In this document: one piece after another, positions 1 through 64,000 of the stretch
Numbering within the stretch: position 1 is the first letter of the stretch
Layout of the letters: every line of letters starts with the position of its first letter
Assembly (NCBI GenBank): GCA_020848745.1
Contig: JADLHM010000070.1
Location: forward strand, 1-64,000
Origin: Deltaproteobacteria bacterium
GTDB lineage: Bacteria > Desulfobacterota > Binatia > UTPRO1
Length of the DNA stretch: 64,000 nt
Reading direction: 5' to 3'
Position numbers and translations under genes: made by a program
Notes under the pieces: model-generated
Told to the model about the DNA's origin: nothing
The model's database searches: none
Seen by the model: the letters and a program-made list of their open reading frames with translations, nothing else

Positions 1-127
1 GCTGAAAAAGGGGCATCTGCTGCGTTGCTCCCTCCTTCGCTTGCCGTGCCCTCGGAGAGGGTGCGGCGTAGCTCCGCTACGCCTCCGCGCTCAGTCGGTC
101 GCGCCTTGCATCTGCCCCTTTTTGAGC
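1..127. repeat. Inverted-repeat element with internal hairpin
   Basis: The 15 bases at 1-15 and the 15 bases at 113-127 are inverted copies with one mismatch (GCTGAAAAAGGGGCA against GCTCAAAAAGGGGCA). Between them lies a perfect 8-bp stem with a 3-base loop (GGCGTAGC at 65-72, GCTACGCC at 76-83). No protein is encoded inside. The layout is that of a small palindromic intergenic repeat. The left arm touches the window edge, so its full length is unknown. The stop codon of the neighbouring beta-helix gene lies inside the element. Confidence 0.6.
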
Positions 128-1680
128 GATCGGCCTTCTGCCACCGGCTTCATCTCATGAAGGGACAGAGGAGGGGCTTCGCTTGCCCGCTTCATCTCGT
201 CGCTCGGGATCGCGGTCGATATGCGGTAGCGGACGGGGCCGCGCCGGCGACTGACGGCGTAGGGGCCGCCGGCGTTGCTGGCGAGGCGGGTGTTGCCGAC
301 CAGATCGACGTCGGCGGGGCCTTCGAGTCGGATGCCGGCGGCACGGCCGTTCCCGACGGCATTGCGTGCGAGCGTCACCTGCGTGATCGCCGACTCCGCG
401 CCGGCGGTCTCGAGCTGGATGCCGGCGCAGGGCGCGTGCGCGGTGCAGCTGGCGGTGACGACGTTGTCGGCGATCTCGATGCTGGTCAGCGCGGCGTCCG
501 CGGAGGCCAGGCGGATGCCGGCGTCGCGGGTGTGGTCGACGCGGTTGGCGCGGACGGTGATGCGGCCGACCGGCGCGTCCGCGGCGATGACGGCGATCGC
601 GCCGCTGCCCGTGAGGCGGTCGTTCCAGGCGAGGTCGAGGAGACGGTTCTTCGCGACGAGCACGTCGCGCGTCGGAAAGCCTCCGGCCGCGCGCACGCCT
701 TGCACCGACAGTTGTCCGACGCGCACGAGCAGGTTGTCGGTGACCTGCGCTCCGAGGGCGAGCACGCCGAGTCCGGAGCCGGTGCTCGCGCCGGCCGCGC
801 ACAGACACCCCGACGGGTCGGCCGCGGTGCACGTCGTGTGCCCGCGCCCGGCGCCGGTGCAGCACGCGAACGGCGTGCCCGTCGCGGTGCAGGCGGCGGC
901 GGCGGGAAGATTCCGGAGGTGGTTCCCGGTCACCGTGCAGGCGCGGGCAGCGGTCGGGGGATCGTTCTCGTGTTGGCAGAAGAGGCCTTCGTCGGCGTTC
1001 TCGACGAGATTGTCGCGGATCGAGGCGCCCTCGGGACCGTTCAGCTGCACGGCGTCGCCGGCATGCTCGGTTTGCGAGATGCGGTAGAAGCGGTTGCGCC
1101 GTATCACGAGATTCCCGCCGAGGATCGTGGCGATCCCGTGGTACTTGGCGTCGAGGAACTCGCAGTCCTCGACGAGGAGATCGCGGCACCGCGTGCACCG
1201 CAGCAGCGACTCGGCGCGCCCCTGGCGTCCCAGGTTGCCGCGATCGTTGCCGTCGAAGCGGAGGCCGCGGACGATGATGCCGTCGTCGCCGCGGACGGCG
1301 TCGCGGTTGCGCAGCAGCATGCCGCCGTCGTGCGGCGCGTAGGATCCGTCGGCGAGCCGGAGCGTCGAGCGGCCGGAGCGTCCGATGATGGCGGTATGCG
1401 CGCCGACGAGATTCAGCGGCCGTGCGCCCCCCTGCGGATCGAGGAGATACGTGCCGGGCGGGACGATGACCGTGCCGCCGCCGGGCGGGACGGCGAGCAG
1501 GGCGCGGCGAACCGCGTCGGTGTCGTCGGTCCTTCCGTCGCCGCGGGCGCCGAAGGCGCGCACGTCGACGACCGGGGGCCCGGCGACCTCGCCGTCGTCC
1601 GCGGCGCAGCGGCCGCGCGCGACGAGCATCGCGATGCCCGCGACCGCGGCGGCCGCGACGACGTGCCGGGAGTGGTGCAT
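91..1680 (-). CDS. Secreted right-handed beta-helix (pectate-lyase-like) protein
   Basis: This 529-residue protein begins with a hydrophobic signal sequence (about residues 7-26, ending near RGRCA). It is followed by the motif VRAFGARGDGRTDDTDA (about 40-56), the classic start of pectate-lyase-3/GH28-like parallel beta-helices. Repeated short strands of the 'I.RN.F..I' type follow. The family includes glycan lyases, hydrolases and epimerases, so acting on the polysaccharide made by this locus is a reasonable inference, but no catalytic residues are assigned. It is the last gene of the operon, 8 bp after the dehydratase. Residues 264-296 are an odd Cys/Thr/Gly-rich insertion. The last 20 or so residues read into the inverted repeat at the window edge, so the original C-terminus may have been replaced. 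Confidence 0.75.
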   Translation of the reverse strand: MHHSRHVVAAAAVAGIAMLVARGRCAADDGEVAGPPVVDVRAFGARGDGRTDDTDAVRRALLAVPPGGGTVIVPPGTYLLDPQGGARPLNLVGAHTAIIGRSGRSTLRLADGSYAPHDGGMLLRNRDAVRGDDGIIVRGLRFDGNDRGNLGRQGRAESLLRCTRCRDLLVEDCEFLDAKYHGIATILGGNLVIRRNRFYRISQTEHAGDAVQLNGPEGASIRDNLVENADEGLFCQHENDPPTAARACTVTGNHLRNLPAAAACTATGTPFACCTGAGRGHTTCTAADPSGCLCAAGASTGSGLGVLALGAQVTDNLLVRVGQLSVQGVRAAGGFPTRDVLVAKNRLLDLAWNDRLTGSGAIAVIAADAPVGRITVRANRVDHTRDAGIRLASADAALTSIEIADNVVTASCTAHAPCAGIQLETAGAESAITQVTLARNAVGNGRAAGIRLEGPADVDLVGNTRLASNAGGPYAVSRRRGPVRYRISTAIPSDEMKRASEAPPLSLHEMKPVAEGRSLKKGQMQGATD

Positions 1681-1688
1681 GGCGCGGG

Positions 1689-3740
1689 CTATCCGACCGG
1701 TAGGCGGCGGGGGTCCCCGACCTCGTCGGCCAGCATGGCCGGCATCTCCGGTGCGGCGGCGGGACGTGGCAGGCGCCGCAGGCGCGCACCGCCCGGCATG
1801 GAGCTCGGGGGGTCTCCCGTTTCGCGCTCGCTGTCGCGGGCGTATCTGCGGCCGTCGGGACTCGCCATCGCATGCTCACCCGCGTCGACGATCGCCTCGC
1901 GGACGCCAGCGCCCGGCGTGTAGTTGGGCACGAGATCTTGGATCGTCCGCATCACGACGCCCATGTCGCTCGCGGCGACGCCGGCCTCGATTCGTCCGAG
2001 CCATTCCGTGAGCGGAGGCGGCGCGTCCTGCGCGACCAGGACCCGGATGCGCTCGTGCGGCGTGGTGGTTTGCTCTTCGCCGTCGGCGACGAGCTCTTCG
2101 TAGAGCTTTTCGCCCGGCCGGAGGCCGCTGAACTCGATCGCGATGTCCTCGTCGGGCTCGAAGCCGGAGAGGCGGATCATCTGGCGCGCCAGGTCGACGA
2201 TCTTCACCGGCTCGCCCATCTCGAGGACGAAGGTCTCGCCGCCCTCGCCGATGGTCGCGGCCTGCAAGATGAGCTGCACGGCTTCCGGGATCGTCATGAA
2301 GTAGCGCGTGACCTCCGGATGCGTGACCGTCACCGGGCCGCCGCGCGCGATCTGCTCGCGGAAGATCGGGACGACGCTGCCGTTCGAGCCGAGCACGTTC
2401 CCGAAGCGGACGGCGGCGAAGCAGGTGCGGCCCTCGCGCTGGAGATTCTTCACGACCAGCTCGGCGACGCGCTTGGTGACGCCCATGACGCTCGTCGGGC
2501 GGACGGCCTTGTCGGTCGACACCATCACGAACTGGCTCGTCCCGTGGGCGCGCGCGGTGCGCGCGACGTTGTACGTGCCGAGCACGTTGTTGCGGACGGC
2601 TTCCAGCACGTTCAGCTCGGCGAGCGGCACGTGCTTGTAGGCGGCCGCGTGGAAGACCAGATCGGGGCGCTCCGCCGAGAAGACGCGTTCCAACTGGTCG
2701 GCGAGGAGCACGTCGCCGAGGACAGGTACGAGAGCCACGCCGGGGAAGCGCGTGCGCAGCTCCATCTCGAGCACGAACATGCCGTTCTCGTGGCGGTCGT
2801 AGAGGACGAGGCGCGCCGGGCCGTAGGCGGCGACCTGGCGGCAGAGCTCGGAGCCGATCGAGCCGGCGGCGCCGGTGACGATGACGGTCTTGCCCGCGAT
2901 GAGCGCGGCCACGCGCGGCAGGTCGAGGCGCACCGCATCGCGCGCCAGCAGATCGCCGACCTTCACCTCGCGCATCTGCGTGTACATGACGCGACCGTCG
3001 ACGAGCTCGCCGAGCGTCGGCAGCACGCGGTGGCGGACGCGCGCCGCCGCGCAGTGCTGGACGACGCGGCGGATGACGGCGCCCGACGCCTCGGGCAGCG
3101 CGATCAGCACCTCGCCGACCTCGTGCTCGGCGACCAGCGCTGTCAGGTCGTCGATGCCGCCGAGGACGGGCGTGCCGCAGACGCGGAGTCCGATCTTCCG
3201 CGGGTCGTCGTCGACGAAGCCGACGACGCCGACCCGCAGGCGCCGGCGCTGCTCGATCTCCTGGAGGAGCTTGATGCCGGCCGAGCCGGCGCCGACGATG
3301 AGCGCGAGCGTCTCGATGCGCCGGACGGACCGGCGCTCGCCGCGCTCGCGGGCGAGCCGGATGCCGATCCGGATCGCGCTCATCGCGAGCGTGCAGAGGA
3401 GCAGGTCGAGGAGGAAGACCGAGCGCGGGAAGCCGCGGAGGCCGTGCGTGAAGACCATGACGCCGAGGAAGAGCGTCGAGGCGAGGAGGTTGCCGCGCGC
3501 GATGTCCTCGACGTCCTGCACGCTCACGTGCCGCCACGAGCCGCCGAAAAGTCGCGCCGACCAGAAGCCGGCGAGCTTGCACGCGAGCAGCAGCGGCAGG
3601 GTCGTCGCGACCATCGTGAGCCAGCGCGGGTGCAGCTCGAGATCGAAGCGCAGGGCGAAGGCGGCGAGGTACGCGGCGGCCGCGATTCCGAGGTGGGTCG
3701 CGATGCTCACCAGCTGCCGATGCCGGACGAGGAAGGGCAT
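1689..3740 (-). CDS. Membrane-bound NDP-sugar 4,6-dehydratase (FlaA1/WbpM/PglF/CapD type)
   Basis: The protein has 683 residues. The first 130 or so hold four hydrophobic segments. Residues 140-270 form a CoA/NAD-binding-like Rossmann domain (VGAGSAG at about 150). The catalytic SDR domain starts with TGAAGSIGSE (about 289-298). Instead of Tyr-x3-Lys it has MGVTK preceded by STDK, the pattern of long inverting/retaining 4,6-dehydratases that make 4-keto-6-deoxy UDP-GlcNAc sugars. RPGEKLYEEL near 541 is the usual C-terminal motif. The start was chosen at the ATG at 3740, because the frame upstream is non-protein-like and overlaps the aminotransferase. The gap to the aminotransferase is 5 bp. 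With that enzyme it should supply a 4-amino sugar to the initiating transferase. Confidence 0.9.
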   Translation of the reverse strand: MPFLVRHRQLVSIATHLGIAAAAYLAAFALRFDLELHPRWLTMVATTLPLLLACKLAGFWSARLFGGSWRHVSVQDVEDIARGNLLASTLFLGVMVFTHGLRGFPRSVFLLDLLLCTLAMSAIRIGIRLARERGERRSVRRIETLALIVGAGSAGIKLLQEIEQRRRLRVGVVGFVDDDPRKIGLRVCGTPVLGGIDDLTALVAEHEVGEVLIALPEASGAVIRRVVQHCAAARVRHRVLPTLGELVDGRVMYTQMREVKVGDLLARDAVRLDLPRVAALIAGKTVIVTGAAGSIGSELCRQVAAYGPARLVLYDRHENGMFVLEMELRTRFPGVALVPVLGDVLLADQLERVFSAERPDLVFHAAAYKHVPLAELNVLEAVRNNVLGTYNVARTARAHGTSQFVMVSTDKAVRPTSVMGVTKRVAELVVKNLQREGRTCFAAVRFGNVLGSNGSVVPIFREQIARGGPVTVTHPEVTRYFMTIPEAVQLILQAATIGEGGETFVLEMGEPVKIVDLARQMIRLSGFEPDEDIAIEFSGLRPGEKLYEELVADGEEQTTTPHERIRVLVAQDAPPPLTEWLGRIEAGVAASDMGVVMRTIQDLVPNYTPGAGVREAIVDAGEHAMASPDGRRYARDSERETGDPPSSMPGGARLRRLPRPAAAPEMPAMLADEVGDPRRLPVG

Positions 3741-3745
3741 GGAGC

Positions 3746-4990
3746 TCAGGCGCGTGCCGCCTCCTCCGCGTCGCACGAGCTGCGCTCGCCGTCGGTCGCC
3801 GGCTCCGCGCCGACCCCGCTGCGTCTGCGACCCGGCCCACGGACTGCGTCCAGCACCTCGCCGAACGCGCCGCACACCGCATCGACCTGCGCCTCCGTCA
3901 TCGTGCCGAAGAACGGCAGCGCGACACACGTGTCGCCGGCGGCCTCGGCGATGGGGAACATCCCGGGCCGGAACCCGAAGTCGCTCCGGTAGAACGGCTG
4001 CAGGTGGATCGGCGGGAAGTACGGGCGCGACGGGACGCCGCGCGCGGCGAGCCCGCGCATGACGTGGGCGCGGGTGGCGAGATCCGCGAGGCGCACGACG
4101 TAGACGAACCAGCTCTCGGTGGTGGTGGCCGCCGAGAGGCGCGGGCGCACGACGCCTTCGAGGCGGTCGAGGCGCGCGTGGTACCAGCCGGCGACGCGCG
4201 CCCGCTTCGCCAGGATCTCGTCGAGCCGCTCGATCTGCGCGAGGCCGAGTGCGGCGCTCATCTCGTCGAGGCGGTAGTTGTAGCCGAGCCGCGTGTGCGC
4301 GAGCCAGGCGTCGAACACGTCACGGCCCTGGTTGCGGAGGCTCCGCGCGAGCGCGTCCCAGCGCGCGTCGTCGGTGACGATCATGCCTCCTTCGCCGGTC
4401 GTCATCTGCTTGTTCGGGTAGAAGGCGAAGGTGCCGGCGTCGCCGAGCGTGCCGAGCGGACGGCCCTTGTAGGCGCCGCCGATCGCTTCGCACGCGTCCT
4501 CGATGACGGCGAGGCCGTGGCGCTCGGCGACGGTGAGGATCGCGTCCATGTCGGCCGGCTGCCCGAAGACGTGCACCGGGAGGACCGCCTTCACGCGCCG
4601 GCCGCTCCGCGCCATGGCCTCGACGGCGTGCTCGAGGCGCGCGGGATCGAGCGTCAGCGTCACCGGGTCGACGTCCACGAAGAGCGGGCGCGCGCCGGCG
4701 TAGAGGATGCAGTTCGCCGAGGCGACGAAGCTGAAGGGCGTCGTCACGACGACGTCCTCGGGCCCGATGCCCGCGGCGAGGAGGCAGAGGTGGAGCGCCG
4801 CGGTGCCGCTGTTGACCGCGACGCCGTGGCGGGCGCCGACCTTCGCGGCGAGCCGCGCCTCGAAGGCGGCGAGCCGCGGCCCGAGCGCGAGTGTCTTGCC
4901 GTCGAGCACGTCGAGCACGGCCGCGCGCTCCGCGGGTCCGATGTCGGGCTCGCTCATGGGGACGATGGGGACGGGAATCGTGTCGTTCAC
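3746..4990 (-). CDS. DegT/DnrJ/EryC1-type PLP sugar aminotransferase
   Basis: This 414-residue fold-type I aminotransferase acts on keto-sugar nucleotides. SGTAALH (about 61-67) binds the PLP phosphate. EDACEAIG (about 164-171) contains the ring-stacking/Asp region, and FYPNKQMTTGEGG contains the Schiff-base Lys at about 194. I start it at the GTG at 4990, which forms a GTGA overlap with the upstream transferase and has GGAG about 7 bases before it. An internal ATG lies 11 codons in. Paired with the FlaA1-type dehydratase downstream, the likely reaction is 4-amination of a UDP-4-keto-6-deoxyhexose, as in the PglF/PglE pair. No acetyltransferase of the PglD type is present. Confidence 0.9.
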   Translation of the reverse strand: MNDTIPVPIVPMSEPDIGPAERAAVLDVLDGKTLALGPRLAAFEARLAAKVGARHGVAVNSGTAALHLCLLAAGIGPEDVVVTTPFSFVASANCILYAGARPLFVDVDPVTLTLDPARLEHAVEAMARSGRRVKAVLPVHVFGQPADMDAILTVAERHGLAVIEDACEAIGGAYKGRPLGTLGDAGTFAFYPNKQMTTGEGGMIVTDDARWDALARSLRNQGRDVFDAWLAHTRLGYNYRLDEMSAALGLAQIERLDEILAKRARVAGWYHARLDRLEGVVRPRLSAATTTESWFVYVVRLADLATRAHVMRGLAARGVPSRPYFPPIHLQPFYRSDFGFRPGMFPIAEAAGDTCVALPFFGTMTEAQVDAVCGAFGEVLDAVRGPGRRRSGVGAEPATDGERSSCDAEEAARA

Positions 4991-5592
4991 CTTCTGACTC
5001 CTTGGAATTCCGGCATGGTCGCGTGGTCGGCCGCGGCGATGCCGTCGCGGCGCAGCACGGCGAGGAGGGTTCGCAGCAGGATCGAAAGATCGAGGGCGAG
5101 CGACTGGTGGTCGACGTACCAGACGTCGAGGGCCAGGCGCTCCGGCCAGTCGAGGGCGTTGCGTCCGCGGACCTGGGCGAGGCCGGTGAGCCCCGGCCGC
5201 ACATCGTGGCGGCGCGCCTGCTCGGGCGTGTAGCGCGGCAGATACTCCGGCAGGAGCGGCCGCGGACCGACGAGCGACATGTCGCCGCGGAGCACGTTCC
5301 AGAGCTCCGGCAGCTCGTCGATGCTGGTCGCTCGGAGCCGGCGCCCGAGCGGCGTCAGGCGCGCGTGATCGCTGGCGAGCGCGTCCTCGCCGGCCGCGGG
5401 AGCGCGCATGGTACGGAGCTTGACGAGCGTGAAGAGGCGGCCGTCGCGGCCGACGCGCGCTTGTCGGAAGAAGACCGGTGATCCCATCGTGATCCGCACC
5501 GTGAGGGCCGCGAGCAAGAGCACCGGGGCGGCCATGACGGCGAGCGCGAGCGTCCCCGCGAGGTCGAGGCCGCGCTTGACGACGGAGCTCAT
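4987..5592 (-). CDS. Phosphoglycosyl transferase (bacterial sugar transferase, PglC-like)
   Basis: This is a small single-domain enzyme of 201 residues, the length of PglC/WbaP catalytic domains. One N-terminal hydrophobic segment (about 12-33) forms the reentrant membrane helix, followed by FRQARVGRDGRLF and the catalytic SIDELPELWNVL (Asp-Glu at about 92-93), then VGPRPLLPEY and PGLTGLAQVRGR. The family transfers a sugar 1-phosphate to undecaprenyl phosphate at the cytoplasmic membrane, which is the first committed step of repeat-unit assembly. It overlaps both neighbours by 4 nt, so translation is probably coupled. Confidence 0.92.
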   Translation of the reverse strand: MSSVVKRGLDLAGTLALAVMAAPVLLLAALTVRITMGSPVFFRQARVGRDGRLFTLVKLRTMRAPAAGEDALASDHARLTPLGRRLRATSIDELPELWNVLRGDMSLVGPRPLLPEYLPRYTPEQARRHDVRPGLTGLAQVRGRNALDWPERLALDVWYVDHQSLALDLSILLRTLLAVLRRDGIAAADHATMPEFQGVRR

Positions 5593-6794
5593 GCGGTGGC
5601 TCCCTGCGGACGTCGCGCCGCGGGCGCTGCGGCAGCCGCGTCGCCGCCGTCCGCCGCCCGGGCCCGGCCGACGAGCCGCTCGTAGAGCGCGGCGACCTCC
5701 GCCGCCGTGCGGTCGACCGCGAGGAGCCTGGTGACGAGCGCGCGACCGGCGGTCGCCCGCCGCCCGGCCTCGGCGCGATCGGCGAGCGCTTCGAGGATGG
5801 CATCGGCGAGCCGCGCCGGATCCCCGGGGTGTACGAGCCATCCGGTCGTGCCGTCCCGGATCACGTCCGGAAGACCGCCGACCGCGGTCGCGACGACGGG
5901 ACAGCCGCTCGCGAGCGCCTCGACGGTCGCGTTTGGCAGTCCCTCCGAGCGTGACGGCTGCACCGCGACGTCGAGATCGGCGTAGACCGGACGCGTGTCG
6001 GGGAGGTCGCCGGTGAAGACCACGCCTCTGCCGGCCCGGCGCCGGAGCTCGCGCTCGTAGTCCTCGGCGCCGTCCCAGGCGCCGCCCACGATCACTGCCC
6101 GCACCTCGGGACGCACCGCGCGCACGAGCGTGATCGCCTCGAGCAGGTCCTCGTGCCCCTTCACGCCGCGGCGCTCGCCGAGGTACCACTTCGGGCGGTA
6201 CATGTACCCGACCATCCCGACGAGGGGGGTCGTCGCGCCGACCCCGATCGTGCGCCGGAAGCCGCCGCGTGCGGCCTCGCCGAACCCCGCGAGCTCGAGC
6301 CCGTAGTAGGACCGCAGGACGCGCTCGGGGGCGATGCCGGCACGCCGATACGCCGCCGTGATCGCGTCGCAGCAGCCGATCCAGACGTCGGCCGGTCCGG
6401 CCGTCGCGAGATCGAGCCGGCGGAAGAGCGCGTGCTCCAGGTGCAGTAGTCCCGGCACCTGGAAGATGCGGGGCACCGCATGCGTGCGCCCGAGGGCAAG
6501 GCGCGCCACGAGCGTCGTCGACACGAAGTGGCTGTGGATGACGTCGGGGCGGACGGCGGCGACCAGCTGGCGGCAGCGCGTGAGCGCGGCGGGGAGCCGC
6601 CAGGGGGCCCGCGCGCCGAAGTCGAGGTCGGCCGCGATCACCTCCGCCCCGGCCTCCGCGTAACGCGGCGCGAGTCCGTCGGTCGTCGACGGCAGGGCCA
6701 CCACGATCTCGACGCCGACCCGGCGGAGGGCGCGGATCTGCCGCAAGACGAATCCGGCGCCGCGCGTCGTCTTCACCAGATGCAGGACCTTCAT
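5589..6794 (-). CDS. Glycosyltransferase family 4-like
   Basis: This 401-residue GT-B enzyme shows an N-terminal Rossmann half starting MKVLHLVKTTRGAG, DVIHSHF (about 84-90) and the C-terminal donor-site motif SEGLPNATVEALASG with the E-x7-E arrangement (about 283-297). It should add one sugar from a nucleotide donor to the lipid-linked repeat unit. The ATG at 6794 forms an ATGA overlap with the polymerase gene, and its own stop overlaps the transferase that follows. The C-terminal 25 residues are Ala/Arg-rich and look disordered. Confidence 0.88.
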   Translation of the reverse strand: MKVLHLVKTTRGAGFVLRQIRALRRVGVEIVVALPSTTDGLAPRYAEAGAEVIAADLDFGARAPWRLPAALTRCRQLVAAVRPDVIHSHFVSTTLVARLALGRTHAVPRIFQVPGLLHLEHALFRRLDLATAGPADVWIGCCDAITAAYRRAGIAPERVLRSYYGLELAGFGEAARGGFRRTIGVGATTPLVGMVGYMYRPKWYLGERRGVKGHEDLLEAITLVRAVRPEVRAVIVGGAWDGAEDYERELRRRAGRGVVFTGDLPDTRPVYADLDVAVQPSRSEGLPNATVEALASGCPVVATAVGGLPDVIRDGTTGWLVHPGDPARLADAILEALADRAEAGRRATAGRALVTRLLAVDRTAAEVAALYERLVGRARAADGGDAAAAAPAARRPQGATA

Positions 6795-8338
6795 GCCGCC
6801 TCCGCCGCGCGGATCGTCACGGGCGGACGCATGCGCCGCGTCCGTGCTCGCCGGTCGCCGTGGACGTGCTCGACGAGGAGCACGATGCCCGCGCCCCACG
6901 CGGCCGGGCGCAGGAAATTGTGGAAGTCGTTGCGCACCGTCACCAGCAGCGGCATGAACACGACGGCCGTGATCGCGAGGAAGCGCCGGGACGGCGCCCG
7001 CGTGAGGGCGCCATCGAGCCAACCCAGGGCGGCGCCGAGCGCGAAGAAGTAGACCACCACGCCGGCCAGACCGAAGTTCAGGTAGGGCTCGGCGATCGCC
7101 GAGAAGCCGAGGCCGCCGAAGCTCGCGTAGGCCCAGGGCGCGACCATGTAGGTGATCCAGTGATTGGGTGGCAGCGACGCGGGATCGCTCCAGTCGTGGC
7201 TCGCCTTGTCGAGGCCGACGTTCGGGACGATGCGCAGCGCCGCGTCGAGGTACGAGCCGCCGAGCCGGTAGGGCGTGACTTCGGGAACCAGACGGATCGT
7301 CTCGACGAGCGTCCGCAAGCTGCCGCCCATCTCCGTGAGCGCGCCGACGGGCGAGGCCTCGGTGGCCGCGGCGGCGATCGCCTCGAGGTCGAGCCCGTTG
7401 CGCGGCAGTTGTCGGAGCGTCGCGACCACCGGCATGAGCAGCAGGAGGCCGAGCGCTCCCGGCACGACGAGCTTGCGCGGTAGCGGACCGCGCATCGCCG
7501 TCCAGACGACGACCGCCGCCGAGAGCAGCGACACCGCCCCGCCGCGATCGCCCGCCCAGAGCAGCAGCGTCGTCACGAGCGCGAGCAGCCCGAGCGCGCG
7601 GACGGTTTCGCGCCCCGGACGAGCGCCGACGAGCGTCACCAGGGCCGACGTCGGCAGGAGCCAGTAGAAGGCGGTGAGGAGCAGGCGCGAGTCGGTCGCC
7701 GCGTAGAGTGCGTAGCCGTAGGAGGCCGAGAAGAAGCGGCCCGCGCCGATCGACGCGACGTTCGCGAGGATCGCTGCGGCGGCGCCACCGGCGACGAGCA
7801 GCCCGCCCGAATGGAACACGTTCCCGCGACGCACGGGAGCGGGCCGGGGCGCACCGCGCGGCGCCGACCCTACGGTGGCGACCGGGACCACGTCGCGGCC
7901 GCGGCCGGGGCGGCCGGGGCGCGCGCGGATCGTCCGCCACCCGGCCAGACATCCGAGCTCGTAGGCGACGACCGTCAAAGCCACGGACAGCACCGCGCGC
8001 GTGACGAGGTCGGGATCGGCGCTCGCGAGCCAGGGCGCCGGCTCGGCGACCCCGAGTGCTACCGGCACCACCATGCCGAGATGGAAGACCGTGAGCGCCG
8101 CGAGGAAGAGCATCGAGGGCGCCACGAGCGCGCGCCGCATGCCGTGGACGTTGCAGGCGGTGAGCGTGGCGACGAGCGCGCTCGTCGCGAGCGCGGCGGC
8201 GCCGGGCGCGAGGACGGCGTCGGCGGAGGCCAGCAACGCCACGAGCCCGAGCCCGATCGCGACGAGCAGCCATGCCAGCGGTCCCGCGAGGTCCGCGCGC
8301 GCGCCGGGGCGGCCGCGGCGCCGTCCGACGCGGGTCAT
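6791..8338 (-). CDS. O-antigen polysaccharide polymerase (Wzy-like), integral membrane
   Basis: The 515-residue protein is dominated by hydrophobic helices (roughly 11-12). It contains loops typical of the Wzy family, including LLWAGDRGGAVSLLSA and the late motif FSAIAEPYLNFGLAGVV. By family it polymerises undecaprenyl-linked repeat units on the periplasmic side of the inner membrane. It starts at ATG 8338 in an ATGA overlap with the flippase-transferase gene. A second, distinct polymerase/ligase-like gene lies in the same operon (11885-14560), so this one is the better Wzy candidate and the other the better ligase candidate. Confidence 0.75.
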   Translation of the reverse strand: MTRVGRRRGRPGARADLAGPLAWLLVAIGLGLVALLASADAVLAPGAAALATSALVATLTACNVHGMRRALVAPSMLFLAALTVFHLGMVVPVALGVAEPAPWLASADPDLVTRAVLSVALTVVAYELGCLAGWRTIRARPGRPGRGRDVVPVATVGSAPRGAPRPAPVRRGNVFHSGGLLVAGGAAAAILANVASIGAGRFFSASYGYALYAATDSRLLLTAFYWLLPTSALVTLVGARPGRETVRALGLLALVTTLLLWAGDRGGAVSLLSAAVVVWTAMRGPLPRKLVVPGALGLLLLMPVVATLRQLPRNGLDLEAIAAAATEASPVGALTEMGGSLRTLVETIRLVPEVTPYRLGGSYLDAALRIVPNVGLDKASHDWSDPASLPPNHWITYMVAPWAYASFGGLGFSAIAEPYLNFGLAGVVVYFFALGAALGWLDGALTRAPSRRFLAITAVVFMPLLVTVRNDFHNFLRPAAWGAGIVLLVEHVHGDRRARTRRMRPPVTIRAAEAA

Positions 8339-10683
8339 CGGTAGCACTCCAGGAGCCGTTGCATCGACGTCTCGGTCGCGAAGATCGGCGGCAGCCCGCG
8401 CGCCGCCTGCGCGCTGCGACGGGAAGCCGCGCGCTGCAGCACGTCGTCCAGCGTCGCGGCGAAGCCCGCGGCGTCGGCCGGGTCCGCGGTGTGGATGCCA
8501 TCGATCGTGCGCCCGATCTCCGCGACCGCGGCGAGCGGGCTCGCGACGACCGGTACGCCGCAGGCCGACGCTTCCAGCACGACCCCGGGGAGTCCTTCCC
8601 AGAGCGACGGCAGCACCAGGACGTCGGCCGCCGCGAGGAGCGCGGGCACGTCGTCGCGGCTGCCGGTGAAGCGGAAGCGAGGCCCGAGGCCGTCCGCGGC
8701 CACCGCGGCCTCGATGCCGGGGCGTAGCGCACCGTCGCCGACGAGCACGAAGACGACCTCGGGCCGGCGGCGCTCCAATGCGGCGGCGATCGCGACGAGC
8801 GCCGCGTGGTTCTTTGCCGGCGTGAAGCTCCCGACGTGGAGCACGACGCGGGCGGCCGGCGGAATGCCGAGCTCGGTTCGGACGTCCGGGCCGCCCCGAC
8901 ACGCGAAACGGGCGACGTCGACGCCGTTGTAGATGACGCGCCGGCGCGGATCATCCTCCCAGTCGGCACCCCAGAACGCTTCCATCGCGCTCCTCGAGAC
9001 GGCGATGACGGTGGTGGCCGCGCGCGCGACGATCGCACGCGCCGCGACGCGATACGCGCGCCGCGCGAGGCCGCCGCCTCGGCCGTCGTGCACGCTCCGG
9101 AGGTGGGCGATGCGGATGGGGACGGCGGCGAGCCACGCGAGCAGCAGCACCGGACCGGAGAACTGGTGCACGTGGCTGTGCACCACGTCGTAGCGTCCGC
9201 TCCGCAGCATGCGGAGCAGCCGCATCGCGAAGCTCCAATGTGGCGCCAGCGGACAGGGAATTACGCTTCCGCCGAGCGCGACGATCTCCGGGGCGTAGGC
9301 TCCCGGCTTCCCGCTCAACACGCAGAAGTCGAATCGATACGCGGCCCGGTCGATGCCGCGCATGATCTCGAGCGTGCGGGTTTCGGCGCCGCCGCGGTCC
9401 ATCGTGCCGAAGACGTGCAGGATGCGCCGCGGCCGGCGGCTGGCCGCCCGGAGCTCGTCGCCCTCCTCCTCCGCCGGCGTGCGGCATTCGCGGGCGAAGG
9501 CCGCGCCGAGGCAGACCAGGCGTGTGAGCTCGCTCGTCAGCAAGGCGAGCGCGGCGCCGACGAGGCCGAAGCGCGGCACCAGCGTGACGGCGGCGATCGC
9601 TCCGAGCGCCAGTGACGCGCCGGCGGTGGCGAGTTGGACCCGAAAGCGGCGGGCGGCGGTGGCCGCGACGCCGAGGCCGGTCGAGAGGAAGCCGACGGCC
9701 GCGACGACGGCGAGCCAGACCAGGAGGTCGGCGTGGGCGGTGTAGTCGGGGGGGTAGGCGAGGGCGAGGAACGTCCGGCCGCACAGGCTCGCCGCCACGA
9801 TGCCGGCGACACCGAGCGCCGCGGCGGCACCGAGGCCGCGGAGGGCCAGCGCACGGTACGCCCGACGATCGTCGTGATGCAGGCGCGCCAACCTCGGGCT
9901 CAAGGCCGCCCCGACCGCCAGCATCGGCTGCGACCCCGCGACGAGGAGGTACGCGGTGGCGGCGAAGTACCCGAGCGCGTCGGGCCCGAGATGCGCGGCG
10001 ACCGCGTACCGCGGCACGTTCACGGCGAAGCTGTTGAGGCCCATGACGAGGCCGAGCGGCAGGGCCAGCCAGGCGAGCGGGGCGAGCACGGACGGTCGCA
10101 GGACGGGGCGGAGCGTGGCGAGCTGCGCCGCGCCGCGGAGGTCCACCGCGATCAGCACGACCGCCCACCACGCCGCCATCGCCAGCACCGACCAAACGAG
10201 CCCGCCGGTCGCGGCGAGGACGAGCGCGACCGCTACGACACTGCCGGCGCCCTTCAGCAAGAGCGAGCACGCGATGCGGCGCAGGTTCTCGTGCTGTTGC
10301 TGCAGTCCGAAGACGACGTCGGCGATCGCCTCGACGCCCTTCGCGAGGGCCATGGCGGCGACGAGCGCCGCCGTCGCCCGCTCGTAGCCACTCGCGGTGG
10401 TGACGAGGGCGATCACGAGCCACGCCACCCCGACCGACGCGAGCCGGACGCCGAAGTAGACGCCGAAAGGCGTCTCGCGCCGCGCGTCGGTCGCCTGGAC
10501 CGCGCGCAGCTGCAGATTGGTCAGCATCACGATCGGCGAGGTGACGGCGAGGGCCAGCGCGAAGCGGCCGACATCGGCGGGCGCCGCGCGCCGCGCGACC
10601 GCCATGAGGATGGCCCACTGACACGCCGCATAGCCCGCGTTGCCCGCGAGCGCCCACGCGGCGTTGCGGCGGAGCAGGCTCAC
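8335..10683 (-). CDS. Flippase (Wzx/MATE-like) fused to a GT4 glycosyltransferase
   Basis: One uninterrupted 782-codon frame encodes two complete proteins. Residues 1-419 are a polytopic flippase with about 12 hydrophobic segments, starting SLLRRNAAWALAGNAGY. Residues 420-782 are a GT-B glycosyltransferase: RILHVFGTMDRGGAETR at the acceptor side, YDVVHSHVH, VIYNGVDVARF, LHVGSFTPAKNH and the donor motif SLWEGLPGVVLEASACG. The linker is Glu/Arg-rich, and no ATG, GTG or TTG occurs in frame between AFAREC and RILHVF, so a separately started transferase is unlikely. The GTG start at 10683 makes a GTGA overlap with the gene upstream. Separate Wzx and transferase polypeptides are the norm. A sequencing error removing a stop between them cannot be excluded. 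Confidence 0.85.
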   Translation of the reverse strand: MSLLRRNAAWALAGNAGYAACQWAILMAVARRAAPADVGRFALALAVTSPIVMLTNLQLRAVQATDARRETPFGVYFGVRLASVGVAWLVIALVTTASGYERATAALVAAMALAKGVEAIADVVFGLQQQHENLRRIACSLLLKGAGSVVAVALVLAATGGLVWSVLAMAAWWAVVLIAVDLRGAAQLATLRPVLRPSVLAPLAWLALPLGLVMGLNSFAVNVPRYAVAAHLGPDALGYFAATAYLLVAGSQPMLAVGAALSPRLARLHHDDRRAYRALALRGLGAAAALGVAGIVAASLCGRTFLALAYPPDYTAHADLLVWLAVVAAVGFLSTGLGVAATAARRFRVQLATAGASLALGAIAAVTLVPRFGLVGAALALLTSELTRLVCLGAAFARECRTPAEEEGDELRAASRRPRRILHVFGTMDRGGAETRTLEIMRGIDRAAYRFDFCVLSGKPGAYAPEIVALGGSVIPCPLAPHWSFAMRLLRMLRSGRYDVVHSHVHQFSGPVLLLAWLAAVPIRIAHLRSVHDGRGGGLARRAYRVAARAIVARAATTVIAVSRSAMEAFWGADWEDDPRRRVIYNGVDVARFACRGGPDVRTELGIPPAARVVLHVGSFTPAKNHAALVAIAAALERRRPEVVFVLVGDGALRPGIEAAVAADGLGPRFRFTGSRDDVPALLAAADVLVLPSLWEGLPGVVLEASACGVPVVASPLAAVAEIGRTIDGIHTADPADAAGFAATLDDVLQRAASRRSAQAARGLPPIFATETSMQRLLECYR

Positions 10684-11888
10684 GCGTGCCCCGCGACGGC
10701 GGCGTCGTGGAGCCGCCGGTAGAGCGCGGCGCGCTTCGGCGCGAGGGTCCGTACATGGTGCTCGTACGCCGCCGCGCGGTCGCGGGAGCCCCACGCCAGC
10801 GGATCGGCGCTCCGGGCGGCGAGGCGCTCGAGGAGAGCGGCGAGCGCGCCGGCGTCGCCGGGCGGCACGAGGCGATCGCCCGGCAGCAAGGCGGGGACGC
10901 CGCCCACCTCGGTGCCGACCGACGGGACGCCGCGCGCCATCGCCTCGAGCAACGCGCGCGGCAAGCCTTCGCTCCGCGACGGCAGCACGAACACGTCGGC
11001 GGCGTCGAGGCAGGCGCGCACGGCGGACCCGGCCGGGACGTGCCCCGGCAGGCGCAGCGTCACGCCCGCCTGCGCGGCGCGCGCCGTGAGCGCCGCGCGC
11101 AGGCGCCCCTCGCCGACGAGCGTCAGGTCGGCGACCAGGCCGCGCGTCCGCAGGCGCGCGAGCGCGTCGATCAGCACGTCGTGACCCTTGTACGGTTGCG
11201 CGAGCGATCCCACCGCCACCACCCGCCACGGATCGATCGCGGTGCCGCGGCTCGGCCGCGCGCGCCAGGCGGAACGGGTCGCGAGCGCCGCCTCGTCGAT
11301 GAACGCGTCGTCTTCGAGGTCGAGCGAGGAATAGCTCGTCCACCAGTCGGCGGCAGGGTAGCGCTCGGGAAGCCCCGCGCTCGTGACGTAGGCGACGGCA
11401 TCGGCGGTGCGGCACATGGCCCGGAGCTCGCGGGTGAGCCGGCGGCGCGCGAGCGGCCGCACGATGCTCTTGACCGCGCCCGGCGCGAGCGCCGCATGGG
11501 GATCGCCGACCACCTCGACCGCGAACGGCCGCCGGCCGCGCACGCGCCATGCGGCGGCCGCGATCGGACCCGGGGCGCGCAGACAGAGGGCGTCGGCGTC
11601 CGCGATGGCGCCGCGGAGCGCCGCGCGCACCTTCGACCGCGTCCGCAGCCATTCCCAGGGACCATGGTAGTCGGGGAGCGGCGCGATGCTGACGCGCGGT
11701 CCCGCGATGGACGGCCGGCGGGCGGTGTCGTCGTCCCGCGGCGGCGTCGTGCGCGCCGCGACCGTGACCGAGTCGAAGACGTCGAGGTAGCGTTCCCAGA
11801 AGGCCGGTCCCTCGACGCCCGTCGGCGACGAAATGGTGCCGTCCGGTGCCGTTGCGAGACGGGCTTCGAGCGCGACGAGGAGCTTCAT
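10680..11888 (-). CDS. Glycosyltransferase family 4-like
   Basis: The protein has 402 residues. The C-terminal half carries WRVVAVGSLAQPYKGHDVLI (about 235-254), a LTLVGEGRLRAAL element and LPSRSEGLPRALLEAMARG with the E-x7-E donor-binding motif. The N-terminal half is less conserved (MKLLVALEARL) and contains a stretch of charged residues. Its role is transfer of a sugar onto the growing lipid-linked unit. It starts at ATG 11888 (ATGA overlap with the ligase-like gene) and ends in a GTGA overlap with the flippase fusion. Donor and acceptor cannot be told from sequence. Confidence 0.88.
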   Translation of the reverse strand: MKLLVALEARLATAPDGTISSPTGVEGPAFWERYLDVFDSVTVAARTTPPRDDDTARRPSIAGPRVSIAPLPDYHGPWEWLRTRSKVRAALRGAIADADALCLRAPGPIAAAAWRVRGRRPFAVEVVGDPHAALAPGAVKSIVRPLARRRLTRELRAMCRTADAVAYVTSAGLPERYPAADWWTSYSSLDLEDDAFIDEAALATRSAWRARPSRGTAIDPWRVVAVGSLAQPYKGHDVLIDALARLRTRGLVADLTLVGEGRLRAALTARAAQAGVTLRLPGHVPAGSAVRACLDAADVFVLPSRSEGLPRALLEAMARGVPSVGTEVGGVPALLPGDRLVPPGDAGALAALLERLAARSADPLAWGSRDRAAAYEHHVRTLAPKRAALYRRLHDAAVAGHA

Positions 11889-14560
11889 GGTGCGACGGCC
11901 TCCTCGCGTGACGCCGCGACCTCGGCGCCCGCGTGAGGCGGCAGCTCCGCGACCGTGCGCCGCCGGCTCGTTTCGCGTCGCACCACCAGCTCGCTCACGC
12001 CGCGATGGATCGGCAGGAGGTCGATCGCGTTCCGCTCGCCGGCGCGGAGCACCGTCTCGGCGCTCTCGAAGTCGCCGCGCGCGGCGTACACGTCGAGCGC
12101 GAGGTCGCGGTAGAGGCGGCCTTGCTCCGGCGTGCGCGTCAGCGCCGCGAGCAGCGTCGCCTCGGCGGCGTCGAGGTCGCGGGCCCGCAGCGCGGCGCGC
12201 GCGGCGCGCGCCAGGTGGGCGCGACCGTCCTCGCTGCGCTCGGCCTCGGCGCGGAGCAGCGCGGCCGCGTCGGCGAAGCGCTCGCGGGCTTCGAGCAGCG
12301 TCGCGAGGTCGTCGACGATGCCGGTGCGCACCGGACCGTCGGCGGTCGCGGCGAGCGCGCGTTCGAGGCCGCGCTGGACCGCGTCGGCCAGGTCGGCGTT
12401 CAGCGCCGCGAGGCGGATCGCGAGCGTGTCGCCCTCGGCGAGGACGCGCAGCCACTCGCGCGCGCCGCGCGCGACGACGTCGCTCGCCGGGCTCAGGTAC
12501 CCGTGCGAGACGAGATACGGGTAGCGGAACATCGACTCCTCGACCTCCGTGAGCGCGGCCGCGCGGCGGTTCTCCTGCCAGAGCGCGAGCGCGAGCCCGT
12601 CGCGGAGCTCCGGCGACCAGGGCGAGAGCGCGATCGCGCGCCGCCAGGCGGCCTCCGCCTCCGGTCCGGAGCCGAGCACGGCCGCCTCCGTCTCGTGGGC
12701 CGCGCGGTCGGCGGGCGACCAGTCGAGCGCGGAGCGCGCCAGGCGGAGAGCCGTCGTCGCGCCGTCGTCCTCGGCGAGCGCCCGGTCGGCTTGCGCGAGG
12801 GCCGCGGCCGGGGCGAGCGGCGTCGCGCCGGCGACGACCAGCGCCGCGTTCGCCGCCTGGAAGCTCGCGGCGAGCGCGAGGAGCGCCAGGAGCGCCAGCA
12901 CGGCGGGCGCTTCGACCGGCGCCGGCACGCGCGGCTCGAACGCGGCCGGCAAGAGCGTCGCCTCCTCGTCGAACGCCGGCGTCGCCGCCGGCCGCGGGCG
13001 GCTCGTCAGCACCAGGAGCGCGCCGAGCGTCATCAGCAGGAGGAAGTTCGCGGGCAGCCGCAGTCCGAAGTCGACGAGACTCTGCACCAGGATCGCCGCG
13101 ATGCCGCCGACGAGCCCCCAGCGCAGGTTGCCGCGCTCGCGGAGCGCGGCGCGCCATTCGGCGGGCTCGAACCCCGGTGGTGCGGCGTGCCTCCGTGTCT
13201 GTCGCTCCGCCTGCTCGGCGGCCGCGGCGTGGCGCGCGCGGCGGTCGGCCGAGAGCGCGCGGCCGACGAGGACGAAGAAGGCGACGACGATCGCGGCGCC
13301 GGCGACACCGGTCTCGGCGGCGAGCTCGAGGTAGTCGTTGTGCGCGTGGTCCCAGATGCCGCCCTCGACGGGCGGCGCCTGGTGGGGGCGGTACGCGTGC
13401 AGCCACGAGCCGAGTCCGCTCCCGGCGAGCGGATAGTCGCGCAGGAGAGCGGTGCCTTGGGCCGCGACGGCGAGCCGGCTGGCGAGGTTCACGTCGAGGC
13501 CGTCGTCGGCGAGATCCTCGCTTGCGGCCCAACGCACGAGCGTGCCGGCCGCCGCGACCACGAGCACGAGCGCCGTCGCCGCCGGCGCGAGCCGGCCGAA
13601 GCGGCCGAGACGGGTGCGCTGCGTCGAGCGGCGCGCGCGCGCGATCATGCCGGCGCCGGCGACCCCGAGCCCGGCGAGGAACGCCGCGAGGCCGCCGCGG
13701 GAGCCGGTGGCGACGAGCGCCACGACCAGGAGCGCCGTGCCCGCGGCGGCCGCGAGCGGCAGCGCGAGCGCGCGCTGGTTCGCGATGAGCGCCGCCGCCC
13801 AGGCGCGTTCGCGCCGGACGCCCAGGCCGCGAGCCGCCTCGACGGCCCGCCCGAGCCGGCGCCCGAGCCGGCTCGCCAGCGACACCGCGTAGGCGAGCGC
13901 CACCGGAATCGCCATGGTGAGCCAGGCGGCGAAGTGGTTCGGGTTCACGAACGGGCCCGAGACGCGGTCGTCGACGGTCGGCTCGCCGGTGATCCAGAGC
14001 ACCCGGCCGTTCCCGACCGCCTCGGCGAGGAGCCCGAGCGCCGCGAGCGCCGCGGCGCCGATCACGAGCGTCGGGACGAGGCGCGCGAGCACGCGCTCGT
14101 CGCGCGGCTCGTCGAGGCCTTCGGCGCGCCACGGGTATGCGACGATCGTCGTGAAGACCGCCAGGCCGAGCGCTAGGCGGCCGAGCTCGGCCCAGACCGC
14201 GTACGCGTCGAGCGCCAGCGGCCGCCAGCGCGAGAACGCCCCCGCGTCCGGCCATCCCGGCAGCATCTCCGCGGTGAGCCGGGCCGCGCTCGGCGAGACG
14301 AGCGCGAAGATCACGGGCGGCAGCGGGACCGTCGTCGCGAGCGCGAGCCCGACGAACGCCGCGAGCGCGGCGACGCCGGTCGGGGCGGGACCGCCGCCCG
14401 CCTCCCGGCGCGCGTGCAGGGTCACGGCGAGGAGGCCGAGCGCGGCGACGAGGCTCACGGGAGTCGCGAGCGGGTGCCGTCCGCCGAGGAGCAGAGGCAC
14501 GGCGAGGAGGAGCACCTGCAGCGCGACGAGGACGCGCCGATCGTTCGGCGCGGACGTCAT
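11885..14560 (-). CDS. O-antigen ligase/polymerase family (Wzy_C) with C-terminal TPR-like region
   Basis: The protein has 891 residues. The first 480 or so are polytopic membrane sequence and include the Wzy_C signature: LAGSGLGSWLHAYRP followed by WDHAHNDYLELAAETG. These are the large-periplasmic-loop residues of WaaL/Wzy proteins. Residues from about 520 on are Ala-rich helical repeats (WSPADRAAHETEAAVLGSG, LARAARAALRARDLDAAEA), resembling TPRs, as in other large ligase-like proteins. It starts at ATG 14560 within an ATGA overlap with the kinase gene. In a locus that also has a Wzy candidate, this protein may transfer the finished polymer to an acceptor, but a polymerase role remains possible. 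Confidence 0.82.
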   Translation of the reverse strand: MTSAPNDRRVLVALQVLLLAVPLLLGGRHPLATPVSLVAALGLLAVTLHARREAGGGPAPTGVAALAAFVGLALATTVPLPPVIFALVSPSAARLTAEMLPGWPDAGAFSRWRPLALDAYAVWAELGRLALGLAVFTTIVAYPWRAEGLDEPRDERVLARLVPTLVIGAAALAALGLLAEAVGNGRVLWITGEPTVDDRVSGPFVNPNHFAAWLTMAIPVALAYAVSLASRLGRRLGRAVEAARGLGVRRERAWAAALIANQRALALPLAAAAGTALLVVALVATGSRGGLAAFLAGLGVAGAGMIARARRSTQRTRLGRFGRLAPAATALVLVVAAAGTLVRWAASEDLADDGLDVNLASRLAVAAQGTALLRDYPLAGSGLGSWLHAYRPHQAPPVEGGIWDHAHNDYLELAAETGVAGAAIVVAFFVLVGRALSADRRARHAAAAEQAERQTRRHAAPPGFEPAEWRAALRERGNLRWGLVGGIAAILVQSLVDFGLRLPANFLLLMTLGALLVLTSRPRPAATPAFDEEATLLPAAFEPRVPAPVEAPAVLALLALLALAASFQAANAALVVAGATPLAPAAALAQADRALAEDDGATTALRLARSALDWSPADRAAHETEAAVLGSGPEAEAAWRRAIALSPWSPELRDGLALALWQENRRAAALTEVEESMFRYPYLVSHGYLSPASDVVARGAREWLRVLAEGDTLAIRLAALNADLADAVQRGLERALAATADGPVRTGIVDDLATLLEARERFADAAALLRAEAERSEDGRAHLARAARAALRARDLDAAEATLLAALTRTPEQGRLYRDLALDVYAARGDFESAETVLRAGERNAIDLLPIHRGVSELVVRRETSRRRTVAELPPHAGAEVAASREEAVAP

Positions 14561-16929
14561 GCCGCCGCCTCCACCGCCTGCGGCGCGCGGTAGTAGCCGT
14601 AGTAGCGGTTGTAGAAGTAGAGGTCGCCCCAGCCGAGGTCGACGTTGTTGATGACCGCGCCGAGGAGATGCGCGTTCGCCTGCACGAGCTGGTCGCGGGC
14701 GCGCCGGATGAGTTCGCGCGGCGTGTCGTGGCCCTTCACCACCTGCACCACGCCGTCGACCTCGCGCGCCAGCACGACCGCGTCCGTCACGGGGAGCACC
14801 GGCGGCGAGTCGAGCACGACGAAGTCGTAGTGCCCGCGCATCTCCTCGAGCATCGTGCGCATGCGCTGCGATCCGACGAGCTCCGCGGGGTTCGGCGGCG
14901 TCGGGCCGGCCGGGATGAAGTCGAAACGCGGCGCCTCGAGCGCGTGTACGACCGCCGCGAGCTCGACCTGGCCGGCGAGGAAGCTCGAGAGCCCCGCCGT
15001 GTTGGTGATGCCGAGCTGGCGGTGGCAGCTCGGCTTGCGGAGGTCGACGTCGACGAGCAGCACGCGCGAGCCCGCCTCCGCGAGCGTCGCCGCGAGGTTC
15101 AGCGACGAGACGGTCTTGCCCTCGCTCGCGCCGGCGCTCGTGACGAGCAGCATCTTCGGCGGCGCCGCGGGCGTCGAGAAGAGCACCGCCGTGCGGAGCG
15201 CGCGGAACGCCTCGGCGACCGGCGAGAGCGGCTCGTGGACGACCACGAGCGCCGGCGAGACGTTCGCGGCCGCCGGCGCCACGGCGTCGGCGCCGGCGTT
15301 GCCGAGCGCGCGGGTCGCCGGCGAGCGGCGCGCGAGCGCGAAGTTCGGGATCGTCGCCAGCGCGGGCAGATGGAGAAGCCCCTCCATCTCCTCGCTGCTC
15401 TTCACGCTGTCGTCGAAGTACTCGCAGAGGAAGGTCGCGGCGCAGGCGAGGAGGAGGCCGGCGCCGAAGCCGAACACGAGGTTCATCGCGACGCGCGGCG
15501 AGCTCGCCTCGGCCGGCACCTCGGCGCGCTCGACGACGCGCAGGTTCGTCGGCGCGAGCGCCGAGCTCGCCGCCGTCTCCATCTGCTGCTTCAGGAGCGA
15601 CGCGTACAGCGCGCTCGCGCTCTCGACGTCGCTCCGCAGGAGGTCGTAGCGGGCGCCGAGGTCGCGCAGCTCGATGGCCGCCGTCTCGAGACCCGAGAGC
15701 TTCTCGCGGAGGCCTCGCTCGCGCGCGACGGCGGCGTCGAATTTCGCGCGCACCCCGCTCACCTCCTGCCGCACCTCGGCGTCGAGCTGCCGCGCGACGA
15801 TGCTCTCCTGGCGCCGCAGCTCGACCATCGCCTCGTGGTTCGGACCGAGGCGGCTGTCGAGGCCGGTCCGCGTCGCCTGCAGATCGAGCAGCGTCCCGTG
15901 CAGTTTCTGGATGCCGGGACGGTCGAGAAAGTAGGCGAGCGGAGCGGCGGCGGGGTCGGTCAGGAAGTCGAATCGGCTCTGCAGCGTGACGCGCGCGCCT
16001 TCGGCCTTCGTGAGCAGGCTCGAAAGCTCGCCGATCTTCTGGCCGGTCACCTTCTGCTCCTGGTTCACCGCGACGTTCGGGTGCTCGGTCGAGAAGGCGC
16101 GCAGCGCGGCCTGCGCGTGCTCGAGCTGCTGCACCGACTCGCCGAGCTGCTGGTCGAGGAAGTGCCGTGCGGTCGCGTCGGTGCCGAGGCGCGCCTCTTC
16201 GTTGGCCTCGAGATAGGCCTGCGTGTGCGCCGCGGCGAGGATCGCCGAAAGGGTCGGGCTCGGCGTCGTGAACCGCACCTCGACGAGGTCGGTGCCGCGC
16301 ACGTCGCGCACGGACAGCCAGCGCATGTAGCGGTCGAGGAGCTCGCCATCGACGTCGGCCTCGGCGCCGCCGTCGTCGTGGACGAGCGGCGTGCCCGGGA
16401 CGCCGCGCGGCCGGAGCATCGTCAAGAGCTGCCCGCCGACGGCGAGCAGTCCCGCGCGCTCCGCGCCGGGGTGGAGGAACGCCTCGTTCTCCGCCAGGCG
16501 GCGCGTGCGGATCACGCGCTCGGCGAGATCGCGGCTCTCGAGCATCGCGACCTGCGTCGCGAGGAAGCTCGACGCGCCGTTCACGTTGCGCTCGTTCTGC
16601 TCGAGGTCGAGCACGTTGCCGTCGAGACGGAGCTGGATCGGCGATTGGCGCGACACCTGGAGTTGCGTCGCCGAGGTGTAGAGTCGCGGCGACAGCATCG
16701 TCACGAGCAGGCTCGCGCCGAACACGATCGCGAAGCATGCTGCGGCGAGCCAGCGGTACTTGTAGAAGATGCGGACGTAGTCGCGCAGGTGCCGGCGCGG
16801 CGCCTCCCCGTACTCCGCTTCGTAAGGCGCATGCGCGAACGCGTAGTTCGGCGTCCCCCCGGAGGGGGCGGGCGCGAAAGTCCCGGGCGCGGCCGGCAAG
16901 GCCGTGCCGTTGGCGTCGATGGTGGCCAC
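14557..16929 (-). CDS. Wzc-like chain-length determinant and tyrosine autokinase
   Basis: This 790-residue inner-membrane protein joins a Wzz domain to a BY-kinase domain. The first membrane segment is about 60-80 and the second about 475-495 (FGFGAGLLLACAATFL), with a coiled-coil periplasmic region between. The cytoplasmic kinase has Walker A-type SAGASEGKT, Walker A' LLVDVDLRKP and Walker B VVLDSPP. The C-terminus is a tyrosine cluster (YFYNRYYGYYR), the autophosphorylation tail of these kinases. The start is GTG at 16929 with GGGGGAG six bases upstream. It works with the Wza-like protein encoded 27 bp upstream to control polymer length and export. Confidence 0.93.
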   Translation of the reverse strand: MATIDANGTALPAAPGTFAPAPSGGTPNYAFAHAPYEAEYGEAPRRHLRDYVRIFYKYRWLAAACFAIVFGASLLVTMLSPRLYTSATQLQVSRQSPIQLRLDGNVLDLEQNERNVNGASSFLATQVAMLESRDLAERVIRTRRLAENEAFLHPGAERAGLLAVGGQLLTMLRPRGVPGTPLVHDDGGAEADVDGELLDRYMRWLSVRDVRGTDLVEVRFTTPSPTLSAILAAAHTQAYLEANEEARLGTDATARHFLDQQLGESVQQLEHAQAALRAFSTEHPNVAVNQEQKVTGQKIGELSSLLTKAEGARVTLQSRFDFLTDPAAAPLAYFLDRPGIQKLHGTLLDLQATRTGLDSRLGPNHEAMVELRRQESIVARQLDAEVRQEVSGVRAKFDAAVARERGLREKLSGLETAAIELRDLGARYDLLRSDVESASALYASLLKQQMETAASSALAPTNLRVVERAEVPAEASSPRVAMNLVFGFGAGLLLACAATFLCEYFDDSVKSSEEMEGLLHLPALATIPNFALARRSPATRALGNAGADAVAPAAANVSPALVVVHEPLSPVAEAFRALRTAVLFSTPAAPPKMLLVTSAGASEGKTVSSLNLAATLAEAGSRVLLVDVDLRKPSCHRQLGITNTAGLSSFLAGQVELAAVVHALEAPRFDFIPAGPTPPNPAELVGSQRMRTMLEEMRGHYDFVVLDSPPVLPVTDAVVLAREVDGVVQVVKGHDTPRELIRRARDQLVQANAHLLGAVINNVDLGWGDLYFYNRYYGYYRAPQAVEAAA

Positions 16930-16956
16930 GATGTCTCCCCCTGAAGAAGAAGCGAC

Positions 16957-18105
16957 TCAGAACAACAGCACGCTGCCGCCGACGTGGATCATCTCGCGCG
17001 CGAGCGTCCACATGCCCCACGGCACCGCGCGCGCCACCGACAGCGGGACGTGCACGACGTCGCCGTCGGTGATCGGCACGTCGGCCGCGCGGCCGTCGGC
17101 GATCGCGTCGAGATCCACCTCGAAGGTCCGCGAGCCGCCCCCCGGCGTCACGCGGCGGACCACCGTGCGCGACTGGTCGGCCGAGACGTGCTGGCCGCCC
17201 GCCGCCGCGACGGCGCCTCCGACCGTGAGACCGCGACTCACCGGGTACGATCCCGGCTTCTCCACCCAGCCGTCGACGAGCACGCTTCCCGCCGCCGTCA
17301 CCGTGATGACGTCGCCGGGTCGCACCTCGGGATCGAGGCCCGCCGGCCCGCGTGCGGCCGGCGTCCCGACCAGCGCCACGTCGATGTAGATGCGCTCGCG
17401 CGGCGCCGGCCGCGCGTCGACGGCCCTCTCCGAGGACACGGCCCTCTCCGAGGACACGGCGAACTCGACGATACGGCCGGCGTCCTTGCTCGGACCGCCG
17501 GCCGTCCACAGCATGTCGCTCAGCGTCGCGCGCGGCCGGGTCACGGGATAGAGACCCGGCCGCTCGACGCTCCCAATCACCGCCACCACCCCGCTACGGA
17601 ACTCGGCCACCTGCACGCTCACTTTCGGCGCGCGCAGGATCCCGGCCGCGATGAGGCGCCGCCCTATCTCGGCTTCGAGCGCCGACGGGGTGAGCCCCGC
17701 CACGCGCACGACGCCGATCATCGGAATCGTCACCTCGCCCCCACCACTCACCCTCAGCCCCTGCTGAAATACTGGGGCCCCCGCCACCACCTGGCCGGCG
17801 CCGGCCGCCGCGCTCGACGACCGCGCGCCTGCCGACGCCTGCGCGTCCAACAGATCCGGGATCCGGACTTCGAGAAGATCGTCCGGCCCGATGCGATACC
17901 CTTCGCTCGCCGGCGCGACCGCGCGCGCCGCCGCGATCTTCGACAGGGCCTCGACGTCGGCCGATGTCATGAGATCGCTCGCCACCGGCGGCGCCCCCGC
18001 GGCGCGCTCGGGGGTCGCGCCGAGGCGAGGGCCGCCGCAGCCGGCAACCGTCGTCAGCGCGAGGGCGCAAGCGCCCGCGCACAGCTTCGTAGAGATGCGA
18101 TGCAT
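16957..18105 (-). CDS. Polysaccharide export outer-membrane lipoprotein (Wza-like)
   Basis: This 382-residue precursor has a lipoprotein signal peptide with the lipobox VAGC (Cys at about 23). Residues 70-185 form the Poly_export domain (YRIGPDDLLEVRIPDLLD, then VRVAGLTPSALEAEIGRRL and a VSVQVAEF strand). SLBB-type beta-grasp repeats follow (VIGSVERPGLYPVTRPRATL, VLVDGWVEKPGSYPV). The last 25 residues are amphipathic or hydrophobic, as for the Wza membrane helix. The domain between about 210 and 225 contains a six-residue in-frame duplication (see 17421-17456). It forms the outer-membrane channel of the export system and heads the operon with the Wzc-like gene. Confidence 0.9.
   Translation of the reverse strand: MHRISTKLCAGACALALTTVAGCGGPRLGATPERAAGAPPVASDLMTSADVEALSKIAAARAVAPASEGYRIGPDDLLEVRIPDLLDAQASAGARSSSAAAGAGQVVAGAPVFQQGLRVSGGGEVTIPMIGVVRVAGLTPSALEAEIGRRLIAAGILRAPKVSVQVAEFRSGVVAVIGSVERPGLYPVTRPRATLSDMLWTAGGPSKDAGRIVEFAVSSERAVSSERAVDARPAPRERIYIDVALVGTPAARGPAGLDPEVRPGDVITVTAAGSVLVDGWVEKPGSYPVSRGLTVGGAVAAAGGQHVSADQSRTVVRRVTPGGGSRTFEVDLDAIADGRAADVPITDGDVVHVPLSVARAVPWGMWTLAREMIHVGGSVLLF
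17421..17456. repeat. 18-bp perfect tandem duplication inside the Wza-like gene
   Basis: The 18 bases at 17421-17438 are repeated exactly at 17439-17456. Because 18 is a multiple of three the frame is kept, and the protein reads AVSSERAVSSERAV. It is a recent slippage or duplication product in a surface segment between two SLBB-like repeats. Confidence 0.85.
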
Positions 18106-18136
18106 GTCCGCGCGCCTCGGAGTCCGATCGTCCGCG

Positions 18137-18553
18137 CTACGACCGCGAGCGCGGCGGGCAGGGACGAAACGGCCGGCACCACGTCATGCTGCCGTGGCGG
18201 CAACACACCCGCTTGCGGACGACCGCCGGACGGTTCGGCTTTTCGGGACAGAGCTTCTCGTCGGTCCGCACCAGTACCTGCTTGTTCGGACAGAAGAGCC
18301 GATCGCCCCTGTCACGGCCTCCATGACCGTCGTGGCGGTCGTCGTCCCAGTCGTCGTCGTGACGGCCGCAATTCGGGATCGAGCGCCGGTCGTCGTCGTC
18401 GTCGTCGTGGGCGAAGAATCCCTTGCTCTTCTCATGACCGCCCCTCGCGTCGTGGTCGCCCCTGGCGAACGCGGCCGGCGCCAATGCCATGGTGAAGACG
18501 AGCGCCGCGGTCCCCACCCGCAGCGCACTGGCAGCGTAACCTCGATGCAGCAT
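18137..18553 (-). CDS. Small secreted Asp/His-rich protein with Cys-rich C-terminus, unknown function
   Basis: I do not recognise a family. The 138-residue product starts at the ATG at 18553. It has a clear signal peptide ending near AAFA (about residue 30), then a very acidic Asp/His/Gly-rich stretch (HDDDDDDRR, DDDWDDDRHDGHGG) and a C-terminal 50 residues with six Cys (LFCPN, KLCPEK, RVCCRHGSMTWCRPF). Asp/His runs suggest metal binding, and paired Cys suggest disulfides, but both are inference. It sits 31 bp upstream of the Wza-like gene on the same strand, so it may be the first gene of the polysaccharide operon. A longer form from 18625 is possible but would put sequence before the signal peptide. 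Confidence 0.6.
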   Translation of the reverse strand: MLHRGYAASALRVGTAALVFTMALAPAAFARGDHDARGGHEKSKGFFAHDDDDDDRRSIPNCGRHDDDWDDDRHDGHGGRDRGDRLFCPNKQVLVRTDEKLCPEKPNRPAVVRKRVCCRHGSMTWCRPFRPCPPRSRS

Positions 18554-18928
18554 GCACACCCCCTCACGGTTTGTCCCGGCCGACACACACACCCCCACGG
18601 CGCGGCTCCGTACCGGCTCGCTCAACTCTCGTGTTGTCTCGATGTGGCCGCGTCGTGCGTCGCGAGGACGCCTGCGCCAGCCGGGGCGGAACCTAGCGAG
18701 ACGCGTGCCTGCGCCCGCGGAGGATCGAGAGCTCAGCCGGTTCGCGGACGTCCGCGGCCGCTTGAGCGCGCGCGTCAGCGGCTGCGCAAGCGAACGCGCG
18801 TCACGACTCTAGCGGCTCGTGCAACGATGAACGCCCGACGCCATGCGTTCTCCGAAGCGCGTGTGTGCGACGCGGCCCGAGAACGCGAGCGCGAAGCGGA
18901 TCGGCTCGTCCCGTCCCACGAGCATGCG
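18554..18928. other. Intergenic region upstream of the polysaccharide locus
   Basis: This 375-base stretch lies between the small Asp/His-rich gene and the end of the kinase-like-domain gene, both on the minus strand. I see no convincing gene, hairpin terminator or consensus promoter in it. By position it should hold the promoter of the polysaccharide operon. Confidence 0.5.
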
Positions 18929-20680
18929 TCAATGCGCAGCAGGTCTGGTCGGGTCCTGGCGCGCCCCGAGCAGGGCGCGGTCGAGGTCGCGGACGAGCGT
19001 CGTGAGATCGGCGGCGTTCGTCGCACCCGGAACCAGGCGCGCCGCGAGCGCGGCCGCGGCGCCGGCGTTGGCGTGCTCGGCCTCCGCGCGCGTCGTCGCG
19101 CGGGCGCCGTCGAGGTCGGCGAGCGTGAGCGAAGAGGCGCGGTCGGCCGCGAGGCAGAAGCGCTCGGGCTCGGCATCGGGCAGCGCTACGTCGGCGAGCG
19201 CGAGGGCGCGGAGGATGCGCGCCGCCTGCGTGGCGAGCGCGAGCGCCGCCGGGCGGTCGGGAGCGGCGGTCCGCTGGTCCCCCAGCCGCCACGGCTGACC
19301 CGGTGCCGCGACCGCGACGTACGGGATGCCGCTCGCGACGCCGTGCTCGACGAGCGGCGCCACGCCCGGGAGCCCGAGCGCCGCCTGCAGCTCGGCCTCG
19401 CCCGCGAGGCGCGCGGCGTCGGCGGCGGCCGCCGTGCGGAGCCAGACGGGGCGCTGTCCGTCGAGCCAGAACGCCGCCTCGAGGCGGCCGCGCTCGGGCG
19501 GCGAGGCCACGATCGCGACGCGGCCCATGTGACGCGCGGCGAGCGCGGCGAGCCAGCGCTCCGCGGCGTGGTAGCCGGGCGCGGCGCGCCGCACTTCCTC
19601 GAGCGTCGCGCGCGCGCGGTCGTCGACGTGGCGCGCGAGGAGCTGCGCGGCGCGCCGCATGGCGAGGCGGGTGAAAGTCTTGCCGGCGCGCGCCAGGCTC
19701 GCGAGCAGCACGCCCGCGGCGCGATCGGCGAGCGCCGGCGGGATGCCGGGATCGAGCGCGAGCTCGAGCATGCGGACGCGGAGCGGCTCGGCGTAGCCGC
19801 GCAGCACCGGGTCGGGCGCCGCCATCACCTGCTCGAGGCCGACCGCGAGCCCCTGCGGGTCGCCGTTCGCCGCGCCGGCGTCGCTTTCACCGCGCAGGCG
19901 TCGGTGTACCGCGCGGAGCGGCGCGAAGATCGCGGCGACGTCCGGCGACAGCGACGCCGCACCCGCGGGGTGCACAGCGGCCGCGTCGAAGGCGCGGCGG
20001 AACGCGTCGCCGTCGAGGAGGCTGAACAGCACCTGCACGCGCTCCTGGCCCTGGAAGGTCTCGGTCAGCACCTGGAGGAGGCGCGCGAGGCGGGTCGCCG
20101 AGAGGCTCGCGAAATCGATCCGGTGCACGACCTCCGCGAAGGCGGCGGCGGCCTCGGCGTGCGAGCGCTGCGGCGCGAGCGTCTCGAGGTAGGCGAGCAG
20201 CACGCCGACGTCGGCGGTCAGCCGGATCGCGCCCGCCAGCATGCGCGAGCGCGCGGCGGCGTTCGACTTCAGCGGCTCGCGGCCGATCGCGGCCTCGATC
20301 ACGCCGCGCTCGACCTTGCCGAGGAGGTGGCGGCAGACGCCGCGGTCGCTCGGCTCGCGCCGGCCGTTCACGAGCAGATCCTCGGCGGCGTTCAGCCGCA
20401 GCCGGAGCGCGTCCTTGTACTCGCGGAGGAACACGAGGTGCTCCTTCATCTCCGCGATCTCCTCGGGGCCGAGGGGCTCGGGCGCGACCGCCGACTCCGC
20501 CGCGAGCCGGCTGACGCTCGGGACGAGCGGCGCGGCCGCCTCGGCGGGCGTGGCGTTCGGGGTGGCGGCCGCCGGCGCGTCCCCGGCCGGACGTCCGCGC
20601 CGTCCGCGGCGGCGCCGGCGGCGGCGCGGGGCGGCGTCTCGCGCGCGCGATGGCGGCGCGCCGGGGGCTTCGGGCTCCAT
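18929..20680 (-). CDS. Large Ala/Arg-rich protein with degenerate kinase-like C-terminal domain
   Basis: The protein has 583 residues. Residues 18-30 are an arginine run, 35-70 are low-complexity Ala/Pro, and 75-385 are helical with no recognised family. From about 397 to 570 the pattern follows a protein kinase fold: RLEAAFWLDGQRPVWLRTA as a beta-2/beta-3 hairpin, an alpha-C-like GEAELQAAL, IPYVAVAAPGQPW as a hinge, DVALPDAEPERFCL at the catalytic-loop position and LTLADLDGA where DFG would be. The beta-3 Lys is replaced (Arg/Thr) and HRD is absent, so it would be a pseudokinase. This is my reading of the pattern, not a confirmed domain. It is divergently transcribed from the cyclase gene 82 bp away. 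Confidence 0.55.
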   Translation of the reverse strand: MEPEAPGAPPSRARDAAPRRRRRRRGRRGRPAGDAPAAATPNATPAEAAAPLVPSVSRLAAESAVAPEPLGPEEIAEMKEHLVFLREYKDALRLRLNAAEDLLVNGRREPSDRGVCRHLLGKVERGVIEAAIGREPLKSNAAARSRMLAGAIRLTADVGVLLAYLETLAPQRSHAEAAAAFAEVVHRIDFASLSATRLARLLQVLTETFQGQERVQVLFSLLDGDAFRRAFDAAAVHPAGAASLSPDVAAIFAPLRAVHRRLRGESDAGAANGDPQGLAVGLEQVMAAPDPVLRGYAEPLRVRMLELALDPGIPPALADRAAGVLLASLARAGKTFTRLAMRRAAQLLARHVDDRARATLEEVRRAAPGYHAAERWLAALAARHMGRVAIVASPPERGRLEAAFWLDGQRPVWLRTAAAADAARLAGEAELQAALGLPGVAPLVEHGVASGIPYVAVAAPGQPWRLGDQRTAAPDRPAALALATQAARILRALALADVALPDAEPERFCLAADRASSLTLADLDGARATTRAEAEHANAGAAAALAARLVPGATNAADLTTLVRDLDRALLGARQDPTRPAAH

Positions 20681-20762
20681 CGCCCCACCGCGTTAGCACA
20701 CCAGGGACGGCGGAACGACTCGTCTCGCGCATCGCCCCGGCCGCCGTGATAGGAGCGCCCGG

Positions 20763-22382
20763 ATGCCCCCGCCGCCCGCCGACCGCCCGCGTGCCGTGCG
20801 CGAGGGCTTCCTCCTGCGCGCGGCGGCGCTGCCGGTCCTGCCGGCGAACCTCGCGGGCGCGATCCTCGTCTACCTCTACTTCAACTTCGTCGATCCGCTC
20901 GAGCCGGTGATCGACGACGGCGCCTACGAGGGGCAGCGGCTCGCCGTCTTCCTGCTCGTCGTGACGGCGATCCTCGGGAGCAGCGTCTATCTGAGCGCGC
21001 GCTGGTTCGGTCCGCTGGCGCGTTGGCGGCAGCGCCTGCGCGAGGGCGCGGACCCGGCGGCGGTGCCGGCGACGATCCGCCGCCGGGTGCTGAACGCGCC
21101 GCTCGCGAACACCGTCCTCACGCAGACGGGATGGACCTTCGCCGGGATCTTCTACCTGATCTACCTGCGCGCCATCGACGGCCTGGCGCTCGGCGAGGTC
21201 GGACGCATCACGGCGGCGCTCGTCTTCATCGCCGGACCCCTCACGTCGGCGCTGACCTTCCTCGCGAGCGAGCTCTACCTGCGCCGCCAGGTGCCGATCT
21301 TCTTTCCCGACGGCCGCATCGAGCAGGCCGGCGTGCTGCGGGTGCCGATCCTCGCCCGGCTCGGCGGCACCTTCGCGGTCACGTCGATCCTGCCGCTCGC
21401 GCTCATGATGCTGGTCGCCTTCTGGGTGCAGCAGCGCCACGGCGCGTACGCCGCGGGCGAGGGCGGCGCCTTCTGGACGCACCTCGTCCGCGCCCAGGGC
21501 TTCATCGCGCTCGTGACCGGCATCGCGTCGCTCGTGATGGCGTGGCTGGTCGCGCGCTTCATCAACCGGCCCGTGCAGGCCCTGCGCGCGGCGATGGCGC
21601 GGGTCGCGGCCGGCGATCTCTCGGTGCGCGCGCCGGTCCGGAGCGCGGACGAGCTCGGGGAGCTCTCGGCCCACTTCAACGCGATGGTCGGCGAGCTTCG
21701 CGCCGCCGAGCGAACGCGCGAGATCTTCGGGCGCTACGTCAGTCCGGCGGTTGCGCGCGAGGCGCTCGAGCGCGGGGTCGCGCTCGGCGGCGAGGTGATC
21801 GTCGCGACCGCCATGTTCGTCGACCTGCGCGGCTTCACGGCGACGTCGCGGCTGAACACGCCGGCGCGGGTCGTCGAGATGCTGACGGAGTACTACGCGC
21901 TGGTCGAGCGCGTGTGCGAGCGCGAGGGCGGCGTCATCACGCAGTTCCTCGGCGACGGCGTCGTCGTGGTCTTCGGCCACCCGCTGCAGCCGCTCGCGGG
22001 GCATGCGCGCGCCGCGGTGCGGGCGGCGATCGCGCTGCAGCGCGCGCTCGCCGAGCGCAACGCCGCGACCGCCGACGAGCCGTTCGTCGCCGGCACCGGC
22101 ATCTGCACCGGCGACATGATCGCCGGGAACGTCGGCACGGGCGGACGCGTCACCTACACGGTCGTCGGCGACGCCGTGAACCAGGCGGCGCGGCTCCAGG
22201 TGATGACGCGCGATCTCGCCGCGCCGGTTCTCATCACCGCGAGCACGCGCGCCGCGCTCGACGACCCGTCGCGCGTCGTGCTCCGCCCGTTCGGCCCGCT
22301 CGCGATCAAGGGCCTCGCCGAGCCCGTCGAGGTCTGGGCGGTGGAAGGACCCGGACCGGCGGAGGGCTCCGCGCCGCGCTGA
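20763..22382 (+). CDS. Membrane-anchored class III adenylate/guanylate cyclase with HAMP domain
   Basis: This 539-residue protein has six hydrophobic segments in the first 265 residues (about 20-42, 60-78, 120-137, 148-167, 203-222, 243-265). A HAMP domain follows (about 264-316, INRPVQALRAAMARVAAGDLSV), then the cyclase homology domain (about 345-530). The metal-binding aspartates are seen in FVDLRGFT (Asp354) and FLGDG (Asp398), and the transition-state Asn/Arg in VGDAVNQAARL. The residue three before GD, usually the purine-reading Lys, is Gln (Q395). It makes a cyclic nucleotide in the cytoplasm in response to an unknown signal. AGGAG precedes the ATG by 8 bases. Confidence 0.92.
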   Translation: MPPPPADRPRAVREGFLLRAAALPVLPANLAGAILVYLYFNFVDPLEPVIDDGAYEGQRLAVFLLVVTAILGSSVYLSARWFGPLARWRQRLREGADPAAVPATIRRRVLNAPLANTVLTQTGWTFAGIFYLIYLRAIDGLALGEVGRITAALVFIAGPLTSALTFLASELYLRRQVPIFFPDGRIEQAGVLRVPILARLGGTFAVTSILPLALMMLVAFWVQQRHGAYAAGEGGAFWTHLVRAQGFIALVTGIASLVMAWLVARFINRPVQALRAAMARVAAGDLSVRAPVRSADELGELSAHFNAMVGELRAAERTREIFGRYVSPAVAREALERGVALGGEVIVATAMFVDLRGFTATSRLNTPARVVEMLTEYYALVERVCEREGGVITQFLGDGVVVVFGHPLQPLAGHARAAVRAAIALQRALAERNAATADEPFVAGTGICTGDMIAGNVGTGGRVTYTVVGDAVNQAARLQVMTRDLAAPVLITASTRAALDDPSRVVLRPFGPLAIKGLAEPVEVWAVEGPGPAEGSAPR

Positions 22383-22391
22383 GCGCCGCCG

Positions 22392-22679
22392 TCAGTCGAT
22401 CGGCGTGCAGACGTCCTTCGCCGGCGGCGTGCGCGCGCACGCCATGCCGTCGGTGACGCCGCTCGCGAGGTAGGCGCAGGCGTTGCCGATCGCGGCCTGG
22501 CGCGCGTCCTCCTCGCGCTCGCCTTCGACGGTGCGGCACTGCGAGAGGCCGTTGTAGGTGATGCACACCTCGCAGCGAACCCCCTGCAGGTGAAAGGTCC
22601 GCCACACGACGAAGCCCATGAAGAGGAAGAGCGCGGCGAGCGCGAGGCGACTGAGGATGCGGCGGCGCGGCGCGGCCAT
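22392..22679 (-). CDS. Small single-pass membrane or secreted Cys-rich protein, unknown function
   Basis: The 95-residue product has basic residues, one hydrophobic segment (about 10-28, LALAALFLFMGFVVW), and a tail with six Cys (VRCEVCI, SQCRTV, NACAYL, MACAR, VCTPID). I do not recognise a family. It is convergent with the cyclase gene, the two stop codons being 9 bp apart. The start was set at the ATG at 22679. A start 12 codons earlier is also open. Confidence 0.55.
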   Translation of the reverse strand: MAAPRRRILSRLALAALFLFMGFVVWRTFHLQGVRCEVCITYNGLSQCRTVEGEREEDARQAAIGNACAYLASGVTDGMACARTPPAKDVCTPID

Positions 22680-22795
22680 CGGGCGCACCGTAGTACGCGT
22701 CGCTCCGAGCGGCAACGCGATGGCACGCGCGCCGGCGCGTCACGGCGTGCGCGGCTCGTTGCTCCGGCCGTCCTTCCCCGGCGCGGCGACGCGCA

Positions 22796-24391
22796 TCAGG
22801 GACGGATGCGCCGGTAGATGCGCGGTCCGCCCGTGCTGGCGCCGTAGGCGAGCCGCCAGTGCTCGGGGTGGGACAGAACCGCCGGCTCGGCGTACCGCCG
22901 CGAAACGTCGAGGAACTCGAGGTCGTCGATCACGACCCAGTCGATGGGGACCTCGCGGAGCTGGCGCTCGGCGCGGTTGGCATCGGGATCGAAGGGGGGG
23001 AAGACCGCGCGGAGCCCGCTCATCAGGTAGAGCCGGTGCGGCGTCGCGGTCGCCGCGATCGCGCCGGGGGCGGCCTGCCGCGCGAGCCAGGCGAGCGCCT
23101 CGTCGTGGAGCTGCCAGCGGTGCGAGTAGAAGAAGAGGCGCTGGGGCGTCGCGCCCGGGACCGCCGCGACCGGCGTGTGGCGCGCGCTGAACACGGTGCC
23201 GAGGACGACGACCTCGGCGGCGAGGAGCACGCCGATCGCGGCGCCGGCGGCCGTCTGGAGCGCCAGGCTCGCGACGCGGCTCGCGTTCTCGAGGACGAGC
23301 GCCAGGCCGATGGCCGTGAGCGGCGCGAGCGGCATGAGGTAGCGGCCGAACTGCGACGGCCACGGCGTGAGCGTCGCGAGCGCGAGCGACGCGAGCCAGA
23401 CCAGGGGCGCCAGGCGGATGCCGTCGAGGACGAGCATGCCGAGGCCGGCGGCGGCCACGAGTCCGATCAGCGTGCAGCCGAAGCGGTTGAGCGCGAGCGA
23501 GCGTGACGGCGGCGGCGGATCGTCGCGCAAGTGGAACACCGGCCGGAGCGGACCCTCGGCGCGGACGCCGATGCTTTCGCCGAGACGCTCGGGAAGGGCG
23601 AGCGCGTTGTCGACGACGCGCCGGACGAGATCGCGCCCGTCGGCGATGCCGCGCTCCGGCTCGAAGGCGTCGCGGTACGCCATGTTGGCCGCGTAGCCGA
23701 CGTTGTAGAAGTTGTAGGGCGCGCGCTGGTACGCGTACGCCGGCTTCACGAACTCCGGCCGTGTCTGCACCTCGGTGACGTAAGCCTGCCAGACCAGCAC
23801 GGGCAGCGCCGCGAGCGCGGCGCGGAGCGCGGCCTCGAGCACGCGGCGCGCGAGGAGCGCGTCGACGACCCAGGCGACCAGGAGCGCGAGCCCGCTCGCG
23901 CGCAAGAGGTAGGCCGCGCCGCCGAGCAGCGCGGCGAGCCCGCGCCGCTCGTCGCGCTCGGCGACGAGCAGGAACAGCACCGTCGCGCACGCGAAGGGCA
24001 ACTCGGCGAAGAGCGCGTCGGAGAGCCAGAGCAACTCGAGGTGCAGCACCACCAGCAGGCTCGCGACGAGCGCCCACCCGGCACGGAGCCAGCGGCGCGC
24101 GAGCGCGTAGACGGCGAGCGCGTAGACGAGGAAGAGCACCGCCCACGTGAGCCGCAGCGCGTGTCCGGTGACGGCGGGCGCGCGGCTGCCGACGAGGCGC
24201 TGGTGCGCCGCCACGATCATCGGCAGGAGCGGCGGATACTGGATCGCCTCGATCCGTCCGGGCTCGTTGAGGAGGCGGTAGCCGTTTCCTTCGCCGAGCG
24301 AGGTTCCGAGCACGTAGTACGCGCCGGCGTCGTAGCGGAGGTCGAGCGGACCGCGCAGGCGCGGCACCCACAACACGACCGTCGCGATCAC
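22796..24391 (-). CDS. Polytopic membrane glycosyltransferase, PMT/GT39-like
   Basis: This protein of about 531 residues has roughly 10 membrane segments. The first periplasmic loop reads LDLRYDAGAYYVLGTSL, with the Asp that GT39/GT83-type polyprenyl-phosphate-sugar transferases use (the 'DE/DA.YY' region). LLWLSDALFAELPF and WPSQFGRYLMPLAPL are further family-like elements. The C-terminal 110 residues form a soluble periplasmic domain. The start is uncertain. GTG at 24391 falls inside what looks like the first membrane helix, and the frame upstream stays open without ATG, GTG or TTG as it runs into the preceding gene. The substrate is unknown. Confidence 0.72.
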   Translation of the reverse strand: MIATVVLWVPRLRGPLDLRYDAGAYYVLGTSLGEGNGYRLLNEPGRIEAIQYPPLLPMIVAAHQRLVGSRAPAVTGHALRLTWAVLFLVYALAVYALARRWLRAGWALVASLLVVLHLELLWLSDALFAELPFACATVLFLLVAERDERRGLAALLGGAAYLLRASGLALLVAWVVDALLARRVLEAALRAALAALPVLVWQAYVTEVQTRPEFVKPAYAYQRAPYNFYNVGYAANMAYRDAFEPERGIADGRDLVRRVVDNALALPERLGESIGVRAEGPLRPVFHLRDDPPPPSRSLALNRFGCTLIGLVAAAGLGMLVLDGIRLAPLVWLASLALATLTPWPSQFGRYLMPLAPLTAIGLALVLENASRVASLALQTAAGAAIGVLLAAEVVVLGTVFSARHTPVAAVPGATPQRLFFYSHRWQLHDEALAWLARQAAPGAIAATATPHRLYLMSGLRAVFPPFDPDANRAERQLREVPIDWVVIDDLEFLDVSRRYAEPAVLSHPEHWRLAYGASTGGPRIYRRIRP

Positions 24392-24434
24392 CAGGAGGCC
24401 GACGGCGAGCCCGTCGGCGCCGACGCGGGGGAAG

Positions 24435-25781
24435 CTAGAGCGTGGCGTGAGTGACGTTCCAGGTGATGTCGCCGGGGGTGAGCGGCGTCAGCACCGTTTT
24501 CGCGAACGAGCCGTTCTGCCAGCGGTATTGGCGGAGCTCGTGTTGGTCCTCGGAGGCGACGTAGATCTCGAGTCTCCCGTCACCGTCGAGGTCGGCGAGG
24601 TCGACGGGCTGCTCGAAGCCCGACGACTTGGCGTCGATGAGCGTGCGCGTCCACGCGCCGGTCGCGCCGTCCGGGCCCTGCTCGAACAGCCAGAGCCCCG
24701 ACGCCAGCGCACCGGCGACCAGGTCCATCTTGCCGTCGCCGTTCACGTCGCCTGCCTGGATCGCGCGCATCTGCCGGTCGGGGACGGTCGCGACGACGGT
24801 GCTGGTGAAGGCGCCGTCCCTGAAACGGTACTCCTTCACCGTGACCGGACGCACGATCTGGCCGCCCGCGCCGACCGCGCCTTCCCACACCACGTAGAGC
24901 TCGGACTGCGCGTCGCGGTCCAGGTCGGCGACGAGGATCTCCTTCGCGTGCGTGTCGCCGGGCGCGTCGACGACCGACTTCTTCCAGGCGCCGTCGGGCG
25001 CGTGGTGGTACATCGTCACCTCGCCCGGCTGCTCCTGGTCGAGCTTGTTCGGCTTGCTCGGCGTGGCGAAGATCTCCGGGAGACCGTCGCCGTCGATATC
25101 GCCGATCTCGATCTCGTGGACGAAGGTGTCGGCCCGGCGGTCGATCTCCTCCACGCGCCACCCGTCGCTCGGGTGGACGATCGCGATCACTCCCTGGTCG
25201 TGGGTGGCGATCACGAGGTCGTCCTTGCCGTCGCCGTCGACGTCGCCGCGCTCGATGTCGCGGAGGCGATCGAACTTGCCGCCAAACTTGGGGTTCCAGC
25301 GCGTCGTCGCCGACCATGCGCCGTCCGTGAAGCGCCAGGTCTTGAGCATCGCCTGGTTGGCGCCGATCGTGAGGAGACCGCCGTCCCACGGCATCGCCTT
25401 GTGGAAGGCGTTGCTCTCGGGATCCTCGACCGTGACCGTCTTCCAGCCCGCGTCGGTGCGGCGGACGATCAGGAGCTTCGCCGGGCCGGGAACGGGCTGC
25501 GTCTTGCCGTCGGCCTTCTTCACGTCGACGAACTGCGCGACGGTGAGGAGGAGCGACGGGTAGGGCCCGCCGGCGAGCGGATCGCGGCGCGGTGCCACGG
25601 GCGCGGGTGCCGCGGCCGGTGCCGCGGGCACGGGCGCCGCGGGTGCGGGCGGCACGCCGGGCTTCCCGACCGTTTCGCCGCCGCGTTCGCACGCCCCGAG
25701 GGCGAGGAGTGCGGCCGACGCCATCATGCTCCGCCACCCGACCGTCCGACGCCGCATGCGAGCTGACGTAGGATGGATCAT
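24435..25781 (-). CDS. FG-GAP/VCBS repeat lipoprotein
   Basis: This 448-residue precursor has a lipoprotein signal (LLALGAC, Cys at about 31), a Pro/Ala linker, and at least five calcium-binding blade motifs: GDVDGDGKDDLVI, GDIDGDGLPEIFA, ADLDRDAQSELYV, GDVNGDGKMDLVA and ADLDGDGRLEIYV. These are FG-GAP/VCBS repeats that build a seven-bladed beta-propeller, usually for extracellular binding. The ligand is not evident. ATG 25781 was chosen. ATG 25757 (eight codons later) would also leave a good signal peptide. The gene ends 43 bp before the start of the GT39-like gene. Confidence 0.8.
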   Translation of the reverse strand: MIHPTSARMRRRTVGWRSMMASAALLALGACERGGETVGKPGVPPAPAAPVPAAPAAAPAPVAPRRDPLAGGPYPSLLLTVAQFVDVKKADGKTQPVPGPAKLLIVRRTDAGWKTVTVEDPESNAFHKAMPWDGGLLTIGANQAMLKTWRFTDGAWSATTRWNPKFGGKFDRLRDIERGDVDGDGKDDLVIATHDQGVIAIVHPSDGWRVEEIDRRADTFVHEIEIGDIDGDGLPEIFATPSKPNKLDQEQPGEVTMYHHAPDGAWKKSVVDAPGDTHAKEILVADLDRDAQSELYVVWEGAVGAGGQIVRPVTVKEYRFRDGAFTSTVVATVPDRQMRAIQAGDVNGDGKMDLVAGALASGLWLFEQGPDGATGAWTRTLIDAKSSGFEQPVDLADLDGDGRLEIYVASEDQHELRQYRWQNGSFAKTVLTPLTPGDITWNVTHATL

Positions 25782-25983
25782 GGCGGCTTGCAAAGGGGGC
25801 CGCGGCCCGCGGCGCGGGGCGCGAGTGCTGTGCGTTTGTGTACGCCGGAATGCGCCTTTGTGACGCCCGGCGACGCGTGGGCGGGGCGGCGTATCGCGCG
25901 TCCGATCAAGCAGATACCGCGCGGGCGGCGCCTCCGGGCGCCGCGAATCTCCAAAGGCATGCTCGTTGCTCGCACGGCACGGC

Positions 25984-26823
25984 ATGAGCTCGCCCGAGAT
26001 GCACTCCGAGGCCGCCGAATACCTCGCCCCCCGCTCCGCCCTGCGCGAGCTCTTCAATCGCGTCTCCGAGAGCTGCGACCTGCCGCCGCTGCCCGCGGTC
26101 GCCGTACGCGCCATCGCGCTCGCCCGCGATCCGAACGTCGGCACCGATCAGCTGGTGCGTGTCGTGTCGACCGACGCCGCGCTCGCGGCGCGCGTCGTCT
26201 CGATCGCGCGTTCGGTGCGCTACATGCGGCGCGAGCCTCCCCGCACGCTCGACGCCGCCATCCAGACCGTCGGGTTCCAGGCGCTCCGGCGCATCCTCAT
26301 CGCCGCCTCGGCGCGGGCCGCCTATCGGGCCGACGACGTCGTCGCGCAGACGCTCTGGGAGCACGCGCTCGCGACCGCGCTCGCTGCCGACGAGCTCGCA
26401 CGTCTAGCGGGCGAGCCGCGCGGCGGGGGCTCGTTCATCGCCGGGCTCATGCACGACATCGGGAAGCTCGTGCTGCACCTCTCCGACGGCCGCCGCTTCG
26501 CCGCGCTCGATCACGACGACGAGGGGCGCGAGGCGGAGATCTTCGGCGTCACCCACTGCCAGGTGGGGGCATGTCTCGCGGAGCACTGGGGCCTCGAGGA
26601 CGACGTCGTGTGGGCCATCCTGGCGCATCATGACGCGCCGAAGGAGGCGCCGCTCGCCGGCCGCATCCAGCTCGCCGACGCGATCGCGTGCCGGATCGGC
26701 TACGGCTGCACGCGCGGCGGCGACGCCGAGCTGCCGCGCGATCTCGCCTCGACCGTGCCGGTCGACGAGGTGGCCGCCAACGTGCTGTCGTCGTTCGAGA
26801 CCGAGCGTACGTTGTTCGTGTAG
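25984..26823 (+). CDS. HDOD domain protein
   Basis: This 279-residue protein fits the HDOD family of single-domain signalling proteins related to HD hydrolases. LPPLPAVAVRAIALARDP is the N-terminal helix pair and VVSTDAALAARVVSIARS is the core HDOD signature. The HD motif is retained as GLMHDIGKLVL (about 156-166), and ILAHHDAP follows, so metal binding is possible, although most HDOD proteins are catalytically dead. Such proteins act in cyclic-di-GMP, motility and stress regulation through protein contacts. It is convergent with the crotonase gene (7 bp apart). Confidence 0.88.
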   Translation: MSSPEMHSEAAEYLAPRSALRELFNRVSESCDLPPLPAVAVRAIALARDPNVGTDQLVRVVSTDAALAARVVSIARSVRYMRREPPRTLDAAIQTVGFQALRRILIAASARAAYRADDVVAQTLWEHALATALAADELARLAGEPRGGGSFIAGLMHDIGKLVLHLSDGRRFAALDHDDEGREAEIFGVTHCQVGACLAEHWGLEDDVVWAILAHHDAPKEAPLAGRIQLADAIACRIGYGCTRGGDAELPRDLASTVPVDEVAANVLSSFETERTLFV

Positions 26824-26830
26824 GGCGCGG

Positions 26831-27691
26831 TCACTCGAACTCGCGCTCGCGCCACCACGGGTAGAAGGACGGCATGTCCACGCTCGGCCGGAGCGTGAAC
26901 TTCGGCGGGCGCTTCTCGAGGAAGGACGCCACGCCTTCGTGAGCGTCGGCCGACCGGCCCATCGCGAAGATCGCACGCGAGTCGACCTTGTGGGCTTCCA
27001 TCGGATGGTCGGCGCCGAGCATGCGCCAGAGCATCTGGCGCGAGAGCGCGACCGACATCGCCGACGTGCCCTCGGCCATCTCGCGCGCGAGACCGCGGGC
27101 CGTATCCAGCATGATCTCCGGCGGCGTCACCCGACTGACCAGTCCGGCCGCGAGCGCTTCCTCCGCCGCGAACACCCGTGCCGTGTAGACCCACTCCGTC
27201 GCCCGGCTGATGCCGACCAGGCGCGGCAGGAACCAGCTGCTGCACGCCTCGGGCACGATGCCGCGCTTGGTGAAGACGAAGCCCATGCGCGCGCCGGTCG
27301 CCGCGATGCGGACGTCCATCGGTAGCGTCATCGTGATGCCGACGCCGACCGCGGGGCCGTTGATCGCCGCGATCACCGGCTTCTTCGACTCGAAGATGCG
27401 GAGCGTGAGGAGGCCGCCGCCGTCGCGGTGCGTGTCGATGGTGAGCGGTTTCGCTCCGGCGGAATGGTCGAAGGCGCCACTCCCTCCGGACAGGTCGGCG
27501 CCGGCGCAGAACGCGCGCCCCGCGCCGGTCACGATGATCGCCCGCACCGCGTCGTCGGCGTCGGCGCGATCGAACGCGTCGATCATTTCGTGCATCATGC
27601 GCACGGTGAACGCATTCAGCTTGTCGGGGCGGTTCAGGGTGATGGTGAGGAGCGGGCCGTCGACGTCGTAGCGGATCTGCTCGTAGTCCAT
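26831..27691 (-). CDS. Enoyl-CoA hydratase/isomerase (crotonase) family protein
   Basis: This 286-residue protein has the crotonase oxyanion-hole elements GRAFCAGADL (about 58-67) and INGPAVGVGITMTLPMDVR (about 110-128), and one candidate catalytic Glu in GIVPEACSS (about 148). The position of the second hydratase Glu is not acidic, so dehydration, isomerisation or another CoA-ester chemistry is possible. Length and C-terminal region fit CoA hydratases used in fatty or aromatic acid breakdown. It lies 10 bp from the end of the HNH gene, so the two may share a transcript. Confidence 0.88.
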   Translation of the reverse strand: MDYEQIRYDVDGPLLTITLNRPDKLNAFTVRMMHEMIDAFDRADADDAVRAIIVTGAGRAFCAGADLSGGSGAFDHSAGAKPLTIDTHRDGGGLLTLRIFESKKPVIAAINGPAVGVGITMTLPMDVRIAATGARMGFVFTKRGIVPEACSSWFLPRLVGISRATEWVYTARVFAAEEALAAGLVSRVTPPEIMLDTARGLAREMAEGTSAMSVALSRQMLWRMLGADHPMEAHKVDSRAIFAMGRSADAHEGVASFLEKRPPKFTLRPSVDMPSFYPWWREREFE

Positions 27692-27701
27692 GGGCGTTCT
27701 C

Positions 27702-29525
27702 TTACACGTAGCGGTCCCCGATGCACGAGAAGAGCGGGAGATCCCACCGCAGCCCATCCGGCGCGGTCCCGGCCACCCGGATGATGCCGGCGTGGATCCC
27801 GTGCAGGTGGTGCGCCGCGCAGACCGTCGTACGGTTCGACCGCTGGTTCCCGCCGCCGCGTGAGCGGAAGCGGACGTGATGGTCGTGCAGGTTCCGGCGG
27901 CTCGAGCAGCCGGGCACCGTGCAACGCCAGCCGTCGCGCGTGAACACCGGGTCGCGATGCGGCGATTCGGCTTCCCAATCGACGATCACGCGCAGGAGCA
28001 AGCGTTCGAGCGCACGCCAGCGGGGCTCGCCGGCGCTCGCGAAGATCCCGAGCGCATCCCGCATCAGGGCCGTCACCGAGACGGGGCCGGCGAAGCGAAC
28101 CTCGCTCTCCGCGATCTCGATCGTGCCGGTGTCAATTTTTGTCACCGAGCTCGACGCGCTCGGACACGCGCCGATTTGCACGCCGAGCGGGCTTTCGACG
28201 AGCGGCGGCAGGAGTGACGAAAAGGGACCGTCGAGATCGCGGCGATCGAGCACCCAAGCCACCTCGTCTTGCAGGCGGCGCACGGTGACCGCGTTCGCGC
28301 GCGCGAGCCAGGCATCGGCCGTGGTTCGGTCGACGACCGGGAGAAGGGCGAGGGTGCGCGCCCAGGAGAGCCGACCCTCTTCATAGGCGGCCGCGAACGG
28401 CGCGGCACGCCGGACGCCGCGTTCGATCCGCACGAGCGCCCAGACCTTGCGCGTCGAGAGGCCGAGGCGCTCGCGGACATAGGCATCGAGCGACCGGAAT
28501 CCGAGCGCGCGGTAAAGATGGTGATCGACGAGCACTCGGAGAAGCCGGCCGATGCGCGGCTCGACCGTGCGGAGCGTGTGCAGCGCGGCGACGAGACGCG
28601 CGTCGATCTCGTGCGGGTCGGTGGATTCGGCGGGCGGCGCGAGCGACGGCGCCGTATCGGCGAGTGGGAGGTCGTTGGCGGTTGGCTCTGCAACCCTGTC
28701 GAGATCGGCGAGGGATGGATCGATCTCGATATCGACGACGGGCGCAGCGACCGACTGCCGATCACCGCGCCCGGCTCGCCGCTTCACACGAAGGAGGGCG
28801 GCGATCACACGGTCGGCGATCGTCGTCCTCATCGGGCGCGCCGCGATCCCTTCGGCGGCGATCGCTTCCGCTGCCCGCCACGCCGGGAGCGGCGCCCCCG
28901 CCATGCGGCTCGCGAGCTCGCAAGCGTGCCGCCAGAGACGCCGGATGCGACCCGGGCACTCGATCCGCAGCACGGCGACGGGCTCGCCGTCGATGAGATC
29001 GTCGTCGAAGTCCTCGACCGCCGCACTCCGATTCCGCGAGCGGTGCGCGGCCACCGTCGCGCTCAGCACGTCGATCGAGCGCGTGCGCGCGAGGCGCACC
29101 CACGCCGATTCGGTGGCGGCCGTCGCGACGCCAACCAGCAGCCGCAGCTGCGTCCACGAAAGGGTGCCGTCGTGAAACTCCGCCGCGATCCGTGGGCGAT
29201 CCGCCAGCCGCCTGGCGACGAACGCCGCTTCTTCGACTGCGCGGGCGGACAAGCCCAGTCGCTCGCGAGCGTAGTCGGCGAGCCGCGCGAACCCGAGCCG
29301 GCCATAGGAGCGCCGGCCCAGCAACAGGTCCGCGTACATCCCGATCGTCAGCCGCGCGGATGCCTCGGTGCGACATGCCACCCGCAGGCCACGGTCGATG
29401 TCGATCGCGAGGCGCTCGCGCTCCACCACGCGGACCCGCTCGGCTTCGGCGCGCGCGCACGCGACGAGCCGCGGACGGCCCGCCGGCACGCGGGCAAAGG
29501 AGGGTCGGGCGGCGAGGTGCGACAT
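27702..29525 (-). CDS. HNH endonuclease-domain protein with duplicated DUF222-like region
   Basis: The protein has 607 residues. Two similar helical modules are visible: residues 75-155 (GRLGFARLADYARERLGLSA ... GTLSWTQLRLLVGVA) and 340-425 (RALGFRSLDAYVRERLGLST ... GRLSWARTLALLPVV). The C-terminal HNH/treble-clef domain at about 533-580 has CTVPGC, NLHDHHVRFRSRGGG and VCAAHH, giving the Cys4/His arrangement and the catalytic His. DUF222/HNH proteins occur in many mobile or defence-like settings, but their targets are mostly unknown. The start at ATG 29525 fits a good promoter 22-51 bases upstream. It is divergent from the DUF262 gene, with a 235-bp shared control region. Confidence 0.82.
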   Translation of the reverse strand: MSHLAARPSFARVPAGRPRLVACARAEAERVRVVERERLAIDIDRGLRVACRTEASARLTIGMYADLLLGRRSYGRLGFARLADYARERLGLSARAVEEAAFVARRLADRPRIAAEFHDGTLSWTQLRLLVGVATAATESAWVRLARTRSIDVLSATVAAHRSRNRSAAVEDFDDDLIDGEPVAVLRIECPGRIRRLWRHACELASRMAGAPLPAWRAAEAIAAEGIAARPMRTTIADRVIAALLRVKRRAGRGDRQSVAAPVVDIEIDPSLADLDRVAEPTANDLPLADTAPSLAPPAESTDPHEIDARLVAALHTLRTVEPRIGRLLRVLVDHHLYRALGFRSLDAYVRERLGLSTRKVWALVRIERGVRRAAPFAAAYEEGRLSWARTLALLPVVDRTTADAWLARANAVTVRRLQDEVAWVLDRRDLDGPFSSLLPPLVESPLGVQIGACPSASSSVTKIDTGTIEIAESEVRFAGPVSVTALMRDALGIFASAGEPRWRALERLLLRVIVDWEAESPHRDPVFTRDGWRCTVPGCSSRRNLHDHHVRFRSRGGGNQRSNRTTVCAAHHLHGIHAGIIRVAGTAPDGLRWDLPLFSCIGDRYV

Positions 29526-29531
29526 CGGAGA

Positions 29532-29543
29532 CTCTCCGGAGAG
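29532..29543. promoter_or_regulatory. 12-bp perfect palindrome over the HNH gene leader
   Basis: CTCTCCGGAGAG lies between the -10 box and the ATG of the HNH gene and contains its GGAG ribosome-binding sequence. A regulator bound here, or a hairpin in the mRNA, would affect HNH expression. No regulator is assigned. Confidence 0.5.
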
Positions 29544-29546
29544 CGA

Positions 29547-29576
29547 AGAATAGGCGAAACCCAGTACGGTAGTCAA
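29547..29576 (-). promoter_or_regulatory. Sigma-70-type promoter of the HNH gene
   Basis: On the minus strand TTGACT (29576-29571) is followed after 18 bp by TATTCT (29552-29547), and the ATG is 21 bp further. The -35 box overlaps a second inverted repeat, TCAAGA-AAAA-TCTTGA (29573-29588), a candidate operator. Confidence 0.6.
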
Positions 29577-29760
29577 GAAAAATCTTGACGGTCGAGGCAA
29601 GGGCCATCCCGATGGAAAGCGGATTTGCGCCACCCGTCCGGAAGTGGTGACATCGCCCGACAAATCAGAGTTCTTGATCGCGCTCAGGTTCATCTTGCAT
29701 CCCACGATGCCGATCTGAGATCGCGATGCGCACCTGCCCCGCCCGTAGAGGAGTCTCCGA

Positions 29761-31947
29761 TTGGAAACCCAGGTCCGCACGCCCCAAACGGTCTTCATGC
29801 AGCCGCAGCGCCTCGTCGTCCCGCTCTTCCAGCGCCCCTACGTCTGGAACGAAGAGAGTCAGTGGGAACCGCTCTGGGAGGACGTCACTCGCCTTGCCGA
29901 CCGTGTCCTCGCGCGACCGACCGATCGCCATCACCCGCACTTCCTTGGCGCCGTCGTGCTCCAGCAGGTCCCGAAGCAGACGGGGCAGATGCAGGAGCGG
30001 ACGATCATCGACGGCCAGCAACGGCTGACCACGTTGCAACTGTTGCTCGATGCGCTGCATGCCGAGCTACTGGCGGTCGGAGCGCAGGCGCCGGCGATGC
30101 GGATCGAGCCTCTCGTGATGAACGCCGAGCCGTTTTGTGTGAAACCGGAGGATCGGTTCAAGGTCTGGCCGACCAATCGCGACCGCTCGGCCTTCAATGC
30201 CGTCATGGCGGCCTCGCCGCCGATCGACTACGCGGGGCTTGGGCACGTCGGTGAGCGCATGGTGGAAGCGCACCGCTTTTTCCACGCTCGGGCGCACGAG
30301 TGGCTGGGAACGGCAGGGCCGGACGCGGTCGCGACCCGCGCCGCCGCGATCGAGACCGTCGTGCGAGACCTGCTGCAAGTGGTCGTGATCGATCTCGCCG
30401 CGGACGAGAACGCGCAGGAGATCTTCGAGACGCTGAACGCTCGCGGCGCCCAACTGACCGCGGCCGACCTCATCAAGAACTTCATTTTTCAGCGCCTGCT
30501 CGAGCTCGGGACGGACGTCGAGGCGGCGTATCGGAAGCACTGGGCGGAGTTCGAGACCGGGTTCTGGGAGACCGAGATCGCCGTTGGTCGCGTGCGTTAT
30601 CCGCGCTCCTCGATCTTCCTGAATCATTGGCTGGTGGCGCGGACGGCCGAGGAGGTCGTGGCGCGCGAGGTGTTCGACCGGTTCAAACGCTTCGCTGATC
30701 ACGAAGCCGGCGTGCCGATGAGCGGGCTGCTCTCGAGGATTCACGAGGCGTCGCAGGTCTACCGCCGGTTCGTGACGGGGGCGGCCACGCCTACCGGTCC
30801 GATCGACCGCCTCGGGCTATTCGGATACCGCACCGGCGTTCTGGAAAGCGAGGTCATCAAGCCGCTCGTCCTCGGTCTTCTGGATCCCGAAGAGGCGGAG
30901 ATTCCGCACGAGCAGATCAGCAAGGCGCTCGACGTCGTCGAAAGCTGGATGGTGCGCCGCATGTTGGTTCGCGCCACGACCAAAGCGTACAACCAAGTGA
31001 TCGCGGAGCTCGTCGCGCAGGTCCGCAAGGGTGACCGGAGCTGCGCGGGGGACATCATCGAGACGTATCTGCGCGCTCAAGCGAGCGAGAGTCGCTACTG
31101 GCCGGACGACGCCGAGGTCCGCGAGGAGCTCGGCACACTCCAGGCGTACCGGCGGCTGGGTCGCGGCCGCTTGCGGATGGTGCTCGAGGCGATCGAGGAC
31201 TTCCAACGCGGGTGGAGGGACGGCCGGCCGGGATTCGGCGACGAGCGCGTCGCCCGCGGCAAGCTCGTGATCGAGCACGTCATGCCGCGAAAGTGGGTGT
31301 CGCACTGGCCGCTCACCGCCGGGGGAGATACCGAGACTGACCGCGAGCGGCTGCTCCACACGCTGGGGAACCTGACACTGCTGACGGGGAAGCTGAACTC
31401 CAAAGTCTCGAACGGTCCCTGGCTCGGCGCGGGCGGGAAGCGCGAGGCGCTCGAATCGCACGACGTGCTCGTCCTGAACCGCGAGCTCCTCAAGAGGGCA
31501 GCCGAGCAGTGGAGCGAGGTTGCGATCCGCCGCCGCACGGAGGAGCTCACGGAGAGCATCCTCCAGATCTGGCCCGTGCCGCCCGGCCATCGCGCGAACT
31601 TCCAGCGCGATCGCCGCCCCCGCCTCCGAAAGTTCGTGCAACTCGCCGACCTCATCAGCGCCGGCAAGCTCATGCCCGGCATGTCGCTCCATCCGCGCCG
31701 CAAGACGCTCGCCGATCGGGTCGCGATACTGCTCCCCGACGGCCGGATCGAGGTCGACGGTCGCATCTTCACCCGACCATCCGAAGCCGCCGTTGCGATC
31801 ACGGGCCGGCCGACCAAGGGCTGGTACTTCTTCCTGGTGGATCAGGCATCCCGCCGCTCCCTGCAGGACGTCCGCCTCGACTACGTCGAAGCGATGTCGG
31901 TCGACGACGACGATCTCGATGACGAACCGACCGAGGACGACGACTGA
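29761..31947 (+). CDS. DUF262-DUF1524 protein with C-terminal RAMA domain (GmrSD-like defence nuclease)
   Basis: The protein has 728 residues. The N-terminal DUF262 (GmrS-like, ParB-fold NTPase) has LFQRPYVWN (about 22-30) and the signature IDGQQRLTTL (83-92). The DUF1524 His-Me-finger nuclease region has VIEHVMPRKW (about 503-512) and HTLGNLTLLTGKLNSKVSN (about 532-550), with the catalytic His and Asn. The C-terminal RAMA-like domain is at about 655-705 (LLPDGRIEVDGRIFTRPSEA, then ITGRPTKGWYFF), a module found with restriction and methylase enzymes. The tail is acidic. GmrSD-type enzymes cleave modified phage DNA. The start is TTG at 29761, supported by GAGGAG seven bases before it. A RAMA module could provide target reading, which is inference. 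Confidence 0.85.
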   Translation: METQVRTPQTVFMQPQRLVVPLFQRPYVWNEESQWEPLWEDVTRLADRVLARPTDRHHPHFLGAVVLQQVPKQTGQMQERTIIDGQQRLTTLQLLLDALHAELLAVGAQAPAMRIEPLVMNAEPFCVKPEDRFKVWPTNRDRSAFNAVMAASPPIDYAGLGHVGERMVEAHRFFHARAHEWLGTAGPDAVATRAAAIETVVRDLLQVVVIDLAADENAQEIFETLNARGAQLTAADLIKNFIFQRLLELGTDVEAAYRKHWAEFETGFWETEIAVGRVRYPRSSIFLNHWLVARTAEEVVAREVFDRFKRFADHEAGVPMSGLLSRIHEASQVYRRFVTGAATPTGPIDRLGLFGYRTGVLESEVIKPLVLGLLDPEEAEIPHEQISKALDVVESWMVRRMLVRATTKAYNQVIAELVAQVRKGDRSCAGDIIETYLRAQASESRYWPDDAEVREELGTLQAYRRLGRGRLRMVLEAIEDFQRGWRDGRPGFGDERVARGKLVIEHVMPRKWVSHWPLTAGGDTETDRERLLHTLGNLTLLTGKLNSKVSNGPWLGAGGKREALESHDVLVLNRELLKRAAEQWSEVAIRRRTEELTESILQIWPVPPGHRANFQRDRRPRLRKFVQLADLISAGKLMPGMSLHPRRKTLADRVAILLPDGRIEVDGRIFTRPSEAAVAITGRPTKGWYFFLVDQASRRSLQDVRLDYVEAMSVDDDDLDDEPTEDDD

Positions 31948-31998
31948 CGCGCGAGATCGTAGAGCTCTTCCGAGTCCTGGTCTAAACGGAGATTCCCG

Positions 31999-33507
31999 AT
32001 GCCGCTCTTCCTTAGTCGCGCCGCGCTCGCCGCCCTCGTCTTCGGCGTGCTCCTCGCCGTCTATTCCTCGTCGCGCGGGCCGCTGCCGACGTGGGATGCG
32101 TATGCCAACGTGTTCCCGGCGCTCAGCCTCGTGAACGACGGCGACTTCGTGCTCGCGCCCACCGAGATTCCCTTTCTCTTCGACTGGAGCCTGCCGGCGA
32201 GCGGGCGCCGGCTCCAGGTGCCGGTGTGGGATCGCATGGTGATCGACGGGCGGCCGGCGGCCGAGCTCTATCGGGAAGGGAAGCTCCGGCCCGAAGGGTC
32301 GCCGTACTACTTCGTTGTCCGGACGCCGACCGGCGAGTATGTGGGGAGCGAGCCGCCGGGGACGGCGGTCGTGGCGGCGCCGTTCTACGCGGCGCTGGCG
32401 CTGCCGGACGTCGCCCGGAGCCTCCGCGACGTCCGGCCGCTCGTCGAGAAGAACGGGCTCGTGGCGGCCGTGCTGACCGCTGCGACCGCGGCGATCCTCT
32501 TCCTCACGGCGGCGCGCTTCCTCGACACCGGGCGCGCGCTGCTCGTCGCGGCGATCTTCGGGCTCGGGTCGTGTGCCTGGTCGCTCGGCAGCCAGGCGCT
32601 CTGGGCGCAGGCGGGAATGCAGCCGTTCCTCGCGCTCGGCATCGACCAGTTCCTGCGCATCCGCGACCGTCGCGGCCATGCGCTCGTCGCGGGGCTCGCG
32701 CTCGGCGCCGCGGTCGCGTGCCGTTCGACGAGCCTCGTCGTGCTGGCGGCGCTCGGCCTCCATCTCCTCGCGACCGACCGCAAGTCCTTGGTGCTCGTCG
32801 TCGCGGGCGCGCTCGCGCCGCTCGCGGGCCTCGCGGCCTACAACCTCCGCTACTTCGGCTCGCCCCTCGTCGAAGCGCACGCGCTCATGGGACCGGCGGT
32901 CGCGCTCCGCAAGACGGGTGTCGCCGACCTCTGGCAGACGCCGCTCTGGGAAGGCGCGCTCGGCCTCCTCGCGAGCCCGGGCCGCGGGCTACTCGTCTAC
33001 TCGCCGGTGCTCGTCCTCGCGTTCGTCGGCGCGTGGCGCGTCGTGCGCGGGCGGGCGGACCGCGCGTTCTTGCCGATCGTCGCGGCGGCCGCCGCGATCA
33101 TGGTGGTGCGGTTCAAGTGGTTCGATTGGTGGGGTGGGTACAGCTACGGCTACCGGCCGCTCATGGACGCGATCGTGCCGTTCGCCGTGTTGTTGATCCC
33201 GGCGCTCGCCGCCGCCCGGCCGACGGCGCTCCGCCGCGCCGCCGTCGCCGCGGCCCTCGCGTGGTCGGTCTTCGTGCAATGGGTGGGGACCGCGTACGAC
33301 AGCGACAGCTGGGACCGTCACGGTGGATTCGACCGCCGCGTCACCCGCAGCATCGACGAGCCGCGCTGGCGCGAGCGGCTGTGGTCGATCGGTGAGAATC
33401 CGATCGTGTTCTACTGGCGCCACCGCGCCGAGGCGGTCGCGCGCCGCGAGGCGAGCCTCGCGGAGTTCGCGCGGACGCCGTTCGAGGTGCGGCGCCCGAC
33501 GCCGTGA
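31999..33507 (+). CDS. Polytopic membrane protein, glycosyltransferase GT-C-like, unknown
   Basis: This 502-residue protein has about 9-10 membrane segments. After the first helix comes GPLPTWDAYANVFPALSLV, with an Asp (D-A-Y) in the first outside loop as in GT-C enzymes. A later loop has FKWFDWWGGYSYGYRPLMDA, and a cytosolic or periplasmic tail is rich in Arg. No family is certain; an oligosaccharyl- or polyprenyl-sugar transferase function is inferred from topology only. GGAG precedes the ATG by about 8 bases. It begins 51 bp after the DUF262 gene, on the same strand. Confidence 0.65.
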   Translation: MPLFLSRAALAALVFGVLLAVYSSSRGPLPTWDAYANVFPALSLVNDGDFVLAPTEIPFLFDWSLPASGRRLQVPVWDRMVIDGRPAAELYREGKLRPEGSPYYFVVRTPTGEYVGSEPPGTAVVAAPFYAALALPDVARSLRDVRPLVEKNGLVAAVLTAATAAILFLTAARFLDTGRALLVAAIFGLGSCAWSLGSQALWAQAGMQPFLALGIDQFLRIRDRRGHALVAGLALGAAVACRSTSLVVLAALGLHLLATDRKSLVLVVAGALAPLAGLAAYNLRYFGSPLVEAHALMGPAVALRKTGVADLWQTPLWEGALGLLASPGRGLLVYSPVLVLAFVGAWRVVRGRADRAFLPIVAAAAAIMVVRFKWFDWWGGYSYGYRPLMDAIVPFAVLLIPALAAARPTALRRAAVAAALAWSVFVQWVGTAYDSDSWDRHGGFDRRVTRSIDEPRWRERLWSIGENPIVFYWRHRAEAVARREASLAEFARTPFEVRRPTP

Positions 33508-33620
33508 AGCGGTGGTCCGCCGAGCGAGGTGGTGGCGGCGCGCGACCCCATCCGTGCCTGAAACGGCAACCCCACCGAGCGCGGTGCGGCAGCGTTCCCC
33601 GCGTTAGGGCAGCGCAGCGG

Positions 33621-34211
33621 TCAGCCGAGGATCTCGGCGACCCGGAAGAAGACGCGCGGAAACGCGACCATGGCGATGCGCCGGCCGCGGACCAGCCGCT
33701 GGTGCTCGCGGTACCCGCTTGCCGAGGGGCGCCGGTACACTTCGAGCGCCTTCCCGGGGATGTCGATCAGCCAGAGCTCGCGCACGTGCTTGCGGGCGTA
33801 GAGATTCGACTTGATGCGACGGTCGTAGGAGACGCTCGAGTCCGCGACCTCGATCGCGAGCAGCACGTCGGATGGGCGGGCGTAGACGGTGCTGTAGAAA
33901 TCGGCCCGCACTGCGAGGAGTGTCAGATCGGGCTGCGGCTCGGAGTAGTCGTCGAGGACGACGGGATTCTGCACGCTGACGACGACCCGCGCCCCGAGCC
34001 GCCGCGAAAAGAGCGCGTTCAGACGGTTGACGCCGCCGATATGTCGCATGCCGATCGGGCACATGTGGAGGACGTCACCCTCGATGAGCTCGACGCGGGA
34101 ATCCTCGTCGAAGATTCCCGCGTCGCCCATGCGGTGGTACTCGTCGATCGTGAAGCGGTGCCGGACCGGCATCGTATCGTCGACGGCTTCGTGAGCAACG
34201 GCGCGTGCCAT
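33621..34211 (-). CDS. Uma2 family (DUF820) putative restriction-like endonuclease
   Basis: This 196-residue protein has the length and fold pattern of Uma2 PD-(D/E)xK proteins. It begins with a helix-strand FTIDEYHRMGDAGIFDEDSR, then VELIEGDVLHM. The core motif is EPQPDLTLLAV ... VLLAIEVADSS ... RRIKSNLYAR, giving the Asp, Glu-x-(Ala) and Lys of the active site, and it ends with LWLIDIPGKALEVYR. The biological target of the family is unknown. The start at ATG 34211 has AGGA about 8 bases upstream. An in-frame ATG at 34229 is possible. It stands alone. Confidence 0.85.
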   Translation of the reverse strand: MARAVAHEAVDDTMPVRHRFTIDEYHRMGDAGIFDEDSRVELIEGDVLHMCPIGMRHIGGVNRLNALFSRRLGARVVVSVQNPVVLDDYSEPQPDLTLLAVRADFYSTVYARPSDVLLAIEVADSSVSYDRRIKSNLYARKHVRELWLIDIPGKALEVYRRPSASGYREHQRLVRGRRIAMVAFPRVFFRVAEILG

Positions 34212-34373
34212 TGCCGAGTTCCTAACCATACTGGTTCGCCTTTCGAGAACACATTTCGTGGTGACCGGCGCCGTTGAGATCATGCGCTAGGCGTGCGAGC
34301 GGCGCATCGCTCCGAGTAGCGGGTCGTCGCTTGACCGTTCCGCTGCGCGCGCGCTACGCCGTCGCGCGTGCGG

Positions 34374-35015
34374 ATGAATGCGGCGGCGAGGCGGAGGCTC
34401 TTCGAGACGGTGCGGGATCATCTCGGCATGCACGTGAAGAAGCTGCATGCGCGGATGAGCTGGAAGGTCTTCCGGAAGGGCGCGTCGGTCCGGAACTGCG
34501 ACGGCAGCTGCTGCCTCAAGGGCTCGGTCGCGTCGTACGACGAGTACCGGAACATCCTGAAGCACAAGGCGCTGATCGCCCCGTACATGACGTCGCGCGC
34601 GCGCACCAAGCCCGACCGCTGGTTCGAGGCGCGGGTGAAGAAGGACCCCGACTACCTCTGCGGCAAGGCGGTCGCGACCCGCGTGCTCGACGGCGCGTGC
34701 GTGTTCCGCCGTGACGATCGCCTGTGCGCGCTGCACGTCGCGGGCGAGAAGGAGCTCGGCACGCCCTTCAAGTTGAAGCCGGCGATCTGTCTCCTGTGGC
34801 CGCTCTGCGTCGTCGACGGCGAGCTCGACGTCAGCTACGCTTCCTTCACGCGCCGCAAGGAATGCTGCGCCCCGGTTCGGAACGGCGCCCGGACCATCTA
34901 CGACGTGATCGGCCCCGACGATGCCTCGATCCGCATGATGGCGCGGAAGGAGAACTCGCGCGGCGGGAGCGGCGAGATGCCGCCGCACTTGCGGCGCGGA
35001 CCGACGAAGTCCTGA
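34374..35015 (+). CDS. Cys-rich DUF3109/YkgJ-like metal-binding protein
   Basis: The 213-residue protein contains conserved-looking cysteines in VRNCDGSCCLKGS (about 40-52), DYLCGK, DGACVF, DRLCALH and PAICLLWPLCVVD, with RKECCAP at about 164. The order of CxxxCC, a 'C.F...D..CaLH' centre and 'FKLKPaiCLLWPL' fits the DUF3109/YkgJ group, thought to bind zinc or an Fe-S cluster. The reaction is unknown. A GTG start two codons earlier (34368) is also possible. It is divergent from the Uma2 gene and convergent with ychF. Confidence 0.7.
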   Translation: MNAAARRRLFETVRDHLGMHVKKLHARMSWKVFRKGASVRNCDGSCCLKGSVASYDEYRNILKHKALIAPYMTSRARTKPDRWFEARVKKDPDYLCGKAVATRVLDGACVFRRDDRLCALHVAGEKELGTPFKLKPAICLLWPLCVVDGELDVSYASFTRRKECCAPVRNGARTIYDVIGPDDASIRMMARKENSRGGSGEMPPHLRRGPTKS

Positions 35016-35027
35016 CGCCGCGGCCCC

Positions 35028-35053
35028 GACGCGGATCGATCCGACACCGCGTC
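35028..35053. terminator. Stem-loop between convergent genes
   Basis: GACGCGG (35028-35034) pairs with CCGCGTC (35047-35053). The region also contains the perfect palindrome CGGATCGATCCG (35032-35043), giving an alternative stem. It lies 12 bp after the DUF3109-like stop and 55 bp after the ychF stop. No U-run follows, so its terminator role is tentative. Confidence 0.4.
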
Positions 35054-35108
35054 CGCAACGCCGCACCGCGTGCACGATCCCGGGGGCATCGGAGCACTCG
35101 CCCGGGCG

Positions 35109-36209
35109 TCAGACGTTGAAGCGGAAGTGCAGCACGTCGCCGTCCTGCACCACGTAGTCCTTGCCCTCGACGCGGAAGACGCCGGCGGCGCGGCAGCCCG
35201 CTTCGCCTCTGTGCGCGAGGAAGTCGGCGTACGACATCACCTCGGCACGGATGAAGCCGCGCTCGAAGTCGGTGTGGATGACCGACGCCGCCTTCGGCGC
35301 CTTCCAGCCGCGCCCGATCGTCCAGGCGCGCACTTCCTTCGGGCCGGCGGTGAAATAGCTGACGAGTCCGAGGACGGCGTAGCCTTCCTGGATCACCTGC
35401 TCGATGCCGCTCGCGGTGATGCCGTAGGACTGGAGGAACTCGGCGCGCTCGGCGTCGTCGAGGCCGACGAGCTCGGCCTCGACCTTGGCGGAGATCTTGA
35501 TGATGTGCGCCTGGCGCGGCTCCGCCCACGCGCGCAGCCCCTGCACGTGCGCGTTGTCCTCGGCGAGCGACCCCTCGTCGACGTTGGCGCAGAAGATGAC
35601 CGGCTTCGAGGTGATGAGGCCGAGCTCCTGGAAGAGCACGGCGCCGTGTGCCGACTCGCGCTCGGGAAACGCGACCGCCGGCAGCCCCTGATGCAGGTGC
35701 TCGACGAGGCGCTTCGCGACCTCGAGCTGCGCCGCCGCATCCTTGTCGCCCTTCGCCTTCTTGGCGAGGCGGTCGATGCGTCCTTCCGCCATCTGGAGGT
35801 CGGCGAGCACGAGCTCGGTCTCGATCACCTCGACGTCGCGCACCGGGTTCACCGAGCCGTCGACGTGCACGACGTCGGAGTCGTCGAAGCAGCGCACCAC
35901 GTGGACGATGGCGGCGGTCTCGCGGATGTGGGCGAGGAACTGGTTGCCGAGGCCTTCGCCGGTCGACGCGCCCTTCACGAGCCCGGCGATGTCGACGAAC
36001 TCGACGGTCGCCGCGACGATGCGCTCGGGGTCGACGAGGGCGGCGAGCTTCGCGAGCCGCTCGTCCGGCACCGGCACGACCGCCTTGTTCGGCTCGATCG
36101 TGCAGAACGGGTAGTTGGCGGCCTCCGCGTTCTGCGCCTTGGTGAGGGCGTTGAAGAGCGTGGACTTGCCGACGTTCGGGAGGCCGACGATGCCGATCGA
36201 AAGACCCAT
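35109..36209 (-). CDS. ychF: Redox-regulated ATPase YchF (OLA1 family)
   Basis: This 366-residue protein is of standard YchF length. The P-loop GLPNVGKST (about 9-17) is followed by DIAGLVKGAS (G3), and the base-recognition motif is changed from NKxD to FCANVDEGS, which is why the family prefers ATP. The C-terminal TGS domain ends with the typical EGKDYVVQDGDVLHFRFNV. YchF binds ribosomes and influences oxidative-stress responses and translation. It is a housekeeping gene and anchors this part of the window as chromosomal. It has no operon partner; a GC-rich repeat region lies upstream. Confidence 0.97.
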   Translation of the reverse strand: MGLSIGIVGLPNVGKSTLFNALTKAQNAEAANYPFCTIEPNKAVVPVPDERLAKLAALVDPERIVAATVEFVDIAGLVKGASTGEGLGNQFLAHIRETAAIVHVVRCFDDSDVVHVDGSVNPVRDVEVIETELVLADLQMAEGRIDRLAKKAKGDKDAAAQLEVAKRLVEHLHQGLPAVAFPERESAHGAVLFQELGLITSKPVIFCANVDEGSLAEDNAHVQGLRAWAEPRQAHIIKISAKVEAELVGLDDAERAEFLQSYGITASGIEQVIQEGYAVLGLVSYFTAGPKEVRAWTIGRGWKAPKAASVIHTDFERGFIRAEVMSYADFLAHRGEAGCRAAGVFRVEGKDYVVQDGDVLHFRFNV

Positions 36210-36560
36210 GGGTGAATCGCGTTAGGTAGCCCGGAGCATGGGCGTGGGCAAGCCGCGTGCGCCACCGCGCGCGCGACCCGCGCGACCGCGCGCGCGACCC
36301 GCGCGACCGCGCGCGCCACCGGGCGGTGGGTCGCTTTGCGGCTCCCGGTTCCTGGAGCCCCGCACTCAGGGCCCGCCGGTGGCTCCATGTTGCGGGGTCA
36401 GCGGGTCCGCTCTTTCCTCTTGGGCGCTGGGGTGTCGAGATCCGAGCTCGCCGCGTCCCTGGCTCCCCGGCCAATGGTAGAGAGCTCGATCCACGTTCAT
36501 CGACGGCTGCCAGGACTTCGACCTCATCGGGAAGTGAGGGATCTTGTGTTTGAGGCCATC
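36210..36560. other. Intergenic region upstream of ychF and the PIN module
   Basis: This 351-base gap contains the 21-bp tandem repeat at 36265-36316 and then about 240 bases in which I see no gene, RNA fold or terminator. It should carry the ychF promoter (minus strand) and that of the antitoxin gene (plus strand). Confidence 0.5.
36265..36316. repeat. 21-bp GC tandem repeat, about 2.5 copies
   Basis: The unit starting CCGCGCGCGCGACCCGCGCG is present at 36265-36285 and 36286-36306 exactly, followed by a partial copy to about 36316. It lies upstream of ychF and codes for nothing convincing. Confidence 0.85.
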
Positions 36561-36581
36561 ATGGACTCATAATCAGTCCAT
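36561..36581. promoter_or_regulatory. Palindromic operator overlapping the antitoxin start
   Basis: ATGGACT (36561-36567) and AGTCCAT (36575-36581) are perfect inverted arms around a 7-base AT-rich centre. The right arm includes the first two bases of the antitoxin ATG (36580). Phd/YefM antitoxins repress their own operons at such dyads, so this is a likely autoregulatory site. Confidence 0.6.
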
Positions 36582-36870
36582 GAAGGACATAAAAGTCAGC
36601 GAGCTCAAGGCGAACCTCAGCAAGTACCTACGGATGGCGTCCCGCGGCTCGTCCATCGTCGTCAGGGATCGCGACGAGCCGATCGCTCAGATCGGTCCAC
36701 CGCAGGAGGCCGCGGTCTCCTGGTCGGAACGGATGGCGCGCCAGGGGCGCCTCCGCGTTGGGACGCAGAACTGGAGCCAGTTGAAGATCGCGAAGCTCGA
36801 TCGGTCGGTCGACATCCAGGCGTCGCTACGCGCGGTGCGCGAGGATCCGAGTGAAGTACGTCGACGCTAG
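36580..36870 (+). CDS. Phd/YefM-type antitoxin
   Basis: The 96-residue protein starts with KDIKVSELKANLSKYLRMA, the N-terminal DNA-binding/dimerisation fold of Phd/YefM antitoxins, followed by the strand GSSIVVRDRDEPIAQIGP. The C-terminal half (from about 45) is expected to wrap around the toxin. It overlaps the downstream PIN toxin by 20 nt, the usual antitoxin-first arrangement with translational coupling. A palindrome sits over its start codon. Confidence 0.88.
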   Translation: MKDIKVSELKANLSKYLRMASRGSSIVVRDRDEPIAQIGPPQEAAVSWSERMARQGRLRVGTQNWSQLKIAKLDRSVDIQASLRAVREDPSEVRRR

Positions 36871-37267
36871 CGCGGTGCTGCGGGTGATCTTCGCCGAGGC
36901 GGGGACGACGGTCCCGCTGCGGGACGGCGACCGCATCGTGTCCTCGCAGCTCGTGGAGATCGAAACAGTCCGCGCCGTCGACCGCGAGCGCCTGCTCGGG
37001 GCCCTCGACGATGCGCAGACGGCGATCAAGCGCAAGGAGCTGGGGGATTTTCTCGCGATGCTCGATCTCCTCCCGATCGACGGTGCGGTCGTCGATCGAG
37101 CGAAGAGCTCGTTCGCGGTGAACGTGCGGGCGCTCGATGCCATGCATGTCGCGAGCGCGGAGATCCTCGCGGCGGAAGCGCGGGGCGAGGCGCTGGAGTT
37201 CTGGACGCACGACGACCGCCAGGCGGTAGCGGCGACGTCGCGTGGGCTCGCGGTCTTCGGAACGTGA
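36851..37267 (+). CDS. PIN-domain toxin (VapC-like)
   Basis: This 138-residue protein has the PIN active-site acids: Asp5 in KYVDASAVL, Glu36/38 in QLVEIETVR, Asp96 in RALDAMHVASA and Asp121/122 in THDDRQAV. VapC-type toxins are Mg-dependent ribonucleases that cut tRNA or rRNA, held inactive by the antitoxin made from the overlapping gene. The start is GTG at 36851. It is the second gene of a two-gene module. Confidence 0.88.
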   Translation: MKYVDASAVLRVIFAEAGTTVPLRDGDRIVSSQLVEIETVRAVDRERLLGALDDAQTAIKRKELGDFLAMLDLLPIDGAVVDRAKSSFAVNVRALDAMHVASAEILAAEARGEALEFWTHDDRQAVAATSRGLAVFGT

Positions 37268-37372
37268 CGTCCGGGATGCGCCGGCCGCCTGCCGTTCGAA
37301 AAGTAGTCGAAACCAGGGTGCGGGCCTGGCCTCTCCCTCGAGCCGTGGCTTCCCATACGGCTCCGCCGCGGC

Positions 37373-38290
37373 CTACCCCCTGCTCCCGAAGAGCCCCGCC
37401 ATGAGCTTCGGGACGTTGGCGCCGGCGCTCGGGTACTCCTGCGCGTCCGCGAGGTCGGCGATCTTCGGGAAGCTCGCCGCAATCTGCTCGACGCTCGGGA
37501 TCGCGTCGATGCCGAGCGTGACGCCGGGGCTCTCGACCATCGCGGCGCGCGCGTAGTGCCCGCCGCCGGCGGTGAAGATGCCGCCGGTGAAGGTGTTCTC
37601 CTCGCTGCAGAGGAACGCGACCATCGCCGACACGAACTCGGGCTTCAGCTTCTCCATCGTGGCTTCGTCCATCACCGTGCCCATGAGGCGGCTCTTCGCG
37701 ATCGGCGCGATGGTGTTGGCGAGGACGCCGAACTTCTGGCCCTCGAGCTTCACGGTGTTCATGAGGCCGACGATGCCGAGCTTCGCCGCCGAGTAGTTGG
37801 CCTGGCCGAAGTTGCCGTAGAGGCCGGCGGCGGAGGTGGTGAAGACCACGCGGCCGTAGCCGTTCTGGCGCATGGCGGGGAGCGCAGCGCGCGTCACGTA
37901 GTAGCTGCCGTTCAGGTGCACGTCGAGGACGCGCGTCCATTCCTCGGGCGTCATCTTCGCGATGCTCTTGTCGCGGAGGATGCCGGCGTTGTTGACGACG
38001 ATGTCGAGGCGGCCGAAGGCCCCGACGGCGGCGGCGATCATCTTCTCGCCGCCGTCCCAGGTGTCGACCGAATCGTAGTTGGCGACGGCGTCGCCGCCCA
38101 TCGCCTTGATCTCGGCGACGACCTGGTCCGCCATCGTGGTGCCGCTGCCGGTGCCGTCGGTGTTCCCGCCGAGGTCGTTCACCACCACCTTGGCGCCGCG
38201 CGCGCCGAACAGGAGGGCATGGGAGCGGCCGAGACCGCCGCCCGCGCCGGTCACGAGGGCGACACGCCCGTCGAATCGAATCTCGCTCAT
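37373..38290 (-). CDS. SDR family (3R)-hydroxyacyl-CoA dehydrogenase-like
   Basis: This 305-residue protein is a classical short-chain dehydrogenase. TGAGGGLG (about 14-21) binds NAD(P), NNAG lies at about 100-103, and Ser153, Tyr166 and Lys170 form the catalytic triad (FTTSAAGLYG, NYSAAKLG). VVNDLGGNTDGTGSG after the second strand, and the length beyond 300, match the dehydrogenase unit of peroxisomal-type multifunctional enzyme 2, which oxidises (3R)-hydroxyacyl-CoA. AGGA precedes the ATG by about 8 bases. It sits between two toxin-antitoxin modules but is not part of them. Confidence 0.85.
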   Translation of the reverse strand: MSEIRFDGRVALVTGAGGGLGRSHALLFGARGAKVVVNDLGGNTDGTGSGTTMADQVVAEIKAMGGDAVANYDSVDTWDGGEKMIAAAVGAFGRLDIVVNNAGILRDKSIAKMTPEEWTRVLDVHLNGSYYVTRAALPAMRQNGYGRVVFTTSAAGLYGNFGQANYSAAKLGIVGLMNTVKLEGQKFGVLANTIAPIAKSRLMGTVMDEATMEKLKPEFVSAMVAFLCSEENTFTGGIFTAGGGHYARAAMVESPGVTLGIDAIPSVEQIAASFPKIADLADAQEYPSAGANVPKLMAGLFGSRG

Positions 38291-38308
38291 CGTCTGATCC
38301 TTTCAGGA

Positions 38309-38323
38309 CGGGGCTTCGCCCCG
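38309..38323. terminator. GC-rich hairpin after the VapBC-like pair
   Basis: CGGGGC and GCCCCG form a 6-bp stem with a TTC loop. It lies 38 bp after the stop of the minus-strand PIN gene and 19 bp before the start of the SDR gene on the same strand, so it may end the toxin transcript. No U-run is seen. Confidence 0.4.
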
Positions 38324-38360
38324 GGGTTGGTTCTGCGTGGAATGGCCGGTTGCTACGGCC

Positions 38361-38750
38361 TCAGGGCTGTCGTTCCCTGAGGTCGCTGATCCGAGCGAGC
38401 GTCCGGAAGTCGCGGTCGCGATGCAGGATCTCGAGATCGTGCCGCAGGGCGCACGCGGCGATCAGGCAGTCCACCGAGGACCGGATCGCCAGGCCGCGGC
38501 GACGTGCCGAGCGGTAGAGGCCGACGGCGTCCAGCACGAGGGACTCGCCGATCGGCGTCTCGACGATCGGCAGCGCCAGCATCGCGGTCTTGGCGGCTCG
38601 AAAGGCCTGCTCTTCGCGGAAGCCCTGCAACACCTCCTGGACGATCGGCAGGAAGGTCACGACGTCGTCGAACGGGACGACCGCCTCGAGGTCGAGAGCA
38701 TGGCGGCGGCGAAACGTCTCGATCCAAATCGATGTGTCGACGAGGGTCAT
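38361..38750 (-). CDS. PIN-domain toxin (VapC)
   Basis: This 129-residue VapC-type ribonuclease has Asp5 (TLVDTSIWIE), Glu39 (PIVQEVLQGF), Asp94 (SSVDCLIAACAL) and Asp112/114 (HRDRDF) as the four acidic metal-binding positions. The ATG at 38750 overlaps the antitoxin stop by 4 nt. It is unrelated in detail to the PIN protein at 36851, differing in length and in its antitoxin type. Confidence 0.9.
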   Translation of the reverse strand: MTLVDTSIWIETFRRRHALDLEAVVPFDDVVTFLPIVQEVLQGFREEQAFRAAKTAMLALPIVETPIGESLVLDAVGLYRSARRRGLAIRSSVDCLIAACALRHDLEILHRDRDFRTLARISDLRERQP

Positions 38751-38968
38751 GACCGCCGACGGCGAGGAGGACGGGCGTCCTGTCGCATCTCCGACAGGTC
38801 GCCGTCCCAGGCGCCGCTCCCGCGCAATGCGAGGATTCCACGCGCTCGCGCCCGCCGCACGAACTCCTCCAGCGCGCGGTCAACGGCGCGGGAGTACGTC
38901 TTCTCGCCGCTCAGGCGCGTGGCTTCGCGAAGGAGATCCTCACGAAGCACCAAATTCGTACGTTTCAT
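38747..38968 (-). CDS. VapB-type antitoxin (DUF2191-like)
   Basis: The 73-residue protein begins MKRTNLVLREDLLREATRLS, the ribbon-helix-helix-like N-terminus of VapB antitoxins of the DUF2191 group, followed by a SRAVDRALEEFVRRAR helix. Its C-terminal 30 residues are expected to bind the toxin encoded in the overlapping gene. It is divergent from the thiolase-like gene 152 bp away. Confidence 0.85.
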   Translation of the reverse strand: MKRTNLVLREDLLREATRLSGEKTYSRAVDRALEEFVRRARARGILALRGSGAWDGDLSEMRQDARPPRRRRS

Positions 38969-39120
38969 GTGTATCGGGTGTACTGCGGACGGCCGGCGCC
39001 GGCAACCTCGATTGCGGCGAAACGTCCTCTCCGGCGCGCGCCGCGTCCGGACGAGCGCTCGGGCCGGCGGTGGTGTAGGGTGCCGCGGTCCGGTTCGAAG
39101 CTGCTCCGCGGAGAGAGATC

Positions 39121-40668
39121 GTGATCGAGGCCAACACCCCTGTCATCGTCGGCGTCGGGCAGTTCATGGAGGCGCCGGAGACGCCGGGCTACGCCGCCCG
39201 CGGGCCCGTCGAGATCGCCGCCGAGGCGGCGCGTGCCGCGCTCGCCGACGCGCGGGCGACCCGGCCGCTCGCCGCGGAGATCGACGTCGTCGCGACGACC
39301 CGCACGTTCCACGACTCGGTGCCGATCCTGGCCTCGCCGTTCGGCACGTCGAACAACTTCCCGCGCTCGATCGCCAGGCGCGTCGACGTAGTGCCGCGGC
39401 GGGCGATCTGGGAGGACGCGGGCGGCAACACGCCGCAGGACCTGGTGAGCGAGATGAGCGAGCTTCTGCACGCGGGCGGGGCGCGCATGGTCCTGCTCGC
39501 GGGGGCGGAGGCCGTGTCGACCGCGCGCTGGTTGCAAGCCCGGCAGCGGCACGCGGACTGGTCCGAGACCGTCGACGGCGACGTCGAGGACCGGCTCGGC
39601 GACGTGTCGAAGATGGTCTCCGAGGCCGAGATCCGCCATCGCGTCTTCTCCGTGCCGCCGATCTACGCGCTCGCCGAGCACGCGCGGCGCGGGCGGCTCG
39701 GCCTCGCGCGCGCGGCGTACGCGCGCACGATGGGCGAGCTGTTCGTGCCCTTCACCGTCGTCGCCGCTGGCAACCCCTACGCGGCGGTGCGGCGCGCGTA
39801 CTCGGCGGACGAGCTCATGGAGGTGACGGAGCGCAACCGCATGATCGCCGATCCGTACCCGCGGCTCGTCGTGGCGCGCGACCAGACCAACCAGGGCGCG
39901 GCGGTGCTCCTGACGACGACCGGCGCGGCACGCGCGCTCGGCATCCCGGAGGAGCGCTGGGTCTACCTGCACGGCTACGCGCGCGCCGCCGAGCGGCCGC
40001 TCCTCGAACGCGCCGACCTCGGGGGCTATCCGGCGGCCGAGCTCTCCGGCAAGGCGGCGCTCGCCGCCTCCGGCATCGGGGTCGCCGACGTCCGCTTCTT
40101 CGACCTCTACAGCTGCTTCCCGATCGCCGTCTCGAGCGTGCGCGACGCCCTCGGGATCGCCGCCGACGATCCCCGCGGGCTCACGGTGACCGGCGGGCTT
40201 CCCTTCTTCGGCGGGCCCGGCAACAACTACTCGATGCACGCCATCGCGAGCACGGTGGAAAGGCTGCGCGCGCATCCCGGGACGTGGGGCTTCGTCGGCG
40301 CGAACGGCGGGATGCTCTCGAAATACTCGGTCGGCGTGTACTCGACGCGGCCCCGGTCCTTCACGATCTGCGGCAGCGGGTCGGTGCAGGCCGCCGTCGA
40401 GGCGCGGGCGGCGGTCGTGCTCACGGCGCAGCCGCGCGGCCGTGCGACGCTCGAGAGCTTCACCGTCATCCACGGCAAGGACGGACGCCCCGCGGTCGGC
40501 GTCGCCGTCGGCCGCTTGCCCGACGGCTCGCGTTGCATGGCGACCACCGGCAAGGGCGACGCCGCGACGATCGCGGGGCTCGCGGGCGCCGCCGACCCGC
40601 TCGGCGCGGCCATCGAGGTCACGCCGGGAGGAGCCGCCGCGAATCGCTTCGTGTTCGCGGCGCGATGA
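39121..40668 (+). CDS. Thiolase-like protein (acetyl-CoA acetyltransferase family) lacking the catalytic Cys
   Basis: This 515-residue protein follows the thiolase fold from IVGVGQFMEAPETPG, through DLYSCFPIAVSSV to GGLPFFGGPGNNYSMHAIAS with the usual His. At the nucleophile position it has EDAGGNTPQDLV (about 98-109) with no Cys. From about 430 on there is an extra C-terminal beta-rich domain (RATLESFTVIHGKDGRPAVG). Both points fit the thiolase-like (TLP/SCP2-like) group rather than a true degradative thiolase. The reaction is unknown; CoA-ester binding is likely. The start is GTG at 39121 after GGAG. Its stop overlaps the start of the next gene. Confidence 0.8.
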   Translation: MIEANTPVIVGVGQFMEAPETPGYAARGPVEIAAEAARAALADARATRPLAAEIDVVATTRTFHDSVPILASPFGTSNNFPRSIARRVDVVPRRAIWEDAGGNTPQDLVSEMSELLHAGGARMVLLAGAEAVSTARWLQARQRHADWSETVDGDVEDRLGDVSKMVSEAEIRHRVFSVPPIYALAEHARRGRLGLARAAYARTMGELFVPFTVVAAGNPYAAVRRAYSADELMEVTERNRMIADPYPRLVVARDQTNQGAAVLLTTTGAARALGIPEERWVYLHGYARAAERPLLERADLGGYPAAELSGKAALAASGIGVADVRFFDLYSCFPIAVSSVRDALGIAADDPRGLTVTGGLPFFGGPGNNYSMHAIASTVERLRAHPGTWGFVGANGGMLSKYSVGVYSTRPRSFTICGSGSVQAAVEARAAVVLTAQPRGRATLESFTVIHGKDGRPAVGVAVGRLPDGSRCMATTGKGDAATIAGLAGAADPLGAAIEVTPGGAAANRFVFAAR

Positions 40669-42161
40669 CGTCGAGAGCTCTACTCCATGCGCTGCGGCCC
40701 GTGGCGCTGCACGGCGCCGCGCTGGCGATCCTGCTCTGGCCACTCGTCGGGATCGCGTTCGTTCCGATGGTGGATCTTCCCGGCCACCTGGCCGTCACGC
40801 GCATCCTCGACGACGTCCTGCACGGCCAGTACCGCGACTCGCTGCAGCTGAACCTCAATCCCGTCCACAAGCCGGCCTACGTGCTCCTCTACGGGATCTT
40901 CGCGCTGCTGCCGAAGGCGGAGGTCGGCCCGGTCGCCGTCGGGGTGATGGTCGCGGCGTTCTACGCGGCGGTCTGTCATGGCGTCGCGTCGCTCGGCAGG
41001 CGCCCCGCGTCCTCGCCGCTCGCCGTGAGTCTCGCGCTCCTGGTCACCATGTTCCTGTACGGCTCGGCCTTCTTCTGGGGCCTGATCCCCTTCCTCCTCA
41101 GCGTGCCGCCGGCGCTGATCGCCTACGTCGCCTACTTCGAGGCGAGCGGGGTCGTGAACGCCGCGCGGGCCGCCGGGCCCGGGACGGGGAGGCGGGTGGC
41201 GCTCTTCGTCGCGGCCGCGCTGCTGGCGCACGTCGTGCATCCGATCTCGTCGCTCTTCCTGGCGATCATGCTGGCGGGCGCTGCCGGCGCGGCGGTCGCG
41301 CTCGAGCTCGGAGGCCTTCGCACCGCCGGCGCGGCGGCCCGCGTCTGGCCGAGCGCGTGGCCGCTCGTCGTGTGGGCATCGGCGGTGGTGACGCTCCATG
41401 TCCTTACGGCGCCCGCCGGCCACGAGCTCGACCTCGCGCGTTCCATGCCCGCCTTCGCCGCTCCCTTCCATGGGGTCGCGGCGGCGCGTGCCTTTCTCGC
41501 GCAGATCCCGATCGAGCTCGGCATCCCGCCCATCCGTGAGCCGGCATCGGCGGTCGCTTCCTATCCCGTCGTCGTCGCGTTCTTTCTCGCCGCATCGTGC
41601 GCCGTCGGGCTGGTCGCGTCGCTGATCCCGCGCGCGGCGGATCGGCCGGCCGCGCGGCAGCCGGCGCCCCCGCTCGCCGCCTCCCCGGCGCTGCGGCTCG
41701 CCCTCGTCTTCGTTCTGAGCGCGCTTCTCTTTCTCTTCCTCAGGCACGACATCGTCGGGCTCGGCCGGCGGCTCCTCTGGTTTCCCGTGCGCGGGCCGTG
41801 CTTCCTCGTGTTCTTCTTCGGGGTGCTCACCGCGGCGCTGGTCCTCCGTTCGCTCGAGCCGATCCGATCCTCGCGGCTCGTCACGAGCGTCCTCGTCGCC
41901 TGCGCGCTCGCGATCGCCGCGGAGCGGAGCGTGGTCTTGCGGGGGCAGTTCGCGGCGTTCGACGAGAAGGCGCGCGCCTTCCTCCACGGCGACATTCCGG
42001 ACCGCTGGTTCCGGAGCCAACCGTTCGGCTACGCCGACCACCTCCGCGTCTACCATTGCTACTTCGAGGAAGCCTGCCCCGACCACCACCCGCTGTTCTT
42101 CTCGATCTACCGGGACGACGCGACGATCTATCCCGTCTCCGCGATTCGAGGACCGCGCTAG
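40665..42161 (+). CDS. Polytopic membrane protein, unknown function
   Basis: The 498-residue protein has about 11 membrane segments. An outer loop after the first helix reads FVPMVDLPGHLAVTRILDD, and others contain LNLNPVHKPAYVLLYG and FRSQPFGYADHLRVYHC. The arrangement recalls GT-C-type glycosyltransferases with an Asp in the first periplasmic loop, but I cannot name a family. The ATG at 40665 is in an ATGA overlap with the thiolase-like gene, so the two are translated together, although no functional link is obvious. Confidence 0.65.
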   Translation: MTSRALLHALRPVALHGAALAILLWPLVGIAFVPMVDLPGHLAVTRILDDVLHGQYRDSLQLNLNPVHKPAYVLLYGIFALLPKAEVGPVAVGVMVAAFYAAVCHGVASLGRRPASSPLAVSLALLVTMFLYGSAFFWGLIPFLLSVPPALIAYVAYFEASGVVNAARAAGPGTGRRVALFVAAALLAHVVHPISSLFLAIMLAGAAGAAVALELGGLRTAGAAARVWPSAWPLVVWASAVVTLHVLTAPAGHELDLARSMPAFAAPFHGVAAARAFLAQIPIELGIPPIREPASAVASYPVVVAFFLAASCAVGLVASLIPRAADRPAARQPAPPLAASPALRLALVFVLSALLFLFLRHDIVGLGRRLLWFPVRGPCFLVFFFGVLTAALVLRSLEPIRSSRLVTSVLVACALAIAAERSVVLRGQFAAFDEKARAFLHGDIPDRWFRSQPFGYADHLRVYHCYFEEACPDHHPLFFSIYRDDATIYPVSAIRGPR

Positions 42162-42196
42162 CCCGGCAGGAAGATCGCGGAAGCGAAAACGCGGGC

Positions 42197-45100
42197 TCAG
42201 GGGGGGCCGTGCGGCAGCGCCGGCGGAGCGTACACCTCGACGAGGGCGTCCACGGCGCGCCGGAGGACGACGCAGCGGACGCATTGCGTGACCGCGCGGC
42301 CGTCGCGGCCGCATGCGTCGAGGCGCGCGAGGTCCTGGGGGTTGCAACCGGTGAGTGGGGCGGGATCGGGGAGCGTGACGGCGGACGTGAGGGAGAGCTT
42401 CCGGTCGGGCGTCTTGACGAGCGTATCCTGCGCCGGCGGCGCGGCGAGGAAGGCCGCGACCTTCGTGAACACCGTGTCGAGGTCGATGAGCACCCATTGA
42501 GCGAGCGCCTCCGGACACGACGGATCGGCGCGCGTGGTGTCGTCGCCGAACGCTGCGTGGCTGACGGCGATGGCCGCCTCGGTGGCGTGCTGTAGGAGGC
42601 GCGCCTCGCGCGCGCGCTCGATGCCGGGATCCGCCTTGCGCAGGTCGCGCAGGAAGACTTCCGCCGCCCGCGCCACCTCGGCGGCCGTCGCGGGATCTTC
42701 TGGACGGACCTCGGCCGACCCGACGTAGTAGCCGCGACAGCGCTCGGTCGGGTGATCGGCGGGAGCGTGCGGATCACCGCTGACGTTCACGAGACAATCG
42801 GTCGTCGCCTTCGCGCGCTCGGCGATGTACGTCCGCACCGCTCGAACGACGAGCGCGGTCCGCTCGTCATCGGCTGGGGGCGCGACCACCGGGATGCGGA
42901 AGGGGGTGCAGAGATTGGCGTCGCACGCCGTCCCGAGCCCGTCGAGATCGTCGTCGAAGCTCGAACGATCCGGGGCGTCGATGCAGTGGTCGAAGGCGTC
43001 GAGCATGCCGTCGCCGTCGCGGTCCCCGAAGAGCGTGGACGGCTGGTCGGTCGTCGTCGCGACGCCGATCATCGGCGTTCCGTCGATCGTCGTCATCGTG
43101 AGCGGGGGCAGGGTGGGTCCGACCTGCACGGCGAGCGCTTGGAATCCCAAGGTGTCCACGTTGACGATGACGAGCACGTCCTTGCCGGGACCGCCCGGCT
43201 CCCGACCGAGGAAGTAGATGTTGCGATTCCGGACGGCGTACGGATGCATCCATTCGTAGCCGTCCCTTTCGCAGCGGGCTGCCGGGACGTCGATGCGGAT
43301 GCGCCGCGGCGTCGTCGCCGCGAGGTCGTACGCGGTCATGACCGGCGTTGCGGTGCCCGCAGGCGGTGGCGGCGTGATCTCTTTGGCGCGATAGGCGATC
43401 AGCGCGCCGCCGACCACGAAGTCCTCCGCCTGTCCGATCGTGATCCGTTGGGTCGTGGCCAGGTTGTAGGCGCGCAGGACGCGGTCGGCTGCATCGCCGT
43501 CTCCGTTCAGGTCGCAGCCGCCGGGCGCCGTGGTCGCGACGCAGTCGAGTCCGGCGGAACCTTCGGCGCTCTCGGGGGTGACGAAGACGACCCATTTCTG
43601 GCCCGCGACTACGCTGATCGCGACGTCATCGGCAGCGACCCCGAGACCCGTCGGTGTCGGCGCGACCGGCGGGTTCACGGCGGCGAGCATCAAGACGGTG
43701 TCGTTCGTGTCCCCGTCGTTGTTGCCGGAGCTTCCGAGCGAGCTCTCCGGGACCGTCATCGCGACCAGATGATCGGAGAGGGCGAGCTTCTCGACGGCGT
43801 ACGTGAGGGAGAGGACCGCGTTGGTGTCGGCATCGTAGAATTGCGCGACGGCATCGGTGCGCGCGGCCGCGGTACGCGCCGCCGGATCGATGACGGCGGC
43901 GCGCGCGGCGATCGAAGGATTCGGACTCACGACCGACGGTATCCCCGACGTGTTCACGAGCTTCAGCACGGGCGTCCCGCCGCCGCTCGCGGGCTCGCGG
44001 AAGAACACGAAGGGAGCCGCGACCACGAGGGGGCCGCCGTTCAGGACGGCATCCCTGCTGACGTCGATGGCGCCGACGGTCGGGGTGATGTCGGCGCCGT
44101 CCGCGTCGACCACGCGCAGCGTGTCGTCGGTGCGCACCATCGCCGTGAGCCCGACGTGGGCGTCGAGGAGCGGGATCGTGGAGGTCGGCGTCACCCGACC
44201 CGCCACCGGGACCTTGGTCGTGTCGGGACACTTCTGGCCGCCCTGCGCGATCGTCAGCACTTCGGGGACCATGTCGAGCTTGCCGTCGCCGTTGAGCTCG
44301 CCGACCGCCGGAAAGTTTTCGTCGGTCGTGAGCGCCGTGACCCGGCTCGCGGGCTTGATGCCGGAGAGCAGCGCGGGATGCTTGCAACGGTTGACCTTGA
44401 ACTTCCGACCGCCCTGCGTGTTGTCCATCACGATCGGGCCGATGCCGGCGTGGGTGACGCCGAGGTCGTCTTGCACCGCGGTGACGCGATCGGTGAGGTC
44501 GTACAGGCCGCTACGGCGCGCGATGCGGATGACCGAGATTTCCGCGTCGGTCGTGCCGAAGAGCGCGCCGCTCCCGTCGACCGAAACGACCGGCGGAAGC
44601 GGGAAGCCCTCGCGGGAGAATGCCTGCACGAGCTCGGAATCCTTCGCGCCACCGGCCTTGGCGGTGGCGAGAACCTGGCCGATCTTGTCGGGCTTCGCGG
44701 AAAAGGCGCGAAAGTGTCCGGCGCCCCGTTGCAGGTGCGCGGCCGGACCCCTGGGAGTGACCGGCTTCTGCTTGTGGCGAAAGGGAATCAAGATGTTCTC
44801 GCCGCCGTCGAGGGTCATCAGCACGACATCGTCGTCGGTGTCCTTCCGATCGAAGTCGTTGGCCTCGGGCAGGAGGGTGAACTGCCGGAACATCGACTCG
44901 GGGATCGTGTCGCATCCGACCGTCGGCTGGTTGAGAGCGTCGATCTGGGCGATCGTGTTGCCGGCGCCGTCGTCGACCGTGATCCGCACCGGACCCGCTA
45001 CGCCGAAGGGCCGTCCCGGCGGCGCGACGGCATTCGGCACGTCGAAGCGGAGGACGTGGTCGTCGAAGGGATCGACGGCGACCTTGGCGCCCATGAGCGG

Positions 45101-45403
45101 CATCGGTGTCGGCCCGGGGCTCGGTCCGAGCTCGACCGTGAAGTGGATCACCACACGGTCGCCCGCCTGGAAGTGATCGCGCTGGCCGATTGGGAGGGGA
45201 TTCGGCAGGCACTCCGGTCGGAGCGTGATCATCACCGTGTCGCGCGGACCGGCAAGCGCGCGATCGACCACCCCGCGCGTCGAGACGAAGGTCCGTGAGG
45301 CCGGTGGAATGGTGTTGCAACCCGCCCGAGCCGGGTCGGCCGACGCGAGTACGGCCAGCAACGCCGTCACCGTCGAGAGCAGAGGCCGGATCCTTCCCGC
45401 CAT
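42197..45403 (-). CDS. Large secreted protein with propeller-like and Ca-binding repeats, unknown function
   Basis: This 1068-residue precursor has a signal peptide ending at about residue 27 (DPARA-GC). The long middle part consists of beta-strand repeats of the 'vv.d....vvfvtpE...g' type, with several DLNGDGDAADR and NNDGDTNDTV Asp-rich loops that look like calcium sites. Near residue 790 it has GDRDGDGMLDAFDHCIDAP, a thrombospondin type 3-like repeat. The C-terminal 220 residues are Cys-containing and helical. No enzyme motif was seen. It is probably an extracellular or cell-surface protein. The ATG at 45403 was preferred over an in-frame start 8 codons upstream because it begins the signal peptide. 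Confidence 0.7.
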   Translation of the reverse strand: MAGRIRPLLSTVTALLAVLASADPARAGCNTIPPASRTFVSTRGVVDRALAGPRDTVMITLRPECLPNPLPIGQRDHFQAGDRVVIHFTVELGPSPGPTPMPLMGAKVAVDPFDDHVLRFDVPNAVAPPGRPFGVAGPVRITVDDGAGNTIAQIDALNQPTVGCDTIPESMFRQFTLLPEANDFDRKDTDDDVVLMTLDGGENILIPFRHKQKPVTPRGPAAHLQRGAGHFRAFSAKPDKIGQVLATAKAGGAKDSELVQAFSREGFPLPPVVSVDGSGALFGTTDAEISVIRIARRSGLYDLTDRVTAVQDDLGVTHAGIGPIVMDNTQGGRKFKVNRCKHPALLSGIKPASRVTALTTDENFPAVGELNGDGKLDMVPEVLTIAQGGQKCPDTTKVPVAGRVTPTSTIPLLDAHVGLTAMVRTDDTLRVVDADGADITPTVGAIDVSRDAVLNGGPLVVAAPFVFFREPASGGGTPVLKLVNTSGIPSVVSPNPSIAARAAVIDPAARTAAARTDAVAQFYDADTNAVLSLTYAVEKLALSDHLVAMTVPESSLGSSGNNDGDTNDTVLMLAAVNPPVAPTPTGLGVAADDVAISVVAGQKWVVFVTPESAEGSAGLDCVATTAPGGCDLNGDGDAADRVLRAYNLATTQRITIGQAEDFVVGGALIAYRAKEITPPPPAGTATPVMTAYDLAATTPRRIRIDVPAARCERDGYEWMHPYAVRNRNIYFLGREPGGPGKDVLVIVNVDTLGFQALAVQVGPTLPPLTMTTIDGTPMIGVATTTDQPSTLFGDRDGDGMLDAFDHCIDAPDRSSFDDDLDGLGTACDANLCTPFRIPVVAPPADDERTALVVRAVRTYIAERAKATTDCLVNVSGDPHAPADHPTERCRGYYVGSAEVRPEDPATAAEVARAAEVFLRDLRKADPGIERAREARLLQHATEAAIAVSHAAFGDDTTRADPSCPEALAQWVLIDLDTVFTKVAAFLAAPPAQDTLVKTPDRKLSLTSAVTLPDPAPLTGCNPQDLARLDACGRDGRAVTQCVRCVVLRRAVDALVEVYAPPALPHGPP

Positions 45404-45517
45404 GGCTCCTCCGTACCGCGTTGACATCCCGGGGGGCAGATCTTCGGATCGCGCGCCGGCCTGTACGCCCGGTGGTCGTCGAGGTCAAGCAGCGGCGTGC
45501 GCGCGGCCGCGCCGGGG

Positions 45518-47503
45518 CTAGATCGCCAAGCCCACGCTCGCGCCGTGCCTGGTCGCCTCGGCCATGAAGCGCGGCAGCCACGCCGCGCCGGCGATATAGA
45601 CCTTCGGCACGCCGCCGTCCGCCTTGAGCTCGTCGTAGAGCGCGTGGTCCGGGACCGAGCCGTAGACGAGCACGATCGTGTCGAACCCCTTCTTCTCGTA
45701 GCTGCGGACGCCGTACGCCGACACGAGGTCGAAGGCGTCGGCCCGCACCGCCTGGAGCACGAGGTTCGTGTGCACCACGACCCCGCACTGCTCCATGCGG
45801 GCGTGCACCATTCCGATCGAATAGCGCGCGATCTCGAAGCCGAGGTGCACCGACTTGTGGAACACCTCGACGTGCTTGCCGCGCGCGGTGAGGTACTCCG
45901 CGACGCACGGGGTCTCGTAGTAGTCCTCCTGGGAGATGACCGCGATGCGGGCGCCGGTCTCGGCCTTGCCGGCGAGCACGTCCCACCCCTGCACCACGTG
46001 CGGCAGGTCGATGCCGGGAACCTCGCGCGGCACGCGCGGCACGGAGCCGGTCGCGATCACCACCGCGTCGGGCGCGAGCGCCTTCACCGTGGCGAGGTCG
46101 GCGGACGTCTGGAGCCGGACGTCGACGCCGAGCCGCTCCAGCTGGTTCTCCTCGAAGTAGACCTGGTCCTCGAAGTCGTCGCGGCCGGGGACGGGGACGG
46201 AGAGGAGCAGCTGGCCGCCGAGGCGCTTGCCGCGGTCCAGCAGGATCACCTCGTGGCCGCGCATCGCGGCGACGCGCGCGGCCTCGCAGCCGGCGATGCC
46301 GCCGCCGACGACGACCACGCGCTTCGGCGCCGCGGCCGGCTTGTATTCCTTCTCCCAGCGCACCTCGTTGCCGATCATGGGATTGATGGAGCACGTCGGG
46401 GTGTAGGGGAACGTCTTCGGCTCGGACGCCTCGTCGATGCAGCGCGTGCAGCTGATGCAGCGGCGGATCTCGGCGAGCCGGCCTTCGCGTGCCTTCACGG
46501 CGAAGTCCGGGTCGGCGATGCCGGCCCGCACCATGCCGACGAGGTCGCAGTAGCCGCCCTTCAGCAGGTCTTCGGCGACGACCGGGTCGTTCACCCGACC
46601 GCTGAAGAGCACCTTGATCTTCGGATCGAGGTCGGTGCGCGCCGCCTTGCCGCACTCCCGGAACTGCGCGTGCTCGTAGTACGAGGACGGCACGTACGAG
46701 GGCGCGCCCCAGCAGTGCCCGACGTCGACGTCGGCGAAGTCGATGAGGCCGGTCTCGCCGATGTAGTAGAGCATCTCGCGCATCGCGAGGTTGTCGAAGC
46801 CGCCCGCGCGGAACTCCTTGCCGCTGATGCGGATGCCGAGCGCGAGCCCGCTGCCGATGCGCTCGCGGACGCGCTCCAGCACCGCGACGACGAAGCGGAT
46901 GCGCTCTTGCGGGCCGCCGCCCCACTCGTCGGTGCGGCGGTTGGTCACCGGCGAGAGGAAGCTGTAGCCGAGCGTCTCGTGCGCGCAGTGGATCTCGATG
47001 CCGTCGGTGCCGAGGTCCTTCGCCGCGGCCGCCGCGTTGGCGTAGCTATTGAGGAAAAACTCGATCTCGTCCGCGCCGATCACGTGCGGCGTGTAGTCCT
47101 GCGCGCCGACCACCACGACGGGTGACGGCGCCCACACCGCCGAGAGGTGCGTCAGCTGCGTGATCGCGACCGCGCCGGCGCGATGCACCTCGTCGAAGAA
47201 CTTCGTCATGCCCTCGGCGAAGGCGGGGTTCTGGTAGGCGGCCCAGTGCGACGCGAAGCCGACCGAGAGGCCGACCTCGTCCGGCGCCCCGGGCGGGAAG
47301 GGCGAGTCGAGGAGCCAGGTCTCGCTGCCGATCCAGCCGGTGCCGCCGCGCGCCTTCGCGGCATGGTGGGCGATGAAGTGCTCGTCGATCAGACCGGGAG
47401 CCTGCGAGGAGTTGATGGTGTTGGTGGTCTCGCAGATGCGGTTCGGAACCCGCATCGGCCCGACCTGCAACGGCGAGAAGAGGTGCTCGAACTGGGTGCT
47501 CAT
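45518..47503 (-). CDS. NADH:flavin oxidoreductase / 2,4-dienoyl-CoA reductase (FadH-like)
   Basis: The 661-residue protein has the three-part build of FadH and trimethylamine dehydrogenase-type enzymes. An FMN-binding TIM barrel (about 5-345) ends with RRCISCTRCID and a later TCSINP, which supply the four Cys of the 4Fe-4S cluster. An NAD/FAD two-dinucleotide-binding module (about 380-660) begins VVVVGGGIAGCEAA, with VVIATGSVPR later. The substrate is an enoyl or dienoyl compound by family. The start is ATG at 47503, four bases after the stop of the upstream DDN-like gene, so the two are in one operon with the LLM gene. Confidence 0.9.
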   Translation of the reverse strand: MSTQFEHLFSPLQVGPMRVPNRICETTNTINSSQAPGLIDEHFIAHHAAKARGGTGWIGSETWLLDSPFPPGAPDEVGLSVGFASHWAAYQNPAFAEGMTKFFDEVHRAGAVAITQLTHLSAVWAPSPVVVVGAQDYTPHVIGADEIEFFLNSYANAAAAAKDLGTDGIEIHCAHETLGYSFLSPVTNRRTDEWGGGPQERIRFVVAVLERVRERIGSGLALGIRISGKEFRAGGFDNLAMREMLYYIGETGLIDFADVDVGHCWGAPSYVPSSYYEHAQFRECGKAARTDLDPKIKVLFSGRVNDPVVAEDLLKGGYCDLVGMVRAGIADPDFAVKAREGRLAEIRRCISCTRCIDEASEPKTFPYTPTCSINPMIGNEVRWEKEYKPAAAPKRVVVVGGGIAGCEAARVAAMRGHEVILLDRGKRLGGQLLLSVPVPGRDDFEDQVYFEENQLERLGVDVRLQTSADLATVKALAPDAVVIATGSVPRVPREVPGIDLPHVVQGWDVLAGKAETGARIAVISQEDYYETPCVAEYLTARGKHVEVFHKSVHLGFEIARYSIGMVHARMEQCGVVVHTNLVLQAVRADAFDLVSAYGVRSYEKKGFDTIVLVYGSVPDHALYDELKADGGVPKVYIAGAAWLPRFMAEATRHGASVGLAI

Positions 47504-47507
47504 CGGC

Positions 47508-48017
47508 TCACGCATCTCCCGTCGGCGAGAGGATCACGATCGGAAAAGACCGATCGGTCCCGGATTGGAAATGGCCCCACAGCGGCAGGACCGCGTTCAG
47601 CCTCGGCCAGAGGTCTCGGCGCTCCGCCTCGCTCGCCTCGCGCGCGACGGCGGCCGTCCGGTGGCGGTCGCGCTGCACCCAGCAGCGCGGGTTCGCGCCG
47701 AGGTTCAGGTACCAGGCCGGGTGCTGGTCGTAGCCCGCGAGCGACGCCACGATCACCATGTCGTCGCCGTGCTGGAGGAATACGAGCGCCACCGTGCGCT
47801 TCTCGCCCGACTTACGGCCGACCGTCGTGAGGAGCAGCGTCGGGAGCCCGGACGGACCCTTGCCGGCGGTGCGGCCGTCGGGGTTCGCGAGGTAGTCCGC
47901 GACGTCGGCCTTGCCGTCGCTCCGAATGCGGTCGAGCGACGACGTCTGGTCCCGCACGTGGGCCCAATCCGCGTCCGAGAGGAAGTCGGGTTTGTTCATC
48001 GAGTCTCGTTTCGCCAT
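47508..48017 (-). CDS. DDN-family (deazaflavin-dependent) nitroreductase/quinone reductase
   Basis: The 169-residue protein has the split-barrel DDN signature: PTLLLTTVGRKSGEKRTVAL followed by GDDMVIVASLAGYDQHPAWY and LNLGANPRCWVQ. Members bind F420 (some FMN) and reduce quinones or nitro compounds. The start was set at ATG 48017; an earlier start would only add basic residues. It lies between the LLM-type oxidoreductase and the FadH-like gene, and the set suggests a redox pathway using F420 or flavin. Confidence 0.88.
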   Translation of the reverse strand: MAKRDSMNKPDFLSDADWAHVRDQTSSLDRIRSDGKADVADYLANPDGRTAGKGPSGLPTLLLTTVGRKSGEKRTVALVFLQHGDDMVIVASLAGYDQHPAWYLNLGANPRCWVQRDRHRTAAVAREASEAERRDLWPRLNAVLPLWGHFQSGTDRSFPIVILSPTGDA

Positions 48018-48066
48018 GGTCGGCCTTTCGATTCCGAGGTGGGACGGGGCGTCTTTGCGGCGATGC

Positions 48067-48966
48067 TCAAGAGCACTTCGCGATGACGTCTCCGGCATAG
48101 CGCTCGAGTGCTTCTTGCTTCACGGCGAGGGGCGGTTGCAAGGCCATCGACGACACGCCGAGGTCGCCGAGCACGCTCGGCAGGGTCCAGGGTGCGATCT
48201 GGAGATCGGTCACGCCGAGGTCTTCCAGCCGGCGGACGTCGTCGACGCTCACGGCGTCGGGGCAGTGCAGCATGACGTCGAAGGGCTCGCGCTCGCGCCC
48301 GAACTCGCGGCGCATCTCGGTGAGCTCCGCCATCATGCTCTTCGTTTCGTCGATCGTGTGCACGATGCCGATCCAGCCGTCGCCGTACTGCGCGGCGCGC
48401 TTCAGCGCGGGCTTCGACGAGCCCCCGACGTAGATCGGGATCTTCTTCTTCGGGACCGGCGCCATGACGAGGCGGTCGAAGTCGTAGTACCTGCCGTGGA
48501 ACTCGACGAAGCCGCCGCCGAGGAGGAGCCGGATGATCTGGATGGCCTCGTTCTGTCGCGCGCCGCGCGTCTTCTTGTCCACCCCGAGCCACTTGAACTC
48601 CTCGGGCATCCACGCGAGCCCGACGCCGAGCGCGACCCGGTCGTTCGACACGGCGGCCACCGAGCAGAGTGCCTTCGCCTCGAGTAGCGGTTGGCGGATC
48701 GCGAGGCGGAGGACCGAGGGCAGGAACCGGATCCGTTTCGTCACCACCGCCATGGCGGTGATCGCGACCCACGGGTCGAGGACGGGCGTGTCGAGCGGCC
48801 AGAAGCGCTTGCCGTCGGGCGTGTACGGGTAGGGCTCGGACGTCACCTCGGGGAAGAAGGGCGCGTCGGCGACCTGGATGCTGTCCCAGCCCGACGCGTC
48901 GGCCGTGCGGGCGAGATCGAGGAACTCCGCCGGGTCGACCATGAAGATGTGGAATCCGAATCGCAA
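48067..48966 (-). CDS. LLM-class flavin/F420-dependent oxidoreductase
   Basis: The 299-residue protein is a luciferase-like TIM barrel, beginning RFGFHIFMVDPAEFLDLA, with DSIQVADAP, then RIRFLPSVLRLAIRQPLLEA, LGVGLAWMPEEFKWLG and IPIYVGGSSKPALKRAA. This order of motifs is that of F420-dependent LLM reductases and monooxygenase relatives. The start is TTG at 48966, with GGGAGG six bases before it. Upstream in-frame sequence is not conserved-looking. It is the first gene of an operon with the DDN and FadH-like genes. Confidence 0.88.
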   Translation of the reverse strand: MRFGFHIFMVDPAEFLDLARTADASGWDSIQVADAPFFPEVTSEPYPYTPDGKRFWPLDTPVLDPWVAITAMAVVTKRIRFLPSVLRLAIRQPLLEAKALCSVAAVSNDRVALGVGLAWMPEEFKWLGVDKKTRGARQNEAIQIIRLLLGGGFVEFHGRYYDFDRLVMAPVPKKKIPIYVGGSSKPALKRAAQYGDGWIGIVHTIDETKSMMAELTEMRREFGREREPFDVMLHCPDAVSVDDVRRLEDLGVTDLQIAPWTLPSVLGDLGVSSMALQPPLAVKQEALERYAGDVIAKCS

Positions 48967-49132
48967 AGCGCACCTCCCGTTGCGGCCGCAATGTAGGCGC
49001 AAACCGGGTCCCGCGCCAAGCCGCGCGCCGGTCGGGCGGCGGGCACGCGCTCGGGCGGCTGATCGCTCCGAATAGTCGGTGCCCGCACCTCTGTGATGTG
49101 TCGGCGACACCCGCCGTGGTACGGTCGCTCGC

Positions 49133-49705
49133 ATGACGAAGCCGCGACGCCTCGCGAGCTACGACGATCTCCGGAAGGTTCCCGACACCAAGGTCGCGGA
49201 GATCATCGACGGTGAGCTCGTCGTCTCGCCGCGCCCGGCGTTTCCGCACGCGCATGCGGGCTCGGTCATGGGTTCCGATCTCATCAATGCGTTCCACCGT
49301 CCGCCCGGGGATCCGAAGGGTCCGGGCGGATGGTGGCTGCTGGACGAGCCCGAGCTGCACTTCGGTGCCGACGTGATCGTTCCCGATCAAGCCGGCTGGC
49401 GCCGCGACAACGTTCCACGCTTGCCGAACGTCGCCGCGTTCGACCGCGCACCGGACTGGGTGTGCGAGGTGATCTCGCCCAGCACCGGCGCCATCGACCG
49501 CGGCCGCAAGATGCGCATCTACGCACGGGAGAACGTCGGCCACATGTGGATCGTCGATCCGTTGCTGCGCACCATCGAGGTCTATCGTCTCGACGGTGAC
49601 CACTGGGTCGTGGCGAATACGTTCACCGGTGCGGCGCCGGCGCGCATCGAGCCGTTCGACGCCGTAGAGCTCGACGTCGGCCGGTGGTGGCTCGACGTCG
49701 ACTGA
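49133..49705 (+). CDS. Uma2 family (DUF820) putative endonuclease
   Basis: The 190-residue protein has the same PD-(D/E)xK layout as the Uma2 gene at 33621, but low similarity to it: KVAEIIDGELVVSPRP, FGADVIVPDQAGWRR, DWVCEVISPSTGAIDRGRKM (Glu and Lys of the active site) and HMWIVDPLLRTIEVYR. It is monocistronic, divergent from the LLM gene, and convergent with tetR. Confidence 0.87.
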   Translation: MTKPRRLASYDDLRKVPDTKVAEIIDGELVVSPRPAFPHAHAGSVMGSDLINAFHRPPGDPKGPGGWWLLDEPELHFGADVIVPDQAGWRRDNVPRLPNVAAFDRAPDWVCEVISPSTGAIDRGRKMRIYARENVGHMWIVDPLLRTIEVYRLDGDHWVVANTFTGAAPARIEPFDAVELDVGRWWLDVD

Positions 49706-49757
49706 CGAGCGCCGACGCTGGAGGGCGTTCCGCCGCCGGGAGGACGGTGCGGCCGTC

Positions 49758-50423
49758 TCAGGGCTTCTTCGCTTTACTGGAGTGTACGCTACGGTAACGG
49801 AGATGCGCCGCGGCGCCCAGCACCGCCGCAGCTAGGACTTGGAAGGCATCCCGCAGGTCCACGCTCGGGTCGATTTCGTGCGCGATGAAGAGCCCGTCTC
49901 CTCCGGCCATCGTCAGGATGACCAGGTCCCGGACCCCATCCGCGTCGAGCTCACCGCCGAACAGCGAGTCGAACGTGACCAGCAACTGGCGGTACGCCTG
50001 ATCGCGCACCTGAAGGTACATGGTCCTCGCCGAGACCTCGTCGGGCCGGCGGTCGAGCGCCAGCATCAGGCCGAGGCGAAGGAAGTCCGGTGCCGCGATG
50101 AGCGCGTTTGCCGTGCTTTCCACGGCGGATTTCAGCAGTTCTTCCCGCGTCGTCCCGGGTCGTGACGGGGTCCAGGCCCGCATGCCCTCGAGCCAGCGCC
50201 CGAAGCTGCGCTCGATCACGGCCGCGATCAGCCGGTCCTTGTCCTCGAAGTGCCAGTAGATCGAGCTCGCCGGCAGCCCGGACCGCTCGCTGACCAGGGC
50301 GATGCTCGTGCCGTCGTACCCGCGCTCGCCGGCAATCTCGGCAGCGGCGTCGAGGATGCGCTGGCGGGATTCCTCTCCGTGCGCGCGCTTGCGGCGGTCG
50401 GGCGACTTCCTCGTCATCGCCAT
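49758..50423 (-). CDS. TetR family transcriptional repressor
   Basis: The 221-residue protein has the N-terminal helix-turn-helix ESRQRILDAAAEIAGERGYD followed by TSIALVSERSGLPASSIYWH (about 18-58) and a ligand-binding C-terminal domain. It is divergent from the molybdenum-hydroxylase operon. A near-perfect palindrome lies in the shared region and covers the likely -10 of the operon, so repression relieved by the pathway substrate is expected. AAGGAG is eight bases before the ATG at 50423. The 3' end of the gene holds a second palindrome very like the first. Confidence 0.9.
   Translation of the reverse strand: MAMTRKSPDRRKRAHGEESRQRILDAAAEIAGERGYDGTSIALVSERSGLPASSIYWHFEDKDRLIAAVIERSFGRWLEGMRAWTPSRPGTTREELLKSAVESTANALIAAPDFLRLGLMLALDRRPDEVSARTMYLQVRDQAYRQLLVTFDSLFGGELDADGVRDLVILTMAGGDGLFIAHEIDPSVDLRDAFQVLAAAVLGAAAHLRYRSVHSSKAKKP
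49774..49797. promoter_or_regulatory. Second TetR-operator-like palindrome, inside the tetR 3' end
   Basis: This 24-base sequence (starting TTACTGGAGTG) matches the operator at 50454-50477 in 18 of 24 positions, including the half-sites GTG and CGCTAC. It is itself dyad-symmetric (18 of 24). It lies in codons near the end of tetR, about 680 bp from the promoter copy. It could be an auxiliary site for looping, or chance. Confidence 0.45.
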
Positions 50424-50435
50424 GGTCGGAACTCC

Positions 50436-50463
50436 TTGACAGCCCGCACCGAGTTACTGTAGT
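50436..50463 (+). promoter_or_regulatory. Putative promoter of the molybdenum-hydroxylase operon
   Basis: TTGACA (50436-50441), a perfect -35 box, is followed after 16 bp by TGTAGT (50458-50463). The -10 box is inside the palindromic operator. The first gene starts 86 bp further on. Confidence 0.55.
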
Positions 50464-50477
50464 GATCGCTACAGCTA
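50454..50477. promoter_or_regulatory. TetR operator palindrome
   Basis: The core CTGTAGTGATCGCTACAG (50457-50474) is an 18-bp inverted repeat with mismatches only at one symmetric pair. It lies between tetR and the divergent operon and covers the operon's -10 box, so bound TetR would block transcription. Confidence 0.75.
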
Positions 50478-50549
50478 GACAGGCTCGCCGGCTCGAGTCC
50501 GAGGCGGCGCCGCCGGGGGCCGGGAACACGCAGCACGCAAGGGGCGAGC

Positions 50550-53477
50550 ATGCGGGAAATCTACCAGAGTCGGCGCGACTTCCTGAAACGCAGCGGAGCG
50601 ACCGTCCTCACTCTGTCGCTGTCGTCGTTGGCGCGCACGGCCGGCGGCTGGCTGCCGCACGCCTCGGCCGACGGCGAACGTGCTGCCAGCTACGCGGACT
50701 GGGAAGACGTCTACCGAAAACAATGGACGTGGGACCGCGTGGCGTTCGGCTCCCATCTGAACATCTGTTGGCCCGTGGGGTCGTGCCTGTTCCACGTCTA
50801 CGTGCGCAACGGAATCGTGTGGCGCGAGGAGCAGGCTGCACGAACCACGGCCTGCGCACCCGACTACCCGGACTACAACCCGATGGGCTGCCAGAAGGGC
50901 GCCGCGTTCAACAACAACCTCTACGGAGACGAACGCCTCAAGTTTCCGCTCAAGCGCACAGGGCGCCGCGGCGAGGGCAGGTGGGAGCGCATCGGCTGGG
51001 ACCAGGCGACGACCGAGATCGCCGATGCGATTCTCGACGGGCATCTCGCCGGCGGCACCGACACGTTCGTGCTCGATGCGCCGCACCACCACTGCGGATC
51101 GATCGGCTGGGCAGGCGCGATGCGCCTGAACTACCTGCTCGACGGAGTACAGCCCGACGTAAACGTCGACATCGGCGACGTCTACATGGGCGCGCTGCAG
51201 ACCTTCGGAAAGATGCAGTCCGGGTACTCGGCCGACAATCTCCTCGATGCCGAGCTCATCTTCATGACCTGCAGCAACTGGTCGTACACCTATCCCTCCG
51301 GGTACCACTTCCTGACCGAGGCGCGGTACAACGGTGCCGAGGTCGTGGTCATCGCGCCGGATTACAATCCGACGATGCCGGCGGCCGACATCCACGTGCC
51401 GGTGCGCGTCGGCGCCGATGCCGCCTTCTGGCTCGGTGTCTGCCACGTGATGATCTCGGAAGGCCTCTTCGACCGGGATTTCGTCGTCGAGCAGACGGAC
51501 CTGCCGCTCCTCGTACGCGACGACACCGGGAAGTTCCTTTCCGCGGCCGATGTGGAGGAAGGACGCGGCGACCAGTTCTACTTTTTCGACACCGGCGCCT
51601 CCGCGCTGCGCCCGGCCAGTCGGCGGACGCTGCGTGTCGAGGGATCCCCGCTGCTGGAAGGTGCGCGCACGGTCACGCTGCGCGACGGCACGCCGGTCGG
51701 CGTGCGCCCGGTGTTCGACCGCCTGAAGGAGATGCTCGAACGCGACTACGCCCCGGAGGAAGCGAGCCGGAAGAGCGGAGTGCCGGTGTCGCTGATCCGG
51801 GAGCTGGGGCGCAAGGTCGCGACCCGGCGCACCTGCTCGTACATAGGCTTCACGGCCGGCAAGCACTACCACGGCGACCTGATGGAGCGCAGCCTCCACC
51901 TCGCGATGGCGCTCAGCGGGAACTGGGGAAAACCGGGAACCGGCTATGCCATCGCGACGACGCCGGAGGAACACATCACGTACCTCGCGGCCATGGATCG
52001 TCCGGTGAAGGACGGGGGCGTCGAGGACCTGCACGGCGTGGCAGACGACGCCGCGGTCGGCATGCGCGGGCGCGATCCCGACAGCAACGACGAGATCGCC
52101 AATCTCGAGATGAACGTCAAGGCGACCCGGCTGATGGGGTTCGTCACGCCGTCGCTGTGGCTCTACAACCACGCCGGCTACAAGCCGCTCTACGACAATC
52201 CCGCGCTCGCCGATCCCGCGACCGGAAAGGTCTACGGCGACTATCTCCGGGAGGCGCTGGCGAACGACTGGTGGGTGAAGGACTCGTTGCGACCGGTCCC
52301 GGGAAACGACCCGCACGTCCTCATGCTGCTCAACCACAATCCACTCAGGCGCAAGCGCAGCGGCATGAAGACCTATCCCGACGTCCTGTTCCCGAAGCTC
52401 GGGATGATCTTCGCGCTCGAGACCAGGATGTCGTCCTCCGCGATGTACGCCGACATCGTGCTGCCCTGCGCCTGGTATTACGAGAAGCACGAGATGACGA
52501 ACGGGACCTCCGGCAACCCGTTCTACACGTATGTCGATCGCGCCGTGCCGCCGCCGGGCGAGTGCAAGGAAGAGTGGGCCATCATGGCGCTCATTCTCGA
52601 GAAGGTCGTCGAGCGCGCACGCGCACGCGGGCTCGCGGAATTCATCGACCACTTCGGCATGAAGCACCGCTACGCGGCCCTGCGCGACCAGTTCACGATG
52701 AACGGCCACCTCGAGACCAACGAGGATTGCCTGAAGGAACAGATCGAGATCTTCCGCACCGTCGGCGTGCTGCCGAAGGACTTCACGTACGAGCAGTTCC
52801 GAAGCGAGGGCCAGGTGCGCCTGCACGGGCTCAGCGGACGCGCACTCCTCGCAGCCGCGAACCAGTTCACCGCCGACCGGCCGTTCTACAGCTTCAGGTG
52901 GCACGTCGAGGACAAGAAGATCTTCCCGACCCACACCCGGCGGGCCCAGTTCTACCTCGACCACGACTGGTATCTCGAAGCCGGCGAGGCCCTGCCCGTG
53001 CACAAGGAAGCGCCGCCGATGGGCGGCGACTACCCGTTCGTGATCACCGGGGGCCATCCGCGCGTGAGCATCCATGCGACGCACCTCTCGAACGCGCACC
53101 TCTCCCGCCTCCACCGTGGCCAGCCGGTCGTGCACGTGAACGACCGCGATGCCGCACGGCTCGGGCTCGCCGACGGCGATTTCGCGGAAATCTACAACGA
53201 CATCGGCGAGAGCCGCGTCATGGTGAGGACCGCGGCCAACATCCAGCCGGGCCAGTGCGTCGTCTATTTCTGGGAGACCTACCAGTACAAGGACTGGAAA
53301 CCGTACGACACGCTGCTGATCGGCTTGCCGAAGGCTCTTCATCTCGCAGGCGGCTACGAGCAGTTCCGGTACTACTCGATGAACGGTGGTCCACAACCGG
53401 CCACCGACCGCGGCGTGCGCGTCGGGATCCGGCGCGCAGCGGACGAAGCGCCTCACGCCACCGGAGAGAGCCTGTGA
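50550..53477 (+). CDS. Type II DMSO-reductase-family molybdenum hydroxylase, alpha subunit (EbdA/S25dA-like)
   Basis: The 975-residue protein (EbdA is about the same length) has a twin-arginine signal, SRRDFLKRSG (about 7-16), so it is exported folded to the periplasm. His69, Cys73, Cys79 and Cys114 (SHLNICWPVGSC, MGCQKG) fit the FS0 cluster of type II enzymes. An Asp in VDIGDVYMGALQTFGKMQ (about 210) is the candidate Mo ligand. WREEQAA and DYPDYNPMGCQKGA are typical of the ethylbenzene/steroid C25/cymene dehydrogenase branch, which hydroxylates unactivated C-H bonds with water. The substrate is unknown. It is the first gene of the operon and overlaps the beta gene by GTGA. Confidence 0.93.
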   Translation: MREIYQSRRDFLKRSGATVLTLSLSSLARTAGGWLPHASADGERAASYADWEDVYRKQWTWDRVAFGSHLNICWPVGSCLFHVYVRNGIVWREEQAARTTACAPDYPDYNPMGCQKGAAFNNNLYGDERLKFPLKRTGRRGEGRWERIGWDQATTEIADAILDGHLAGGTDTFVLDAPHHHCGSIGWAGAMRLNYLLDGVQPDVNVDIGDVYMGALQTFGKMQSGYSADNLLDAELIFMTCSNWSYTYPSGYHFLTEARYNGAEVVVIAPDYNPTMPAADIHVPVRVGADAAFWLGVCHVMISEGLFDRDFVVEQTDLPLLVRDDTGKFLSAADVEEGRGDQFYFFDTGASALRPASRRTLRVEGSPLLEGARTVTLRDGTPVGVRPVFDRLKEMLERDYAPEEASRKSGVPVSLIRELGRKVATRRTCSYIGFTAGKHYHGDLMERSLHLAMALSGNWGKPGTGYAIATTPEEHITYLAAMDRPVKDGGVEDLHGVADDAAVGMRGRDPDSNDEIANLEMNVKATRLMGFVTPSLWLYNHAGYKPLYDNPALADPATGKVYGDYLREALANDWWVKDSLRPVPGNDPHVLMLLNHNPLRRKRSGMKTYPDVLFPKLGMIFALETRMSSSAMYADIVLPCAWYYEKHEMTNGTSGNPFYTYVDRAVPPPGECKEEWAIMALILEKVVERARARGLAEFIDHFGMKHRYAALRDQFTMNGHLETNEDCLKEQIEIFRTVGVLPKDFTYEQFRSEGQVRLHGLSGRALLAAANQFTADRPFYSFRWHVEDKKIFPTHTRRAQFYLDHDWYLEAGEALPVHKEAPPMGGDYPFVITGGHPRVSIHATHLSNAHLSRLHRGQPVVHVNDRDAARLGLADGDFAEIYNDIGESRVMVRTAANIQPGQCVVYFWETYQYKDWKPYDTLLIGLPKALHLAGGYEQFRYYSMNGGPQPATDRGVRVGIRRAADEAPHATGESL

Positions 53478-54532
53478 GCTACCGCATCGGAGGAACGAAG
53501 GACGATCTGCGCGCTGCGAAGCGACAGCTCGTCACCGTCATCGACCTGAACAAGTGCATCGGCTGCCAGACCTGCACGATCGCCTGCAAGAACCTTTGGA
53601 CGAAGCGGCCGGGCACCGAGCACATGCGCTGGGCGAACGTCTCGACGTGGCCCGGCAAGGGCTATCCGCGCGACTTCGAGAAGAAGGGCGGCGGGTTCCG
53701 CGACGGCCAGCCGCAGCCCGGCAGCATCCCCACGTACGAGGACAGCGGCGACGACTTCCGCTTCAATCATGACGAGGTCTTCTACGACGGAAACGGCCAG
53801 TCCGCGCACCTGCGTCCCATGCGCAGGCTCGACGGCGGCACGCCTCGCTGGGGCTACAACTGGGACGAAGACCAGGGCGGCGGCGACTGGCCGAACGCGT
53901 TCTTCGTCTACCTCGCGCGGATGTGCAATCACTGCAGCAATCCCGCATGCCTCGCCGCCTGTCCGACCCAGGCGATCTACAAGCGCGAGCAGGACGGAAT
54001 CGTGCTGATCGACCAGGAGCGGTGCAAAGGCCACCGGCACTGCGTCGAGGCCTGCCCCTACAAGGCGATTTACTTCAACCCCGTCAGCGAGACGAGCGAG
54101 AAGTGCATCCTGTGCTTCCCGCGCGTCGAGAAGGGCATTGCCCCGGCGTGCAACCGCCAGTGTCCCGGGCGTGTCCGCTGCTTCGGCTATCTCGACGACG
54201 AGACGAGCCACGTCCACCGACTGGTCCGGCAGTGGAGTGTGGCGCTTCCGCTGCACCCCGAGTACGGCACCGAGCCGAACATCTACTACGTCCCGCCCAT
54301 GGGATCGCGCGGATTCGGCGCCGACGGGGAGATCACCGACGACAGCCGCATCCCGGTCGAGCGACTCGAGGAGCTGTTCGGCCCGCGCGTGAACGACGCG
54401 TTGAAGGTGCTCCGCCAGGAGCGGGAGAAGCAGCGAAACGGCGGCAAGTCCGAGCTCATGGACATCCTCATCAGCAACATCTGGAAGGACCGTTTCGGCG
54501 GGTTCGACGCGGATCCGCTGACTCCGGCGTGA
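53474..54532 (+). CDS. Molybdenum hydroxylase, beta subunit (Fe-S)
   Basis: The 352-residue electron-transfer subunit has four cluster-binding groups: NKCIGCQTCTIACK, CNHCSNPACLAACP, CKGHRHCVEACP and EKCILCFPRV ... CNRQCPG. In the third group the second Cys is replaced (C-K-G-H), as in NarH/EbdB, where that site holds a 3Fe-4S cluster. Length and sequence order fit EbdB/DdhB. It should pass electrons from the Mo centre to the heme b subunit. The start is GTG at 53474, coupled to the alpha gene stop. It has no signal peptide, so it is exported with alpha. Confidence 0.93.
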   Translation: MSYRIGGTKDDLRAAKRQLVTVIDLNKCIGCQTCTIACKNLWTKRPGTEHMRWANVSTWPGKGYPRDFEKKGGGFRDGQPQPGSIPTYEDSGDDFRFNHDEVFYDGNGQSAHLRPMRRLDGGTPRWGYNWDEDQGGGDWPNAFFVYLARMCNHCSNPACLAACPTQAIYKREQDGIVLIDQERCKGHRHCVEACPYKAIYFNPVSETSEKCILCFPRVEKGIAPACNRQCPGRVRCFGYLDDETSHVHRLVRQWSVALPLHPEYGTEPNIYYVPPMGSRGFGADGEITDDSRIPVERLEELFGPRVNDALKVLRQEREKQRNGGKSELMDILISNIWKDRFGGFDADPLTPA

Positions 54533-54541
54533 GGTAGAACG

Positions 54542-55192
54542 ATGGGCTGCAAGGCGCACCGAGTTCCCGACTCCGACTCCGCCCTGCTCGACGCGTCGTC
54601 GAGCGCGTGGACGAACGTGCCGATGACGGCCATCGACTTGTTCCCGGCGCCGCTGCCGATGGTGGAGGCCGCCTCGCCGTTTCTCGCGCGTAGCGCCGGC
54701 CACGGCACGCTGCGCCGCATCGAGCTGGCGGCGGCTCACAACGGCCGCTGCCTGGCGATTTCCCTGCGATGGGGCTGCGGCAGGCACGCCGAGATCGTCG
54801 ATCTCGATCAGTTCGTGGACGCCGTCGCGGTGCTGTTCCCGATGTCGAGGACAGCCATCGCCATGACGATGGGCAGCGCCGAGGGGCCGGTGAACGGCTG
54901 GCTGTGGCGGGCGAACCGGCAGCGGCCGTACGAGATCATGGGCACGGGCTACGCTGCCGTCCGTCGTCTCGACGACGAAGCGGCAGGCGATCTCACCGCT
55001 TCCGCGCGTCACGATGGATCGAGCTGGCACGTCGTCTTCCGGCGTGGCTTGTCCGGCAAGGAGGGGCAGGTCTCCTTCCTGCCCGGGCAGGACCTGAAGA
55101 TCGCACTGGCCGCGTGGGACGGCGGCAACGCGGAGCGGTCGGGCCGCAAGTCGATTTCCGGCGACTTCACCGATTTCTCCCTGGAGGCCTGA
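54542..55192 (+). CDS. Molybdenum hydroxylase, gamma subunit (heme b, EbdC-like)
   Basis: The 216-residue protein is of EbdC/DdhC size (about 214) and fits the ethylbenzene dehydrogenase-related heme-binding family. AIAMTMGSAEGPVNGWLWR (about 104-122) has Met candidates for the axial heme ligand, and Lys residues around QDLKIALAAWDGGNAERSG (about 181-199) could be the second. EbdC uses Met/Lys ligation. No clear signal peptide is seen, as in families where gamma is carried by alpha or exported by an unusual N-terminus. It starts 9 bp after the beta gene. Confidence 0.85.
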   Translation: MGCKAHRVPDSDSALLDASSSAWTNVPMTAIDLFPAPLPMVEAASPFLARSAGHGTLRRIELAAAHNGRCLAISLRWGCGRHAEIVDLDQFVDAVAVLFPMSRTAIAMTMGSAEGPVNGWLWRANRQRPYEIMGTGYAAVRRLDDEAAGDLTASARHDGSSWHVVFRRGLSGKEGQVSFLPGQDLKIALAAWDGGNAERSGRKSISGDFTDFSLEA

Positions 55193-55195
55193 GGC

Positions 55196-55906
55196 ATGGG
55201 CGAGCGACTCCAGCTCACGATCGAGGACGGGCGTTCTGACGCCGCCGCGCGAGCCGTCGCCTACGATTCGTTCCGCCGGCTGTTCCTGTACCCGGGCGGC
55301 CAGGAGCAGAAGGACCTCGTTCTCGACGGCGCGATCGAGGATCTCCGGCGGATCGCGGCCGATCTTCCGTATCCCACCGTCTGGATGGCGGACCTCGCCA
55401 TGCCGCGAAGCATCGATGTCGCCACAGATTTCACTCGCCTGTTCGACCACTGCAGCGGACGCGCCAGAGCGTCGCTGCACGAAAAGGACCACGTCGCCGT
55501 CGAGGCCTCGCGACTGTGGGAGGAGCTGATCCGCTACTACGAGCACTTCGGCTTGGAGTACGATCTGGGCCGCGCGCGCGAGTGGCCGGACTGCCTGCCG
55601 GTCGAGCTCGAGTTCGCGCACTACCTCGCGTTCCTCGAAGCGACGGTCGATGCGCGACACACCCCGGATCTCGTGCGCGCGCAGGCCGATTTCCTCGACC
55701 GACACCTGGCGGCCTGGGTGCCCGCTTTCGCGGTGCGCGTCGCTCTGGCCGGCGCCGGCACCGTGTACTGCACCTGCGCGAATGCTCTCGCGGACTTCGT
55801 GGCGGCCGACGCCGGCTACCTCGACGCGCGCAGGACATCCCCGCCGATGGCCCGGGCGACCGGTCGATCTGGGCACGGCGCCAACCTGGAGAGCCGACGA
55901 ACATGA
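55196..55906 (+). CDS. TorD/DmsD-like chaperone (EbdD-like)
   Basis: The 236-residue all-helical protein has YDSFRRLFLYPGG at the start (about 23-35) and LPVELEFAHYLAFLEATVDA (about 143-162), the pattern of TorD-family chaperones that help insert the Mo cofactor and check the Tat signal of the alpha subunit before export. Position after the gamma gene is the same as ebdD. Its stop overlaps the acyl-CoA dehydrogenase start by 4 nt, so the pathway genes are tightly coupled to the enzyme genes. Confidence 0.87.
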   Translation: MGERLQLTIEDGRSDAAARAVAYDSFRRLFLYPGGQEQKDLVLDGAIEDLRRIAADLPYPTVWMADLAMPRSIDVATDFTRLFDHCSGRARASLHEKDHVAVEASRLWEELIRYYEHFGLEYDLGRAREWPDCLPVELEFAHYLAFLEATVDARHTPDLVRAQADFLDRHLAAWVPAFAVRVALAGAGTVYCTCANALADFVAADAGYLDARRTSPPMARATGRSGHGANLESRRT

Positions 55907-57186
55907 AACAATTCGACTACGACACGATTCCGATTGCCGACCTTCCGTACGGCGGGCTCGAGGCCGGCCTGAGCGACGAGGAGCGCGCGATCGCCGACAT
56001 GATTCGCGGCTTCGCCACGGACGTGATGCGACCGCTCGGCCAGAAGCTCGACCGGATGACGGCGGACGAGGTCGCAGCGGAAGGCTCGCCTGTCCTCGGG
56101 TTCCTCGAGCAGATGAAAGCGCTCGGCATGGGCATCGAAACGCTGGTCACGATGCCCGCCGGCCAGATGGTGCGGATGTTCCCCCTGGTGCAGAGCATCC
56201 TTGGCTGGGGCGACGCGGGCCTTGCCATTCTCGCGGGCGCGTCCGGCTTTCCGGCCACTGTCGCCCAGCTCAGCGGCAACGCCGAGCTGATCGAGAGATT
56301 CGGCTCCTGCCGCGGTTGCTGGATCGGCACGCAGCCGGACCGCGGCTCGGACACCACCGACCTCGATGGCCGCGAGAAGTTCCCGGGGCGGCGGCACGGC
56401 AAGGCCAATCTCGTCGCGCGAGTCACCCGCGACGAGGTGATCCTGCACGGGCAGACCTCCGCCTGGGTTACCGGTGCGCCGATCGCCGAGTGCGGCCTCG
56501 CGTACATACCGGCCGACTACGGGAACGGATTGTACGCCGATGACGGGACGATGCGTGGCGCCGTCGTGTTCGTGCCGTTCGACGAGCCGGGCGTGTCCAG
56601 GGGCAAGCCCCTCGAGAAGCTGGGCCAGCGCCCGCTCCCACAGGGTGAGGTGTTCTTCGACGAGGTCCGCCTGCCGCGGCGCTACCTGATGAGCGACGAC
56701 TCCGCGTACCGGGGAAAGTTCTTCAGCGCCTTCACACTGGCGAACATGGAGATGGCATGCGTGTTCGCGGGCGTCGCGCGCGCCGCCCTCGACCATGCCC
56801 TCGCCTATGTACACGAGCGCGAGCAGGGCGGCGCGCTGCTGATCGAGCACCAGAGCGTGCGGGCGCGCATTTTCCGCATCTGGCAGTCGTCGGAGGCCGC
56901 GTTCGCGATCGCCCAGCGCTGCGCGAACTACAACTTCCTCGGAAACCCTCACGTGCTCGCGTCCATCACGGCTAAGGTCACCGCCACGCAGCACGCGGTG
57001 CAGGCCGCCGACGAAGCGCTGCAACTGTTCGGCGGCTACGGTCTCAGCCGGGAGTATCCGATGGAGAAGCTCCTGCGCGATGCGCGCGCCGCGACGATCG
57101 AGGACGGAGAGAACCACATGCTCGGCCTGGTCGCCGCGGGTCACCTCAGCCAGTGGTTCCAGTCGTCGGGCCTTCGCGGTGCATGA
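55903..57186 (+). CDS. Acyl-CoA dehydrogenase family protein with altered catalytic base
   Basis: The 427-residue protein has an acyl-CoA dehydrogenase fold: GTQPDRGSD (about 142-150) is the FAD/substrate-binding turn, and LQLFGGYGLSREYPMEKLLRDA is the usual C-terminal part. The catalytic-Glu site of MCAD-type enzymes (I-Y-E-G-T) aligns to I-E-D-G-E, so Asp401, or the nearby Glu400 or Glu403, would have to act as the base. The alternative LCAD/IVD site is Ala. It could therefore be a modified dehydrogenase or a non-dehydrogenating member. It is in the Mo-hydroxylase operon and may act on a CoA-activated product of the hydroxylated substrate. Confidence 0.85.
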   Translation: MKQFDYDTIPIADLPYGGLEAGLSDEERAIADMIRGFATDVMRPLGQKLDRMTADEVAAEGSPVLGFLEQMKALGMGIETLVTMPAGQMVRMFPLVQSILGWGDAGLAILAGASGFPATVAQLSGNAELIERFGSCRGCWIGTQPDRGSDTTDLDGREKFPGRRHGKANLVARVTRDEVILHGQTSAWVTGAPIAECGLAYIPADYGNGLYADDGTMRGAVVFVPFDEPGVSRGKPLEKLGQRPLPQGEVFFDEVRLPRRYLMSDDSAYRGKFFSAFTLANMEMACVFAGVARAALDHALAYVHEREQGGALLIEHQSVRARIFRIWQSSEAAFAIAQRCANYNFLGNPHVLASITAKVTATQHAVQAADEALQLFGGYGLSREYPMEKLLRDARAATIEDGENHMLGLVAAGHLSQWFQSSGLRGA

Positions 57187-57230
57187 GGCGAACGACGAAG
57201 AACGCAGCGGGAACGTCCGGAGGCAGAACC

Positions 57231-58178
57231 ATGACGACACACGGGAAGCGCCTGGACGACGCCTTCCTTGCGGGACGGGTCGCCGTCATCACCGGGGCAG
57301 GCAGCGGGATCGGCCTGGCGATGGCCGAGCGGGCCGCGTCGGCGGGCATGAAGGTGGCGCTGGCCGACATCGAGGACGCAGCGCTCGCACGCGCCGAGTC
57401 GCGAGTCGGTGCCGCCGGCGCGCAGGTGATCGCCGTGCGCACCGACGTGAGCGATCCCGCGTCCGTCGACGAGCTCGCGCGGCGCGTGCAGCAAGAGCTT
57501 GGCGACCCGTGGCTCGTCGCCAACAACGCCGGCGTCGCGAAGATCGGCCTGTCCTGGCAGCTCCGCACTTCGGATTGGCGGTGGGTGCTCGACGTCAATC
57601 TATTCGGCGTCGTCCACGGCACCGTCGCGTTTTTGCCCGGACTGGTCGCGCGCAACGAAGGCCATCTCGTGAACACGGCTTCGGCCGCCGGATTGCTCGG
57701 CGTGCCTGGAGGCGCACCCTATGTCGCCTCCAAGCACGCCGTGGTCGGGCTGTCCGAGGCGATCTGTCGCGAGCTGCGTGCAACCGGATCGGCCGTGGGC
57801 GTCTCGGTGCTGTGTCCCGCCGCCGTGGACACCCGCATCGCCTATGCGGAGCGCAACCGGCCCGGGATGCCGCACTACGAGGCGCCGACCGAGGGACTGC
57901 CGCCGATTCTCGTCGAGGAACCCCTGCACGTCCTGGCGCCGCACGACGTCGCCGCGGCGGTGTTCGCCGCGATCCGCGAGAAGCGGTTCTGGATCCTGCC
58001 GCACGCCGAGCAACTTCGCGGTCCGGTGCTCGCCCGCGCACGCCAGATGATCGACGGCATCGATCCCGACGACGAAAGCATGGATCGTGCCTCGGCCATC
58101 ATTCACGGGTTCGTAGCCGGTGTGAGGTTTCTCGGACGAGACCCGGGATCGAGGCCCGCCGCGGCGGAAACGGCATGA
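57231..58178 (+). CDS. SDR family oxidoreductase
   Basis: This 315-residue classical SDR has TGAGSGIG (21-28), NNAG (about 98-101) and the catalytic Ser151, Tyr164 and Lys168 (NTASAAGLLG, PYVASKHA). The cofactor motif ALADIEDAA with Asp after the second strand suggests NAD. In a Mo-hydroxylase operon it is a good candidate to oxidise the secondary alcohol formed by the hydroxylase, as (S)-1-phenylethanol dehydrogenase does after ethylbenzene dehydrogenase. The ATG at 57231 has GGAGG six bases before it. It overlaps the next small gene by ATGA. Confidence 0.9.
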   Translation: MTTHGKRLDDAFLAGRVAVITGAGSGIGLAMAERAASAGMKVALADIEDAALARAESRVGAAGAQVIAVRTDVSDPASVDELARRVQQELGDPWLVANNAGVAKIGLSWQLRTSDWRWVLDVNLFGVVHGTVAFLPGLVARNEGHLVNTASAAGLLGVPGGAPYVASKHAVVGLSEAICRELRATGSAVGVSVLCPAAVDTRIAYAERNRPGMPHYEAPTEGLPPILVEEPLHVLAPHDVAAAVFAAIREKRFWILPHAEQLRGPVLARARQMIDGIDPDDESMDRASAIIHGFVAGVRFLGRDPGSRPAAAETA

Positions 58179-58549
58179 AGTCGCATTCCATGGTGCTGTT
58201 CATCGGCGGCACGACGCTGGCCGCTTGTGGTGCCGCCGTGATCGGCCTGCTCGGCATCGTCGGCGGCCCGCCGGCGCAGCCCGACGGCGAGAAGTTCACC
58301 GTCGATGCGACACCGATCGCGCGACTCGTGGACACGCCGTGCACACATGCGCTCTTCGTCGAACGACTCGGCGCCGGAGACCTGATCGACAGCCCGCAGC
58401 TGCGGCTCGCGAGCCGGTTGACGCTGCGGCGCCTCGCCGACCTGCCGTTCGTCGATCTCAGCGAGATGAAACTGAAAGGAGTCCAGGCCGAGCTCGCCGG
58501 CCTCGACCCTCATGCACCGGACTGTCGCCGCACCGGCTCGAACCCATAG
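58175..58549 (+). CDS. Small membrane-anchored protein, unknown function
   Basis: The 124-residue product has one N-terminal hydrophobic segment (about 6-30, LFIGGTTLAACGAAVIGLLG). It contains an L-A-A-C lipobox-like tetrad, but hydrophobic residues continue after the Cys, so a plain membrane anchor is equally likely. The rest is a short soluble domain with Cys near 55 and 117. I do not recognise a family. It is translationally coupled to the SDR gene (ATGA) and lies before the acetoacetate-decarboxylase-like gene, so it is probably part of the pathway, perhaps an electron-transfer or periplasmic accessory protein. Confidence 0.6.
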   Translation: MKSHSMVLFIGGTTLAACGAAVIGLLGIVGGPPAQPDGEKFTVDATPIARLVDTPCTHALFVERLGAGDLIDSPQLRLASRLTLRRLADLPFVDLSEMKLKGVQAELAGLDPHAPDCRRTGSNP

Positions 58550-58584
58550 AGGTTCGAGCCCTGTGGGGTGAGGAGGACGAAACG

Positions 58585-59334
58585 ATGGCGTTCAACCTGA
58601 TTCGCGGAATCCGTGCATGGAAGGACCACGGCATGCGGTTCGGCGGCGCGTTGTGGAGCAACGCCCGCATGGTCTTCGTCGACCTCCCCGTGGATCCCGG
58701 CGAGGTCGAGCCCTGGCTGCCGTTTCCAATGCGCCTGGCACGGCCGGCGCGTGTGACGTTCTTCGTGGCGCACTATCCCGAATGCGTCTGGGGCGTTCCG
58801 TACCACGAGATCGGGCTCTTCGTGCAGGTGCGACTCTTCGGCATCGTTCCGATGCTCCATTGCGCATGGATGCTGGTCGATGACGACACGCACCTGATCA
58901 ACGGGCGCGAGATGCTCGGCTACCCCAAGAAGATGGCGACGATCCGTTTCGAGGAACGCGACGGAAGGATCTTCGGCTCCGCCGAGCGCAGGGGACGCGA
59001 AGTCTGCCGCATCGAGGGAACGATCGGCGCACCGCTGCAGGATCCGCCGCCGGGGGTCGGCCGCTGGGGCGTCAACGCCCGGCACCTGCTGACGTTCACG
59101 CCGGGCCACCTCGTCGTGGTCAAGCCGACCGAGACCGTCCACCAGGCGAACGCCGTCGATCTCCAGGTGACGCTGACGCCGACCGAGAACGATCCCATCT
59201 GTCGCGTCGCCGGTGCGCCAGAGAACGCCACCATCCGCACGTGCGACATCGGCATGAGCCCGATTCCACCGATCCGGATCTGGCCCGTTGGCCCGCTGTT
59301 CCAGGCGACGTTGATGCGTCTTCGCGTGAGCTGA
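58585..59334 (+). CDS. Acetoacetate decarboxylase family protein
   Basis: The 249-residue protein is similar in length to acetoacetate decarboxylase. The key segment NGREMLGYPKKMATI places two lysines at 115 and 116, the same numbering as the Schiff-base Lys115 and its neighbour Lys116 in the clostridial enzyme. The EIGLFVQVRLFG and TFTPGHLVVVKPTE segments fit the fold. The family also includes enzymes that act on other keto acids. As last gene of the operon it could decarboxylate a beta-keto acid made by the SDR and dehydrogenase. GAGGAG is 8-9 bases before the ATG. Confidence 0.88.
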   Translation: MAFNLIRGIRAWKDHGMRFGGALWSNARMVFVDLPVDPGEVEPWLPFPMRLARPARVTFFVAHYPECVWGVPYHEIGLFVQVRLFGIVPMLHCAWMLVDDDTHLINGREMLGYPKKMATIRFEERDGRIFGSAERRGREVCRIEGTIGAPLQDPPPGVGRWGVNARHLLTFTPGHLVVVKPTETVHQANAVDLQVTLTPTENDPICRVAGAPENATIRTCDIGMSPIPPIRIWPVGPLFQATLMRLRVS

Positions 59335-59360
59335 GCAGCGCGCGCGCGAACGCCGCGTCG

Positions 59361-59492
59361 CTACGGCGGATCGAGATCGCGGCAGAAAGCCGAAACGGTA
59401 CGAAGGCGGGACTTCTCCGTGTCGAAGATGCCCTTCACGAGGTTTCGCCAGCGGGCGTATTTGTGGATCTCGTCGAGTACGAGCAGTCGCCT
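59361..59492 (-). pseudogene. Remnant of an AAA ATPase (AAA_14/DUF4143 type)
   Basis: Reading the minus strand from 59486, 41 codons give LLVLDEIHKYARWRNLVKGI and a further FDTEKSRLRT, then a stop at 59361-59363. This matches the Walker B segment (LVLDEIHKYPRW...KGLYD) of ATPases found with DUF4143. The frame is closed by a stop at 59493-59495, no Walker A is present, and the C-terminal part is lost, so it is a fragment. It abuts the histidine kinase fragment in another frame. Confidence 0.6.
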
Positions 59493-59740
59493 TCAGGGCT
59501 CATGTCGGCGAGGCCGAGCTCCTCGCGGCACTGGGGCGTCAGGTCCGCCGTCGCGAGCGCGCTGTCGAGACACAGCCGAGCCAAGTGCAACGGACCGCGT
59601 AGCTCGTGACACACATAGTTCAGGAGTTGCTGTTTCGCGTCGACCTGGGAGCGCAGCCGATGGATCTCGGCCAGCAACGCATTCGCGGAGTCGATGATCA
59701 TGGAAATCTGACTGTCCGCCGGGGTCAGGTCCGGGAGCAC
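59493..59740 (-). pseudogene. Fragment of a sensor histidine kinase (HisKA only)
   Basis: About 83 codons from GTG 59740 (or ATG 59701) encode a coiled-coil region (LLAEIHRLRSQVDAKQQLLN) and the H-box VCHELRGPLHLARLCLDSAL with the phospho-acceptor His. The second HisKA helix (REELGLADM) breaks off near 59493, where the AAA ATPase remnant begins. No HATPase domain follows, and an in-frame stop lies just upstream of the start. This is a truncated gene; whether it is expressed is unknown. Confidence 0.65.
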
Positions 59741-59845
59741 ACGGAGTCAGGAATCCCGACAGGCGGACCGGGGCGGCGTGCGGTTCCGCTGCGTGAATGC
59801 TAGAAGCCGCCCCCAACCCACCGTGCCGAGGAGACCCGTTCCCCG

Positions 59846-61000
59846 ATGATGAAGCGCGACGTCTACACCGAAGAGCACGAGCTCTTCCGCGAGCAGTTCC
59901 GGAAGTTCGCCGCCAAGGAGATCGAGCCGAAGATCGAGCGCTGGAACCGCGACGGCATCACCGACCGCGAGACGTGGAAGCGGATGGGTGAGGCCGGCTT
60001 CCTCGCGCCGTGCGTGCCCGAGGAGTACGGCGGAGCCGGCGTCGACTTCCGCTACGACGCCATCATCATCGAGGAGATCGCCTACATGCGAGCCCACGGC
60101 ATCATGACGACGGTCCACGCGTCGATCTGCCTGCCGTACGTCATCACCTACGGCACGCCGTCGCAGAAGAAGAAGTTCCTGCCGCCCGCCGTGACCGGCG
60201 ACCTGCTCTTCGGGATCGGCATGACCGAGCCCGGCGCCGGCTCCGACCTCGCGAACATCCAGACGAAGGCGATCCGCCACGGCGACCATTACGTCGTGAA
60301 CGGCGCCAAGACGTTCATCTCGATCGGCCAGCTCGGCGGCGCCTACGTGACGGCCGTGAAGACCGACCCGAGCGCCAAGCCCGCCCACAAAGGCGTGAGC
60401 CTCCTCGTCATCGAGGCCGACACGCCGGGCTTCGTGCGCGGCCGGAAGCTCGAGAAGCTCGGCTTCCCGTCGCAGGACACGAGCGAGCTCTTCTTCGAGG
60501 ATTGCAAGGTGCCGGTCGAGAACCTGCTCGGGAAGGAAGGGCAGGGCTTCAAGATGATGATGGAGAAGCTCCAGCAGGAGCGCCTCTCGATCTGCATCAC
60601 CGCGATCGCGTCGTGCCGCCGCGCCCTCGACGACACCATCGCCTACACGCTCCAGCGGAAGGCCTTCGGGCGCCAGATCGCCCATTTCCAGAACACCCAG
60701 TTCAAGCTCGCCGAGCTCGCGACGCAGATCCAGATCGGCCAGGCCTTCGTCGACCAGCTGATCGTCGCGCACGTGCGCGGCGACGAGATCGTCTCCGAGG
60801 TGAGCATGGGCAAGTGGTGGACGACCGACCTCCAGAAGAAGGTGGTCGGCGAGTGCCTCCAGCTGCACGGCGGGTACGGCTTCATGCACGAGTACCCGAT
60901 CTCCCAGGACTACGCCGACGCCGCGGTGCAATCGATCTACGCAGGGTCGAACGAGATCATGAAGGTGATCATCGCCAAGCGCATGGGGCTCGGGGGGTAG
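59846..61000 (+). CDS. Acyl-CoA dehydrogenase (LCAD-like)
   Basis: The 384-residue protein has the full acyl-CoA dehydrogenase set: FGIGMTEPGAGSD (about 122-134), LFFEDCKVPVENLLG, and LQLHGGYGFMHEYPISQDYA. The catalytic Glu of LCAD-type enzymes is present as Glu245 in KLQQERLSI. Consistent with this, the MCAD-type position is Ala (IYAGSNEI). It oxidises an acyl-CoA to the enoyl-CoA with electrons going to ETF. It is separated from the Mo-hydroxylase operon by gene remnants and is probably transcribed alone. Confidence 0.93.
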   Translation: MMKRDVYTEEHELFREQFRKFAAKEIEPKIERWNRDGITDRETWKRMGEAGFLAPCVPEEYGGAGVDFRYDAIIIEEIAYMRAHGIMTTVHASICLPYVITYGTPSQKKKFLPPAVTGDLLFGIGMTEPGAGSDLANIQTKAIRHGDHYVVNGAKTFISIGQLGGAYVTAVKTDPSAKPAHKGVSLLVIEADTPGFVRGRKLEKLGFPSQDTSELFFEDCKVPVENLLGKEGQGFKMMMEKLQQERLSICITAIASCRRALDDTIAYTLQRKAFGRQIAHFQNTQFKLAELATQIQIGQAFVDQLIVAHVRGDEIVSEVSMGKWWTTDLQKKVVGECLQLHGGYGFMHEYPISQDYADAAVQSIYAGSNEIMKVIIAKRMGLGG

Positions 61001-61060
61001 CGCATGCCTGTTCCGGCCGCGCGGCGTGCGCGCTTGACGGGCCGGCGTCATGCCGCCAAA

Positions 61061-61082
61061 GTAAGACCTCTCGAAGTATTAC
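61061..61082. promoter_or_regulatory. Imperfect dyad upstream of the AbrB antitoxin
   Basis: GTAAGACC...GTATTAC over 22 bases is an inverted repeat matching itself at 16 of 22 positions. It ends 2 bases before the AGGAGG ribosome site of the antitoxin gene, so it could be an autoregulatory site. A TTGACG box is at 61034-61039, without a clear -10. Confidence 0.35.
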
Positions 61083-61094
61083 CAGGAGGACGTG

Positions 61095-61331
61095 ATGCGC
61101 GTCACCACGAAGGGGCAGGTCACCATTCCGATCGAGATCCGTGAACGACTCGGACTCCTGCCCAACAGCGAGGTCGAGTTCGTGGTCGAGGGGGCCGCGG
61201 TGCGACTCCGAAAAGCCCGGGGCGCGCGCCGGCGAGGACGCGGACGGAGCATCGTGGAGCGTTTGAAGGGCAAGGCGACCAGTGGTCTGACCACGGCCCA
61301 GATCATGGCGCTTACGCGCGGCGAGAAGTAG
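61095..61331 (+). CDS. AbrB/SpoVT-like antitoxin
   Basis: The 78-residue protein starts RVTTKGQVTIPIEIRERLGL (about 2-21), the swapped-hairpin DNA-binding fold of AbrB-type antitoxins, followed by VEFVVEGAAVRLRKA. The C-terminal half is basic and binds the toxin by family analogy. The ATG at 61095 is correctly spaced from AGGAGG. The stop shares one base with the toxin start (TAGTG). Confidence 0.9.
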   Translation: MRVTTKGQVTIPIEIRERLGLLPNSEVEFVVEGAAVRLRKARGARRRGRGRSIVERLKGKATSGLTTAQIMALTRGEK

Positions 61332-61732
61332 TGGCGGTCCTCGTCGACAGCAACGTGCTGCTCGACGTCCTCACCGAAGATCCACGCTGGTCTTCGTGGT
61401 CCGAGAGCGCGCTGGCCGAGCAAGGGGATCGCGACGTGCTGGCGATCGACCCGATCATCTATGCGGAGGTGTCGATCGGCTTCGTACGGATCGAGGAGGT
61501 CGAGGCCGCGCTGCCTCCGTCGACGTTTCACCGGCTGACCCTCCCCTGGGAGGCGGCCTTTCTCGCGGGCAAGTGTTTCGTGCGCTACCGGAAGCGCGGC
61601 GGGACCCGGACGTCGCCCTTGCCGGACTTCTACATCGGCGCGCACGCCAGCGTGTCGGGCATGAAGCTGCTCACGCGTGACGCCGCACGCTATCGGACCT
61701 ACTTCCCCAGGTTGCGGCTGATTGCCCCGTGA
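61331..61732 (+). CDS. PIN-domain toxin (VapC-like)
   Basis: The 133-residue protein has the PIN acids Asp6 (VLVDSNVLLDVL), Glu46 (IIYAEVSIGF), Asp99 (SPLPDFYIGAHA) and Asp117 (LTRDAARY). It is probably a Mg-dependent RNase neutralised by the AbrB-type antitoxin. The start is GTG at 61331. Its stop overlaps the next gene start (GTGA), although the following lipoprotein is not a toxin-antitoxin component. Confidence 0.9.
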   Translation: MAVLVDSNVLLDVLTEDPRWSSWSESALAEQGDRDVLAIDPIIYAEVSIGFVRIEEVEAALPPSTFHRLTLPWEAAFLAGKCFVRYRKRGGTRTSPLPDFYIGAHASVSGMKLLTRDAARYRTYFPRLRLIAP

Positions 61733-63297
61733 ATCGCCTGCCCTGCGCCGTGGAGATGGGAGCGGCCCGGTGGTCGGCGGTCGCGGCGCGCTGCGCGCTC
61801 GCCGTCGCGATCGGATGCGGCGGCGGCGACGCGCCGACGCCGATCGCGCAGGGCTTCGGCGCGCGCCTTGTCCCCGCGTTCACGGGGCGTCCGGCGGTCG
61901 CGCGGCCCGTCGCGGTCGCGCCGGTCGCCCAGCACCCGTTCATGGCGCGGAACGGGTGGAGCAACATGCACGGCGACGGCGCCGCCAGCGACACGCACCC
62001 GGAGGGCGGTCCGCTCGGACGGGACCCGGAGATCGTCTCGACGGCGCGCGGCTTCTTCGGCGGCGAGTGCGCGTCGGTGACCTTCGACCGCGCGGGGCGC
62101 ATCGTCACGGTGTGCACGAGCGCCCGTCGCATGCAGCTCCTCGTGCTCGACCCGGCCACGCTCCGTGAGCTGGCGGCGTACGACATGCCGCCGCGCCCCT
62201 CGATGCGGTCGCTCTCGATCCGGACCATCACGACCGATACGTCGGGGGGCGCGTACTTCTATCTCGACGAGCAGGATCGCGTGGTGGTCGGGACGGCCGC
62301 GCACCGCATCGAGGTGGTCGCGCACGACGACGCGGGCTTCCGGCTCGAGCGCGCCTACGACCTGGCGGCGACGATCGCGCCGGCAGGGCGCGCGTCCGGC
62401 GCCTCGGGCGGCGGCGACGCGATCGTCACGGTTCTCCCGGACTGGAGCGGGCGTTGGTACTGGTTCGTCACCCGCCTCGGCATGGTGGGGACCGTCGAGC
62501 GCGAGAGCGGCCGCGTCGCGACCCACCAGCTCGACGGCGAGCGCATCCAGAACTCGTTCGCGGTCGGACCCGAGGGCGCCTTCATCGTGTCCGATCACGC
62601 GCTCTACGATTTCGTCGCCGCCCCGGAGACCGGCGCGCCGACGGTCGCCTGGCGCGCGCTCTACGACCGCGGCGCGCGCCGGAAGCTCGGACAGCTCGAC
62701 CAGGGCTCCGGTACGACCCCGACGCTCCTCGGCGACGAGTGGGTCGCGATCGCCGACAACGCCGAGCCGCGCCTGAACGTGCTGGTGTACCGCCGCGGGC
62801 ACGCGCCCGAGGTCGACGACCGCAGGCGGCTGATCTGCAAGCAGCCGCTCTTCGCCCCCGGCGCGAGCGCCACCGACAACAGCTTCATCGGCGTCGGCCG
62901 CTCGCTCGTGGTCGAGAACAACGCCGGCTACGACATCTTCCCGACCATGATGTTCGGCCGGACCGGCGCGGGCGGGGTCGCGCGGGTCGACGTCGACGAG
63001 CAGGGCCTCGGCTGTCACGTCGTCTGGACGAGCCCCGAGATCTCGCAGACGACGGTGCCGAAGCTCTCGCTCGGGAACGGCCTCGTCTATCTCTACACGA
63101 AGCTCGCCGACGCGCCCTGGTGGACCGACGCGTACTATCTGACGGCGGTCGACTTCCGGACCGGGGAGACGGTGTACCGCGCGCGCACGGGCGTCGGGCT
63201 CGGCTACGACAACCACTGGGCCCCGGTGACGATCGGCCCGAACGGCACGGCGTACGTCGGCACGCTGCGCGGCCTCCTCGCGGTCCGCGACCGCTGA
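61729..63297 (+). CDS. Beta-propeller-like lipoprotein, unknown function
   Basis: This 522-residue precursor has a lipoprotein signal with the lipobox VAIGC (Cys at about 30) followed by Gly-Gly-Gly. The body shows regularly spaced strands of the form GGGDAIVTVLPDWSGRWYWF, and the end reads WAPVTIGPNGTAYVGTLRG, similar to PQQ/SMP-30-type propellers that carry an 'Asn-Gly-Thr-Ala-Tyr-Val-Gly' blade motif. No catalytic site was identified. The start is GTG at 61729, overlapping the toxin stop. ATG 61756 would leave a shorter signal peptide and is nearly as good. Confidence 0.72.
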   Translation: MNRLPCAVEMGAARWSAVAARCALAVAIGCGGGDAPTPIAQGFGARLVPAFTGRPAVARPVAVAPVAQHPFMARNGWSNMHGDGAASDTHPEGGPLGRDPEIVSTARGFFGGECASVTFDRAGRIVTVCTSARRMQLLVLDPATLRELAAYDMPPRPSMRSLSIRTITTDTSGGAYFYLDEQDRVVVGTAAHRIEVVAHDDAGFRLERAYDLAATIAPAGRASGASGGGDAIVTVLPDWSGRWYWFVTRLGMVGTVERESGRVATHQLDGERIQNSFAVGPEGAFIVSDHALYDFVAAPETGAPTVAWRALYDRGARRKLGQLDQGSGTTPTLLGDEWVAIADNAEPRLNVLVYRRGHAPEVDDRRRLICKQPLFAPGASATDNSFIGVGRSLVVENNAGYDIFPTMMFGRTGAGGVARVDVDEQGLGCHVVWTSPEISQTTVPKLSLGNGLVYLYTKLADAPWWTDAYYLTAVDFRTGETVYRARTGVGLGYDNHWAPVTIGPNGTAYVGTLRGLLAVRDR

Positions 63298-63507
63298 CCC
63301 GCGCCGTCCGCATCCGGGCGCGCCGCTCCGTCGTGAGCGCTCGCCCGCGTGCGCGCATCGCTCGCCGGGGCGGGGGTGCGCCGATTCGACGCAGGGAATC
63401 GCTCGGGTGAGCTTGTCGCTGCGGGGCCCCCGGGGGTAAGAGCGAGCGTCGTCGCAACGTTGTGAGATCACCCGAGGCGCGCGGCGCGCGCGGAGGAGGC
63501 TCCCGAC

Positions 63508-64000
63508 ATGACTTGTGGCTCGTCTCGGCGCCCGTGGCTGCTCGCCGTCGCACTGCTCGTGATCACGCGCCCGGCACACGCCGATGGCGACGACCCGCGC
63601 GATCTCGTGAAGCGCGTCCTCGACGCGGTGCCGAAGGTCGCGCTCACCGCCCAGGCGACGCTTACGTCCGACCGCGGCTGGACACGCGAGCTCGCACTCA
63701 GCCGCGCGTTCGTCGACGGCGCCGACGCATCCTACCTCGAGGTGACGGCGCCGCTCGCCCTCAAGGACACGCGCTTCCTCCTGGTCGACCGGGCGGAGGG
63801 GCGCGACGAGCAGTTCATCTACGTCCCGACCGTGAAGCGGGCGATGCAGGTCTCGGACGAGACCCGCAAGCAGCCGTTCCTCGGCTCGGACTTCAACGTC
63901 AGCGACATGGTGCGTCCGGAGCTCGACGCCTTCACCTACCGCGTCGTCGGCGACGAGACGGTCGGCGGACGGGCCGCCCGTCTGGTCGAGGCGACGCCCA
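63508..64000 (+). CDS. Outer-membrane lipoprotein-sorting protein (LolA-like), partial
   Basis: The gene starts with ATG at 63508 after GGAGGAGG and is cut by the window end after 164 codons. The first 26 residues are a signal peptide (WLLAVALLVITRPAHA). The visible mature part has RFLLVDRAEGRDEQFIYVPT, KRAMQVSDETRKQPFLGSDF and FTYRVVGDETVGGRAARLVE, the pattern of the LolA_like family often encoded next to RND-type transporters, which acts in lipid or lipoprotein transfer to the outer membrane. Nothing downstream can be seen. Confidence 0.8.
   Translation, partial: MTCGSSRRPWLLAVALLVITRPAHADGDDPRDLVKRVLDAVPKVALTAQATLTSDRGWTRELALSRAFVDGADASYLEVTAPLALKDTRFLLVDRAEGRDEQFIYVPTVKRAMQVSDETRKQPFLGSDFNVSDMVRPELDAFTYRVVGDETVGGRAARLVEATP

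Follow-up and report, generated by a model that had tools for sequence, protein, structure and literature searches.

The locus described here encodes a nuclease of the GmrSD kind that carries a RAMA domain at its C-terminus, and it raises the question of what such a domain contributes to a restriction enzyme. RAMA has been predicted to be a sensor of 6mA and an earlier pull-down suggested 6mA binding, as told in the available text of PMC9963953, while its fusion to restriction domains is recurrent, according to the accessible part of PMC11037411. We examined the gene within a 64,000-nt stretch of a Deltaproteobacteria bacterium genome (contig JADLHM010000070.1, positions 1 to 64,000; referred to as the window), together with its relatives, its predicted structure and the genomes that host it.

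A GmrSD-type nuclease with a C-terminal RAMA domain

Reading and translation of the ORF yielded a protein of 728 aa, with the following features:

29749..29753, plus strand: ribosome-binding-like AGGAG, read from the sequence, 7 nt upstream of the TTG
29761..31947, plus strand: GmrSD-RAMA ORF, 728 aa, TTG start; recognized by its Pfam domains, with a start position conserved in relatives
29800..30489, plus strand: DUF262/GmrSD_N domain (ParB/Srx-like NTPase), residues 14-243; PF03235, E = 9.7e-35; fold matches DndI, SspE and BrxU
30010..30024, plus strand: DGQQR nucleotide-handling motif, residues 84-88; identical in 39/39 RAMA-bearing full-length rows
31099..31554, plus strand: DUF1524/GmrSD_C HNH nuclease domain, residues 447-598; PF07510, E = 1.2e-24
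31273..31287, plus strand: EHVMP nuclease motif, residues 505-509; E505, H506 and P509 identical in 39/39 rows
31618..31893, plus strand: RAMA domain, residues 620-711; PF18755 above cut-off; model match to CcrM (6pbd) and MPND (7ydw)
31819..31824, plus strand: invariant G687-W688, equivalent of CcrM G331-W332; 39/39 rows, profile alignment to 6pbd
31894..31944, plus strand: acidic tail at the C-terminus (residues 712-728), predicted to be disordered for the most part; net charge -11

The original prediction had placed DUF262, DUF1524 and RAMA in one polypeptide behind a TTG start, and both points held: all three Pfam models match, the sequence contains the described motifs IDGQQRLTTL, VIEHVMPRKW and LGNLTLL as well as the GWYFF stretch, and at the position aligned with the TTG the relatives have M, V or L, with ATG, GTG or TTG as start codons. 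The RAMA module had been assigned to residues 650-705; the HMM search returned a significant match there (47.9 bits against a Pfam curated cut-off of 35.2; E = 1.5e-12), with the domain turning out to be longer, at residues 620-711. Within it, DUF4357 gave a sub-threshold Pfam match over residues 669-688. In the nuclease domain, E505, H506, P509, N537, N546 and N551 are identical in 39/39 RAMA-bearing full-length rows, a count that omits L030, L035, L036, L045 and L048, whose N-terminal part is unreadable in frame, and L040, which is broken there. The best PADLOC model for the protein was Orf5 (3e-93, residues 15-604), followed by type IV and SspE models, and PDC-S14 matched the RAMA part. A profile search of the host genome found RAMA in this gene only. 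The protein is therefore a nuclease of GmrSD type to which a further DNA-binding domain has been added, a kind that is already known, and modification-dependent restriction is, judged by family, the most likely class of function.

Distribution and phylogeny of the family

Relatives were sought with residues 489-728 as the query among genomes chosen one per species. At least 48 relative loci were found; of the 48 matches listed, 41 carry RAMA and seven lack it (L067, L068, L071, L072, L073, L075 and L076); three IMG/VR records (L077-L079) also carry a RAMA-bearing gene, L079 being near-identical to L078. According to the record titles, carriers among the matches listed include Nitrospira, Bradyrhizobium, Gammaproteobacteria, Planctomycetota, Acidobacteriota and Actinomycetota, and a Nitrospira homologue is 73% identical to the window protein (L029). 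Members come from five or more named phyla, so that the family could be tested in hosts already in culture. Within the phylum to which the window belongs, RAMA is uncommon, being matched in 12 of 297 genomes, eight of them above the cut-off. Ten of 58 genomes near the host gave some match to the window protein, the best of which, the window's own copy aside, was only 39% identical over residues 16-626 and ended short of RAMA (L017).

Our alignment (A2) comprised 38 of the 45 RAMA-bearing rows, with L079, which nearly duplicates L078, omitted from both alignment and tree. Each of the 38 has all three Pfam domains at E <= 0.01; DUF4357 is also matched by 20 of them and DNA_binding_1 by four. In a tree of the core, from which the RAMA columns had been removed, the 38 RAMA rows formed a single branch (SH-aLRT 100) against 14 rows labelled RAMA-less, several of which lie on long branches. 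One of those 14, a more distant GmrSD protein encoded on a Bartonella plasmid (L097), has a DUF4357/RAMA-like C-terminus of its own at about residues 610-690. Since this C-terminus lies outside the main branch, GmrSD and RAMA-like domains have, by sequence comparison, probably been joined more than once.

In four actinobacterial members (L056, L059, L063 and L064) the fourth domain, DNA_binding_1 of the alkylguanine-transferase type, lies C-terminal to RAMA. The usual active-site motif of that domain type is PCHR, which seems to be replaced in these four, and their DNA_binding_1 domain may be a non-catalytic lesion binder.

The predicted core resembles phosphorothioate-associated enzymes

An AlphaFold model of the window protein, built with A2 as its alignment, had a mean pLDDT of 88.2 and a pTM of 0.73, with a folded C-terminal domain and with residues 714-728 disordered (pLDDT < 50). 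When the predicted core was compared with the PDB, the closest matches were DndI (9jfl; Z 23.9, 538 residues aligned, rmsd 6.8) and SspE (7drs; Z 22.2, rmsd 20), followed by BrxU (Z 14.7, rmsd 19.7). These large rmsd values suggest that the domains are placed differently from those of the solved relatives.

That the two top fold matches are DndI and SspE favors an enzyme which, as they do, would sense phosphorothioate. This possibility is nonetheless very remote, in view of both the hosts and the protein itself. DUF4007 (PF13182), which we take to be SspB, was present in 1 of 41 host genomes and absent from the window's, and DndE was found in none of the 41 in a search that lacked a positive control. 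Moreover, the sensor tyrosine of the PxYQR stretch (SspE Y30, DndI Y25) is replaced by F23 in the window protein, the aligned position being F in 37 of 39 rows and Y in two.

RAMA as a backbone clamp or as a reader of modified bases

We found two RAMA structures, those of CcrM and MPND, both of which belong to proteins with other jobs. The modelled RAMA domain (residues 621-712) superimposes closely on each of them (CcrM 6pbd: Z 13.8, rmsd 1.8 over 88 residues; MPND 7ydw: Z 12.2, rmsd 1.6 over 83); at the sequence level, a profile of 30 RAMA domains retrieved CcrM at 5e-6 and MPND less strongly, at 0.012. In the accessible text of the two reports, the RAMA domain of CcrM contacts DNA phosphates and makes no base contacts (PMC6787082), and that of MPND binds double-stranded DNA through backbone contacts of S113, S115 and W135, again with no base contacts, its binding being indifferent to 6mA and to sequence (PMC9963953). 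The equivalents of these backbone contacts are kept in the family: W688 aligns with CcrM W332 and is W in 39/39 rows, and S674 aligns with MPND S115 (and CcrM H317) and is S in 35/39 rows. Because the solved domains contact phosphates and the contact residues are retained, we favor RAMA as a clamp that would grip the backbone of double-stranded DNA largely irrespective of sequence. Counting against this, the window protein departs from the family at or near DNA contacts, with R672 at the position of MPND S113 (S or T in 35/39 rows) and K686 at that of CcrM N330 (N in 34/39 rows).

The main alternative is that RAMA reads modified bases, 6mA or another mark, and thereby triggers cleavage of foreign modified DNA. 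Such a role would agree with the prediction of RAMA as a 6mA sensor and the one supporting pull-down (PMC9963953, available text), with the recurrence of RAMA-restriction fusions (PMC11037411, available text) and with the DNA_binding_1 domain added in 4/38 members, as if readers were being added. It is difficult to reconcile with the missing base contacts in CcrM and MPND and the lack of a 6mA effect in MPND (PMC6787082 and PMC9963953, available text), and the methylases of the hosts weigh against it as well. In a survey of 41 host genomes, which did not include that of L060, the N6-adenine methylase domain PF02384 was matched in 34 (29 at E < 1e-40) and the C5 methylase domain PF00145 in 16. 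The window's host has an HsdM-HsdS type I pair and a second HsdM-like gene, with no C5 methylase and no PF01555 match in a profile search of its genome, and L077-L079 have BREX genes and PglX-type methylases near the GmrSD-RAMA gene. With N6-adenine methylase domains in 34 of these hosts and C5 methylases in 16, 6mA or 5mC as such, irrespective of context, is an unlikely trigger; we infer that many hosts would have difficulty carrying a nuclease that responds to every 6mA or every 5mC if these methylases are active. On the other side, the presence of a methylase gene does not prove that the DNA is methylated, and a mark in a specific sequence might be readable all the same. Either RAMA or the DUF262 part may recognize a sequence-dependent or hypermodified-base mark. 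Taken by analogy with the two solved domains, the reader role is unproven and appears less likely than that of a backbone clamp, and we regard it as possible though rather doubtful. The original prediction of a modification-dependent nuclease is thus supported by family and by the intact DUF262/DUF1524 motifs, and its suggestion that RAMA supplies the recognition of modified bases is weakened by the phosphate contacts of CcrM and MPND and by the methylases of the hosts.

The same survey bears on a reversed role for 6mA, in which host adenine methylation would be a self mark that releases or restrains the enzyme, sensed by RAMA or DUF262. DndI offers a precedent, as there the phosphorothioate mark suppresses self-cleavage, and the N6 methylase domain in 34/41 hosts, the type I methylase-like neighbors seen by eye at 3 of 45 loci and the BREX genes beside the gene in the viral records all point the same way. 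However, N6 methylase domains are nearly universal, being found in 13 of 14 control genomes (PF00145 in 10 of 14), so that there is no enrichment; seven of the 41 hosts have no PF02384 match, and there is no fixed methylase partner. We therefore consider a self mark of this kind improbable.

An acidic tail marks the clade of the window protein

Immediately after the RAMA domain, whose net charge is +6, come the 17 residues with a net charge of -11 (residues 712-728). At least eight D/E within the last 16 residues were found in 15 of 17 rows of the window's clade; of the two exceptions, L041 has seven and L077 has five, its acidic run lying further in. None of the 21 rows of the other, actinobacterial clade reaches eight in 16, the tail there being short or absent, and the acidic tail is therefore not essential for the family as a whole. 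Among neighboring ORFs of at least 150 aa, 0/288 reached eight D/E, although many of these are mechanical calls that need not be real genes. In MPND, an acidic stretch directly after RAMA markedly inhibits DNA binding (PMC9963953, available text). Because the window's clade has an acidic tail in the same place, we propose that it is inhibitory here as well. This tail is the most useful new lead from our analysis, as its conservation points to a simple way, open to experiment, in which a nuclease acting alone might be kept off host DNA.

A model for the enzyme

Combining these observations, we propose a stand-alone, NTP-gated HNH restriction nuclease of the GmrSD kind, in which RAMA serves as a double-stranded DNA clamp that is restrained by the tail in the window's clade, a proposal whose chances of being correct we put at about even. 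Discrimination would be left to the DUF262 NTPase domain rather than to RAMA, the targets most likely being hypermodified phage bases, as for GmrSD and BrxU, and the NTP cycle of DUF262 would free the HNH domain for cutting. In the window's clade, the disordered acidic tail beside RAMA would compete with DNA and so keep the resting enzyme off the host's own. Should the clamp model hold, RAMA in a restriction protein need not mean adenine-methylation sensing, which would change both the annotation of RAMA fusions and the choice of phage targets.

A bolder extension, which we consider unlikely, is that the tail acts like a safety catch, a DNA mimic that covers a sequence-blind clamp and gives way only once the NTPase encounters foreign DNA (or is no longer in contact with host adenine marks), making of one protein a self/non-self switch. 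By analogy with animal MPND, which likewise combines RAMA with an inhibitory acidic stretch, the combination would then have originated independently here.

The gene occupies a variable segment

Comparison with a same-genus genome (L099, G297) placed the gene in a segment that is not shared between the two:

27737..32014, no strand assigned: variable segment, in place of which the same-genus genome has about 1.8 kb of other DNA

The flanks of this segment are 88.8% and 86.9% identical between the genomes. It holds the GmrSD-RAMA gene and an HNH-like ORF, and its replacement holds a patatin-like ORF. Since the same-genus genome has other DNA there, the location of the gene is variable, which is what one would expect for a defense gene. 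The HNH-like ORF (27702-29798, minus strand) is long, runs divergently from the GmrSD-RAMA gene and ends in an HNH-like region, with a weak match to the Pfam HNH model (E = 0.2).

Farther along the window are a Uma2-type putative restriction endonuclease (33621-34283, minus strand; PF05685, 3e-24; PADLOC PDC-S03) and, at 36544-37267 on the plus strand, a Phd/YefM-type antitoxin gene (below cut-off) followed by a PIN-domain gene (PF01850, 8.4e-9), which from their sequences are likely a toxin-antitoxin pair. The remaining neighbors are mostly housekeeping-like. A surrounding defense island was considered and rejected, as the ten flanking ORFs scanned gave only the Uma2 protein and a weak Cas3-like match to an HDOD gene, and no BREX genes. 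Integration at a tRNA is ruled against by the absence of any tRNA from the window. Carriage by phages or plasmids was likewise rejected: the RAMA region had no match among 50,697 phage records, and plasmids gave 13 weak DUF4357-type matches. Nor did a fixed partner gene emerge from an all-against-all comparison of 404 crudely called ORFs, in which the commonest neighbor group occurred at 5 of 45 loci; by eye, the recurrent groups resemble type I restriction and other DUF262 genes.

The setting is different in the three IMG/VR records. In L078 the gene adjoins divergent brxA, brxB and brxC, and two PglX genes lie farther off in that record; L077 and L079 have the same neighbors and the same methylase matches. 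These records are classed as viral and represent putative viruses, which could be host islands.

Comparison with known systems

A literature search found no paper describing a DUF262-DUF1524-RAMA protein by that name and no experiment on any family member, as far as the accessible text of the sources goes. The 2015 GmrSD survey (PMC4619093) lists DUF4357 and DNA_binding_1 as extra GmrSD domains; the name RAMA does not occur in its available text, and its DUF4357 proteins presumably correspond to the present family. Such proteins may already be under study elsewhere, since an author note in the accessible part of a review (PMC12707154) refers to work on fusions of RAMA to HNH endonucleases.

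The window protein has DUF262, DUF1524, DGQQR and EHxxP in common with the type IV enzymes GmrSD and Eco94GmrSD, the latter likewise a single chain; it differs from them by the added RAMA domain and acidic tail, and its substrate is only predicted. BrxU (7p9k, 7p9m) has the same DUF262-DUF1524 arrangement; it is a GmrSD homologue whose gene lies in a BREX island, flanked by brxC and pglX, and it cuts 5mC, 5hmC and glucosylated 5hmC DNA (PMC8565348, available text). The relatives L077-L079 adjoin BREX genes as BrxU does, unlike the window copy, and the accessible text reports no RAMA domain in BrxU. DndI and SspE, the closest solved folds of the core, work with phosphorothioate genes that as a rule were not found in the hosts here, and have tyrosine where the window protein has phenylalanine. 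Finally, the C-terminal domain of CcrM and the RAMA domain of MPND share with the window protein the RAMA fold and its GW motif and differ in what these are joined to: a methyltransferase in CcrM, an MPN peptidase domain in MPND and a nuclease in the window protein.
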